Source of the DNA: Zygnema cylindricum
Lineage: Eukaryota > Streptophyta > Zygnematophyceae > Zygnematales > Zygnemataceae
Assembly: GCA_037447655.1 (NCBI GenBank)
Contig: JBBHKE010000867.1
Coordinates: 126,001-190,000 of the forward strand
Length of the DNA stretch: 64,000 bases
Direction of reading: 5' to 3'
Made by a program: the position numbers and the translations under genes
Part shown: in pieces, positions 1 through 64,000 of the stretch
Position numbering within the stretch: position 1 is the first letter of the stretch
How the letters are laid out: the number at the start of each line of letters is the position of its first letter
Notes under the pieces: model-generated
The model's input: only the letters and a program-made list of their open reading frames with translations
What the model was told of the DNA's origin: nothing
Database searches by the model: none

Positions 1-783
1 GCGTCTGTAGAACCGATACCAGAAAACCATAGGATACTTTCACCAGCACAAAAACAGAAAACACCGATGCTAAATAAAAAGTTATTTTTTAAATAGAAAT
101 GTACAACAAGGACACAATCATCAGTGATGGGAAGTAAAACTGAATTGAAACAAAAAGACAAAGAGTATGTTTACAACCTAAGACTAAATCACGCCCGTTT
201 TTCTCTAGGAAGTCTCTTTCAGAACCCAGTAACACGGGGAAAACTTATGAAAAGGCTATGGACTTACTACATTTGAGTAGCCTAAAAACTAACTATCCCC
301 AAAGCCTGGAACTAGAAAACTCGCTACTGTGCCCGTGAGAACATCAAGCTGTTATTGGAACACAGATTTGACTCTCTTACCTTATTATTTCAGTGAACTT
401 AGGCACCTTGAGACTGGCAGAAGAGTCTGTGGTATATACCAAACTCAATTCCTCTCAAAAGGGGAATTTGAACAGGACTGCCTCCATTACCGGCTAAAAC
501 CCTGGAAGCCAGACCACTTATTTAAACCCGCCATCCCAAGCTGTGTCTACTCGGGGTGCGGTAACAAACAAGCATTGGCTAAAAACCCACCCTCGGTCAA
601 TTCTCACACTCATCGATTGATTCTCACACTCACACACTAGACTAATTATGGCAAAGCTGATCCAGAAATTGGTTCACTCCATCCACGCCAATGTTGTTTC
701 TGCTGATTCTCAACTGATTGTTTCTTGATTCGCTACTTCAACACTTCTCTTGGTTGTTAAGGATCCTTATAACCATAATCATT

Positions 784-3088
784 TCATACTTCACTAGATA
801 TGACAAGGCCTGAAACCCATGTAGGATAATAGAAAGGCAAAATCTTCCAGAAGAACAACAGCTTTGAGACATTCTTGGGCTTGGTCATGGGCTCGATAAT
901 GACATGACCTCCAACCCTGTTGAGAAGCCCCATGACTGTCACAACATCACCTTCGCATACATACCTGCAACCATACAAACAGTACAAGTAGTTTACACTT
1001 AACACGGACGGTTAAGCGGAAAATCACTTAATTTACATGCAGACGTCGCTCATTAGCATTGCTTCAATGATAGAAAGGTGTAAAATTGTATTCCGAAAGC
1101 TTTGTGCGACCACTGCTGTACACAACACCATACAACCTTAGTATAGTGGAATCACAAGTGAACTGCCTTTGGAGAAGCTTAAATGGGGTTTTCAGAACAC
1201 ATCACATAAGCAGCGTTCAATAACATATCACATAAGTAAAACCACGACATATCCTCAAACACGATTAAGACCTACGTAGAAGACAATCCACAAAAAAAGG
1301 ATCCAGAAGTTCAGAACGAGTCACGCACGTCACATCTCCAAATCAAACACTCACCCTTCGTGAAGAGTCAGTAGAGCATTGTCACAAAGCGATTGCATAA
1401 ACTTTGCCTGTCGGACTCCCAACGACTTCTCGAGATTCAGGTTGCCGGTGAGAGGAACAGCGGTAGCCATTCGTAAAATGGGCACCGTAAGGCCCTGCGA
1501 TGTCGCATAGGAAGCATTGACCACTGCGCTTGCTCCAGATTCTTCATCTGTAATACGGAAACTGACAGCACGTGTCTGTTGAACATGCTCTTTGTACTTC
1601 AAGGAATATCGTCCATTCGCCTGTTGGGATTGCAAACGAGTTTCAACCAAGAGGCAGCCCTGCAAGAAAACAGAAAAGCCTCAACGACTAATCGTACAAC
1701 AGAAAACTAATTCCAATCAGCCTACCAGTAACAGTTCAGGAGAGCAGAGAAAAGAACAACTGGAAATGCTACAAGGTTACAAATACTATACATGTATTCT
1801 ACCGTATAATATGCGTATAGTATGGGGTAACCACAAACTGCATTTCCAATTATTTTCGCACGTTTGAACTATGACATAAGTGGGAAAAGAAGGGGACAGA
1901 TGAATCAAGCAGTTTTCATATACATAAAACGACGGCAGAACACAAAGTCAAGTCCAGTTTGCTCGGTACAGAACATGTGATACAAACAACTCCACATAAC
2001 ACTTAACTACCAGAAGTAAACAAAGGATTTAACCATGATCGCAACATCCAGGAATTTGTCAACAATACAAAGACAATGAAAAGCTGGTATAAAGGCTCAG
2101 CAAAAGAGTTGGTATTTACCTCAACGTTTTGCAGATCCGACGATACAAGCTGGCTGTTCAATGATGAAACCTTTCCTCTCACAACAACAGAGATTCCTTG
2201 TGGCAGAGCCTCCAGACTAGATAGTCCAGTCTTCACTTTCACACGTAAATATTTCTGAAGGATCATTCTCCTCATTTTCCTGACGCATAAATTGAATAAG
2301 AAAATTGCCAAAAAAACAAATCCACCACCTCCGACGATTACAACAAGAGGCACTGTTCCTCCCACGAAAAGACCAGTCACTGCTATAAGGCCAGCTATTT
2401 CAAGGTTGATGAGGAAAAATACAAGTAGAACCACAGATTTGTAGAAACTTTGCTGCCATCCAAAACAATTTGCTGTCGACGAAGAAGGCAAACCTCCGCT
2501 TCCCACGGCAAGAATAGGAGGACGCGGTTTGCTTTGTACTTGACCTTGCTCCAAATCCGGATTCGCAACTTTTCTCGTATCGTTCTGTATCTCGCTATCG
2601 GTCTCAGGTGTCTGACAGATCCGTCCGCTCTTCTGCAAAAAGTTAAGTCCCCAACCACCATGGCCGCCTGAGGGCTTACTTTGTGTGCCTTCTGTTTCAG
2701 GCACGTCTACAACATCCTGCCACTCTTTTCCTTTCACTGAAAGCTTTTTCATCTCTGTCGCAGTCGAGTCAGATTTCAAACCAGCAAGTCCACAATTTCT
2801 TTTGAAGAAACCGTCGTCAGGAGAATCTGAACCGTCCGCAACATTTTCACAAAAGTTTCCATCAAGTGCAAAGAGCAACAGGTCCATAACTTTCTGTTGC
2901 CCGCTCAAATGAACCGGAGAGACCTCATTATCTTCCGGTATGACAGGCATGGCATGCAGTTGTCCATTAAAAGACTGGCTTCGAACATTCTTCCCATAAT
3001 ACCGGTCTGCTTTTTGGCCCATCCCTACCGGAGGAGACGGAAGAAGCATGGAACTAAACATTACAGAATCATCTACACTTGGAGGCAT
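784..3088 (-). CDS. At1g16860-like two-pass membrane protein, complete, 3 exons
   Basis: The exons I assign are 3088-2120, 1659-1355 and 964-784. All junctions are GT-AG and the phases agree (0, then 2+1), giving about 484 aa, close to the ~474 aa of Arabidopsis At1g16860. Residues 1-210 are low-complexity, Ser/Pro/Gly-rich and probably cytosolic. Two adjacent hydrophobic segments lie at about 216-242 and 246-268, followed by a basic stretch (VRKMRRM) and a conserved-looking globular part. The C-terminal exon has YVCEGDVVTVMGLL, matching the family pattern '(I/V)KEGSTVSVIGVV', then P-x5-GLV before the stop, matching the family end. Old annotations call this family 'ubiquitin-specific protease C19-related', but I see no catalytic Cys/His box, so that name is not supported. 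The molecular function is unknown. The start is the first ATG of a long open exon; upstream DNA contains no in-frame extension I trust. It appears intact. Confidence 0.82.
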
Positions 3089-3119
3089 GATTGCAATGAA
3101 GAATATTGCGACCGTTAAG

Positions 3120-4386
3120 TATTATCTAAAAAAAAGGTAAATACAGTTCTCTCGTTTTCCAACTAGCCTTGCTTATACAAGATTCACTGTAACCCTTTGA
3201 CCATAACCCTCGTGAGAATGCTTCTAACAGAACCCTAGAGAAAGGTTTTGAAAAGCAGAAGTCTTGCTTGAAGCCTTCTTGACAAATATGACAGAAAAGA
3301 AGAGTGCGTTCCCTTCCTATACAAGCAAAACCGACTATTTCTTAAAGAATTCTTTGACCTAATCTCATTTGACGATCAGCAGCCTTCATGTTTGCAAAGC
3401 TTTCACTGGATATGACGTCTCTAGTATATTTCGTCCGACTGCAACTGTAAGTTGTTGCAAACAGTACCATTATTGGAGATACTTTCAAATGGAAACAGAG
3501 CCATGCTACGCTTCTGCTGAAGCTGAGCAAGCAGCAGCAGCAGCTCTGAAGAAAACAAAGGGAAAAAAATCAAATCCGTGTCAAAAGTCGGTTTTGTTTA
3601 CAAGGATGGGACGGTTTTCGGACATGTTTCATGTCCATACGCTCGAGGTACAGCATCCTCACGCAATATACTTAAAGGCTCCTGCTCCTCTACAGAGGAA
3701 TAAAATGTCCCTCTGGACGTCCTTTATTTCGATGGTTAACTTCACACGTGCTGTCCTTCAACGAATTACTAGAACGTCCATTCGGATTCAATTGGAAATC
3801 CTATGTTTTGTAACCGCGTACTATTACGAAGCTACAATATATAGCGTTACGTGCTGTGCTGTACCAATGTACCATCCCTGCACACCTCATCACCGGGTTC
3901 CAAAGCGTCCTCCAGCAGAGAAATATACTATTGAACGGAGAGGTACGGAATGCTAATAGCCACGGTGTAACTGGCCGTTAAGTTGCCATGATTTGATTTC
4001 CAGAAGCATATGCTACAGTACTTTACTTTAGGGTCCGCCTACTTTCATTTGACATTTTGATACGCTTGCCGCACCTTGCACAATTTTCTTCGTTACCGTC
4101 AAGACGTCTACAAAACGGAAATCATCTCTAGCGTTCTCCTGGGGGGGCGTGTCTTTCCGTCAATTAAGACGGACTTTTTTCCCTGCCTCCGTTAGACATT
4201 TCGGAATGAGGACCCTGTATTCGCACGTGTATCCCCAAACGAAATGCACATTATTTACGGGACTTTGACGATCGACGGTCAATCATTTAGAATCGACGCT
4301 TAAAAATGTTGTTCAAGATAGACTAACGTTAGGCGCTTAAGTGTGTGACGACCGTCTAATAGTACACATTGGTTTTGTCGGTACAG
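3120..4386. other. Intergenic, no gene recognised
   Basis: This stretch lies upstream of the At1g16860-like gene. A 195-codon open frame at 3369-3956 (+) has a short alanine run and the string AFTGYDVSSIF, faintly like the 'HAFTGCD' motif of some transposon proteins. It has no further domain and cannot be called. The stretch ends at the first TACACC element. Confidence 0.5.
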
Positions 4387-4608
4387 TACACCGTGTATCG
4401 TTATTAGGGTTATAATTTGTACGCCGCATAAAACATTTTTCCTCCGTACACACTCGTCCGATTTTCAGCTTGAGACTGACAGTCGGAAGCAAAGAATCTT
4501 ACCTTTCAATCTCAACCGTCAGATCCATAATAGAACATGTGTGTACGGATAAAAAGTGTTTTAAGAGAACGAAAAAAAACATTAACCCTAACAGCGATTC
4601 ACGGTGTA
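4387..4608. mobile_element. TACACC element, family A (MITE-like, 222 bp)
   Basis: The ends are inverted repeats (TACACCGTGTATCG and CGATTCACGGTGTA). Inside each end is a second inverted pair containing TTTCCTCCGTACACAC and GTGTGTACGGATAAAA. It has no coding capacity. Family A copies in the window are 208-230 bp and probably target TA, with the TA counted inside the quoted ends. Confidence 0.75.
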
Positions 4609-6273
4609 CTGTTCTGTAGCCGTGAAGGACGCGAAACTTTCTCTACAATGTTGGCCATTAGCCTTTAATTTTTCACTTACCGTCAGATACACGTTCGTGT
4701 GAAATCATATCTTAACTGATGATGTCAGCAGACGCTAATTTTTTGTTTCGCCGGTGTGGCAGCCCAATCACGGGACTTCCGCGCTACATTTTTGTCCACA
4801 TGTTCTAAGAATATAATTACGTTCCATGTACACTCATTCACGGAAATCCACATAGAAACGGCAACAAACTGCGAAGGCACCAAGTCCTCCGCATTGGGAT
4901 GAGGAGAATTTATTGCGAAACTCAAATATTGTCTTCTACTACCGTCCGCCGGTACGGGAGGGGAAAGCGGAGAGAGGGACAGGCGGAGCCGCCATTGGCT
5001 GTCAGCTGAAAATTTCTTTGTTTTTCAAGAGGTGACTTAAATGTGACGTATTTTACAGTACATTTGATATAATGACGGCCGTACAGTCTGGAACCTATAG
5101 CGTAACAGATAAATTCTTGGACAGTGCGACGTGGCACAGGATTGCAGGAACGTGAAAAAAAAACCGGGAAAGAAGATAATAACAGGGTCAAAATTGCTCA
5201 TTGAACAGATGATGAAAAAATAGCCCATATTCTTGTCGTTTTGCGTTTGTACGCAAGGAAAAAACCGTAACATCTTTTCTCGTACAAAATTTTTGAAGGA
5301 AAAAGTACATTCGTCGCGTCACAATCTTCGCTAGCCTTTATTTGTATTTCAGTGACTACCATCATGATTCGTACAAAATAAAAGGAATTTTTTTCCTGCT
5401 CATCACACTTGGCGACAACTCAACATTTTAATCAGTTCAGCTGGTGATTTCGGATATTACGTAAATGACAGAGCGAATAGCCGTACGGAATTGTATCACA
5501 CGGACTGGAAACAACGCAAGCGTTAGATCCAATCAGCTGTCAAATAGATTTAAAAAAGAAGATAGATTTGAAAACATATAACCTTTCAATGACTCTAGTA
5601 AATGTTTTCTGAGTAAAAATACAAATTACAAGGTAAAACGACAAAGGTAAATATTAACCAGGAATACCGTCGATCGCTTTGACCCACGGTCTAAAGGCGA
5701 TTTGACCTACTTTAAACTGCTTTCTGGAAACTAAATTACTAAAATTAGCTGTATCGTTACAAAAGTTTAAACTGAACACCGTTATATTTTACTGCGCATG
5801 GAACTGAACAAGACCAATTTGAAGAAAAGTTGGCTTCTTATTTCAGCCCGTGGTCCCCACGCGCGTTTATCTGATTTGCTGGTACGAAATTCAACAAGTG
5901 GCGGATTTTCCTCTATGACGAGAAGATCGAGAATCAGAATATCAACCAATCGGATTGCTTCCAGCAACCGGAGACGCGTGCATAAGAATCTTTCGGCAGG
6001 GAGAGTGTTATTTGAACGTAAAATTTGATATCCATCGACGGGAAGAAATAGACGCAGTGCTGAAAAGTGAAAAGTGACTGTTTACACAAAATTTTCGACA
6101 GCATCTACAGATTTTATAAAACAAATGATTCTACAGCAAGACTTCGTGATTGGTTTTATAAGATTCGATTCTGCAAGGAATGGAGCTACAGTAATTTCCA
6201 TCGTACTTTATGAAATAAAAGTTTTTCTTTGTTTTCGCCATCTATATTTTACCTCAAAGGGAAAAGGCTCTTA

Positions 6274-6965
6274 GGGTAAGGTTCCATTAGGGGAAAAATG
6301 CCGCTGTCTACTGAAAGCCGTACTCTTTCGTACATTGCCGTACCAAAAAAAATAAAATGTCATAAAAACAAGCCTACTGAATGAGGGATTTGATTTTCCA
6401 CTTTTATGGGCGTAAACGTTGACCGTTGGATGCATAATCGGATATGCCATCGCTTTCAGTTCACAACAAGTGACTCGGAGTAGGTCAATTCTTAGCGCCT
6501 GAATGAATAACATCGTGCCTCGTGGAAAAGTGAACAAATATCCACGACGATCGCGCGACCAAGTGGATGCACGTCGTATATGACATGTGCCTTCCGCCAA
6601 GGAGGATGCGAGGCCACCGGAAGACACAAGAAAATCTTTGACGGAGGATATTGTTTCACACTGTTGCCATCCACTAACCATTTCGATATTTTCGTACGCT
6701 TTTACAAATCTTAAGTTTCGTCCGCCCATACAGATTTTATTCAATACGTCGTACGAGTCACTTTTTACCTTCGCTGGTACGTGTGGTCATAAATTGTTGT
6801 CAGAGATTCTTTGAAGATTTTTAGAATCTTATTCACTATATTATAAGAATCAATAAAATTTTGCCACGAAAACAAAATGTCGATTACTGACCCTACACAA
6901 TGGAACGATGGCTGCAGTAAACAAATTTTCGACGTTTACTGAGACCGCCTAATGGAACAACGCTC
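6274..6965. mobile_element. GGGT-ended TTA element 1 (PIF/Harbinger-like)
   Basis: The left end GGGTAAGGTTCCATTAGG faces a right end that reads GAGCGTTGTTCCATTAGG on the other strand. It is flanked by TTA on both sides (6271-6273 and 6966-6968). TTA duplications and a G-rich start fit PIF/Harbinger. It is non-coding. The empty site is visible in repeat R copy 2 near 13650-13660 (CTCTTATACGAGC). Confidence 0.7.
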
Positions 6966-6968
6966 TTA

Positions 6969-7999
6969 GGGTGGCGTTCCATCAGACGATTAGTGAGGTT
7001 GTTTACAGAAATCCGGACCTCTCCGTACTACACCGCACCTCTTATTTTGTTTTTATCCTCGAACAACATTACAGAGAATCTTGCCAATATTCTCCAAAGG
7101 TCTGGGAGGTAACAATGACCGTTGGATATTTTTTCGCGAAGCATTCGCTTCGAAAGTTTCTGTAAATTGTGATGTACCTCGATCACCATTTACATAAATA
7201 TATGAGCGGCGACACGCTGGATAATGAGCATACGTGTCAAGGTGGCAACCAACGGAAATCGAAAAAATTCGCACATGATATATACACTCATAAACCCAAC
7301 CGAAATCACAAAAGTAACCTCGTAACGAGCTTTCGTCGCGCTTTTTTTATTACCACCCATTCGTCACACTATTTGTGGCATAGCTCATTCGTCGCGTGAA
7401 AAAACGGAAACCCAAAAAATTTGACCTGGCATCCGACAAGCGCCTACAAAGAGTACAAAATTTGTGTGGTACGATGACCTAGTCCGCACGTACATGGTAC
7501 GCAAATGAAGATTTCGAGTTGAAGTTGGTCGGTGAAAAAACCATAGTTCAAAAGTAGGCGTTTTTATGGTAGGCCTTTGGTCGGCACCTTTATCGTAAGT
7601 TGTGTTATGGGCTTTTCATGCGATCTTCTTAGATCGCTACTTTGATCAGCGACCGTCCGATCGTCCGAATCTGATGGTGTAAACAAAAATGTTTGGTCCG
7701 AATGTTTAATTGGTCCAATTTTTGGTCCGAATAGGTCCGAATACAATATGGGTCTTAACTCTTAAGGTCATATTGTATGTTTTGCATACAATAGGCATAT
7801 TGCATGGGCCTACTTTCACCTACTTTTGAACTATGGAAAAAACTATTTGACGATTTTCAATATAAGATCTTTTCTTACGCGGTACCACTCAATTTTGCGC
7901 ACGTAGATTACAGACACTGCATGAAAGAACATCGTTCAAAATGTGGCATCCTGTAATGTTGGCCACGCAATTACATAAAATCCTGATGGAACGCCACCC
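6969..7999. mobile_element. GGGT-ended TTA element 2 (PIF/Harbinger-like)
   Basis: The ends GGGTGGCGTTCCATCAG and CTGATGGAACGCCACCC are a perfect inverted repeat over 17 bp, flanked by TTA at 6966-6968 and 8000-8002. It abuts element 1 and shares one TTA with it. It carries a nested CCATAG element (7541-7836) and has no recognisable transposase. Confidence 0.8.
7541..7836. mobile_element. CCATAG element copy 1 (TIR element, 6-bp TSD)
   Basis: The ends CCATAGTTCAAAAGTAGG and CCTACTTTTGAACTATGG are inverted repeats, flanked by AAAAAA on each side. An internal imperfect palindrome surrounds TTTTGCATACAATAGG. It is non-coding. Four further copies are listed below. Confidence 0.8.
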
Positions 8000-8112
8000 T
8001 TATACGAGCAAAATAGATGACGTTACAGTACAGTACAGTACGAACCTAACCTGAATCTTGCAACTTTCTGTACTGAAAGTCGAACTAGTAATGTATTTTT
8101 TAGGGTTCATGC

Positions 8113-8330
8113 TACACCGTGAATCGCTATTAGCGTCAATGTTTTTTTCGCCACTTATAAAATCTTTTCTCCGTACACACTTGTCGGATTTTTAATTTGA
8201 AACGCCAATCGGAAGCCGATAATGTTTAAATTCAATCGCAACCGTTAGATATACAATCCGACAGTGTGTACGGGGAAAAAGGTTTTAAGCAGTGAAAAAA
8301 CATTAACAGTAATAGCGATTCACGGTTGTA
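8113..8330. mobile_element. TACACC element, family A, inside repeat R copy 1
   Basis: TACACCGTGAATCGCTATTAG faces CGATTCACGGTTGTA. The interior holds the family A inner pair (TTTCTCCGTACACAC and GTGTGTACGGGGAAAA). The same element sits at the same place in repeat R copy 2 (13976-14196), so it predates the duplication. Confidence 0.75.
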
Positions 8331-9114
8331 CCTGTACGCTACGTACTTTTCGAACATAGGTTGAAACTTGAAACATTCTGCGCGTTTGACGGCGGCCACT
8401 GACCGTCAGATAGAGCAATCTCCAAAAAAATCCGTACAGTCTGGAGGCCGGTTTGGCAGAAAATCTTGTTGGTCCCTGCAGCATTTTCCAGAAGATACCG
8501 CCAGTTTGATATTTTCATTGTCCTATCTGATTTGTTCATTTTCGTACGATTCTCTTTTTTCAAACCATGCGGAGCCGTAACAGTGCAAGCTAGCTGGCGC
8601 CGTCCTTCTTCTTATTATATCGCTGTACGAAGTACGGCAGTCGTACATTGAAATGAGAAAACGCATGTGCATGGACTATTATGTTTGGTCGGGCGGCTAG
8701 GCTTTGTACTTTGTCTGTCGGAACTCTGGAAGATTTTTGAAGGGAACATACGGCATATCTTTTTCACCTAAAGATTTGAAGGTGGTTTAGGGTTTAGGGT
8801 TGCCATGCATATCATTGGTTATCAACTTACCGGTAAATCGGAGTCAGGACCACTTGAATAACTGAATAAAAGAGTGGTTTGTGCACTCTCACGGATGGAA
8901 TATACTACAATAATGTACACCGTCGATCGTATTTAGCGTGTAGAAATTATTAGTGTGTAGAATAATTTAGTGTCATGTACAAGGTTGTACGGACAAATTT
9001 TCATTGAAGATTTTTACGATTTTTTCAAATCGACCTCTCCGGTTTCTACTTATTGTACGCTCGTTTGAATCGTGCGTAAAATGCGTTTTGAACAACTATG
9101 CCTTTCAATGACGC

Positions 9115-9686
9115 TACACCGCGAATCGTAATTAGAGTAAATTACTCTAATTCGGTCGCTCGAAATTTCGACTCTATGACTTCAAATAGAGTAAACGATT
9201 CTATTTTTTTTATTATTCTAATTTAGGTGAGTTTAATTAGCGTAAAAAATTGTCATATAGGTTCGTTTTAAATAGTGTGGAGTACGGACGACGTTCGACC
9301 GTGCAAAAAAGGTACAAATAATGAATTAATATAATCGCGCTCGCACGTGAAGCCGCACTAAACGAAAATCAATCACATCGAAAAAAAGCCGTTCGTCGTC
9401 AGTGTGAACATTAACTGACATTCAGCGCGACAAATAATACTAACGTCATAATGACGTTAAAAATATACGGACTGACTGATTTTATACGTCAACGTAATTT
9501 AGTGTTCATAATTCCAGCGCCGATAATTATTGCCGACAATACCCAATTTAGAGTACTTAAATAAATTAGAGTAAACTTCCTCTGTGAAAAAGTTCTATCA
9601 CATAAATTAGAGTTCATTACTCTAATTGTTTTTTTTGGTTTTTTTACTCTAATTTTTTCATTACTCTAATTACGATTCGCGGTGTA
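9115..9686. mobile_element. TACACC element, family B (572 bp)
   Basis: TACACCGCGAATCGTAATTAG faces CTAATTACGATTCGCGGTGTA. The interior is rich in the short motif ATTAGAGTA and its complement, with a GTGTGGAGTACGGACGAC segment. It is non-coding. The flanks resemble 48420-48470, where the element is absent. Confidence 0.8.
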
Positions 9687-10529
9687 TAGGTCGAACGCGA
9701 CCATCTACTTCAATAATACAAATAAAATACGGAAAGAAATGCTAAATTGAAAGAAAGGTTCATCTTACTTTCCTTTCAAATGTAGTCAACTGTTCCCACA
9801 ATGACTGGCCACTATTATATTAGTTAATCCCTACTCACCTCAAGTAAAGGTTAAAAGGAGGAGAAAATCTTCCCAATTATTTAATTTTCTTCAACATTTA
9901 ACCTGGCGATCACTTTTTCGATAGGTAACACGTATGTCACCCCATCACATTCTTAATTTTAAGTGTTGGTACAATGAAAGATTGGACATATGTGCCATAC
10001 AATTACCAATTCACAATTCTTTGACGAGATTTTCATTCTAGGCGTTTAGGCCCTTACAAGTTGTTCGCAAGCGTGCATGCCTTTAAATATGGGCGTTATC
10101 GACCTTTTCAACTGGTTAGACTGCTACATTGTGTTAGAAAAATACATACAAGGTCTTCAAGCTATACAAGGAAGCATTCCTAATATAGTTTAAACTTATG
10201 TGTTTTTAATTTAAGAGTTAAGGTGCCTTCCCGTGTGATCGTAACTTAGCGAACTTTGTACAGTAGCGAAGTTTCTCGGCACCAAATTTTCAAATATCCT
10301 AATGCGTAAAATTAAAATTGTTACTTAATTTTGTGATGATTGAATAAGCCGAAAATGCTCATGATATTTGTAAACGTGTACAAATATATGTTGTCGCACC
10401 GTATTCTTTCGAATTGGTTGAGATGTTGCATGTATTTAGGTGACATTGTAGATGTACGATCTTCCATCGCGCGGCAAAGGGGGGGGAGGGGGGGGGGGGG
10501 CTTTTGAAAAAAAAAATGACATAGCGTCA

Positions 10530-10694
10530 CTTTGATATATCGCGATAAAAACATATCGAATTACCGGTCGATGTATCGAATAAATATCGTGATATTGAGG
10601 TTCTCGATATATAAAAGCGATATATCGATTATCGGGTAGTGATTATTAGATGAATATTGAATATCGACAAGGGGCCTTTAATACACAACACTAT
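10530..10694. mobile_element. Degenerate hAT-like element (TATCGATA-rich)
   Basis: It contains many overlapping ATATCG/CGATAT words and ends in ATACACAACACTA, a decayed form of the CCCAACACTA terminus seen at 19355 and 48369. A G-rich run precedes it at about 10480-10500. The left end is not clear. Confidence 0.45.
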
Positions 10695-10699
10695 GAATT

Positions 10700-12640
10700 G
10701 GACTTTAGTTTTTTAATTTTATTTGTAATAATGTATATTTTATCGGTATTCGGCTAAGTTTTTGATGAAATGACAAAAAATAACCCTTACTTTGGCACAT
10801 GGAGAGTTACCGTGGCACAACAATACCACACTATTTTGTTGTACATCACGTCACATCGCAATGATACGCCTACTAATTCGAGTGAAGAAGGTAAATGTAG
10901 GCACCATTGGCGTCCAACACCGAAGCAAGTTTGTATAAGGTTCGAAGAATATGTCACTAGGCAGTTTGTCAGTGTCTAGAGTAGGTACAGGTAGAGAAAT
11001 GACAAAATCCAAAGTAGATTTAGACAGATCGTTCTCCAAAGTTGTTTCCTGTTATAAATTTATGAAATACAAATGATGTAAAACAAAATTGGACACTTTG
11101 TCCTATGAATAAAGTTGGTTCCTTGTTTTCTATTTTCTCAATCTGTGAATGGTGAGTTCGTAATGCTTTGCACAATGCTTAAATAGGCCTAACTCTAATA
11201 TACGCTCTAATTTGTGGTCGAATTACAACGCGCCATGTGTATAATGTCTATCGGATAAGATAACCTGAAGAAGTATACACTAATTTGTTTATAATGCACA
11301 ACTCAACTGAAAAACAAACTAAGTGCTACCAAAAATTCCCCAAGTATTGTGGACATACAAATGATGATTCGTTACATTGAAAATTAAGAAATACATTGAA
11401 TCGCCATATCGGGAGTGTCTTAGAATCGCACCAAAACTAACACACAATTGATATCCTCATTAGCGCAACACTATAACATATTGATACGCAGCCCATAAGT
11501 TGTGCCAACCTAAATGGTCCACTATTGTATTGAGATGCCATGTGGCACGATATACATCTATTTTTTATAGCTAATTTTATGAACAATAATATCAAACAAT
11601 GTAGGAAACTAATAATTTATGTGTTGTCTTCTTTTATTCTCGCTTTACATACCTTACTGTTATATCATATAAGAGGCATACAAATCTATGTGAATACTAC
11701 TTGTTATAATATTTAACGACATATAACAACAAAGCGAATCGGGCTTTGCTGGCCTGTCTTAAAATAATCGTCGCGGGCGACCCTGTGCTTTGCCCTTTGG
11801 TTGCCAAAGGCCTGTCGTTTTTGTACACGCGGACCAATAAGAGCGTCACAATTTGTCGTAGGAGTTACATGTACTCCTTCACGTATGAATCCGTTTCCGG
11901 TAGTGTATGGATATTGAGAACACGACAACGTGGCATGATGTGACAGGATCGCACGCGCAAAAATTAAAAGTACGTTATTGTACGTTACTCTACCAGTATT
12001 GATAACACGACATTTTGGCGTGATGCCGAATTTTTCTGGCTGTTTATCATACCATTGCAACCACGCAAAATACAACAATATGATTGTACCACGTGTCTCT
12101 TTTCATTACATCAAAATTGGAACATAACAAAGCCAATCAAAACTCAAATCATTCAACGGCTCACGCTCTTGCACAAAAACAATCGACGATCAATTATCGT
12201 TTTCACCAGAGACGAATGCAACTAGAATGCTTTTCCCTTTTAAAATCTAAAAGGGCAAAGCAAAAAATGTATGTCGCACGAATGGAATTTATGCGGACAC
12301 AATATATTTTGTTGATACGCAAAGATGACAGTCAGCTGTATCAATGGCTCTAGCCCGTAGCAGCCATAAACAGACAACACGGTTGTGCTCATCCGTACAA
12401 TGGTCTCAACATACGTATAAATATTGCACCGAGAAAGTCTTCTGCCGGTCACACACCCTTTCGCATTCAAAAGACGAACCCGAAAAAAAAAATGAAACCT
12501 AGGATGAAAAATACGATCATACGATAGGAATTCACGTTCCTACAATACATTATAGCAAAAATAAAACGACACGTACACTTTTTCATGCGAATTTAAGTCA
12601 AAGGATTTACTTACGAAAGATATCAAACGAATCGTCTCAA
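10700..12640. other. AT-rich intergenic stretch, no gene recognised
   Basis: Short open frames here lack start context, splice partners or recognisable motifs. I see no clear TIR element within it. Confidence 0.5.
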
Positions 12641-12948
12641 CCATAGTTCAAAAGTAAGCGTTTTTATGGTAGGCCTTTGGTCGGCGCCTTTATCGTAAGT
12701 TGTTTTATGGGCTTTTCATGTGATCTTCTTATATCGCTACTTTGATCAGCGACCGTCCGATCGTCCGAATCTGACGGTGTAAATATTTTTTTTTGGCCCG
12801 AATGTTTTAATTGGTCCAATCTTTGGTCCGAATGTTTTAATTGGTCCGAATAGGTCCGAATACAATATGGGTCTTAATGTCATATTGTATGTTTTGCATA
12901 CAATAGGCATATTGTATGGGCCTACTTTCACCTACTTTTGAACTATGG
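12641..12948. mobile_element. CCATAG element copy 2
   Basis: The inverted ends CCATAGTTCAAAAGTA and TACTTTTGAACTATGG are flanked by TCTCAA on the left and TCTCGA on the right, a 6-bp duplication with one mismatch. It is non-coding. Confidence 0.8.
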
Positions 12949-13686
12949 TCTCGACAAAGCTTAATGTCTAGACTCTAGAGTAAATGTTTTCTGAGTAAAA
13001 ATACAAATTACATGGTAAAACGACAAAGGTAATTTTTTAATACCGTCGATTGATTTGACCTACGGTCCAATGGCGATCTTACCTAACTTTAAACTGCTTC
13101 CTGGAAATTAAATTACAAAAATTAGCCGTGTCGTTACAAAATATTAAACTGGACACCGTTATATTTTACTGCGCAGGGAATTGACCAAGACCAGTTTGAT
13201 GAAAAGTTGGCTTCTTATTTCAGCCCGTGGTCCCCACGCGCGTTCACCTGATTTGCTGGTACGATATTTTAACAAGTGGCGGATATTGCTCGATGACGAG
13301 AAGATCAAGAATCAAAATCTAATCCAATCGGATTAATTCCAGCAACTAGAGACGCGTGCATAAGAATCTTTCGGTAGGGAGATTGTTATCCTAACTGAGA
13401 ATGTGATATCCATCGACGGGAAGAAATAGTCGCAGTGCTGAAAAGTTGTTTACACAAAATTTTCAACAGTATCTAGTCTACAGATTCTATAAAACAAAAA
13501 TTTTTACAGCAAGACTTCGTGATTGGTTTTGTAAGATTCGATTCTGCATGGAATGGAGCTACAGTAATTTTCATTGCACTTTTTGAATAATTTTTTTTTC
13601 TTTGTTTTCGCCATCTATATGTATATTTTTCACCTAAAACGGGAAAACGCTCTTATACGAGCAAAATTTATGACGTTACAGTACAG

Positions 13687-13905
13687 TACACCGCCAATCG
13701 TTATTAGCGTTGTGTACGCTAATTCCGTCCCGCTTTTTTTTTTTAATTCTCAAATATAATTATCCACACTATTTTTTAAAAACCTTAATTCCTAATTAGA
13801 ATGGATGATTTCTTCGAAAATTTCCAAATTCCCAATTAGCGTAAACCACGCTAATTATTCGTATACGCTAAAAAAGCTTACACGCTAATAACGATTGGCC
13901 GTGTA
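13687..13905. mobile_element. Small TACACC element (219 bp) in repeat R copy 2
   Basis: TACACCGCCAATCGTTATTAGCG faces CGATTGGCCGTGTA. The flanking GACGTTACAGTACAG and AGTACGAACCTAACC are nearly contiguous in copy 1 near 8015-8050, which shows the unoccupied state. Confidence 0.75.
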
Positions 13906-13975
13906 CTGTTCAGTACAGTACGAACCTAACCTGTCCTGAAAGTCGAACTAATAATGTATTTTTAAGGGTTCATGC

Positions 13976-14196
13976 TACACAGTGAATCGCTATTAGCGTC
14001 AATGTTTTTTTCGCCACTTAAAACATATTTTCTCCGTACACACTTGTCGGATTTTCAATTTGAGACCGCCAATCGGAAGCTGAGAATGCTACCTTTCAAT
14101 CGCAACCGTCAGATTTACAATTTGACCTGTGTGTACGGAGAAAAAAATGTTTTAAATGGCAAAAACACATTAACCCAATAGCGATTCACGGTTGTA
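13976..14196. mobile_element. TACACC element, family A, inside repeat R copy 2
   Basis: It has TACACAGTGAATCGC and CGATTCACGGTTGTA ends. It is the counterpart of 8113-8330. Confidence 0.75.
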
Positions 14197-14565
14197 CCTG
14201 TATGCTACGTACTTTTCGAACATACGTTGAAACATTCTGCGCGTTTGACGGCGGCCACTGACGTCAGATAATGCAATCTCCAAAATATCCGTACAGTCTG
14301 GAGGCCGGTTTGGCAGAAAATCTTGTTGGTCCCTGCAGCATTTTTCAGAAGATGCCCGCCAGTTTGATATTTTCTTTGTCCTATCTGATTTGTCCTTGTC
14401 CGCACGATTTTATTTTTTCAAACCATGCAGAGCCGTAACAGTGCTAGCTAGCTGGCGCCTTACTTTTTCTTATTATCTCACTGTACGAAGTCCGGCAGCC
14501 GTACACCCAAACGAGAAACGCATGTGCATGGACTATTATGTTCGGTCGGGCGGCTAGGGTTTGTA

Positions 14566-14873
14566 CCATAGTTCAAAAGTAGGCGTTTTTATGGTAGGCC
14601 TTTGGTCGGCGCCTTTATCGTAAGTTGTGCTATGGGCTTTTCATGTGATCTTATTAGATCGCTTCTTTGATCAGCGACCGTCCGATCGTCCGAATCTGAC
14701 GGTGTAAAAAAATATATTTGGTTTTAATGTTTTAATTGGTCCAATTATAGGTCCGAATGTTTTAATTGGTCCGAATAGGTCTGAATACAATATGGGTCTT
14801 AAGGTCATATTGCATGTTTTGCATACAATAGGCATATTGTATGGGCCTACTTTCACCTACTTTTGAACTATGG
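14566..14873. mobile_element. CCATAG element copy 3
   Basis: The inverted CCATAG/CTATGG ends are flanked by TTTGTA on both sides. The uninterrupted site is seen at about 8700-8712 in repeat R copy 1 (GGCTTTGTACTTTGTC), so the 6-bp target duplication is directly demonstrated. Confidence 0.85.
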
Positions 14874-14988
14874 TTTGTACTTTGTCTGTCGGAACTCTGG
14901 AAGATTTTTGAAGGGAATGTACGGCATATAACTTTCACCTAAAGATTTTGAAGGCGGTTTAGGGTTTAGGGTTTCCATGCATATCACT

Positions 14989-15294
14989 CATAGTTCAAAA
15001 GTAGGTGAAAGTATGCCCATACAATATGCCTATTGTATGAAAAATATACAATATGACCTTAAGACCCATATTGTATTCGGACCTATTCGGACCAATTAAA
15101 ACATACGGACCAGAAATTGGACCAATTAAAACATTCGAACCACAATTTTTTATTTTCACCGTCAGATTCGGACGATCGGACGGTGGCTGATCAAAGTATC
15201 GATCTAAGAAGATCACATGAAAAGCCCATAACACAACTTACGATAAAGGCGCCAACCAAAAGCGTACCATAAAAACGCCTATTTTTGAACTATG
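14989..15294. mobile_element. CCATAG element copy 4 (inverted orientation)
   Basis: The ends CATAGTTCAAAAGTAGG and ATTTTTGAACTATG are slightly eroded. ATCACT lies just outside both ends. The empty site is at about 8805-8820 in repeat R copy 1. Confidence 0.75.
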
Positions 15295-15391
15295 ATTATC
15301 ACTGGTTATCAACTTACCGGTAAATCGGAGTCAGGACTACTTGAATAACTGAAAAATAGAGTGTTTGGGCACTCTCACTGATGGAATAAAC

Positions 15392-15957
15392 TACACCTCG
15401 AATCGTAATTAGAGTAAATAACGCTAATTTGGTCGCTCGAAATTTCGACTCTATCACGTCAAATAGAGTAAATGATTCTATTTTTTTCATTATTATAATT
15501 TAGGTGAGGTTTAATTAGCGTAAAAAATTATAATATAGGTTCGTTTTAAATAGTGTGGAGTACGGACGACGTCCGACCGTGCAAAGTTGTACTTTTATAA
15601 GTAAAAAGATACAAATAATGATTTAATAGAATCGCGCTCGCACGTGAAATCGCACTAAACAAAAAAATAATCATATCGAAAAAAAGCCGTTCGCATAACT
15701 CTCGTCCGTCGACAGCATCGTCGTCAGTGTGAACATTACCTGACATTCAGCGCGACATATAGTCCTAACGTCATAATGACGTCAAAAATATACGGACTGA
15801 CAGATTTTGTATGTCCATGTAATTTAGTGTTCATAATTTCAGCGCGGATAATTATTGCCGACATAACCCAATATAGAGTACTTAAATAAATTAGAGTAAA
15901 CTTCCTCTGTGAAAATGTTCTATCACATAAATTAGAGTTCATACTCTAATTGTTAAT
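15392..15957. mobile_element. TACACC element, family B, right end truncated
   Basis: The left end is TACACCTCGAATCGTAATTAG and the body is similar to 9115-9686. The right terminus is missing; instead an inverted copy begins at 15958. Confidence 0.65.
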
Positions 15958-16469
15958 TACACCGCGAGTCGTAATTAGCGTAATGAAAAAATTAGAGTAC
16001 AAAAACTAAAAAAAACAATTAAAGTAATGAACGCTAATTTATGTGGTAGAGCTGTTTCAACTATGAAGTTTACTCTAATTTATTTTAGTACTCTAATTTG
16101 GCACGCTAATATCCTCTACTGTAAATAAGATATTCGTACAGAATTTGGCAAAACGTACAGTTTATAGTCACTATGACGTTTGCACTATGCGGTTTGTTAA
16201 AACGCAGTTACATGATAACGACATTTATTAAATCATTATTTGTACTTTTTTACTTAATAAAGGACAATTTTGCACGGTCGGAGGTCGTCCGTACTCCACA
16301 CTATTTGAAACGAACCTATATTATAATTAAAAACGCTAATTAAACTTTACCTTAAATAGAATAATGAAAAAATTAGAATCATTTACTCTATTTCATGTGA
16401 TAGAGTCGAAATTTCGAGCGACCGAATTAGAGTTATTTACTCTAATTAGTAATTACGATTCGCGGTGTA
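15958..16469. mobile_element. TACACC element, family B, inverted neighbour
   Basis: TACACCGCGAGTCGTAATTAG faces ATTACGATTCGCGGTGTA. It runs opposite to the preceding copy, making a large imperfect inverted repeat. Confidence 0.7.
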
Positions 16470-18428
16470 CTGTATCGTGTACGGCGCTTAGTTTTTATAA
16501 TAATAATTATTAACTTTTATTTATTTGTTTTTATATTTTTTTGGTGTGTACTGTTTTTTAATGTGTTCATGCGGTTCCAAAAACCAGTATTCTGGCAAAA
16601 AGTGATTTGTTTTTTTATGCAAAAAGTCAAAAACACAAAACAATACGTTTCGTACTGCCCTTAAGACTTTTGCAAATCCACCGACATTTCTAACCACAGT
16701 GGTACGGCTTCTAGGACGCTTATGACATGAAGTGAGACCTCCTGTCACCAACATTTTGGCTTCACACGATTTACCTTTACTGCCAGAATCTGACAGCCTT
16801 TGTCGATTATATTGACTTGGACAGGTGAACAAAGCCAGAATGTACGGAACTGTCATAATCTCTGGATATTGACAGCTGTTCACATTTATTCGTGCAACCT
16901 ATTAACGAGTGTGAAACAGGGATATCCCTTCCGTACATATGTGACAACTGATAGCCTCTTAGCGGCTCCTTACATGAACAGTACATGTGCTATAAGAATA
17001 TGCTTCATTATAGAACCGTACATAAATACATGTACGTAGCTCGCGCCGTCCAATCGCGCGGCGTGAAGTACGCTACATTTCATAAAATCTTCTTCTCCAA
17101 TAAACGAATAAAAGTCAATAGGCCCTGTCCATAGCTGGCGCCTCGCCACGTGGATATGCAATGTCGTCAGATCCGAGTCATCATATTATTTCCTTTTGAA
17201 TACCTGACTGGACAATGGATAAAAGACGTGCTCAGCTTGAAATTGAACCAGCCCCCAGGAATCGCGATATGGTGATGCTGTCATTTGAATCGGTACAAAT
17301 TTTCGATTGCAGAAAGTTAACCTATCCGAGTGCGCAAAAGTCCTCCATCGGAGATTCGGAGTTCACGCCTCGGTTCCTCGGCATTGAAGCCCCAACAAGT
17401 TTTAGCAAACGCGTGCAAAGCATAAGGACAAAATGTCGTTGTGGTCCCCGTATGTTTGACGTTTAGCACAACGCCAAATTACGGGAAGGGGAAAAATGTT
17501 GAAAATTTCAACAAGCAAAATCTGAAGCGGCCAAGAAAACAGAGACCACTGTTCTAAAAAAATTATTGCTCGTAGGTACAACCTTAGGTACAAGCGAGAA
17601 TTTACACGTGGCTGTTTAAGAGTTGTTGCCAACTGTTTAATGTAAAGACGCCCCTTTCCCGTTACCACTACAGTACAGAAGCGCATACGACACTGGAATC
17701 GACGGTCTCGATTCCAGCTGATTATTATTATAGCCGACGGAGTCCAATAATTTGTCCTGTCTGGACAGATCCGATATTATATAATCTTTCCTGTCGCACG
17801 GCTGGGGCGTGAAGCCCCGAATTTGGTTACGTATCCTGATGACAGAGAGAGCCACGTGGACATCTTCTGACAGTAAGAGTGTAACCAGCCTGTTAAAAAG
17901 GATCCTCAGCTTTCCAATCTAGCGGGATCTTCCTAATAAATGTCAGAGTACGGGTATATGTTCCGTACAATCCACTTGTGGAACTTTTCTAGGGAAAAGG
18001 AAAAGTCGGACCTTTGGCTACGGCCGCATTCAAATCTGATTCTCGTACGGATTGACACAGTTCCGTAAAAGCTGCCACGTGGTAACAATTTTGACGGCAA
18101 TGTCAGGTTTGGAAGCTCCGGCAATGTGAATGTTTCCGCCAGATTTTTTTTTATCCGATACGTATGTCAAAAATTCAAAATGTTATTCCCAAGAAAATGT
18201 GGAGTAAATCTTTGCCGTCCGTACGACAGTATGTACCTTCTACGTGGCACGATACCAGAGGATGTAGTTTTTATATTTTCACTTGTCAGAAGGGTCTGAA
18301 AACGATTCTATTTCCAAGGTCCAAACTTTGACATGTACATGAGCCAACCAGAGTGTTACAAAAAAAAACAGTGATATTTTTTAAACTAGTAAATCAACGC
18401 CCGTTACACGGGCATGTACCGTGTCAAC
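16470..18428. other. Intergenic stretch, no gene recognised
   Basis: Base composition is more balanced than in the neighbours. Open frames such as 17215-17466 (+) and 16521-16883 (-) have no motif I recognise and no convincing splice partners. Confidence 0.5.
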
Positions 18429-18990
18429 TACATCGCCAATCGCTATTAGCGTAAAAGTTTATTTAGCATATATGAATAATTACCGCTGCTTATGCTAATT
18501 AAGAATTTGAAAATCTTGAATAAAAAACATACATTCTAATTGTTTAATAATTATAATTTGGGTCTTTGAAAAAAAAAAATATCGGTCGCAAACATGCTTA
18601 CACTAATATAGGTATTTGTACAAAATCTGACAAATCGTACACAAATCGTATGTTCACACAATCGAAACGTGGTTGCTGGACGAATATGTGCGAGCGTGAT
18701 ATTTGACAACCCGATTATATCCCCTTTTTAGAGCGCACATTCTCATGCGTCCGCGGTTACTAAAACTCATTAATTATGCTTTTTCACTTAAAAAAATACA
18801 ATTTTGTACGGTCTGACATTGTCCGTACACCACACTAATTAAATGATGAAGTACTTCTGTTTTGTACGGTACTAACAAATTAACCCTAAAGAGAGTAAAG
18901 AAAAAAATAGAATGAACTACGCTAATGGAGAAAAAAAAAAAAAACGGGGTGGAATTAGCGTACACTACGCTAATAGCGATTGGCGGTGTA
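18429..18990. mobile_element. TACACC element, family B (562 bp)
   Basis: TACATCGCCAATCGCTATTAGCG faces CGCTAATAGCGATTGGCGGTGTA. It contains the GTCCGTACACCACACTA segment also seen in the split copy at 19572-20000, so it is a useful full-length reference for that copy. Confidence 0.8.
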
Positions 18991-19355
18991 GTGTTGGGTA
19001 TCGAGGACCTATTGCCGATATTCGATATATATCGCCTTTTAGGGATCCGGTATTCAATATATCGAATCCATGTACATAGAAGCTAAATATCCGGATATTC
19101 ACGCGATTTTTTTCTTTTCTTCCCGATTTTTTTCTCAACCCCTTCCCCCCCCCCACTGTGGCGCTCGCTCAGTGGGGGGGGGGGGGGGGGGGGGGGGGTC
19201 CGTACGATTTTCCGCACGATTTTTGTTCTTCAGCTGTACGAACACCCATTTTTCGCGATGTATATCGCGATAATTTATGTTGGTCCCGATACGATATATT
19301 GAGGATTCTGCTCGAACGATTATCGCGATATGAATTTACCCGATACCCAACACTA
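18989..19355. mobile_element. hAT-like element (367 bp) with G-run hairpin
   Basis: TAGTGTTGGGTATCG faces CGATACCCAACACTA. The interior repeats the word ATATCG and holds a C-run/G-run hairpin at about 19145-19198 around GTGGCGCTCGCTCAGTG. It overlaps the last two bases of the preceding element. No clean 8-bp duplication is visible for this copy. Confidence 0.7.
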
Positions 19356-19375
19356 CTGTCAAGTTTATCATGCCC

Positions 19376-19570
19376 GTACCCCGGACGTACGGCAACGTCA
19401 CGTTGTGCCAGCAGTACGGCGGTCTGTACCGCTGACGCATGGCAACGTCACGTGACGCATGGCAACGTCAGTTGTGCTAGCGGTTCGGCGGTCTGTACCG
19501 CTGACGCACGGCAGCGTCACGTTGTGCCAGCGGTAAAGCGGTCCGTACTGCGGACGATCGCAAGACAACG
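19376..19570. repeat. 45-bp minisatellite, left part
   Basis: About four units of a ~45-bp repeat containing GGCAACGTCACGTTGTGCCAGCGG-type sequence and a GTACxGCGGTCTGTACCG segment. It is continued at 27021-27440 and is interrupted by the TACACC element. Confidence 0.8.
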
Positions 19571-20679
19571 TTACACCGCGAATCGTTAATAGTGTCAAAG
19601 TTTAAATAGGGTTGAAGGTAATTTACTGTAATTGATGCTAATTAAGATTTTTTTTTTTTTTTAAAATGGTGTATTTTAATTTCGGCTTAATGCTAATTTG
19701 GGAAAAACAGAAATTAAATATTCTCCGTACGATTATATACATTAACATATGTATTCGTACAAATATTAGAAATCGTACGCCGTCGTGAAATTTATTTTTC
19801 CGTACATGTCAGACTAATTTACTTGTCAGACTAATTCCGTTTTTTGAGTGCACGTTCCTATGCTTGCGCATCTGATTCAATTCATTTTTTGGAAAATTTT
19901 CACTTTAAAAGGTACATTAATGTACAGCATGACATCGACCGTACACCACACTATTTAGATCTTATTCTACTTTCATTTCTTACGCTATTCAATACGGTAT
20001 AATGCTCCGCGAGGAGAATCCGCGGCCGGTACAGGTCGAAACGAGGAGACTCGCGGAGGGTCGAGGAGAGTAACGCCGGCCGTAGGATAACCTCGCGGAG
20101 ACTCCCGCGGATGCCGGTTCGACACATTTCGAATTGGCCCGCGAAGACGTCACCGGGCCAGGTATACCTGTCTTAGCTGGCGGCGTACGACGTCTCGCGG
20201 GAGGACGCAAACGGATAAATAGGCTCTTTCGCGGCGGGCGATGTTTAAGCTCAAGTAAAACAAAAATTAATAATAACCAACGCCGCAAGTAAAACAAAAA
20301 ATAACAAAAACCAACGGACGAAGGCGTCCCAAAAAAATAAAATAAAAATTAGCACGTGCTCCCCATTGCCGCTACGTTACCATTACGCCTATATCGTCGA
20401 TCTCCTCGATACGTTGCCACTCAAAATAGAGTAGTTAATCACTCAATTTGTTGCTGGCTGATCGGGTGGTCCTTAGCGGCCGTAAGGCTGTTTTAATTAA
20501 TTAATATTTTGGTCGCCAATATATTTTTAATGCTACTCAATTAATATATTTTTATAATTACGGAATATTAATGCATTAATCGTAATATAATACAACATTT
20601 ATATATAATACATCACAAATGTAAAAATATATACATTGGCTATCCGTTTAGATCTTGGACAAACAACATTCATAACAAA

Positions 20680-21575
20680 AAAAAACCAAATAAACAATGA
20701 GAATAGTTAGTCGTTGCATTTATTTTGTTTTATAATATCACAAAACGAAAACAAGAACAAATTTTACCCCCACAATTGATGCTATCGTTTTTGCTATTTT
20801 ACAATGTCTGAAACCTATTAAGATTGACAAACACAACGACTACATTTTTAATCGACCATAATAGAGAAAATGTATTTGGTTTGTGTTAAGTTCTAGTTTT
20901 TTATACATAAAACAAAAACATTAACTAAACCTTTTTGATCTAACGTAATTGTTGATAAAAAAAATGAAATATCCGATTAAGTATATGACAAAAGGCATTT
21001 ATAAAAAAAAAAACAAATAAACGATAATAATATTTAGCCGTTGCTTTTATTTTCTCTCCCACGATCGATGTTATGATTTTTGTATGTTACAATGTTTGAA
21101 ACCTATTAAATTTGACAAAAAAACGACTTCATTTTTTATCGACCATAATAGAGAAATTGTATCTTGTTTGTGTTACGTGATAGTCTGTTGTATACACCAA
21201 ATACACTAGCTAAAACTTTTTGATCTAACGTAATTGACAATACAAAAAATGAAATATCCGATTAGATATTTGACAAAAGACATTTATAAAAAAAAAAACC
21301 AAATAAGGGATGAGAGCTCTTAGTCGTTGCTTTTGTTTCGATTTGTAATATCAAAAAACGAAAAATATAACGAATTTTACCCCCACGATCGATGTTATCA
21401 TTTTTCTATCTTACAATGTTTCAAATCTATTAAATTTGATAAACACAAGGACTACATTTTTAATCGACGATGATAAATAAACTATATTTGGTTTGTGTTG
21501 AGTCATAGTTTGTTATATAAACCAAAACACATTAACTATTTTTTTTTAGCATAACGTAATTGTTGATAAAAATAA
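20680..21575. repeat. Three ~300-bp tandem repeats inside the Crypton
   Basis: The phrase CAAATAA(A/G)...TTAGTCGTTGC recurs at about 20688, 21013 and 21299. Each unit also contains TTTACCCCCACxATTGATG or TCCCACGATCGATG, then TTTTTATCGACCATAATAGAG, TTTTTGATCTAACGTAATTG and AAATATCCGATTA. It is non-coding and lies downstream of the recombinase gene. Confidence 0.8.
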
Positions 21576-21602
21576 TGAAAATAAAATCATATACATAAAT
21601 AA

Positions 21603-21605
<3 letters not shown>

Positions 21606-21678
<73 letters not shown>
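21606..21678. repeat. (TG)n microsatellite
   Basis: About 36 uninterrupted TG dinucleotides ending in TGCG. Confidence 0.95.
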
Positions 21679-21681
<3 letters not shown>

Positions 21682-22077
21682 TATCCAACTTAATGATGAA
21701 AACACATAGGGCAGCAAATATTAAATAATTTATTTTGTGAATACTAACTATAGTGAACATTTTGTGAAATACAATACAAAAAACATTAACTTCGACAACA
21801 TTAGAGATTACACGTCTTTTTTTATCAAATAATTTTTTTTATCACATAAAAAAACAAGCTATGCAATTTTAGGGTTTGTACAAAATAAAATAAAAAAACA
21901 AATAAAATATAAACATGTAATGGGCAGAAAAATAATAAAACTATAAGAAAACTTATTACGCGAGTTTCAATTTCTAAAAAAATAAGTTTAAATAAACATT
22001 ATAAGTTTCTACAAAGTTTCGAAAGCTACAAAAAACAAATTTATAACAGGTGCCAAAAAAGCCCCACAAACTTTAAT

Positions 22078-25000
22078 TTAGTTTTTTTTGTTTTCAGTCG
22101 CTAATCTCTTTGATATGTCGCGCAAACTCCATTTGTTCACGAATTGGCGATCTTGCAACCTGTCCAATGCCGTACTTAATGTTACCTCATTTTCTTTTGC
22201 TATTCTACCAACTTCTACCAAGATAACATTCCAATTATAAAACGTCCGATATTCTCCTTTCCTCCAACTAGTTCCACTTGATTCCAATTTCGCGATGGAA
22301 GGAAGTCCACCTATGCCATCGTGGTAGGCTTTCCACACATCTTTGACCGTGTGTAGTCGAGCTCCAATTTGTGTCATTAAAGAAACTTGATTTAAGTTTT
22401 CTTGCGATAGAACAGGACGTGGAAATTTTTCAGTTGTCCTTGTCGTTTCCTCAAGGGTTTCATGTTCTTCGTCTTCACTTCGAGGAAGATCGCGTTCAGG
22501 AGTCCCAATTCCCTTAGCTGATTCATTTTCTGATGATCTATTTTGATTTTCACATGGTTGTGTTCCATGCAACGGATCTCCATGACCGTTCATCATGTGC
22601 ATAATGCGGGTTAACCTGTCATCTATATTACAAATTTTCTCATTCAAGCTTGAAAGTGTCTCTTTTACATAGGACATTTCCTCTCCCATGTAATCGATTT
22701 TTCTTCCACATGTCTCACTCCACATGAAAAGCGAATCAACAGATTTTCCCACTTGTGAAATTGTGATCGGCACATTTGCTTCGGCATCAGCAATTGAAGC
22801 CCACATGTCTGATGCTTCATGACACGTTTTTTTGACTTCGTCTTTGAACGATGACCACAAACGAGATTCGAACAATTTGTGATTGAAGATAGGAAGATCA
22901 GGAAATAAATCCTGGAAAAAAACATGGTCCTGTAAAAACACACTTTTGAGCCATAACATGGTGTGAAGGAAATTTTGTGCGCTTAAATCTCTTTCAGATT
23001 TGGAAGCTCGAGCATTTCTCTGCACAAAAAAACATTTGTATGTTTTAATAGAAGAATAATTCATTAAGTATAAAACGAAAACCAAAAAAATAATACATTA
23101 AATATATATAAAAAAAATGTATATATATATATATATATATATTTATGAAATAAATATAAAAAAAATGTGATAGAAAGAGAAAAAAATAAAAAAATAAAAA
23201 GAGATTGAGTGGGAAAAAAAAAAAAAAAAAAAAAAAAAAACAAATTACCCAAAAAACATATAAAAAACAACATAAAAACAGGAAAACAATTGAAAAAATA
23301 CAAATACAATTGAAAAGACAAAAAAAATGAAAATAAACAAAAAACAACAAAAAAAATTCAAAATAAGTGATACCAGAAAAATAATAGAATAATAAAAAAA
23401 AATGCGACAAACATAAAACACCAAAGTTTACTTAACTAAAAAATTAATGATATAAATGGTGAGAGTTTTTATAAACATACCGTTGGCAGCTCAACATATG
23501 CCGTTTCGACCCACGGCCAAAACATAGCACAAAGAGTAGCAGGGGGTTTCACTCTGGAACGAGGTAGAAAATACTTTCTGGTGTTGTTTTCGTGTCCAGA
23601 AGCTTGTAGTAGAATGTCCGTTGGCAAATCCGTGACATATGAGTATGAAAAGTGGTCGGATGTCCAACGTCCCATCACTTTGATGGCTTCTCGATCAGCA
23701 CTGAAATATTTACCATAAAAGAAATCAAAAATTTGGAAAATTAGAACATAGATAACAAAACTTTATTATTTCAAATGAATGCATGATAAAAATCAAATGG
23801 TAAGTTTACGAAAACCCACCCTCCTGTCGCCAACATCGTTGCCCCTTGACCACGTCCGGCATGGGTTTTATGAGACAAGGAAATATTTTTGGTTTGGAAT
23901 GTTTTTTTTATATACTGGAACTGTGTATTATAGCAAAGAGGTTGCATAAACGGTGTTTCTTTTCCTTTTTCGTCTTTCGCTAAAACTCTCCCTTCCGTGA
24001 AAGGTTCACCGTACCAGGTTTCTTTCGTCGAAAAATTGGGAATTGCATTTTTATTTGTAGCTAATTCCCACCTCCAAAAAAACTGTTGGGCCACAGCACC
24101 TACCGGACAAACAAGAAAGTCTAAGTGACGCATGCATCCGATAAATTCCGCACGACCATTCTGCGGTTAAAAAATACCATAAAAAAAAAGAAAAAAAATT
24201 AGTAAAATTTGTTTTTGGGTTATGCACAAAACATTACAAAATACACATTTCGTTAAAGTTTCAATTTTATACATTACTTACCACATTAGTTTTCCCATTT
24301 CTTGTAACCATCGCCAAAACATAACCCTTGTCCGGCCCAAGATAAGGAAGATCATACGAAAAAACATCCGCTAACTGAGCATTTCTCGAATCATCGCCTC
24401 GACTGAGACACGCATGGTTCATGATAAATTGACTCCTACAAAAAACAAAAACAAAACATCAAAGAGAAAAAAAAATGGCAATGTTACAAATATAATGAGA
24501 GTTTTATTTGAAAAAATTATACCCTTTCTAAAAAAAAACAAAAAATGCATCACAAAAAAAATAAACAAAACAACACACACAAAAAAAATGACAATGTTAC
24601 AAACATAATTCGAGCTTTATTTAAATAGAATGTATATTTTATCCCAAAAAAAAAAATTGCACATAATTGTCGTCTCTGCGTTAAATAGACTTTGGAGTTA
24701 ACTTCTAAAAACTTTTTGCATCTCGAAAAAACATATTAAAAAAAATGTAATATAAAGTCAAAAATTAAAATCTAAACCCTAAAATAACAAAATTGGATAA
24801 GAAACTCAAATAAAAATGCACCCTTTAATAATAAAGTGTTAAGTAAAAAACAACATGAATCTAGAAAATGAAATGTAAAATTTAGTATTTTTATCGATAC
24901 ATACCTCACTTGAATGCTGGTGTATGGTTCCATCCCCAACTTTTTTTCTTTGTGCTTTCCTTCGGCCAACTCCAACCAAAATGTTGAAAACCCTTTGTAA

Positions 25001-25536
25001 TCTTCGAGAGAATACGCTTCTCGTATGCCTTCTTGACGGTCTTCATGGTTATTTTTTTTAAAATTTGATGTATTTTTTTTGGACTCTTGTAAAAGTTTTT
25101 GGATGATATTGTTATCTCTAAGATTTTCACCCCCTCCTCCTTTTATGGCTAATTGCGTTTTATACGAGTCTTGGAGTCCTTTCACCCATTGTATGAGTGT
25201 GGCATAACTTTTATTTTTGTTATTCTCTAATAGTCCAATAACCCCATCAGGTGTAATAGCTACATTTGGGTGCCCTTGTGCACTCCAAAATTTTTCATAC
25301 TGATTTAAACCTACTTGATAAGCTTTTCCTGTGTTTGGGTTACGGTGTTTTAATGTATCTTTGATGATCCGTGCTCTATCTGTTTCACTATATTGTGGGG
25401 GGTATTTTATTCCTACATTGTTATCGTCATCTTCTAAATGAACAATTTTTTGACAGGTTCCAAATGTGAGCCCTGAGACAATACTAGGTAAAATTTGAAA
25501 AATTCCCTTACGCCAAGAAAACATTGAAAATAACAA
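22078..25536 (-). CDS. Crypton tyrosine recombinase with NDC10_II-like and GCR1_C-like domains
   Basis: The exons I assign are 25536-24905, 24435-24282, 24160-23820, 23700-23481 and 23019-22078. All introns are GT-AG, all phases match, and no stop interrupts about 762 aa. Residues ~45-205 resemble the helical core-binding region. The catalytic part follows: SRGDDSRNAQLADVF (~222-236, first Arg), GKTNVNGRAEF, KTHAGRGQG (His362 and Arg365, the HxxR pair), and GRWTSDHFSYSYVTDLP with candidate nucleophile Tyr397. Next comes KYFLPRSRVKPPATL, then PWVE, the pattern typical of NDC10_II proteins. Residues ~505-580 may form a coiled coil. Residues ~673-742 (TVKDVWKAYHDGIGGLPSI, then SWRKGEYRTFYNW) match GCR1_C, a DNA-binding domain of fungal and oomycete Cryptons. 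Expected role: strand cleavage and rejoining for movement of the element in the nucleus. An alternative start at Met 5 is possible. Confidence 0.85.
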
Positions 25537-25701
25537 TTTTATGAAGAAGAAAAAAAAATAATCATAATAAAAATAAAATAATAAGAAAAACCTTTAAATT
25601 TTTTAATTTAAAATAAAAGTGTTGAAAGAAAAACAAGTAAATGAATAAAAAAGATAAAATAAAAAAATTAAAATAAAAACATAAAACGAAAACTCAAAAC
25701 T

Positions 25702-25855
25702 GTAGGATTTAGGGTTAGGCTGTAAGATTTAGGGTTAGGCTGTAGGATTTAGGGTTAGGCTGTAGGATTTAGGGTTACGCTGTAGGATTTACGGTTAGGT
25801 TGTAAGCTGTAGGATTTAGGGTTAGGCTGTAGGATTTAAGGTTAAACTGATTTAG
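25702..25855. repeat. 20-bp minisatellite GTAGGATTTAGGGTTAGGCT
   Basis: About seven units with small changes. Each contains the plant telomere heptamer TTTAGGG. It lies just upstream of the recombinase gene, inside the element. Confidence 0.9.
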
Positions 25856-26021
25856 CTGTTGATTTTAACACTAAATACGTTAAAACGTAAATCAAAACCT
25901 ATGGTTAAAGCGCACGTAATAAATAGATTAACGTACGTCTATATTTACTTACGTTTCAAAACAATACAATTTGAAACGTAATCATTTGCGATACATACTG
26001 AAAAAAATTGGTTCACATTTG

Positions 26022-26190
26022 AGCGTACGAAATTCGCGCGGAGGGTTAATGTACATTGGAGAGTACGGAGCGTACGGAATTCGCGCGGAGAAGTAATTTA
26101 CATTGGAGAGTACGGAATTCAAGTTTACCACGTACGGACATCCGCGAGGAGAGTTAATCTACATTGAAAAGTACGGAATTTCACTTTCGA
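26022..26190. repeat. ~55-bp direct repeats in the Crypton right flank
   Basis: Three units contain CGTACGGAATTCGCGCGGAGA, TAATxTACATTGGAGAGTACGG and variants. They may be recombinase-binding sites; this is inference. Confidence 0.7.
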
Positions 26191-26465
26191 CCGTAAGGAA
26201 TATGATAAATAACGTCACATTTTCGAGTAAGTAAATAGTACACGCGAATTTGTCTTGTACTCTTTAAAATTTGAATATACCTTCTCCGCTTTCAAAATAC
26301 CTTCTCCTCCTTCCAAAATACTACGTCAATGATGACTGTAGGATATTTTTACACTCTCCGCGTATGATCCTCATTTCACGTAGCGTAGTAAAAAAAAATT
26401 CGCCTGCGGCGCCAAAGGACGACAATATGACTGTACTTTTTTGTTTTGTTTGTAATTTCATACGT

Positions 26466-26660
26466 AAAGTGTTCTCACGTGACGCGCGGCTAATTTTATT
26501 TTAGTTTTTAATGGCAAAGTTCAAGTGTTCTCACGTGACGCGCGACTCAGTTGTTCGACGGATTAAATGGTATTGTTTAAAGTGTGAACGTTTCTAATAT
26601 TATGTAGATATTTTGAGTCGCGAACGCGATTTACATGTTCTCATGCGACGCGCGTGACGC
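26466..26660. repeat. GTTCTCACGTGACGCGCG repeats, subterminal in the Crypton
   Basis: Three occurrences at about 26470, 26525 and 26636 (the last as GTTCTCATGCGACGCGCG), spaced 55 and 110 bp. Confidence 0.75.
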
Positions 26661-27020
26661 TATTTGTGGTGAATGCTCTATATGAGAACGCAGTAAGTAT
26701 GAACACTTTGTTTTTTTTTTGTTTTTTTTGTCCATCTGACCTAATCAGCGAGGAGACTCCCAAAAAAAAATTCTCCGCGCTTCGCGCGATTTTTCTTGTC
26801 CTTATCAATAACTGGGAGGGATTTACATTGCCCGGGCAAAATCCTCCTCGAAGGTCTCCGCCGCCCGCCAAATGTGCCCTCCCCCCAATGTTGAATACCA
26901 CTACGGTATCTTAATTAACGTGAAGGAAAAAATAAAATCATGTATCCTATTTAGGAAAAAAACTCAAAATTTTAGGAACCCAAATTAGATTTATATACTC
27001 TAATAACGATTCGCGGTGTA

Positions 27021-27440
27021 CATTTTGCCAGCGGCACGGCGGCCTTCCACGGTTGGCAACGTTACATTGTGCCAACCGTACGCGGTCTGCACAGCGATGG
27101 TTGGCAATAATACATCACGCCATCCGTACGGCGGTCTGCACACGACGCACGTCAACGTTAAATTACGCCATCCGTACGGCGTTCTGCATAGCGACGAACG
27201 ACAGCGTTAAATTACGCCATCCGCACGGCGGTCTGCACACCGACGGGTGGCAATGTTAGGTTTCGCCAATCGTACGACGCTATGCACACCGACGGTTGGC
27301 AACGTTAGAGTATGCCAACCGTACGGTGGTCTGCACACCGACAATTGGCAATGTAAGATTATGCCATCCGTACGGCGGTACGGGCGGGGTACCGTTACAT
27401 TGTGCCAGCGGTACGGCGGTCTGTACTGCGGACGGACGGA
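27021..27440. repeat. 45-bp minisatellite, right part
   Basis: About nine diverged units of the same repeat as 19376-19570, e.g. GGCAACGTTA, then GCCAxCCGTACGG, then CGGTCTGCACACCGACG. Open frames on both strands here are repeat artefacts. Confidence 0.85.
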
Positions 27441-27972
27441 AAAAATCGATGACAGACACACATCCTACCGCCTATATAAGGCTTCGCAGAGGGGCGAACA
27501 ACGTTCCCTTATTTATATACTGATATAATCGTATTAGAAGCTGGTTTGAAGTATGAACACAGAAATCCAGAAAAAAAAATGAATTTAATATGAGTAGAAA
27601 GTTGAAGCGAATATCAACACATCAATTTCGTCGCAGTGTATTGACCTCAAAAACTAGCCGGCTAACAGTAGCCGGCATTGTTATTTCAGTTTATTTTGCC
27701 CAAGCGGCCGACAAAATGTGTCCGAAGGCTGGATGACTTATTACAAAAATGGTCCGGTTGGCAGTTCTGAACCAATTGAGTTTGAGAGATTTTATCCGGC
27801 GTCCAGTCCGTACATCTCTACAGCACGTGATTTTTCAAAGGAATCAGTTAATGCTCAGACAGATCTGCGTGAATTATTAATTATACGTAGGACCGTGTGT
27901 TACTTCGACACCTCTCAAGATTTGCGGTGCTATTTCAATTATTTGTGGTTATAGACTTATAGGTTTTGGTGG

Positions 27973-29215
27973 TACACCGTGAAACCGCTTATAGTGTTGA
28001 GAAATTATTAGTGTAAAGAAAAAAGAAGTGTTATTAACAGTATATTATTATATTTGGTTTCATGACCTCGAGCCAACAAAACATAAACCCTAGTTGACAC
28101 ACATAACACTATTTCGGATACACATTCCCATAGTTTAGCCGCTATAGCCCGTGTTCACATTATGGACATATGAACATGTGAGAACAGGTTCGCGCGATTC
28201 CCCCCCGTCTTTAATAGGCCTGAATGTACGGATACGTACGGAAACCATGTACGGATACGTTACTGATTTACTGGGAATCAAATCTGAGTGCGCTTTCCCG
28301 TGTCGACGCCACTCACTTTCTCGTGTCGACAAACTTTTGTTAACACTTTTTTTGTACTTTAGGGTATGGTTACATCAGACGAAAAGTGAGGTTTAATACA
28401 GAATTTTGTACTTGCCCGTACCATGCCGTACTATATTTTCGTGAGTTTCTTAAAAACAACATTACAGAAAATAAGATTACGATTCTCCAAGTATCCAGGA
28501 GAAGACATCGACCGTCCGATTACATTTTGGTCTTCATCTGCGAAGCAATCGCTCCATACGCCTCTGTATTGGTGAACCCACCTCGCCGAGGTGGGTTCAG
28601 CAATACAGAACCAGTCAAATCGCTACACCTGGACGTCAGACACGTGCGTCGATGAAATATGAAAATTTTCACACGTCCACAAAGTCACGTGCCTTCGGAC
28701 AAGGTGACCGTAAAATTTTTGCCGAAAAGAAATACGGTTTTTTCCTGAAAGTCAGCAGCGTGAAGGAGATCTCTGAGGTACATTGACGCGGTACACTTGT
28801 GAAGTACACGTACGTAATACGCAAGTACGGATTTTTATACGAAAATGGTCGGTTTCCAAATCTTTGACGATTTTATAGATTTGATCGTCGACCTACGTGG
28901 AAGCACTCAAATCAGAACACGTATATAAAAACTTGTTTACAGATGATACGCGATGTAACCGAGGCCTCTGTAATACAGAAATTTTGCTGTCCGTACTATT
29001 ACAGAGACCTCCTGATGTAACCATACCCTTAGTCAAAAACTGCAAACACTTTTAATACGGAATGACACTTTTCGGAGTGTACATTATTTAGAAATTCTCC
29101 AAATTAGTGCAATTGACGTTAATTAAGCCATACCTATGTTAACGTAAAGGAAAAAGGAGTGATATCAATTCTATTTTAGGTTCGGGGCAAATTTTAGGAG
29201 CGCGGAGATAGTATT
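27973..29215. mobile_element. TACACC element, family C, carrying a TTA element
   Basis: It starts TACACCGTGAAACCGCTTATAG. Without the nested element at 28362-29028 it is about 570 bp. Its body (CACATTCCCATAG, then GTGCGCTTTCCCGTGTCGAC, then TATTTTAGGTTCGGGG) recurs near 45890-46400, 48550-48910 and 50530-51130. The right terminus is eroded, so the end coordinate is approximate. Confidence 0.6.
28362..29028. mobile_element. GGGT-ended TTA element 3 (PIF/Harbinger-like, 667 bp)
   Basis: GGGTATGGTTACATCAG faces CTGATGTAACCATACCC, flanked by TTA at 28359-28361 and 29029-29031. It contains a hairpin, GAACCCACCTCG/CGAGGTGGGTTC, at about 28573-28600. It is non-coding. A truncated inverted relative lies at 47831-48185. 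Confidence 0.8.
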
Positions 29216-29540
29216 ATTAAAGAAAAATAATTTTTTAATTCATAGTGAGAAGCAAATTTAATGCTTTAAAATAATACAGAAGTTGTTGACAAACTAAATG
29301 CAAACTAAATACCCGTTCATATTGAATATAGTTTTTCAACAATATGTTTAGTACAACTTTGTCTCAATCAACGTGATCACTAACGATAACAAAACTTTGA
29401 AAAAACCTAGAGACCAATATTATGTGTGCGTTCATGAAACACGATTTTCAAAATTTCCAATGAATGAATAAAATGATTTCAGTGGAAAGTACATCAGCCT
29501 TGTACTTTATTTTGTACTTATGTACATACTCATTGTAGGG

Positions 29541-29608
29541 CTTTTTATAGTTTTTTTAGGGTTTTTTAGGGTTTTCTAGGGTTTTCTAGGGTTTTTTAGG
29601 GTTTTTTA
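29541..29608. repeat. Telomere-like 11-bp repeat (TTTTTTAGGG / TTTTCTAGGG)
   Basis: Six units of TAGGGTTTTTTAGGG-like sequence. The spacing differs from a true TTTAGGG telomere array. Confidence 0.85.
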
Positions 29609-30147
29609 GTTACGCAACACTGTTCCAAATCCAACAGTGCTTTCAACTACTCTTCTAGGTACAAACGTCCCTTAAATTATTACATTGGTCACATCATAGT
29701 TCTAAACAAGAAGGTTAATCCATACCTAACTTAAATTCTATGTCACTAAAGGATTATCCATTAATTTGTTGTTCATAGCACTATAATCTCCTTTACTTTG
29801 TTGTTGAATGAAATTCAGTCCCACAATACATGGTGAATTAATGGTTTAGTGGATCTTGACCATCAATATAGAGCTACTTTGTAAATCTCTATGAGGGTCA
29901 AAAGCACTATTTCAACATCGTTGTTTTTTAAACCTTTACCATAAAAGATCGATCATTTTAGTGTTTTTTTCTAACGCATTAGTTAAGTAGTTAAAAATCA
30001 AAAACATTAGTTCCGATTCGTAACTGGTCCGCACTAGGCATCATGCTCATTTGTGCATGAGTCTGAGTATGTTGTCACGATTTACTTTGTTATTGTGAAA
30101 ATAGACGATATTCAATGTATCAAAGGCGCCAAAACTTAAACTTTGGA

Positions 30148-30212
30148 AAAGAGATCGAACAAGAAAATCGGTGTTAACCGTACACTTGCTCTACTAACTG
30201 AGCTACCTGGCC
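30148..30212 (-). repeat. tRNA-derived SINE-like or tRNA-pseudogene fragment
   Basis: On the minus strand GGCCAGGTAGCTCAGTTAGT then AGAGC forms a tRNA 5' half with an A box (TAGCTCAGTT) and a closed D arm. GTTCGATC (30153-30160) resembles a B box at normal spacing. The T stem does not pair, U33 is absent and no acceptor 3' strand is present, so it is not a functional tRNA. Confidence 0.6.
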
Positions 30213-30214
30213 GA

Positions 30215-31556
30215 TTATGTATTTAAGCGCGTATACGAATCGTTAAAGCGATGAGCGGCACGTTGATGGTCCCCTCAAGCCAGCCAACTTGAAGGCGATA
30301 CACACGTGTCGATTCCATCGTGGACAAACTCTCCACAATTACAACTCACTTTAGTAACTCACTTGATATAATCGGATTATATGTATAATATGTGTATATG
30401 TACATACAATAACACAAAAATAGATTGGCACAAACACAAAATTTGTATCACTTACATGAGTTGATTTATTGTTCATTGTATGTTACATATGTACAACTGA
30501 TGAACATCGAACAATAATCAAAACAAAAAGTACTGCTAAAATTTAATAGGTGCTATCAACATTTTTCTGCAAGCTTGCTCAATGATTTAAAACTGAAATA
30601 ATACATTGTTAGTTATTTCCAAGGAACATTCTGTACTGTAAAGAGAGTGTTTTTTTTTATTATTATTGTTGAATTCGTAAAGTCTAAGAAGGTCAATATT
30701 TTAAATACACGAGGATCGACAACTTGGCCAAAATTGTGACCATCTTATCTAAAAGATGGATATTTAGCAGCAAAAGAATAATCAAAAGCCTTATATTCTC
30801 CAACGAAAACAGCTGGTTGAATAACTTATCATGTCACCAACACATTCTTTAAGAAGATTAACGAGTTAACGAAGTAAGATTTTGTTATTTGTATTAACGG
30901 AGTTTCTAGATTGCCTCATCAATATTTCATTATATGCTCGAATGTTGAGAAACACTAGGAAAAAAACAGAGCGTACGATTCCCAAGTAAATATATAATTG
31001 CAGCAAAAGTTTTGTACAAACAGTAGAGTTGTAAGCAACAAAAAAACAATAATTTTCATTCAAACTCGACTTCTCAAATTAAGGATTAAGAATTTCTGTA
31101 AGTTTAACCGGAATTATCCAGAAAGAAAGTCATAAATGCTTTGTCATTCAATACTGTGAACCGCATAGAAAAAAAAGTTTGTCCTTTTTCAAAAGTACAA
31201 TGCAGTTCGTACTTATAGTTTGAGCACAATGCAGTACTTTATTTTACTTTTCTCTTGCTTTCATTTAGGTAAACAACTTATATCAGAAAACATTGAACTT
31301 TCTTACATAAAAAAAGAGAAACTATTCCATTGTCTTTATTGCATTCAGAAATACCATATCAATTTGTATCAAATATTTAATACAAAAGTACACAAAACAA
31401 CATTCTAGACCATAATGTAAAAAAAAACCAAAAAACCGACTCAAACTTTAAATCAACATTTTTGCGAGGATTCTTGTTTCTTTTATGTACTTTCTAGATG
31501 TTCAAAAAATCCTTCAAAACTCATATATGCCACGAGGAAACAAAACCTATTATCAA
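30215..31556. other. AT-rich intergenic stretch, no gene recognised
   Basis: There are many short low-complexity frames. I see no motif, splice structure or element ends that I can support. Confidence 0.5.
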
Positions 31557-31705
31557 ATACTTAATAACAAAAACCTTATTCTTGAATACCCAAAATAGTG
31601 TTCCCATCACTTTTTTGGCCTAAAAACCTTATTCTTGAATAACCAAAATACTTTTCCCATCACTTTTTTTGGCCTAAAAACCTTATTATTGAATACCCAA
31701 AATAA
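31557..31705. repeat. ~55-bp tandem repeat, three units
   Basis: CCTTATTCTTGAATA(C/A)CCAAAATA, then TTCCCATCACTTTTTTGGCCTAAAAA, is repeated with few changes. Confidence 0.9.
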
Positions 31706-31768
31706 TACTCTTGTTTGTTCAGTTTTTCAGTTTTTGTTTTTTTGTTTTTTTTCCAGTTTTTTTACCTA

Positions 31769-31993
31769 CTATTTTGGAGTGTAAAAATGTGAATCCGAGG
31801 CGGGAATTTCTTGTTCATTATCCAAATCACGGAAAGGGAGTAGAGGAATTCCGGACGTATAATTCGTACGTTTTTCAGCGTTTTTTTGAGCGGATCTTTG
31901 AGCGAATTTTGCTTCTAACCAAGCGGTTCTTTCTTCTAAATCATCGATCCCGCCACGTTGTTGTATTTTGCCTCGCTTCGATTTTCTTCCCAA
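31769..31993 (-). other. Possible coding exon, charged 74-residue frame
   Basis: An open frame of higher GC than its surroundings encodes a charged, helix-prone sequence (e.g. GGIDDLEERTAWLEAKF, ending ASDSHFYTPK and a stop). It has no ATG; TTTTTTGGGAAG could serve as an acceptor, making it a last exon. I found no convincing upstream exon, and no family is recognised. Confidence 0.3.
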
Positions 31994-32845
31994 AAAATAA
32001 AAACAAATTAAAATTAATGAATATCATATAAAAAAAGAAGTAGTATTTTGCATAGAGACTAGGAAAAAAACCCACCTCTAATTATTTATTAAAAAAAAAG
32101 AAAAAAAAAAGGGATTTTCGTGGGAGCTTTTTGAAAGGGATTTTTTAGGGATATTTTTTAGTTTTTTATTTTTTTGTTTGGGTTTTTTGTGCATTTTTTT
32201 TGTGTGTTTAAGATTTCTACAGCGTGAACCTCTATTTGTGTTAATAAAACTAGTTCGGGCCCCTGTACTTCAAATAGAATTAATAATATTAGTTTGTAAT
32301 ATTTTATGTTATTATAAAACACATATTATACTATATTTATATTATTATATTGTACTTGTATACATATACAGAAATAATACATAAGAATGGACATCATTTA
32401 CAATTATAAAACTTATATCAGTAAATAGATTATCCACATATGTTAAAATAGTTAAAATTTTGTCGTTTCTAAAAAGGTACATGTGATAGAAAGGTGCATG
32501 TGAAAATAACAATTGCAAAATGGAGCTTTTCCCTAAATCCTTATTAAAACCCTTTAAATTTTTTAAGAATTTTGTAAGAAATAGAAGCTTAGATGCCCGT
32601 TTTTTTTGGCGAAAAAAATAGACAAAAAATGAATTTAAATTTTAAGAAGAATTTTTGTAACAGTAAATTTTAAGTCACGTAACAAGACGAAATGGGAAAA
32701 AATCTATACTATGAAAAATAGTGTTACTTCTAGCGAATATGTAATTTACTAGGGAAAGAAATAATCACCTGAGGAAAGGTATCTTTATTTTGCAAAATCC
32801 AGCCTTAAGCTTTCGGAGAATAAATTTCATAACTTTGGACAGGGG

Positions 32846-33060
32846 ATGAGAGAGAGAGAGAGAGAGGAAAAAAAAAGAGGTAAAAACAAAAGAGGAAAAA
32901 ACAAAAGAGGAAAAAACAAAAGAGGGAAAAACAGGGGAGCGGAAAAGCAGACAATTGGGAAGAGAGGAGAGAGAGAGAGAGGAGAGGAGAGAGAGAGGAG
33001 AGCAAGAGAGGGGGAGAGAGAGAGGAGAGGGAGAGAAGAATGATGGGAACAACGAGAGAG

Positions 33061-33125
<65 letters not shown>
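32846..33125. repeat. (GA)n-rich tract with AAAAACAAAAGAGG minisatellite
   Basis: Purine-rich on the plus strand: three or four units of GAGGAAAAAACAAAA, then GA-rich sequence ending in a ~60-bp pure GA run. Long frames here are artefacts. Confidence 0.9.
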
Positions 33126-33126
<1 letters not shown>

Positions 33127-33465
33127 TCTAGATTCTCGAAACCTTTTGAAGTTTAAACCCTGCGTAACATTAGGGTTTGTAAAAATCCATGAAAACGGAA
33201 TTTGACGTCGGTATTAGCAGCCTTCTATGCACTTGTGAACCGCCACGTGGCGCCTTCACCTTTATTTTGAATCGACATGATTTTCGCCAAAATTGCCACG
33301 TTGACAGTTACATTTTGACATAGAACTGAGGGTCGTTCAGAATTCTATGTAAAGATATCTGTGCGAAAGCGTTATCTGTACGAATTGTTACAAAATGCAC
33401 GTTTCTATGATCAGTGGTGAGTTACGGCAACTGAACTTCTGTGTATTTTTGTTTGTCCAGTACAG

Positions 33466-33680
33466 TACACCGGATATTGTTATGAGCGTTAATTGTTTTT
33501 TTGCACTTGAAACATCTTTTCTCCGTACATAATTGTCGGATATTCAATTTGAAACCGCCAATCGTAAGCTGAAAATTTTACCTTTCAATCGCAACCGTCA
33601 GATCTGAAATCCGATAAGTGTGCACGGAGAAAAAAACGTTTAAGTGGCTAGAAAAACAGCACTAATAGCGATTCAGTGTA
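33466..33680. mobile_element. TACACC element, family A
   Basis: TACACCGGATATTG faces GCGATTCAGTGTA with the family A inner pair (TTTCTCCGTACATAA and GTGTGCACGGAGAAAA). It is followed three bases later by another copy. Confidence 0.7.
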
Positions 33681-33683
33681 CAG

Positions 33684-33896
33684 GACACCGTGTATCGCTA
33701 TTAGTGTTAATGGTTTATTCAATTTTTTGCCACTTGAAACATCTTTTCTCCGTACACATTTGTTGGATTGAAATCGAAGATTTTTACCTTCCGATGGGCG
33801 GCCTCCGTGTGAAAATCGGACAGGTGTGTACGTAGAAAAGATGGTTTAAGTGGCAAAAAAATTATTAACACTACAGTAATAGCGATACATTGTGTA
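33684..33896. mobile_element. TACACC element, family A, tandem neighbour
   Basis: ACACCGTGTATCGCTATTAG faces AATAGCGATACATTGTGTA. It is shorter and diverged internally. Confidence 0.7.
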
Positions 33897-34291
33897 CTGT
33901 AGTGATGACCATGCGTTACTATCGCCGGTATGACCAGCCGGCAAGTGACAACGACAAAAGCGAGCGGCCGGCATTTTGCGCGCCGCTTTTTAGCCGTCGG
34001 CCACAAGTATCTGTAGATTCGATGTCTGCAAAGTTTCTTACGTCATGCACGTATGACTTCGCTGAAATAATCGGTAAAAGTGTAAGGCTGAGATTGAGCC
34101 TCAGAAGACAGGATGAATTAGCCTCGCGATTCGAGGTCATATTAACCGTCCGATTCAACCATAAAAGGGAAGCCGTTTTTTTTTAATATAAGAGATTTAA
34201 GCCTTCAGAAACTTTCTGAACCTCTCGTACTTTCTATTCACAGTGTTCATTCTCAGCAACTCCAGCAGTCGTAATTGAAAATCTTCAAAAG

Positions 34292-34507
34292 TACACCGTG
34301 TATCGCTAATAGTGTTGATATTTTTTACCCCACTTAAAACATCTTTTCTCCGTACACAACTGTCCGATTTTCAATTTAAGACCGCCAATTGGAAGCCGAT
34401 AAACCTTTCAATCGCAACCGTCAGATCAACAATCCGACAAGTGTGCACGGAGAAAAGATGTTTTAAGTGGCTAAAAAATATTATCACTAATAGCGATAAA
34501 CGGTGTA
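34292..34507. mobile_element. TACACC element, family A (216 bp, well preserved)
   Basis: TACACCGTGTATCGCTAATAG faces CTAATAGCGATAAACGGTGTA. The inner pair ACATCTTTTCTCCGTACACA and GTGTGCACGGAGAAAAGATG is nearly perfect, so the whole element can fold into one hairpin. Confidence 0.8.
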
Positions 34508-37500
34508 CTATTGTACGCAATGAATTTACTCGCAAGGTGTACCATTGAAATCTGAACCGTCAAAAGGAAACGAGAATGTGAAATCTAAACCATCAAATAT
34601 GAAAGGTTAAGTTGAAATCGGAACCGTTAAAAATAAATAGACGCTGCAGATCTCAGTTTAGGGTTTGACAAATTATGTGAGCAGCAGTTTCCAGTAACTC
34701 TCTGGTTGGAAAAAAGCCGCCGTTTTTTCAACAGTTTCTATCTCCTACTAGTCTTTAACCAATTATTGGAAGGAAATTTGTTAGTAAGAATAAAGCTTCT
34801 AGGGTAAAATTCTCTCTCCATATCTCTCCCTCTCTCCCTTTTCTTTTTCTTCTCAAATCTGCATTTTTCTCAGCAATATTGTAAACTATTTTGATTTTTT
34901 TTTAAGCCAAAAACGAGAAACTCTTATGTTTTTTGATAAAAAAGTTCTAACCTTTAGGTGTAGATAAAAAAAAAGTATATTTTTGGTGCAAAAAAACTTA
35001 AAAGAATTGAAACAACAAAACCTTAAATAGAAAGAAATTATACTTCCATGGATTTTTCTTTGCCTTTCTCCATATTCTCTTTCTATTTTGCAGTTTTTTT
35101 CTGCAGTTTGGTTTCCTCTCCGCCTATTTTTCCAAAACAAGATATTTTTTTAGAAACTGTTCCATCAGAATCTGTTTCAAAATTAACTTTAGGTGACAAA
35201 GAAAATTTAAAAGCTGTGATTAATCCTCCTATTTTTGAGTTGAATGGAACCAATAGATTTTCAGTTGAGCAGTTTAATGGATTGCAGGTAAATTTTTATG
35301 ATTAAATTGTAACTTTCAACATTTAAACTGTAAGGTTATACGTTTAATTTGTAGGTTTTTACGTTTTAATCGTTCGATATTTAACGTGATTGCGAGAAAA
35401 AATTTACGACTAAATTTGTAAGTAATTTTTTACGATGAAATTGTGAGTAATTATTTGTAGTTTAAACTTTTTTACATTCTGAAGGAATGAATAATTTGAC
35501 ATCTACTTTATTTACATTCGGATAAATTTTATTTTTACTAGTTTACAAACATTTTGCAGACATTACAAAAGAAAAAAAAATGTGAAAAAGATTTAAAAAT
35601 AAATGCAGGAAAACGCAAAAAAAAAACAAAAAAAAGGCAATGTTCAACTTAATCGCACCTGAATTTAAATACTTTCCTGTCTTTAGATCACCACCAACGC
35701 ACCATACATTGTAATTTATTTTTTTACAAATTCTAAAGATGTTGCATAATCGAATTTAGTTGCTTTTGAATAAGAATAAGAATAAGAATTATGACCAATA
35801 TCCAAACATTTCCTAATTATTTAAAAGAAAAGGATAACTCCGATAATTTATTTGCTGCTTTTGAAGTTTTTTTTATTTCTTATTTCACTTTCTTATTTCT
35901 ATTTAATGATATTTTTGTAAAAATTGTTCTCCTTCCATTGCTTTTAAAAAAAATGTTTTTTTTTTTTTTGCTCTAGATGTGTCCATGCTGCTAATTATCA
36001 CGATCGTACTTTTGAACTTTGTTTTTTTTTTACTTTGTACATTTATACCTTGTATTTTTGTACTTTTTTGTGTTGTTCATGCGTGACCTCTTGCTCATTT
36101 TTTTTATTTTTCCTTCTTATTGTGATTTAGCCTTCTTTTACCTTCATTTTCAAATCGCCGTTTCCTTTTTATATATTTCTACTAAGTATGACTCTTGTGT
36201 TTCATGGCATTTTTTCATGTCCTTTTTTTTTTTTTTTTTTAGAGATGGACATGGATCATTTCGGAACTTTCAATGTCACATTTTCACAACTTTTTAACCA
36301 ATCCCTTGTCGCAGATTTTTCACTACATCGACCAAAATTCTGTTGGGATATTGTCGTTTTCGCGACATTTCGCGAAGCGTCATTCCAACTTGAATTTGTT
36401 TGACGCGAACTGTCGCGTCATCATACAAAAGTACGACATCGTTTCGCGACAGTACTTTTGATCTCCGCGAACGAAACATACTATTTCGTTTCGCGTCACT
36501 TGTTTGTTTCGTGCACAGGTGTTTCAATTTGCGTGCAGGTGTGTTCGTGAAGCGACACGTGTTTAAGTCAACGTTTGGAGTTTGTCGTTTCGAAGGAAGA
36601 AGCGTGTGCGCCTTCCTTCGTGGAACTTTCATTGAAGAGTGAAACGGAGACAATCAGGGTATTATGAGTTTTTTGTCTTTATTCTATCTTCTTATTTTGC
36701 GGATCCCTCGGTCCATAATTCCTTTTTTAACAGTTTCATTTTCTTTAAAGTTTCTTTTTTAAAACAGTTTCTTTTTTTTAACAGTTTCTTTTTGTAACAA
36801 TTTCCTTTGTTTACAAATATTTCATTTTCGTTTTTAACTTTTTCCATATTTTTTCAAGGCGGTCCGTTCCACCCAGAAAACGACGGGGAAGTCGATGTCG
36901 AATCGATGACTTCAACGGTTTATTTCCATAGAATCAACGGAATGTTATGGGAAATACGGTTGACAAAACCAATGTGACAGCTGTCGCACGAGTTTCAGAT
37001 TTTGAAGGCCGAATAACACCGGTGTGAAATCAGTTTGTTTTATCAGTTTTTTTTTTCTCGGTTTCTTTTTATTACTTTTTTTTCATTTTTGGAAGCCCAG
37101 AATTACTTACTACGGTTTCAAAAAGTATGTCACATTTTTATGATAAATAGGTGTTGTTAACCTCCATTTTTTTTTGTAATTAGGTTTAAAGTGTGGTTTT
37201 AGATTTTTTAAACATGTTTTGATCTTAAAAACTGAGACTCTGACCATTTTGACATTGAAATGTATAGAATTCCATTTTCTTTTCAACATTGAAGGAATGT
37301 GTAAATGTATAAAATCCCATTTTTTTTCAAAACATTGAAGGATAGAATCTCAATTGTTTTTCAACATTAAAGAAATGGGTTTTATTTGTTTATTTTTGCA
37401 GAGTGATGGACTCCGGTTGCGAGGACATTTGATCGTTCGTATTCCAATTCGGTAAATATTATTCCCAAAGAAGGAAAACAATAGTAAACATTTCTTACTC

Positions 37501-37528
37501 CTTATAAAGAAAACAAGCGAAATTATAA

Positions 37529-37757
37529 TACAACATGTATCGCTATTATTGTAAATGTTATTACTGTTAATGTTTATTTTCGCCACTTACAACATCTTTT
37601 CTCCGTGCACACCTGTCCAGTTTTTGATTGGAAATCGCCAATCGGAAGGTAAGAATTTTAACTTTCAATCGCAACCGTCGCATTAACAATCTGACAAGTT
37701 TGCAAGGAAAAAGTTAATGTTTTAAAAGTGGTGTGCTGAAAACATTTACAGTGAATC
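37529..37757. mobile_element. TACACC element, family A, degenerate, intronic
   Basis: The ends are eroded (ACATGTATCGCTATTATTG and ACAGTGAATC), but the interior CATCTTTTCTCCGTGCACACC, then AATCGCCAATCGGAAGG, then TTTCAATCGCAACCGTC is clearly family A. It sits in the last intron of the 35.0-38.3 kb gene. Confidence 0.65.
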
Positions 37758-38091
37758 AACAGCAATCCTCACTCGAAGTGTTTTTTTTTGCTTGTTCCTT
37801 TGTTTTTTTGTCTCTTCGTTTTTGTGTTTTTGTGTTTTCCTGTTTGGTTTTTGGTTTGTCTGTTTGTTTGTTGTCCTTTTTTTGTCCTTTTCAGGTTATT
37901 ACTAGGAACTAATCTTCCCTCACCTCAAATACTGAGTGGAACCAGCAATCCCACCAATCAAGGCGATGAAAACCACAACGATAACGACAAAAACCTCGAC
38001 TCCTGCAAAGATAATAAATATTTTTTCTCAAATTTTAAGGTTTCGTTTAAGGTTGACAGCTGTCCAAGCTGCTCCCCCTCTTCCCGGACCT

Positions 38092-38280
38092 GCTCCCGGA
38101 CCTATTCCCAAACCTGTTACCGAACCTATTCCCGGGCCTATTGCCGTACCTATTCCCGAACCTATTCCCGTACCTATTCCCGAACCTAGGCCTACCCTTA
38201 GACCTGCTCCCGGGCCTATTTCCGGACCTAGACCTGTTTCTATACCAAATCCCAAACCTGGTCCCGGACCTAATCCGTAA
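38092..38280 (+). repeat. 18-bp coding minisatellite (Pro-x repeat)
   Basis: Units of CCTATTCCCGxACCTATT encode PIPxPIP-type repeats at the C-terminus of the decayed secreted-protein gene. Confidence 0.8.
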
Positions 38281-38639
38281 CTATTGTCACAGATAGCTGT
38301 CACTCCGTTACTGACAAATAGTTAAGAGACGAGAATCGGCGATTGGGGCAGTAGGGAGGGCGGAAAAAGAAAAAAAAAGGAAAAAGAAAAAGTTAAAAAA
38401 AAAAAAAAAACAAGGAGAAATGAAAGGAGAAAAAAGAAAAAAGGAAAATGGATAAGAGAAAAAGAAAAAAAGAAGAAAAAAGGAAAAAGGGAAAAGAAAA
38501 CACAAAAAGAAAAAGAAAAAAAGGAAGAAGGAAAAAGAAAAAAGAAAAAAGAAAAATGAAAAAAGTCGAATCGTACGGAATCAAAACTGTCAACGATTGT
38601 AAAAAATATATTGGTCAAACGCTTCTGGATCCTGTAGTG

Positions 38640-39225
38640 ATAACTGGAGAGAGAGGGGAAGGGAGGGGGAGGGAGGAGAGAGAGAGCGAGGAAGGGATAG
38701 AGAGAGGGGGAAGGGGAGGAGGGATGGAGAGAGAGGGGGAATGGGAGAGAGAGAGGGAGGGGGGAGGGGGAGGGGGAGAGGGAGGGAGGGAGGGGGAGGG
38801 GGGGAGAGGGAGGAAGGGAAGAGGGAAAAGAGGGGAGAGAGAGGTAAGGAGCGAGAGAGGAGGAGAGGGGGGGGGGGGGGGGGGGGGTGGGAGGGGGGGG
38901 GGGGGGGGGGGGAAGTTGAGAGAGATGGGGAGCGAGAGAGAAGGGGTGAGGAGAGGGGTTGGGGGAAGAGGGGAGGAGAAGTGGGGAGGGAGGAGGAGAG
39001 AGTGGGAGGGGGCAGAGCAGAGGGGCAGAGGGAGAGAATTAGAGAGGGGGAGAGAGGGACGGGGGGAAGAGGGAAGTGGCAGGGGAGAAAGGGAGGGGGA
39101 GGAGTAAGAGGGACGGAAGAGGGGTTAGAGGGGAGAGGGGAGAGAGGCAGGGGAAGGGATAGAAATGAGAGGAGGGGAAAGAGAGAGAGAGAGAGAACTA
39201 GGGAGAGAGCAAGCGAGTAATCATT
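38640..39225. repeat. GA/G-rich tract with long G runs
   Basis: Purine-only sequence on the plus strand with G runs of about 10-18 at 38868-38912. Strong G-quadruplex potential. Open frames here are artefacts. Confidence 0.9.
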
Positions 39226-39639
39226 GACTCGAGGGAATTTTGTTGTCCAGAAGTTTTAGGGTGTAAACGACAAAAATGACAAAAAATCGTCAAAAAACGT
39301 TGAATTGAGGAACTATTGTTTGTATTCCGTAATCAACAAATTTGTGAATTGTAAAAAATGATTTTTTTTTTTTTCTTGTCTTCTTTTTGCAATAATGGTT
39401 TTTCGCGAATGTGGTTTTTGTGAATATGGTTTTATTACAAAAATAAGTTAAGCTATAGTTATAAAAATGATTGTTGAGGGAGATAATATTTTTGAAAAGC
39501 TACCATGAAAACAAAACATACACAAATATTTTATTATTATTTATTAACCAGTAAAAGAACCATTAGCTTTAAATAATGTTCTTATAAAATAAAATTGAGT
39601 TAGTAGTTTTTTTAAATATAGAAAGCGAGGATGGTTTTA

Positions 39640-39945
39640 TAGAGCTTCCTCTCCCTCTCCATCCCCCTCCCCCACTCCCTCTCCCTCTCCCTCTTCCTCT
39701 CCCTCTCCCGCTTCCTCTCCTTCTCCCTCTCTCTCCCTTTTTCCCCTCCCTCTTTTCCCTCTTCCTCTCCTTCCTCCCTTTCTCTCCCCTCCCTCTCCCT
39801 ACCTCTCTCCCTCTCTCTCCAGATCCCTTTCCCTCTCCTCTCCTTCTCCCTCTCCCTCTTCCTCTCTTTTCTCCCTCTCCCTCCCTCGCCTTCCAGCTCT
39901 CCCTCTCCTTCTCCCGCTCCTCTCCCTCTCCCTCTCCCAATCACC
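39640..39945. repeat. CT-rich tract (CCCTCT)n
   Basis: Pyrimidine-rich on the plus strand, so opposite in polarity to the GA tract 400 bp before it. It is built from CTCCCT hexamers. Confidence 0.9.
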
Positions 39946-40377
39946 ATCAAGGTTATTATTTACATTGCTAAACAAGAAAAATAAATTCATTTTGTTTTTA
40001 TTGGTAGCTTTGGCTTTTTTTTTTTTGTAAATAACTGTTTTTGGTGGGTCTAAATGCTTAAAGTTTTTTTCAGGGTGTATTCTCGTGAAATAATCTTTTC
40101 AAAGCATTTTAAAACTTTTAGTATGTAAATATATTGACAGTTTCCATCGACTGTTTTTACATTTTATTTTAACACTAAATTATGTTCAAAACCAGTAAAA
40201 ACTTATAAAAGACACTTCCAATATCTAAAACATAAAGAGAATATCTAAGGAGGATTGGAACTTTAATCATAGAGGCTCCTAGTGTTAGTTCTGTAAAAAA
40301 AAAAATTGTACATACAAAGTTCTGTTCGCTGTTATAAAATCAAAAGTTTGGAGCTATCCACTCTGAGTACATATCCT

Positions 40378-40560
40378 TTCTCAATGTCCATCTTATTCTT
40401 TCTCAATGTCCATCTTATTCTTTCTCAATGTCCATCTTATTCTTTCTCAATGTCTACCAATGTCTCAGCCTTATTATTTCTCAATGTCCATCAGTTTCTA
40501 AACCTTATTCTTTCTCAATGCCCATCAATGTCTAAGCCTCAATACTTCGCAATGTCCGTA
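40378..40560. repeat. 22-bp minisatellite TTTCTCAATGTCCATCTTATTC
   Basis: About seven units with drift; the last include ATGTCTAAGCC variants. Confidence 0.9.
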
Positions 40561-40929
40561 TTTTTACATCCTATTTCAATTTATGTTAACAGCCTTCCCA
40601 TCCTTCTAAAGAACGCAACATTTCAATTAAAATTGAGAATTTTTTTACAAAGTACTTTCACATCACATTTCAATGCAACATCTATTTTTACAGTTTGATG
40701 CGAAATTTCTAATTCAATGCACATTAGCGTCTGTTATGTAGTGTCAATATCAATGTCTACGTTAAATTGACAAGAAGCTATTTCAATGAACATCATTTAT
40801 CGCCACATTCAGCGGCACACCTATTTCAGCAAACATCAATGTCTACACTATTGCTATATTCTATCTCAAAACATATCATTGCCTACAATTTATAGCCATA
40901 TAAAAATTTCAGTGCAAAGAAATGTCAAT

Positions 40930-41800
40930 ATTACGTAGCCATAATTCTTTTCAGTGGACGTCAATGTCTACATTATATCGTCATTTTCTAATTTCATTGC
41001 ACATCAATGTCTACATTATATAGCCATTTCCTAGCGATTTTCTATTTCATTGCACATCAATGTCTACATTATTTAGCCATTTCCTAGCGATTTTCTTTTT
41101 CATTGCACATCAATGTCTACATTATATAGCCATTATCTATTTCAGTGCAAACTAATATCTACATTATATTGCTATTCTCTACTTTAGTGCACATCAATGT
41201 CCACATTATATAGCCATTTTCTGTTTCAGTGCACATCAATGTCTACATTATATTGCCATTTTCTATTTCAGTGCACGTCAATGTCTACATTATTGCTATT
41301 CTCTACTTTAGTGCACATCAATGTCCACATTATATAGCCATTTCCTAGCGATTTTCTATTTCATTGCACATCAATGTCTACATTATATAGCCCTTCCCTA
41401 TTTCAGTGCAAACTAATATTTACATTATATTGCTATTCTCTACTTTAGTACACATCAATGTCCACATTATATGGCCATTTTCTGTTTCAGTGCACATCAA
41501 TGTCTAGATTATATAGCCATTTCTAGTCCGGTGCACATAAATGTCTACATTACACAGCCATATTGTCTTTAGTGCACATCGGTGTCTACATTAGATAGCC
41601 ATATTTTGTTTCAGTGCACATCGATGCCTACATTATATAGCCATTTTCTGTTCCAATGCAAAGTCTACATTATATGGCCATAGTGAATTTCAGTACATTT
41701 CAGTGCACATAAATGTTCATATTTCATAGCCATTTTTTATGTCAGTGCACATCAATGATTACATTAAATAGCCATATTCTGTTTCAATGCGCGTCTATCT
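40930..41800. repeat. ~45-60-bp minisatellite (GTGCACATCAATGTCTACATTATATAGCC)
   Basis: About sixteen units with the core TTTCAGTGCACATCAATGTCTACATTATATAGCCATTTTCTA. Some units carry an extra ATTTCCTAGCG. There are no spacers of unique sequence, so it is not a CRISPR-like array. Confidence 0.9.
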
Positions 41801-42534
41801 CAGTGCAGATCAATTATTGCTGTTTTTCTATTCCAATGCACACCAATCTCTATATTTTGTTGCCATATTCTACTTGAATAAAAATCAATGTCTACAAGTA
41901 CACTTGCCCCATCATACAGATCCTTAGTAAAATGACATGGTGCAGATGGGAGTAGCAATAGGCGCAAATTATTTTCGGCTCCAACGCTTTGGTAATAATT
42001 TGAATTATATAATATCAGATGTCTCCTAAAATAACATTGTACCATATGTTTGAAGTCTAAACAATGCGTATCTTACACAAACATCATAACATCAACATAA
42101 TAACACATCATAACAGTGCACAATCTACACTCCAGAATAAGAAAAAAGCATCATCGATAGCTAACGAGACTGCAGTCCCTTCCCCTCTGAAACAAGCCAA
42201 AAAAAACAAAAACTTTACAAGTTGTAACGTACTTAGAAAGTGAAGGATTTGAATAAACGCTACAGACGCAGCTGCTTCACTCTCCCTCCACTCCCCCTCT
42301 CCTCTCAGCGCCCCTTTCTCTGCTGTAATGGGTATTTACACATGAAAAAACAAAAAAGCTAGATTCACGGCTATATCCACGTCAAAATATTACCCGCATA
42401 GAACTTATAGACCAAAATCCAAAATCTCAACAGTTTGAAATACTCCCAGGATTGCTGTAGCTGTACACTTTCTACTGTTCTGCTTTTTTTGTACGGATTA
42501 GCTAAAGATGAGGAACATTTGCTGCTGATGGTTT

Positions 42535-44948
42535 TTAAAAAACATCTTTTGCTGATGTTGGAGGAAGAGCTGGTGCAGGAGCTGGATAAGACCCGACAGC
42601 CTGAATGGTAATGTTGAAGTTTAGGCGACCATCTCCGGCAGCATTGAGAAATATTGGAGGAGCCCCACTGAAGCGAAGAATAGTCCTGTAAAATGGCCAA
42701 AAAATGATTTAGTTCACCCATCCTTGAATACTGCAGGAGCATTGCTGATGCAAGGAATAGTGCCGTAAAACAACCCATCCAGTTGAAAAAAACTCGGACT
42801 AGAAACTCTATGGGACATTTTCAGGAGGATACAAATACAAACAAATACAAATAAATGAAGAAAATCACGACCTGTTGAAGCATAGCTGGCAAGAGAATCA
42901 AATCTATGATGACAGAATTTTACATGTTGGCAAATTCATGTCCTCGTTTAAAATAAGCTAGTCCTTGTTTAAAATAAAGCTAAAGTGCAAAAATTTGGAT
43001 GACAAGTATAACAACTTTCTTGCAAGGGTATATACATACCTAAGCGGCAGACTAGTTGTTGTTGCAGCATTCAATTGCAGCTGATTATTCTGTCCATATG
43101 GAAGGTAAAACAGAATTAGAAATGAACGGCTTCTATGAGTGAGAAAAAAAAAATCAACCATTTAAATGAATATATCACCTATTACCATTCAGGAAATAAA
43201 GTGAATGAGAAAAATGGCATATTCTGTGTTTGAATCCTGTTTCTCACGCCATTCAACTAGCTTTGGCTACAATTATTGGACCTCAACTGATGAATTTTTC
43301 TAGCTGGCCAGAATTAAATCTAGATTGCTAATAATCTATAGCGCTCCTTTCAAAGTAGATCTGGAGCTTCAAGGTCGACCTACATTTGACCCGTGGTTCA
43401 AACCATAATCCATCAGTATATTGCCCATCGTTTTATTGTAGAAAATATTTACTCGGTATCGACTTTTTCTGGCCGAAAATCATAAATTAGTGTTAATAAC
43501 ACTACATCTCGAGTTTGACTGCGATCCGCCACTTCATCCTACACTAAATTACAATTATGCATTCCCCGCATTTATACCAATAAATATTTTACACTCAGAA
43601 TTCCTTTACAATAGTAATAACTATTTTTCACTAATATTTTATTCACACACTAAATAGCGATTCAAAGTGTACCTCCACAGAACGAAGCTGGCCATTGATT
43701 CGTGGCAATTGATCGGTCGGAACTGGCAAATCCAGATTATTTTCTACTATTTGAGATCCGAAAACATTTCCCTGAATACTCGCTATTCCAAAACTCAAAG
43801 AGTCTGGCACTATCGAAAATTTTCCTTGCACGTCGGGATTAAAATCGGAGCCTGCCATATACAAGCGGCAAACGGTCAATTAGTCGATTGAATGTCTGGA
43901 AAATAGATACCAATTAATTTATTGGTATGTTCTTTAACAAAACATAAGAGGATACTACACGCAAGACCATAAATATCTTCAACACAAAACAAAATTCTCA
44001 AGTCAAAATATTTTTATCAACACTCAACATAACATCACTCTGCCTTCGTTAGAAAAAAAAGAAAATATTGAAAAATCCTCCATTCTGTTGAGCTGTCAAA
44101 CAACGTTCAATCCCATATATTTCAGACAAAAAAAAATCCAGGCAATTTTGGTAAAATTACCAAAAAAACTTATCGAAGGGCGAATGAGAGTAGCTTGTGA
44201 GGAAGGCACTCCATTAGGTGCTGCTATTACAACAAAGGAATCTGGTAGTGTGGTCAAGTTAGATGTAAACCAAGTCCATGTCTGCAAACGAAAAATTATT
44301 TCACGTTAAATAGGGAAGGAAAAAAATGTATTTAAATCTGAGAATACCTTAATTTTCCACAAATTTCTTGTGAATGACTAACGTTCTCGCCAGCAAAGTT
44401 TCTATTACACTTACTTTAAAATTTGCCAAAATTCTTGTCTTTCATTAATTCAAAATCGCAATCAAATCGTTAACGTGTTCAAGTACACTGGCACCTCCAA
44501 ATTTCAGAAATTTCTGGAGAAACACAAAACTATATCATGCCAGCAGTTCTGATAAAAATACAAAGAAAACATAAACAATCAATCAGGCAATTGTATCCAA
44601 TATTGAAGTATTCATGAGAAATCAATCTACAGCCCATACATTCATGAACCACTCGGAACATATAGCTTTTTAGGAGGTAAAAAGCTACACAATCTCACAA
44701 AAAAGGAAAAAACGGATTTATACCTGATCTGGATTGATCTGAAAGACATTAGGACCTTGTATCTGAAATGTTGTTGGCGATATTGAAATTTTCAAGTTAT
44801 CAGCTCCTTGCACAGCTACAGATCCTGGAGAATTTTGAGGTTGTGCATTGAGAGTGGTCGATTGTTGCGATTCTGCTCGGAGGAACAAGCTCCAAAGAAG
44901 CACCGTAGGAATCGCCAATCCAGCCAATGTGCCTTTTCTGTAAGTCAT
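42535..44948 (-). CDS. Secreted proline-rich family protein, apparently intact, 5 exons
   Basis: The exons I assign are 44948-44724, 44281-44170, 43851-43673, 43089-43040 and 42685-42535, with consistent phases (0, 1, 0, 2), giving 238 aa. Residues 1-27 (MTYRKGTLAGLAIPTVLLWS...) form a signal peptide or anchor. NLKISISPTTFQIQGPNVF follows, then WTWFTSNLTTLPDSFVV, then SIQGNVFGSQIVENNLDLPV, and the protein ends GSYPAPAPALPPTSAKDVF. No family is recognised. The product is predicted to be extracellular or membrane-linked with a Pro/Ala tail, loosely like cell-wall proteins; function is unknown. The exon 2 donor (A|GTTTTT) is weak, but it gives the same junction phase as the paralogue at 35.0-38.3 kb. 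The exon 3 donor GT lies in a TACACC-type terminus. Confidence 0.65.
43630..43671. mobile_element. Right end of a TACACC-type element at an exon/intron border
   Basis: TTCACACACTAAATAGCGATTCAAAGTGTA matches the family terminus (CTAATAGCGATTCAAGGTGTA at 48910). Its last bases, read on the minus strand, form the GTACAC donor of exon 3 in the adjacent gene. The other end of the element is not clear. Confidence 0.55.
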
Positions 44949-44949
44949 G

Positions 44950-45860
44950 GTACAAACCCTGGTTTCTAGAATAAGCTCGGATGCTCTAATTTCCTCGGGG
45001 ATAAAATCACAAGATGTTGAATATGATGGAAAAGTTCAGAGTCCGCAGACGTAAGATAGATGCTGCTGAAAACTTCTTGCTGGAAACTTCTTGCAAAAGA
45101 AAACTGCAAATGAACCTACTGAGGAACAAGTAAGAAGCAGTGGAAAGTGCCGCAATTTATGTTTTTTTATTCCTACGTACCATTCATAACTTCTGACATT
45201 AACGGAGGCAAAGTCAATCTCTACGCCATCATCATTTTATGGACTGACACGTGGATGCTGATACAAACGTGGAACAGCTTGTATGGCTGGAGGACATCCG
45301 CATGAAGTTGCAAAATTCGCTTAACCTCGAAAGACAAAGGAGCATCTCCGGCTTCCATGCCAACACGGTTTGATAAAGAATAAGGAAGAATTAGAAGCTT
45401 CTAGCCATCTGCATTTGTTTGTGACGGCGAGGTTTGCAAGGCCGGAGGTACGCCTGCAAAGCCAGGAGGGAGCTGCAGAAGTGTTGAATGTTGCCAGTTT
45501 CCAAGAGATATCTGGGACGTCCATTCATTAAATATACGGTTTAGATTTCCAACTTCAACATGCCGGTTAGGGAAGGTTTACTCATCGATCGACGGTTTAG
45601 CACTGCAGCTTCTCGCTTTCCGATTGGTCCACGTGTCGGCGTCATTGCCATATGGTGAAGCTCCATGGAGGAAAACACAATACCGTGATACCGTAAAGCT
45701 AAAGTACGTTCCCATGGCAGGTCAGGCTTCCACGGAACTGTGTACTTTCAGAGGGACTTTCTCTAAATAGTACCCGTAAAAGCTGCCCTGGCGAATGCAA
45801 AACCCGTCCTATAATTACTGTAGTTTCGCCAAAAGAGCTTCCAACATATGAACCCGCGTT
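44950..45860. other. Upstream region of the secreted-protein gene, no gene recognised
   Basis: Base composition is balanced. An open frame at 45321-45524 (-) has no motif. It probably contains the promoter and 5' leader of the 42535-44948 gene. Confidence 0.4.
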
Positions 45861-46063
45861 CGCCCACCTTCACGGGGGTATGTCGATTTGTCATACACAT
45901 TCCCATAATGTAGCCAACTAGCCACTATATTCACCTGTAGTCACATAGTTCGAAATTTGAAGATTTTTGAATAGATTCCCGGGGTTTTCCCCATTCTTTA
46001 ATACTGAGAACCAATTCTGAGTGCGCTTTCCCGTGTCAACGACACTCACTCTCCCGTCTCGAC

Positions 46064-46342
46064 CATAGTTCAAAAGTAGGCGTTTTATGTTAGGCCTTTG
46101 GTAGGCCCAAGTTGTGTTATGGGCTTTTCATGTTATCTTCTTAGATCGCTACTTCGATCGCTACTTTGACCAGCAACCGTCTGATGACGTTTAATTCTCT
46201 ATCGAACGATGTGCAACTCAACCCTGTTACTTTTATTTTTCATTTTGAAACCAATGCAATATGGATCTTAAGGTCATATTGTATGTTTTGCGTACAATAG
46301 GCATATTGTATGGGCCTACTTTCACCTACTTTTGAACTATGG
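46064..46342. mobile_element. CCATAG element copy 5
   Basis: CCATAGTTCAAAAGTAGGCG faces CACCTACTTTTGAACTATGG, flanked by TCTCGA on both sides. The surrounding family C sequence continues unbroken at 50895-50915 (CGTCTCGACGCCG), which shows the empty site and confirms the 6-bp duplication. Confidence 0.85.
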
Positions 46343-46504
46343 TCTCGACGCCGTTATCTGACACCTTTTATGTACTTCTATAAGAAATGACTTCCAATGC
46401 TAGTACGAAATGGCACATCTCGTACACTACGCTATGCAATAATTGTCCAAATTGGAGTACAGCGTACACTACACCTTGAATCGTTATTAGCGTTAAGAAA
46501 TTAC

Positions 46505-47020
46505 TACACCGCGAATCGCAATTAGCGTTATGTACGCTAATTCCGTCCCCCCAAATTTTGACTCTATCACCCTAAATAGAGTACATAATTATAAATTATT
46601 CTTTACATGATTTAAGTTACTTTTTGAAACAGCGTTAACAACTCTAATATAGTGCCGTTTGATATAATGTGGTGTACGGTCGGTGTGTGACCACATTGTA
46701 CTTTATTAACTAAAAAATGACAAAAAATGATTTAATACAGGTCGTTATCATGTAACTGCTTTTAACAAACTGTGTAGTGCAATCGTCATAATGACGTGAA
46801 ATTGTTCGTTGTTCTGTACATGTACCTAATTTACCTAATTTACCTACTTTACAATAAAGATATCACCGCGTATAATTGGTACGGAAAGAAACCCAAATTA
46901 GAGCTATTGATAAATTTGAGTAAAATTTGTTTTTTAAACAATTTGATTGCACAAATTATAATTAATAACTCTAATTATTATTTTTTTCATTTTTTTACTC
47001 TAATTACAATTCGCAGTGTA
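46505..47020. mobile_element. TACACC element, family B (516 bp), nested
   Basis: TACACCGCGAATCGCAATTAG faces CTAATTACAATTCGCAGTGTA. The interior includes GTGGTGTACGGTCGGTG, as in other family B copies. Confidence 0.8.
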
Positions 47021-47519
47021 CTGTTAACAATTAATTACTATTATTAATGCTAATTTGGATTTTTTAGATTTAAAAAGTATACTCTAATTGATCCATAATG
47101 ATGGTTTGGGAACAACAATCTGCCATCGTGATCTTCACAATAAAATAGGTAAACGTACAAAATTTGACAAATCGTACAATGTCGCGACCTTTCACTCTAA
47201 TTTATTTATAACTCTAATTTGGGTTTTCTGCCGTATAGCTCATACGTGATCAATATATCTACACTAAAACAGATACGATCTCATATTGCCTTTTATTCTG
47301 AACGCAGCTTTACGTGCGATCGCGATTATTTTAATCCATGTTTCGTACTTTTTTACATATAAAAAATACCATTCTGTACGGACTAACACTTTCATACACC
47401 ACACTATTTAAGAAGATCATAAATTGGAATTAATAACGCTAATTCACCTGTGTACCTTAAATAATGTAAAAAAATTAATGGTATTATAGTACGGATACAA
47501 AATCATTAATGGTTTTAAC

Positions 47520-48369
47520 TAGTGTTGGGTATTGGGTAAATTCATATCGCGATAATCTCGATATTCGATAAATCGAATATCGATTGAGAAGAATCCTCGA
47601 TATATCGTACTGAGACCAACATAAATTATCGCGATATATATCGCGATATATAGTATTTTTTAAATTTAATATTTATATTTTTTTTATAATATGTTATTTT
47701 AGCGAAAAAAGTCAAATTGTCTAATACGCCACGTACGCCGTGATTTTCGTTCCGTGACTTAAAGGTAGACGCCGCAAAATGTAACCGACAAAAAAATACT
47801 AATTCTATAATTCTAATGATTACTTATTTGGGGTATGGTTACACGAGGAGGTCTCTGTAATAGTACGGACAACCAAATTTATGTATTACAGAGGCCTCGG
47901 GTACATCAAGTATCGTTTGTAAATAAGTTTTACATACGTGTTCTGATATGAGTGGTTCCACGTAAGTTGACTATCAAATCCAAAAAATCATCAAATATCT
48001 GGAAACCGACCTTTTTTCGTCTGGAAAATCGTACTTCTGTATGAAGAACGTGTACGTCACAAGTGTACCTCATCAATGTACCTCATAGATCTCCTTCAAT
48101 CTGCTGACTTTCAAGAAAAACCGTATTTCTTTCCGGCAAAGATTTTACAGTCACTTTGTCAAAAGTCACGTGACTTTGATAACCTGTGAGATTTTTTTTT
48201 CTTTTTTTTTTAAGCTTCGATATATCGGCGATACGATATATTGGCGATATATCGGAGATATATCGCGATGATTTGAAATTCGATATATCGAAGCGATATA
48301 TCGATTATCGGGTACCTGAAATTCGATATATATCGAATATCGGCAAACGGTCCTCGATACCCAACACTA
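47520..48369. mobile_element. hAT-like element (850 bp) with 8-bp TSD GTTTTAAC
   Basis: TAGTGTTGGGTATTGGG faces CGATACCCAACACTA. GTTTTAAC lies directly outside both ends (47512-47519 and 48370-48377), matching the 8-bp duplication of hAT elements. The ATATCG-rich interior can form extensive inverted pairs. No transposase is present. Confidence 0.85.
47831..48185. mobile_element. Truncated GGGT-ended element inside the hAT-like element
   Basis: GGGTATGGTTACACGAGGAGGTCTCTGTAATAG and the sequence after it correspond, inverted, to the right half of 28362-29028. Homology fades near GTCACGTGACTTTG. Only one terminus is present. Confidence 0.65.
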
Positions 48370-48919
48370 GTTTTAACGATAAAAATTGTCCAATGCGTAA
48401 CTTTCGTATAATTTGCGCGTTTTAATCGTGCGTAAAATGCGGTTTGAACAACTATGGTTCTCAATGTTATTAATTATAATTTGGGTTCAAAGCTTTTGGC
48501 GAAAAAAAAATTACTCTAATTTAATCATAACTCTAATTTGGGTGCATTTCCCCCATAGTGTAGCCGCCGTAGCCCCGTGTTCACATAGACAACGTTTGAA
48601 CACGTGGGCGCAGGTTCGCGTGATTTTTTTGCAGTCGTTATCACTTGGAATCAAATATGAGTGCGCTTTCCCCTGTCGACACCTTTATTTGACACACTTT
48701 TTGTACGAATGTACGAAATGACGAGCAAATTTGGTACGGATTGACGCATTTCGTACACTGCACTATTTTAAAACTGTCCGAATTAGAGTCGTTAACGCTA
48801 ATTCGAGTACCTGTATTAACGTAAAAAACAATTAAAGTTATTAATTTTATTTTAGATTCTTGGGGGGCACCGAATTAGCGTTATTAATGGTAATAGCGAT
48901 TCAAGGTGTAGTTGACAAT

Positions 48920-50520
48920 ACTTAAAGCGTATCTATATTAACGTAAAGTAAAAAAGTATAAGGGTACGTCCTTATGTAAGCGATACTTTGAAAAAGTTTT
49001 TTGGAGTGTAGTGAAATGTTCCGTACTACTCTGAAAAGCGTCCCTATGTGCGAAAATGAAATCGGAACTTTGAAATGTGACGGTTGTAGATGTGGGTATA
49101 GCTTTGTGACGGTTGAATACGACTACGAAACTTCCGACAATTGGTGACGCCAACAAAAACAACGACGGTTGTAGACATCTAGATTTTTCTAATTTTGTGA
49201 CAAGGCAGATGTTTAGGGTTTTGAGACATTGTGACGCCATGCTAACTTGTGACATCGCCGGCGTCATAAAATTCAAGAACGTTATACCAGGGCTATTTGA
49301 TTTCGTTTTTCCGACTTTTCTCACTCTACTTGCCATAAAAATATACATAAAAGGTAGTCAAAAGAATTGTTTTTTTAAATATCTTTCATTTAACACCAGT
49401 ATTGTCGTGCCTCATTCTAAAAAGTGAGAGATAAATGTGATAGTGTGACAGGGAGAGGGGAGAGGCGACGACGGCGCAAAAATATGCTTAAGGACCCATG
49501 AATGAAAGTGGAGGTCCGAGACCCCTGCAGGTTTTTTTCCGTACATGCTCGTCTTTTCCGTACATGCACGTGACGGACAGGGAGAAAAATATCGAATGCT
49601 CTCCCTCGTCCTGAAATTTTACCACTCGTGTGGCGCGGGTGTGGACCATTTTTCATTCGTTTTTTGGGCGTTACTTTCCCATAACTCACCTCGCGAGGTG
49701 ATTTTTGATGAAGTTTTTTGACGGGCTGGATTCTCTTACCCGAGGGTCGAAAAAAAGAAAACGCCAAATTTCGTTAACATGACTACAAACTTTAAGTACA
49801 TTCAAAGTATCGACAGAACTTTGTTGTACTTTTGAAAAATTGATTTATTTGTACCGCTAAAGTTTTTCTCGTACGGAACTGCGTTCTGGGTGAAAACAAC
49901 AGAATAAAGTCGATACTTTAAGGGTATTTTTGCATGTGCTAAAGTTACAGTTATTTTCTGTCGTTTTCCTCCATAACTTAGAAAAAAACGAGAAAATCCG
50001 CAGCCTAACCAAAAAGTAGAAATTACCACCGTACAAGTTGCGTTACCCTGAAACTTTATACGTACAGTAGTTTGTCGTCTAGCGTGATACAATTTGTCGT
50101 TTAGCGCATTTCGACCCACTTTCGCGTCCTTTCAACACGTTCAAACTTTACATCGAATCACCTCGCAAGGTGATTTGAAATAAAGTCCAATAAGGTGAGC
50201 GAATAGGCAGACGCGATCGCACGTGTCTGAAGTTTTTTACAAATTTTGTGCGCGGAGTACCAAAAAAAAACACATTGCACGTTTCCAGCCTGTGCGTAAT
50301 GTTTTAAGTGCGCTGATAATGTTTTGCGTGCACTGATCCTTACAGGGGACGTCTCTCTCAAAAACACGTGTCTTCACACATACGGCGTATGAAAAATATT
50401 GGCCACCTGTCGGCAAGTGGGAAGACGATAAACGAAACCGCAAATTCTGTGCGAAAGCGAAAGGTATTTTAGGGTTTCGACACGTCGACAATGTGGCGTA
50501 CGGACATTACGAAGTCACAA
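48920..50520. other. Intergenic stretch, no gene recognised
   Basis: Three short palindromic CCTCGCGAGG/CCTCGCAAGG words occur at about 49688 and 50161. Open frames show no motif that I can support. Confidence 0.4.
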
Positions 50521-50567
50521 AAATTGTACGATACACATTCCCATAGTGTAGCTACTATTTTAACCTG

Positions 50568-50790
50568 TACCACCGTGAATCGTAATTAGCCTTAATACTT
50601 TTTTCGCCCCACTGAAAACATCTTTTCTCTACACATTTGTCCGATTTTCAAAATTTGAGACCGCCAATTGGATGCTGAGAATCTTACCTTTCAATCTCAA
50701 CCGTTAGATCCGCAATCCGACAAGTGTGTACGGAGAAAAGATGTTTTAAGAGAAAAAATACATTATCGCTAATTACGATTCACGGTTGTA
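50568..50790. mobile_element. TACACC element, family A, inside a family C body
   Basis: TACCACCGTGAATCGTAATTAG faces CTAATTACGATTCACGGTTGTA, with inner ACATCTTTTCTCT and GTGTGTACGGAGAAAAGATG. The surrounding family C sequence (50530-51130) resembles 45890-46470. Confidence 0.75.
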
Positions 50791-51300
50791 GTGACATTGT
50801 CGAGATTTGAACTATAAGAACAGATTTGCGGGGTTTTCCCCGTTCTTTATTACTGGAAACCAATTCTGAGTGCGCTTTCCCGTGTCAACGCTACTCACTT
50901 TCCCGTCTCGACGCCGTTATCTGACACTTTTTCTGTCCTTCTATAAGAAATAACTACCAATGCTTGTACGAAATGGCACATTTCGTACACTACGCTATGC
51001 AATAAACTCCCAAATTGGAGTAATTGACACTAATTAAAGCGTTTAAAAAAAAACCATTACTATTTTAGGTTCGGGGGTCAAAATTTAGGGGCGCCGAATT
51101 AGTGTTATTGACACTAATAGCAATTCGTGGTATAGTAAGAACCACAAAAGTACAAAACCCTAATCTGTGCCCCACACGACAAGATTGATTCTCTTGGATC
51201 CAAGAATTTAAAACGACAAGGAAACACGGCCTTAATGCTGTAAACTTGTACGGCTGTACTCGACTGAGGCCTCCAACGCTTGCGAGCCATTAGGGGATGC

Positions 51301-51801
51301 CACGTGCTCCTCAGATATCAACGTGGCGAACATGTAATGACTCGCCATGCTTCAAAGTTTTCATGGGGCAATTATCGCTTGCCGCGTAGGTTCAGCAAGG
51401 AAAAGGCTTGGAACGCTTCACTTGATGGTGACAAAGGGAGCAAATTTTTGTGAGATTAAGTACTTCACAGTTATGTCCAGCAGTTACAGAAGTGCCTTCT
51501 ACAATTGTTTGAGGTACTTAGTCTGATTTATAGACTACTTATGGTGGCACTAACCAGTCCAGGTCAGATATTGCACACTAACAAAGAAGAAGTACATGAT
51601 AATCGAGAAGCAGCTCAATGACTCTTTCAAATATTAATGGCATAGTACTTAATTGGTTTTGCTTCTTTAGACCAGTCAGCTTATATTGCCACGGATGGAT
51701 ACATATTTACTTTGTCCTTCCCAGCCTTGCGGGAAATTGGTGTCATCTCAGCCGTTGATCCAGATTGTCAAACACTTCCGAAAATGTTACTTTTCCACGT
51801 G
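51301..51801 (+). promoter_or_regulatory. Candidate ABRE/G-box elements upstream of the LEA-type gene
   Basis: GCCACGTGCTC (CACGTG at 51301-51306), ACGTGGC (about 51330) and CCACGTGCC (CACGTG at 51796-51801) match the ABA-response element/G-box core typical of plant LEA promoters. They lie 0.4-0.9 kb before the ATG at 52182. A regulatory role is inferred from motif and gene type only. Confidence 0.4.
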
Positions 51802-52181
51802 CCAGCATCGAGCTGCATCCACGTACCTTCAGACAAATATTTTGAAGAAAGGTATCAGCAACTCTAACAAGAAAAATCAGAATTCTCGGTCAATTTGCTC
51901 ATGTTTTTTCTTTTTTTTTCTGCTTTTTCTTGCTCTTTTTCTTTCCTCGCGAAGTTCAATCGGTTGTTTTTCTGTCTAGATTAGCCTTTGATTTCTGACA
52001 TTTTCTCACAAATCCTTCTCCAAAGAAGAAAATCCAATTTTCTAAAGCTCATCATATCAAGAAGAGAACCAAGCATACTACCTTTGTTTCTCCGATGAGC
52101 CGTTTCTCCATGTGTTCCTTGTTTAAGCAGTTGTAGAAACTATCGTTGTTTAAGGCATATTTTTCTGCCTTCTTTTTGAAC

Positions 52182-55100
52182 ATGGCGGTCTTAGAGATTT
52201 TTCTTATATTAGTGACTGTCACAACAGCTATCCTTTTATCTCCAGAGCCTCTTGTAGTTCGGTTTCCTGGAACAGCTCAACAGCTCTATTTGACATCAGC
52301 GCCAGAATTTGCAAAACAGGCAATTTATGGATTAGCAGTTGGAGAGCATGAAGGTAATTGGAACATAAAGACGTTTCCCTCCCTCTCCCTCCCACTCGTT
52401 TTTTTTTTTTCCTGTTATTCTTGCTGTTAAAACTAGCTGATGCTATAAGTTGCAAGCATAAATGATGCTTAAATAGGAAATTTTGATGTTAGTTTTTGTG
52501 TGAGGAGAGATGAATCATAATTTGAGTCACCGTTTTTGACTTAGTTTTTATATTTTGAAAAGAAAAATAGTGTGAAGGAGACTTAATAATTTTTCAGGCT
52601 GATGAATATTACCAGGTAAGATAAAGGCCAGGGAAGACATAAGCTCATCCAAAATTTTGGTTGGATTAATTAGGATTCGAGGTATTTTTATCCACAATTC
52701 TTATTTGTGGTAAATATAGATGTAAAAGCTTATGTCTCGACAGCATGTCACAAGACACTTTAAGAGAATATTCACTTGGTCATCATCTTGCTGACAAAGT
52801 CAAAACCGAATGAATTGTTATGGTTAAAGTTATTTTCTGAAAGGCTATTTCTAAGATGCGCAAAAACTCTTATAGAATTTCTGTTCTGTTTTCGTTTCTA
52901 TTAAGCCTTGGATAAAACTGTTCCAATGCATTATTGGCTTGGAAGAGATGAACACTATTTCTTAACCTGCCACAAATATTATTATTAACTGTAAAAGAGT
53001 CTCCTACTAATGATTTCTTAGCGGTCATTATTCAAGCGGAAACAGTTTTCTCAAAACTAAAGCAGTCTTCATACTAATTATTTCTTGAACGCAAATAGCG
53101 ATTCACGGAGTACTGTTTCTGTTCTGTTCTTGTTTCTGACCTGGCATGGATAGAATTGTTCCAATGCAGTGGCAAAATAATTATTTCTTAATCATTCCTG
53201 TATCGGTTTCTGTTCTGTTCCTGTTGCTGTTCCTGTTTCTGTTTATGGGGTAAAAATGTTCGAATGCAATACTGGCTTGGAAGAGACAACAATCTTTCCC
53301 ATCCCTGGCATGAAAAGATTTGGTATTATTAACACTAAAACAGTCCTGAAACTATTTGTCTCTTGTTATTTCTCATCAGGTAAGGATAAAGCTGTTCCAA
53401 TGCAATACTGGCTTGGAAGGGACAAAAAAACTCTCGCATCCCCTGCCATGCGTGCAAAAGAAGTAACAAATGAAGCAACAGAAGAGTTTTCTCAGCTTGT
53501 ATCCGAAGCCATTCGTGCAGCTCATAAAAGAGGTCTCGCAGGAAAGGAAAAAATCATAGAGTTGGAGGAAGCTCTTTGGGCAAAGGCGACCGAAAGCGCG
53601 AGAGGTACAAAGGAGAAGGCAAAGGAAGTGATTGGAACAGTTGAAGACGCAGGAGCTCGTGTCGCTCAGAAAGTAATACTCGGTCCCACGCTCGCGTCTC
53701 TTGAGATGATAAGCTCAACAGCGCAAGGGGCAAAGAGGAAAGCAAGTAATATGGTGGAATCAGTCAAGGAAAATGTGAGACATGGTGTGGAATCTGTGGA
53801 GGAAGCAGGACGGAGTGTTCGAGAAAGTGTTTCAGGAGTTATTGGAGCAGTTAATGACAAAGTAACAAAAACTGGTCGAAGAGCTTGGGAGACTGTTGCC
53901 CGTGTGGGTGAGACAGCTTGGGAACTTGAAGAAGATGCAAGGCATAGGGCTATTGAAACAGGACATGCATTTTGGTACGGAATTTGCAAAAGTGAAGATA
54001 TGGCGAAACTTGCTTTTTGTCGAGCCGAAGAAAGTACGAGAAGAGCTGCCGCGACAGTTTTTCAAAGAGGGGCCGCCGTATTACGTTGTGTGAAGAAAGA
54101 AGCTTTACATCCTGACGAAAGGAAAGCACTTGCAGGTAAAGGAATCTAAAGGCCTTCAATGCTTACCCGTTCTTTTTTTTTCCTTGTATCTGTCTGAGTA
54201 GCAATGGGATAAAGGATCTATTTTTTTGTTGTTCCAGGTAAAGGAAATTAGAGGATATTAATGCTTACTCCTTTTTTGCGCTGTAGGGAAATGAAATTGG
54301 AGGCTCTAAACGCTTACCCCTTCTTTTTTCGTGCTGTGTTTAACTGAATAGCAATTATTTTGTTGTTACCCTGAATGGCTCTCCAAAGGCAGGCATTATT
54401 CTTTTCGTTTTTGCTGTTTTATGGAGTTTCTCAAGACAGTCTTAGGTTTCAAGGCGCCCCAGTCTGTTGATGCTTTTGTAGCTTGTTTTGGATAATTTTT
54501 TATTTTTTTTGGTAATTTGTAATTCGTATGAACTCACCAAAAAGTGCCATTCTAGTATGTAGATATAACAAGTTTGTTTCAGTTATCTATCTGGAGCCTG
54601 TGAAGTTCAGGTTTTCCAGATTTTTTGCTACTGATCAAATGCCTCAACTATTTGCATGGGAAATGACGTTTATAGATTTCAAAACATGTACAGTTATCAC
54701 TACCTGTCAAATTTCTACTCATCAAATCGCCTACTTATCAAATACGTCAACTTTTTGCAGGGAAAGTTGAGTGGTGTCAGACCACCGCGGAGGATTATGC
54801 CTCGAAAGCTCAGGAAAATGCGGGTGATTTTTTTCAAGTACTGGAGGATTCAGTCAGCGATGCGAGCAAGAAACATTCGGAGAAATTTAAGGATTCTTCT
54901 GCAAGGGAATTTTTTGATTCTTCAAGGGGATTTTTGGAGGAATCAGTAGAAACTGGAGAAAAAGCTGCAGATACAGCAAAAGGGACTTTTGAGAGGGCTA
55001 GGTCAGCTGCAAAAGAAGGTGGAGAAAAGATTAGTGAACTGAACACCCATGGAGTTGCTGATTGGACAAAGGGGAAATTATCTCAGGCGGGTGAGACAGT

Positions 55101-56598
55101 TAGGGATAAACTAGGAGACGCAGTTGATTCAGGGAAAGAGGCTGTAAAGAGGAGAGTTCCTCCAACAGACATGGAAGAAGGGGATACCGTGTTTGACAAG
55201 GTTCATAGAGGCGGAATGGCGGGAAAGGAGACTGCAGAAAAAGCACAAGATGCGGTTGGGAAAGCTGCCCAAAAAATTGAAATTGGAAATTTTGATGAGA
55301 CAAGAAATGTCAAGGAAGCTGGTCAGAGGGCGTATGAAAGAACTAAGAATACTATGGATGGTTTTTCCGAGAAAGGAAGGGAGACTCTGGGTGAGACCAA
55401 AAGCGTACTGGAAGGTGGTCAAAATGCGTACGAAAAGACTAAGGATACTGTGGGTGGTTTTTTCGAAAAAGGAAAGGAGACATTGGGTGAAGTTCCAGAC
55501 AAGTTTACTACTGCAGTTGAATCGAAGTACCAAGTATGGGAAGAGCAGTTTGAGCGAATGCCAGAAGACATACAAAGATTGTTTCAGGAAGGCTGGAGAA
55601 TCGTTGATGTGGCTCAAAACGAGGGCAGTGGCCCAAGAACGTGGAATAGAGATATCACACACTCCTTTTTTTGGGTTGGTTTTCAACGATTTTTACATTT
55701 AGGATGTTTTTCTGTAGCTTTTGCGGCGTCTCTCTTTTTAGTGGTTCGGAGCTCATCCGGACAAGCGAATCTAGTTCAAACGGAGTTAAATTCTATGATT
55801 TCAAGATCATCTGTTTTTTCCTCTGGATTTTGCCTTGGTACGATGATCCAGACTTGGGCTCTTCGACCGGAATTGACCAATCGTTGGCAAATATATGCTC
55901 TAGCCTTGGCTTTTATTGGATCTATCATAAATTTTTTGGTGCTTTTACCGAGAATCAAGAAGGTGGGCACCGAACTTAGTTTCCTTTTTTTTCTTTTTGT
56001 TCTGCAATTTAACTCTAAATTGTTCTACTTCCATGCACGTAGTTTTCATTTTGCTTTTGCTTTGGTTCGACTTTGTTTCCGCTTCTTCTCCATTTATATT
56101 TCATTGGCTTTATACAAGGTAGGCTGTCAATGTTTGTTGTATTAAAACACACGTTTTTGGTTTGATCCCTCTCCCTCTCCCTCTCCCTTTCTGTTTTGTC
56201 TTTCTTGGTTCTTGTTCCAGGTTTTGGTAGAAAGGGATGAACTTGAACAGAAAGAACCGGAGGGACAGAGAACATCTGAATCCGTTTCAACGGCCAGAGA
56301 ACGGAACGGTCTTCATGGAACCAGTACGGGAAAACCTTCTTGGAATCCTTTTTCCACAGACTCTACGGATACTCCATTATGGCGCGATAACCCTACGGCC
56401 GATTTGCCCGAATGCGATGTTCAAAAAAACAGAGGGATGGAAATGGAGCTCCCTAAATCTCCTCTTCGGGTAGTCAGGAAATATTGGTCAGAGGAGGAAC
56501 TCAAGCGTTTGGAGAGAACCTCGAAAATCGCAAATTTCTTGTCTTTAGTGGGGCTGATGTGGCATTGGTGGCATCTGGCTTGTCGGCTTGTTCTTTGA
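52182..56598 (+). CDS. LEA-repeat / TMEM205 (DUF4149)-like membrane protein, 4 exons
   Basis: The exons I assign are 52182-52353, 53380-54135, 54761-55962 and 56221-56598, with matching phases and GT-AG borders, giving 835 aa. The N-terminus is a hydrophobic segment (MAVLEIFLILVTVTTAILL). Residues ~60-600 are long amphipathic LEA-like helices rich in Ala, Lys and Glu. They include a ~33-residue tandem repeat (GQRAYERTKNTMDGFSEKG, then GGQNAYEKTKDTVGGFFEKG). Residues ~612-710 have three membrane segments (~619-639, 658-677, 686-705) with FLHLGCFSVAFAASLFL and LVLLPRIKK, the TMEM205 pattern. The end (TSKIANFLSLVGLMWHWWHL) is the fourth segment. The architecture matches Arabidopsis At1g72100 (LEA domain-containing), which is shorter (~480 aa). 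The likely role is membrane-associated desiccation or stress protection. The start is the first in-frame ATG of exon 1. Confidence 0.8.
52906..53450 (+). repeat. Partial copies of the exon 2 start inside intron 1
   Basis: The phrase GTTCCAATGCAATACTGGCTTGG of exon 2 (53393 onward) recurs in diverged form at about 52920, 53158 and 53266. The last copy extends to CCATCCCTGGCATG. TTCTGTTCTG-rich pyrimidine sequence precedes the copies at 52920, 53158 and 53266, like a splice acceptor tract. Confidence 0.8.
54129..54335 (+). repeat. Copies of the exon 2 donor region inside intron 2
   Basis: The border GCAGGTAAAGGAATCTAAAGG, then AATGCTTACCC, recurs as CCAGGTAAAGGAAATTAGAGG (about 54233) and TGTAGGGAAATGAAATTGGAGG (about 54282), each followed by CGCTTACC or TGCTTACT. 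Confidence 0.75.
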
Positions 56599-56599
56599 C

Positions 56600-57720
56600 C
56601 AAGATTTGGTGTGGAAATGAGTCGGTATTAGCGTTTTAGGAACGTCTTCTAGAAGTTTGTACAGTTAACAAAAGCGCAGATAGTTGCAATGTTTACTTTT
56701 TTCACCTGTTTTAGCTTTTTGCATTTTTTCTTCCTGTCTTTTAATCGTCTTTTTTTTCGTTTTCCAGGTTTTTTAGGTTTTTGTCGTCGAATCCTAGTAG
56801 GTTTAAACTGTTAGTGGATTGTGTACTTTTGTTCCCTTTCTTAAATTTACCTTCACGCATCTTTGAGATGTGGAATAACATCGCACAAAAAAAGAAAGTA
56901 AAGGAAATAAAATAATAACAAAAACGTCTGCTAAGCTAAGATAATTTTGTTTGAAAATAATGTTTTGTGATTGGTAAAACCAGAAAAGACATTTGTCTCT
57001 TAAAATTGTTGAAATGAAAAGGCTTTGGAGACTCGTGGTTTCACTGAGAGTGTTTTATGAACCATTTCCTCAAGTGTGCGAGTATTATATATGAATGAAG
57101 GGAAAAGTTTGTCCAATAGTTCAATTTCTTAGAGGAAATGGCACAGTGGGCATTAGAGAGAAATTGGAGAAAGAGACGAAAAATAAATGAAAAAGGAATC
57201 ATGACAAGGAAGAATATGGAAGCAAAAGATAAAGCCAAAATAGAGACAAAAAGAATATGAAAGGAGAAGCATAAGAGAGAAAAATGTCGTCTCATTATAA
57301 TCGGTGAATCGAGTGTACAATACAAAATGAACAAGTATTAAGCTTAGACTTTAGATTTAGAGTGAATCAGTTACACTACGTCCACACGAGACGAATCGAA
57401 GCCGTAAAAGACCAAAAGGTATTACTCCAATGACATAGTCAGTGGACGGCATAGTTAAGAACAAAAATAATATACATCATGGAATTTGTAATGAAAGAAT
57501 CAGTTATCAACAATGAATATTGTGAATGTGCACTTCGACGTTCATAGTTGGAGGAAAAGTTGGCCCTACACTGGAGGAAAACCTTTTTCGTTTTCATGAG
57601 GCTTTTCTCTCCATGTGTGCACTCTTGCCACCTGATGCACGAAACCAGATTCCACCTTTTCCATCTCTTATTGCCGATAACAATTTTCATCTGTAACATC
57701 ACTTAACCGAGTAATTGACA
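56600..57720. other. 3' flank of the LEA-type gene and intergenic DNA
   Basis: Pyrimidine-rich sequence follows the stop, then AT-rich DNA. I see no further gene or element. Confidence 0.4.
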
Positions 57721-58577
57721 GCTGCTGAATTCCATAACCTATTAAATGCGCTACCTTCTACTCAATCGCGTCCTCTTCTACGTTCGTGTTCTAGGCCGGG
57801 GGTTGGTGCGTGGTTGCAAAAATTTCTTCGACACTTCGCTTAACGTCTGGGCAGTTCACATCTGGCTTGCGCTTGCATTCGGGTTTTTGCTGTGTTTGCA
57901 ACCAGCCTATTGACCTAGACGGGATTCATCTACTTCGTTGCTCACGCGGAGGTGAACATACTGTTGCGCATTATTTGGTTCGCGATGCAATTGTTGCGAA
58001 TGGCACCGAAGCAGGCTACACTGTGAAACGAGATGTTTTTGAAATACCCCCTCCTCGCTCCCAATCTATTGGTCTTCAAAGTCCTCGGGCTGACTTGGTT
58101 TTCCTCCACAGGGTTGGGAGAACTTTGGGTGATGCGGTCCTCACGGATTTGACTGGGACCCACGATTCTTCTTGCGCGGCGTTACATTCGGGCGTGGTGG
58201 CCCGTGACGTAGCGACTCCCAAGGAAAGAGATTACACTCACCGAGACCTGGCGCACCTGTTTGTGCCATTTGCTACGGAAATAATGCGTTCTTCGGACAA
58301 CTCTTTCGATGATTTTCTCCGCAACTGTGCCAAGAAAATATTTGGAACCAGGGGTCCAGGGAGTCCTCCCTCGAGCCTTCTCGTTGCTTTTTACCGTCAA
58401 AGTGTAGCAGTCGCTTATCAACGAGCACAAGCTGCCGCTCTTCCAGGACGAAGCATGGTGGCGGATGACAACCGAGGCTTCCCACATCTTCCACCAAGGG
58501 ATCCAGTCGTCCACATCCACGATCTTCGAGGGTGTGGACTTTTGTTTGTTAGAGCTTTGAGGCATCATGTACTGTAG
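57721..58577 (+). mobile_element. 3' end of a non-LTR retrotransposon ORF (decayed)
   Basis: One frame reads SRPGVGAWLQKF, then stops at about 57841. A second frame takes over near 57815 with STLRLTSGQFTSGLRLHSG, continuing the same alignment, so a frameshift is present. Then comes a CX2C...HX4C finger (CCVCNQP... HLLRCSRGGEH) and SPRADLVFL with LTDLTGTH, resembling the restriction-like endonuclease of site-specific LINEs. The reverse transcriptase domain is missing upstream. The last ~140 codons have no recognised motif. It is a remnant, though the intact second frame (57810-58577, 255 codons) could in principle have been retained by the host. Confidence 0.6.
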
Positions 58578-58769
58578 GTTTTCCCTTTTTGTATAGTCAT
58601 CCTTGGTAGATTTGCTTAGTTTTGACAGTTATTCTACTTAGTTTGGCTTCTTCATCTGCTTTCTTTGCCTTAGTCTCCTTTGGCTTTTGTAGTCTTCAAG
58701 CGTTCTTTTTTCTTTTTTGAACCCCTTTGTACCATGATGGTTTTTTCCATCGCACTTTTTGAAATAAAG

Positions 58770-59935
58770 ATTCCCTCTTTCATAGTTCGTGAAACGGTGA
58801 GACGGATGAAGCGATTGTTCATTTAGTACGAGACATACAAGGTGTGAATGGGTAGTGCTAAAGTGTATCCGTACAATGAATTTCTATGAACCAATATAAA
58901 AAAGACGCAAAACGATTGTACCATATTGGAAGTGATGTATAGAACTAAGTTACGAGTTAAAATGTAGGTTTCATTAATTACCCAACTAAAAGTGTACTTC
59001 AACACAATTGACATCATATTTTGTGAATATTGATATGTAGACTCCCCGCAGATTGTCATATAGACCATAATATTCAACCATTGGAGTTTGAGGTGACAAG
59101 GAAAATTAAAAACCGGGCTGTATCAAGAAGGAAAGGAAAAACAAAAACACACACAAAAAAAAAACGTGATTTACAAATTGAAAAATGCGAATTTCCCACT
59201 ATAATTATAATAATAGTAAATACTAATATGTAAGAAATAACCATTGCATAGCAAACAAATAAAATTGGCAAATGAGGCATAATGTATTCGTGCTGTAGTT
59301 AATAGAAAGGGAATTTGTTATTTCAAGAAAAAATCCAATTTGATCTTAGGAAGAACACTTTGTACTATATTGAAATTTTCATGAATGAAAAACCATCCGT
59401 CGCAAAAAAACAATATAAATATATATTTTTTCTTTTTAAGAAGAGAGACATTAATATAGGAGGTCACAAAAAAATATATATATGTTTCTTCGTTTCAATA
59501 AAAAAGGAACTAATAGAGTTTGACCGATACAGTCATCGAGTCAAAATAGTACAAATTACTCAATAGTTCTCTGTTTATAAAATAGTTTAACTGTTTTCTT
59601 TGAATTGCCTAAGATTTGATTTCAACTATTTTGCCGATTTGGTAAAAATTTCCAAAAAAAACTCAACTAAAATATACAATTGGTTATTGGGAAATCCCTC
59701 TTTTCTAAGAACCAACCCGAGAATCAAAAAATCTAAATCCAATTTACGTCGACTTCCGTCGTAAACCGAAAAATCGTCCAACAAAAAAAACCTTTTTACA
59801 AACTAAAAGTAACTTCTAAATTTCAGAAACTCTTTCTTTCTTTACAAACTTTCAATAAACTTTCAATAAACCCTCAATAAACTTTCAATCAACTTTCAAT
59901 AAACTTTTCCATAAACTTCGAATAAACAATAATAA
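58770..59935. other. AT-rich intergenic stretch, no gene recognised
   Basis: It contains a short run of CAATAAACTTT repeats near 59850-59910, just downstream of the SLC1-type gene. No gene is seen. Confidence 0.45.
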
Positions 59936-59936
59936 T

Positions 59937-60377
59937 TTAAACTCCAATATTGGACTCCTCTACTCCTACTTTCCCTTCGTTTCGAGCTTTATTCCATTCG
60001 TCGATGCAAATCAAGGCGCACCAATGGCTCCAAATATTCACAATGGTCCGAAATCGATCCAACAGCCAATCAACGGCCAGGATCATCGCTAATTCCGCAA
60101 TATACACTTCCATGCCGTAGACCTGACGATGGGATGAGAGAGAGTGAGGGGGGGGGAAGGGGAAGATGGGGAAGAAAAATGGAAGGAAAGAAAGGAAAGG
60201 AAAGGAAAGAAGAAAGAAAGCCAGAGACGGCCAATGCTGAACATTCCCTTACTCGGTATCAACAAAACCAGAACAAGACAAAAAAATCAGAACAATGCAA
60301 CGTATTATGCATTAACTGCAGTAAAAGGAAGCATAAAAAAATAATATAATATAATATACATATATATATGTACGTAG

Positions 60378-60409
<32 letters not shown>

Positions 60410-60466
60410 GCACACACACGCACGCACACGCACGCACGCACGCACGCACGCGCGCGCCGCACGCAT

Positions 60467-60555
<89 letters not shown>

Positions 60556-61168
60556 GTAAGAATGTTTCCAAAACTTCAAACTTCAACGATTGTTTAAAAA
60601 TTTTGAGCCTTTATTTGAACCATTTTTAGATCCCACCAAACAACAATACAAAATACAGAAAACTAAGAGGACAAAAATGTAAAAAAAAAAATATCATACC
60701 TTCCTGGCAAAAAAGAACAACAATAGCAACAAACAATATATATATAAAAAAAAGGGGTAACAAAAAAAAAAAAATGGTTAATTTGAGTTTTGGGTATTCG
60801 AGTCCCTGGAGGGAGGAGATGGAGGAGAAGAGGACAAAAAAGAGTAAGACAAAAAAAAAAAAAAATAACAAAAAAAAAAAAAAAACTAAAAAAAATAACC
60901 AAAACAAATAGCATTCAACGAAATAATATACACGCATAAAAAAGGGATAAAAAGGGATAAAAAGGGATAGAAAGGGATAAAAAGGGGTATAAAGGGATAA
61001 AAAGGGATAAAAAGGGGTATAAAGGGATAAAAAGGGGTATACCTGGAGGGCAGTGATAGAGGAGAGAAGGGCCCCCAGTGGCATAGAGGCCACAGGGGAG
61101 AAGGTACAGAGGAGGGATATGAGGAAAAGGCCCGAGGCGGAGAACTTCATGCGTGCATCTGGGGGGGA

Positions 61169-61208
<40 letters not shown>

Positions 61209-62896
61209 GGGGGAGGAGGGAGGGAGGGAAGGAGGGGGGGGGTGGGGGAGGGAGGGAGAGGGAGGGAGGGAGGGAGGGGGAGGGAGAGGGAGGGAGAGGG
61301 AGGGAGAGGGAGGGAGGGTGGGGGGGGGAGAGAGAGAGAGTGATAGAGAGAGAGAAAGGGAGAGGGAGAGAGAAGGAGGAGAGAGGGATAGAGGGAGGGA
61401 GAAGGAGAGAAGGAAAGAATTTTTATTGAGACGCGGAAAGGGAAAAAAAAAAACTGACACACAAACATTCCCTTTCCCAGTGGTCTCCCTTTCGCTTACC
61501 CACCCCTCTCCCTCTTCTCTCCCTCTCCTCTCCCTCTCCTCTCCTTTCCCCCTCCCTCTCCAACTCCCTTTCCTCTCCTTCTACTCCTACCTGGACCCGA
61601 AAACAAAAACTACAAACATCACCTCTCCCTCTCCCTCTCCCTCTCCCTGTCCCTCTCCCTCCACCCCTACCTTGACCCTACAACAAAAACTACAAACACC
61701 ACCTCTCCCTTTCCTCTCCCTCCACTTCTACCTGGGCTATAGAAACACTCTCTCTCTCTTCCTCTCCCTCTCCCTCCACCCCTACCTGGGCTATAAATAG
61801 CACCGTAGTCGCCTCATAGAGAGTGCTTCCCGCCCCATTGAGGGAGGCAGCGAGAGAGAGGACCACTCTCGCGAGATCCCTATCACACCCCCCCTCCTCC
61901 GCACACTGGACGGAGGAGGAGAGAGTGGCGGTGGAGGAGGCGGTGCCCCAGGCAGTGAGGAAGGCGGGGAAGAAGCACCTGGGGAGGGAGAGAGGGAGAG
62001 AGGGAGAGAGAGGGGGTCAGATAAAGGGAGGCAGTGAAAAAGGAGGGGGAAAGGAGAAGAGAGGAGAGGGAGAGAGAGAGGGGTTAGCGGTGGAGGAGGC
62101 GGTGATCCAGGCGGTGAAGAAGGCAGGGAAGAAGCACCTGGGGAGAGGGAGAGAGGGAGAGGAGAGGGAGAGGGAGGGAGAGGGAGGGGAGAGGGGAGGG
62201 GGGAGGGGAGGGGGACGGAGAGAGTGGATGAAAGAGGGGAGGCAGTGAAAAAGGCGGGGGAGAGGAGAGGAGAGGGACAGGAGAGGGAGAGGGAGAGGGG
62301 AGGGAGAGAGGGGGGGTGAGCGAGAGAGGCGGTGCCGGAGGCAGTGAGGAAGGTGGGGGGAAAGCAATTGGAGGGGGATAGGGAGAGGGAGAGGGAGCGG
62401 GAGCGGGAATTGAGAGGGAGAGAAGAGGGAGTGGGAGAGGAGCGAGAGAGGGGAGGGGAGAGGGGGGAAGAGAGGGGAGGGAGAGGGGAGGGAGAGGAGA
62501 GGGAGAGGAGAGGGAGAGCAGAGAGAGGGAAGGAAGATGGGAGTGGAGGAACGAGAGCGTGAGGGGGAGGGAGAGGACAGGGAGAGGGAGAGGGAGAGGC
62601 AGAGAGCAGGAATAGAGAGAGGGCTGAGAGAGGGGCTGAGAGAGAAGCAGAGGGAGAGCGAGAGGGAGAGGGAGAGGTAGTGACACTCACTTCATCCTGA
62701 ATATAACGTTGACGTTGCTCAAAATAAGGAAAACGACAGGTACCACTAACAATCCGTACACCAGTAAAACGACAACCACAGAGAGAGAGAATCTCGAGAT
62801 CGCGACAAAAAACTGAGTTACGTCACAGGCTCGGAGGAGACTCCCAGCCACGAGGAAACAGGTACCGAAGGGGATGAACCACACTATTCGGTACAT
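59937..62896 (-). CDS. SLC1-family dicarboxylate/amino acid:cation symporter, C-terminal exons
   Basis: The exons I assign are 62896-62691, 61978-61786, 61158-61043 (or 61144-61043) and 60122-59937; earlier exons lie beyond the right edge. Exon 1 here ([20 protein letters not shown]...) matches the SLC1 segment before hairpin 2. Exon 2 holds [20 protein letters not shown] (family GTSSSSATLPVTFRC) and [20 protein letters not shown], in the place of the substrate-binding NMDGTALYE motif. Exon 3 is [20 protein letters not shown]. Exon 4 has [14 protein letters not shown], nearly diagnostic for the family, then a short charged tail and TAA. Expected role: Na+ or H+-coupled uptake of acidic amino acids or dicarboxylates across a membrane. 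Oddities: NMD is replaced, and the GD after 'TNVL' is lost. The exon 2/3 junction is phase-consistent only with the inner acceptor at 61144. Confidence 0.7.
60132..60230. repeat. GA/GGAAA-rich tract next to the last SLC1 exon
   Basis: Plus-strand purines; on the coding (minus) strand this is a pyrimidine tract close to the acceptor of the last exon. Confidence 0.85.
60379..60553. repeat. (CA)n / (GCAC)n microsatellite
   Basis: An alternating purine-pyrimidine run of ~175 bp (CACACA, GCACGCAC, CGCGCG). It has strong Z-DNA potential. Confidence 0.95.
60780..60840 (-). repeat. Diverged copy of an SLC1 exon end within its intron
   Basis: On the minus strand CTTCTCCTCCATCTCCTCCCTCCAG resembles the end of the upstream exon (CTTCTCTCCTCTATCACTGCCCTCCAG at 61069-61043). 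It would read SSISSLQ against SSITALQ. Confidence 0.65.
60941..61037. repeat. 10-bp tandem repeat AAAAGGGATA
   Basis: About ten units, some AAAAGGGGTAT, directly beside the donor of the 61158-61043 exon (AG|GTATACCCC). Confidence 0.9.
61160..61420. repeat. GA/GGGA-rich intronic tract
   Basis: Purine-only on the plus strand. On the SLC1 coding strand it is a ~250-bp polypyrimidine tract leading to the CCCCCCCAG acceptor. Confidence 0.9.
61585..61800 (-). repeat. Repeated copies of the SLC1 exon 2 donor border
   Basis: On the minus strand TATAGCCCAGGTAGGGGTGGAGGG (the border near 61786) recurs as TATAGCCCAGGTAGAAGTGGAGGG, then GGGTCAAGGTAGGGGTGG, then GGGTCCAGGTAGGAGTAG, each followed by GGGAGAGG-rich sequence. 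Confidence 0.8.
61981..62690 (-). repeat. GA-rich intron with partial copies of SLC1 exon 2 start
   Basis: The exon 2 start (GTGCTTCTTCCCCGCCTTCCTCACTGCCTGG) recurs on the minus strand at about 62139-62085 (GTGCTTCTTCCCTGCCTTCTTCACCGCCTGG). Shorter versions lie near 62365-62320 (CACCTTCCTCACTGCCTCCGG), 62262-62236 and 62048-62020. Between them is (GGGAGA)n sequence. Confidence 0.8.
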
Positions 62897-62899
62897 CTG

Positions 62900-63725
62900 G
62901 AGGAAAAAGACAAAAAATGCACGGAATTGAGACAAAAAAGTACAGGAAAGAGAAAAAAGTACAGAAAGGAGAGACATGGAAGAAGGGAAGTAAAACAAAA
63001 AAGTACAGGAAGGAGACAAGAAAGGAGGGAAGTAAGACAAAAAGAGTACAGAAATAAGACAAAAAACAGGGAAGAAGGGAAGTAAGACAAATAAGAACGG
63101 GAACGAGACAAAAGGTACAGTAAGAAAAGACAGGGAAGTAGGGAAATAAGACAAACAAGTACAGAAACGAGGCAAGAAAGGAGGGATGTAAGACAAAAAG
63201 AGTACGGAAATGAGAAAAAAAACAGGGAAAAAGGGAAGTAAGAGAAAAAAAGTACGGAAACGAGACAAAGAGTACAGTAAGACATTAAATCACAGAAGCG
63301 AGAAAAGAAAGTAGGAAGGAAGAGAAAAATAGTTTGGAACAAGACGAAAAAGTACGGAAACAGAAGACAGGGAAGTAGGGAACTAAGAGGAAAAAGTACA
63401 GAGACAAGAGAGTTTGGAAGTAAGACAAAAAAAAGTACGGAAACAAGAGAAGATGAACCACACTATGCGGTACATCTGGAGGAAAAGACAAAAAAGTACA
63501 GAAACGAGACAAGAAACTTCAGTACAGCAAAAACGCACGGGAAGACAAAAAAGTACGGAAACAAGACAAAGAAGTAAGACAAAAACAGTACTGAAACAAG
63601 ACAAAAAAGTACAGAAAGAAAAGACGGAAGAAGGGACGTAAGAGAAAAAGTACGGAAACGAGACAAGATAGTACGAAAGTGTACGGAAACAAGACAATAA
63701 AGTCCGGAAGTGAGGGGAGAAGTGA
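62900..63725. repeat. AAGTACGGAAACGAGACAAAA-type minisatellite in an SLC1 intron
   Basis: A mosaic of ~40-bp units (GTACAGAAA, GAGACAAAAA, GGAAGTAAGACAAAA). It includes a copy of the 62896 exon start (CCTCCAGATGTACCGCATAG on the minus strand, near 63480-63455) and a weaker one near 63340. Confidence 0.8.
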
Positions 63726-63739
63726 TTAATTGCAGTAGG

Positions 63740-64000
63740 AAAGGAGAAGGAGAGAGAGAGGGAGAGAGAGGGGGGGAGGAAAAGGGAGAGGGAGAGGGAA
63801 AGGAGAGAGGGAGAGGGAGGGAGAGGAGAAGAGGGGGAGAGGGAGAGAGGGAGCGAGGGAGGGAGAGGAGGAGAGGGGGAGAGGGAGAGAGGGAGCGAGG
63901 GAGGGAGAGGAGGAGAGGGAGAGAGGGAGCGAGGGAGCGAGGGAGAGCGAGATGGAGAGGGGGAGAGAGGGAGGGAGGGAGGGAGAGAGGGAGAGGGAAA
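63740..64000. repeat. GA-rich tract with a ~45-bp repeat unit, at the window edge
   Basis: GAGGGAGAGAGGGAGCGAGGGAGG units repeat three or more times. The tract runs off the window. Confidence 0.9.

Follow-up and report, generated by a model that had tools for sequence, protein, structure and literature searches.

Cryptons belong to the small number of eukaryotic DNA transposons with a tyrosine recombinase, and introns are known from their fungal members. Crypton Cn1 of Cryptococcus, reportedly described by Goodwin et al. in 2003, is said to be about 4 kb long and to combine a central recombinase and a C-terminal DNA-binding block with several introns and short direct repeats. The element analysed here has a layout like that of Cn1, from which it differs in host and in length (6.9 kb against about 4 kb). 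According to Kojima and Jurka 2011 (PMC3212892), CryptonF elements have a tyrosine recombinase with GCR1_C, no terminal inverted repeats (TIRs) and 6-bp terminal direct repeats in most cases, all in common with our element; a circle intermediate has been proposed for them. Their described hosts are fungi and oomycetes, while the host here is a streptophyte. The distribution of Cryptons is reported there as patchy.

What we describe is very probably a complete, CryptonF-like DNA transposon from a streptophyte genome, with a predicted spliced tyrosine recombinase that carries GCR1_C. It lies in the window, i.e., the whole stretch of 64,000 nucleotides that was analysed.

The recombinase gene and its copies

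The preliminary description placed an intact Crypton gene at 22078-25536, with five exons joined in frame over about 762 aa. The description is confirmed in that the exons do join in frame, and the predicted protein is 758 aa long: the gene is on the minus strand, window 25524-22078, and its coding sequence is 2277 bp with the stop. The interval describes the gene but not the element, which spans 19995-26909 (6.9 kb). All exons are on the minus strand. Exon 1 (24905..25524, 620 bp) encodes the N-terminal region, aa 1-207, in which Pfam finds nothing significant (Phage_int_SAM_1 reaches only E 0.17). Exon 2 (24282..24435, 154 bp) bears the likely box I arginine, R219, and exon 3 (23820..24160, 341 bp) bears H358-A-G-R361. 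W384, the likely nucleophile Y393 and the KYFLPRSRVKPP motif (aa 414-425) are in exon 4 (23481..23700, 220 bp), while exon 5 (22078..23019, 942 bp) holds the end of NDC10_II, GCR1_C and the stop. The introns measure 469, 121, 119 and 461 bp, and all four are bounded by GT..AG.

Both domains expected from the first reading of the DNA are significant in Pfam on the spliced protein and above the curated cut-offs, NDC10_II at aa 205-497 (E = 1.2e-38, 133.4 bits, cut-off 26.3) and GCR1_C at aa 666-735 (E = 2.2e-9, 37.9 bits, cut-off 23). That reading would have fallen had neither domain been significant, and it passes this check. Phage_integrase matches weakly (E = 0.033, aa 331-394). From motif spacing we take R219, H358-x-x-R361, W384 and Y393 to be the tyrosine-recombinase residues. 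All five are identical in the two uninterrupted copies of the gene and in three environmental relatives, hence in five proteins. Among the 18 copies that could be scored, the window's included (L011 and L014 gave no row), Y393 is kept in all and Y391 in 16; three have Tyr in place of H358 and two lack R219, in broken copies only.

The environmental relatives are distant, at 26-29% identity. A single-sequence query retrieved none among 6372 candidates, an alignment of the two uninterrupted copies retrieved three among 7740, and a five-sequence query the same three among 7996. Two of them have both domains and one, which is shorter, has NDC10_II only. They score 220-250 bits against NDC10_II, compared with 133 bits for the window protein, i.e., the streptophyte protein is more divergent from the Pfam model. 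No chain in the PDB was matched by sequence, phages gave no match for P0001, and no relative was found among 110 stretches from viral contigs. A single weak match in PHROGs (E 0.00043, aa 616-691) is to an unnamed family. The AlphaFold models of exon 1 (pLDDT 37.7) and exon 5 (40.6) were too poor to use.

For the comparison of copies 20 places of about 10 kb each were fetched, the window's own among them. The most informative is L013 on contig C312, which has the same five exons and introns, is uninterrupted and encodes 773 aa, 86.9% identical to the window protein over 757 positions. Between these two copies dN is 0.064 and dS 0.344, giving a dN/dS of about 0.19 (Nei-Gojobori), and on this comparison the spliced protein is under selection. 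Exons align better than introns in the more distant copies, for example in L013 with 84.6-95.5% in exons and 74.3-87.3% in introns; in the closest copies, L009 and L017, the difference is slight.

Read in the frame of the window gene, the third codon position collects the most differences in 18 of the 19 other copies. In L013 the three positions differ at 47, 49 and 146 of 759 sites each (6.2, 6.5 and 19.2%), and in L014, where the comparison covers exon 5 only with two differences, they are tied. Judged across the aligned copies, the excess is more than chance. The closely similar L009, L017 and L026 show little of it, as would be expected if those copies were dead.

Eighteen of the 20 copies could be judged by alignment; the two left out are L014, whose exons 1-4 are N, and L011, which is cut off by the end of its contig. 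Uninterrupted are the window copy and L013 only, while 16 are broken, so most copies are dead. For the earlier wording "apparently functional" the support consists of an open gene and selection; a demonstrated jump is not part of it.

The family is much larger than the copies compared. A gene-length DNA search of the assembly gave at least 73 matches, with the best 40 of its 265 candidates scored. Allowing three mismatches or fewer, the left-end pattern occurs at 93 places and the right-end pattern at 80, and a reversed-pattern control at none. The window's own right end is absent from the 80, so these counts are lower bounds. Left and right ends could be paired on one contig and strand in 33 cases, of which 16 span 6.4-8.2 kb (three of these have one common right end on C2151). 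Six pairs, on C2092, C2577, C944, C1750, C1728 and C493, span 3.4-3.7 kb and contain no gene match among the matches listed (best 40 of 265 candidates scored); they probably form a class of non-autonomous derivatives. Two partial copies lie near each other on contig C130 (L021). On C2151 (L038, 264197-264493) three left ends occur inside 300 bp, perhaps as a tandem array of ends.

Ends, empty sites and a proposed integration mechanism

The limits of the element, 19995..26909 on the minus strand (about 6.9 kb), follow from ends that copies with different flanks have in common, and from empty sites. In the direction of the gene the left end is at 26909 and the right end at 19995. BLAST of window 17000-30000 against the copies gives similarity that ends at about 26910 and about 19995, with several copies interrupted internally or truncated and yielding one end only. 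The left terminal direct repeat, ATACCG (26904..26909), is followed by TAGTGG, and the left end reads GTAGTGGTATTAGACATTGGGG; GTAGTGG is found in 18 of 21 aligned rows, the exceptions being L037, L028 and L010. The core before it is variable and exactly TACCG in only 10 of the 21, i.e., the target rule is loose. The right repeat, also ATACCG (19995..20000), was placed by the edge alignment of the copies. The right end reads ..GCAGTATACC; ATACC stands in 18 of the 19 rows, the next base being G in 14 and A in four. The aligned edges of the copies show no terminal inverted repeats of the element's own.

Between these ends the gene is flanked, on the minus strand, by a 5' non-coding arm (25525..26903), in which CTGTAGGATTTAGGGTTAGG is repeated in tandem at 25700-25844, within the element, and by a 3' non-coding arm (20001..22077). 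The latter has a (TG)n run and, at 20641-21580, direct repeats that are imperfect and about 300 bp long. In nine other ORFs of the element no domain exceeds its cut-off; two Pfam matches there are at chance level and far below it. No DDE domain was found in these nine, and no reverse transcriptase match in them or in the Crypton gene.

As first proposed, the Crypton is nested in a host TIR element flanked by one minisatellite. The TIR element covers 19572..27020, with arms at 19572-19595 and 26997-27020 (24 bp, 92% complementary), and copies of the minisatellite lie at 19385-19537 and 27049-27415. Joining the flanks of the Crypton at the core gives a 220-bp sequence that matches without interruption at 40 of 40 scored places (87-96% identity; 2084 candidates). 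In six empty copies that were fetched and inspected the target is AATTAAGGTACCGTATT, one of them with A for the last G of the core. They thus have GTACC(G/A) at the position of the left repeat, one base different from the filled ATACCG. The filled left junction, AATTAAGATACCGTAGTGG, follows the target up to AAG and then continues with the element-like ATACCG, and the changed base could come from the element or be a variation of the target copy itself.

The copy L016 sits in another abundant host repeat, and for its joined flanks, too, all 40 of the 40 scored places (2015 candidates) match through the junction. Eight of its empty sites were fetched and have GTACCG or GCACCG once, while a core is present on both sides of the inserted copy. 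As read from these alignments, the empty sites of the two copies are exact, with no target duplication beyond the shared core.

Some targets recur. Six of 25 left flanks, from 22 loci, are alike: those of L016, L035, L037 and L041 end at the identical base of the repeat entered by L016, and those of L044 and L045 within a few bases of the same site. The last two are separated by 1 kb and may go back to a single local duplication. On the other side of this insertion site lie the right flanks of L016, L020 and L025 (3 of 20). Entry at one base by several copies suggests that this repeat (L049-L056; 40 of its 2015 candidate places scored) is a favoured target. The left edges of L028, L043 and L047 adjoin sequence that resembles the termini of the TIR family, which may thus have been entered at more than one place. 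A separate element of 566 bp lies at window 18427-18992; its inverted ends, 27 bp long and 96% complementary, resemble those of the TIR element that the Crypton entered.

Fusions of two ends were also found, as four of 12 candidate rows. On C990 a right end runs straight into a left end, in two exact fusions with one core between and a third that is degraded; C944 and C265 have one fusion each, preceded by right-end sequence. Seven other rows are ordinary left ends (C295, C2183, C719 twice, C899, C1970 and C1758), and the row on C39 is the left end of L017. Head-to-tail fusions would be the expected trace of a circle that integrates beside an existing copy; after their formation they could also have been multiplied by unequal exchange.

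A circle intermediate is the model proposed for Cryptons in PMC3212892. For the present element we suggest that the recombinase would bind the ends, with GCR1_C as the proposed end-binding part, and join them, releasing an excised circle with one ATACCG core. This core would recombine with a (G/A)TACCG-like chromosomal site, Y393 forming the DNA-protein bond with the assistance of R219, H358, R361 and W384, and integration would leave one core per junction and no further duplication. The natural empty sites, the shared target repeats and the end fusions make the circle model directly testable, with a defined 6-bp core and a defined recombinase.

Host genome, rival readings and divergent relatives

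The assembly comprises 352,776,454 bp in 2689 contigs and has 88 matches to chlorophyll a/b-binding proteins. One such protein, L058, scores 413-418 bits with the chains 5xnl_3, 7oui_2 and 8z9d_33 and 378 bits with the next chain. Set apart from these are two long chains of another entry, 9vfj_2 (500 bits over two stretches) and 9vfj_11 (391 bits). The chain 7oui_2 bears the name "Chlorophyll a-b binding protein 3", and we take the three chains 5xnl_3, 7oui_2 and 8z9d_33 to be LHCB3, which is not known outside the streptophytes. The light-harvesting (LHC) genes, one of them of LHCB3 type, support a streptophyte host, in agreement with the plant lineage named at the outset. The marker SAM_LFY had no match in the assembly, nor in the controls, and is thus uninformative. 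Contigs C519 and C2590 show dense light-harvesting gene matches on both strands. At window 53181-56142 there are two long open frames, presumably with LEA-like repeats, of which the second matches DUF4149 weakly and below the cut-off (E 0.00058); apart from this match, the five host ORFs of the window gave nothing in Pfam.

Could the element belong to another organism, or move by other means? That fungal or oomycete DNA was assembled together with the alga would fit the hosts from which NDC10_II/GCR1_C Cryptons are described in PMC3212892, but it is scarcely credible here. Contig C1116 (252,544 bp) has LHC genes (87907-114770) as well as parts of a Crypton copy (186654-192307), and C152 and C1602 each have an LHC match and a Crypton right end. 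Moreover, the repeats that were entered are abundant in the assembly, with about 2000 candidate places each (40 scored), and hold the empty sites. The early judgement that contamination is unlikely is thus upheld, on stronger grounds than those first given. It is likewise highly improbable that a TIR (DDE) transposon carries the recombinase gene as cargo or has become fused with it and moves it by the TIRs, as in the fungal composite MarCry. It is true that inverted arms of 24 bp stand on both sides of the window copy, that fusions of this type exist according to PMC3212892, and that the left edges of L028, L043 and L047 adjoin sequence resembling TIR-family ends. However, the similarity of the other copies to the window stops at the Crypton ends, short of the arms, TIR elements without the Crypton gene represent the empty form, and the nine other ORFs lack a DDE domain.

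A different matter is whether the family still moves. It could be a fossil in which the gene is open by chance in two copies, a reading that the 16 broken copies of 18 speak for and that we hold to be somewhat improbable, though to be taken seriously. Against it stand the low dN/dS between the two open copies and the copy L014, on another contig, of which a 3.25-kb stretch is 98.5% identical to the window and which has no similarity to it in the 200 bp past the right end.

The assembly also contains divergent relatives. On the minus strand of contig C623 (L001) there is an NDC10_II relative with the end of exon 2 at about 2850 and the start of exon 3 at about 1764, identical to the window protein at 24 of 38 aligned residues in exon 2 and at 41 of 95 in exon 3. 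The position of its intron 2 is that of the window gene. It has Phe for the catalytic His and is without Tyr at the catalytic place, so it is possibly a domesticated gene or an old dead copy. A second Crypton-like family (L068, L069 and L070 on C249, C750 and C376) is 36-37% identical over 62-76 aa; it has kept GRW and has a Tyr nine residues after the Trp. With at least three divergent lineages (window, C249-type and C623), two of which share an intron position, it can be speculated that Cryptons are old in the plant lineage and that the C623 relative was domesticated in parallel to fungal Gcr1/Ndc10, a scenario that we regard as rather unlikely.

Comparison with known elements

A literature search outside Repbase and most subscription journals found no Crypton reported from a streptophyte alga, nor is one reported in passages of PMC3212892, PMC4157794, PMC8729191, PMC5963040, PMC5753468, PMC11630846, PMC3537659, PMC3627910, PMC10722297, PMC13084152 and PMC12220804. 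In PMC7045718 the match is "Cryptonemiales" only. For land plants, automatic repeat tables in three papers give 535 Crypton entries in one database column (PMC8729191), Crypton-H/A labels in sour cherry and related genomes (PMC10722297) and 66 bp labelled Crypton-V in Metrosideros (PMC13084152). These labels, as given there, name other Crypton groups or none, and they count against novelty. What is new here is the host lineage, for which no report was found; the kind of element is already known.

Copy number does not separate the family clearly from CryptonF. It is described as very low in most hosts in PMC3212892 and as a few dozen in PMC4157794. The composite MarCry-1_FO (PMC3212892) resembles the window copy in having a Crypton gene between inverted repeats, but the TIRs in the window belong to the host repeat that was entered and do not travel with the gene. 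The domesticated fungal genes Gcr1 and Cbf2-Ndc10 have an NDC10_II and GCR1_C ancestry in common with the element (PMC3212892); unlike them, the window element keeps the catalytic residues and is apparently mobile.

Other groups fit less well. CryptonS elements are without GCR1_C and mostly have TATGG ends, whereas here GCR1_C is present and the ends are ATACCG. A DIRS or Ngaro retrotransposon is rejected by the missing reverse transcriptase match in the gene and the nine other ORFs. Starship captains are recombinases of the DUF3435 type that lie at one edge of a very large element; here no DUF3435 match was listed at E up to 1, and the element is 6.9 kb.

By its domain content, ends and insertion mode, the element behaves as a CryptonF. 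It combines a tyrosine recombinase domain with R-H-R-Y and a C-terminal GCR1_C, it has direct repeats of the 4- or 6-bp class at its ends in place of TIRs (the left repeat varies among copies), and the empty sites of two copies have no target duplication beyond the shared core. The host range of NDC10_II/GCR1_C Cryptons would thereby be widened to the plant lineage, by a multi-copy family with uninterrupted members.
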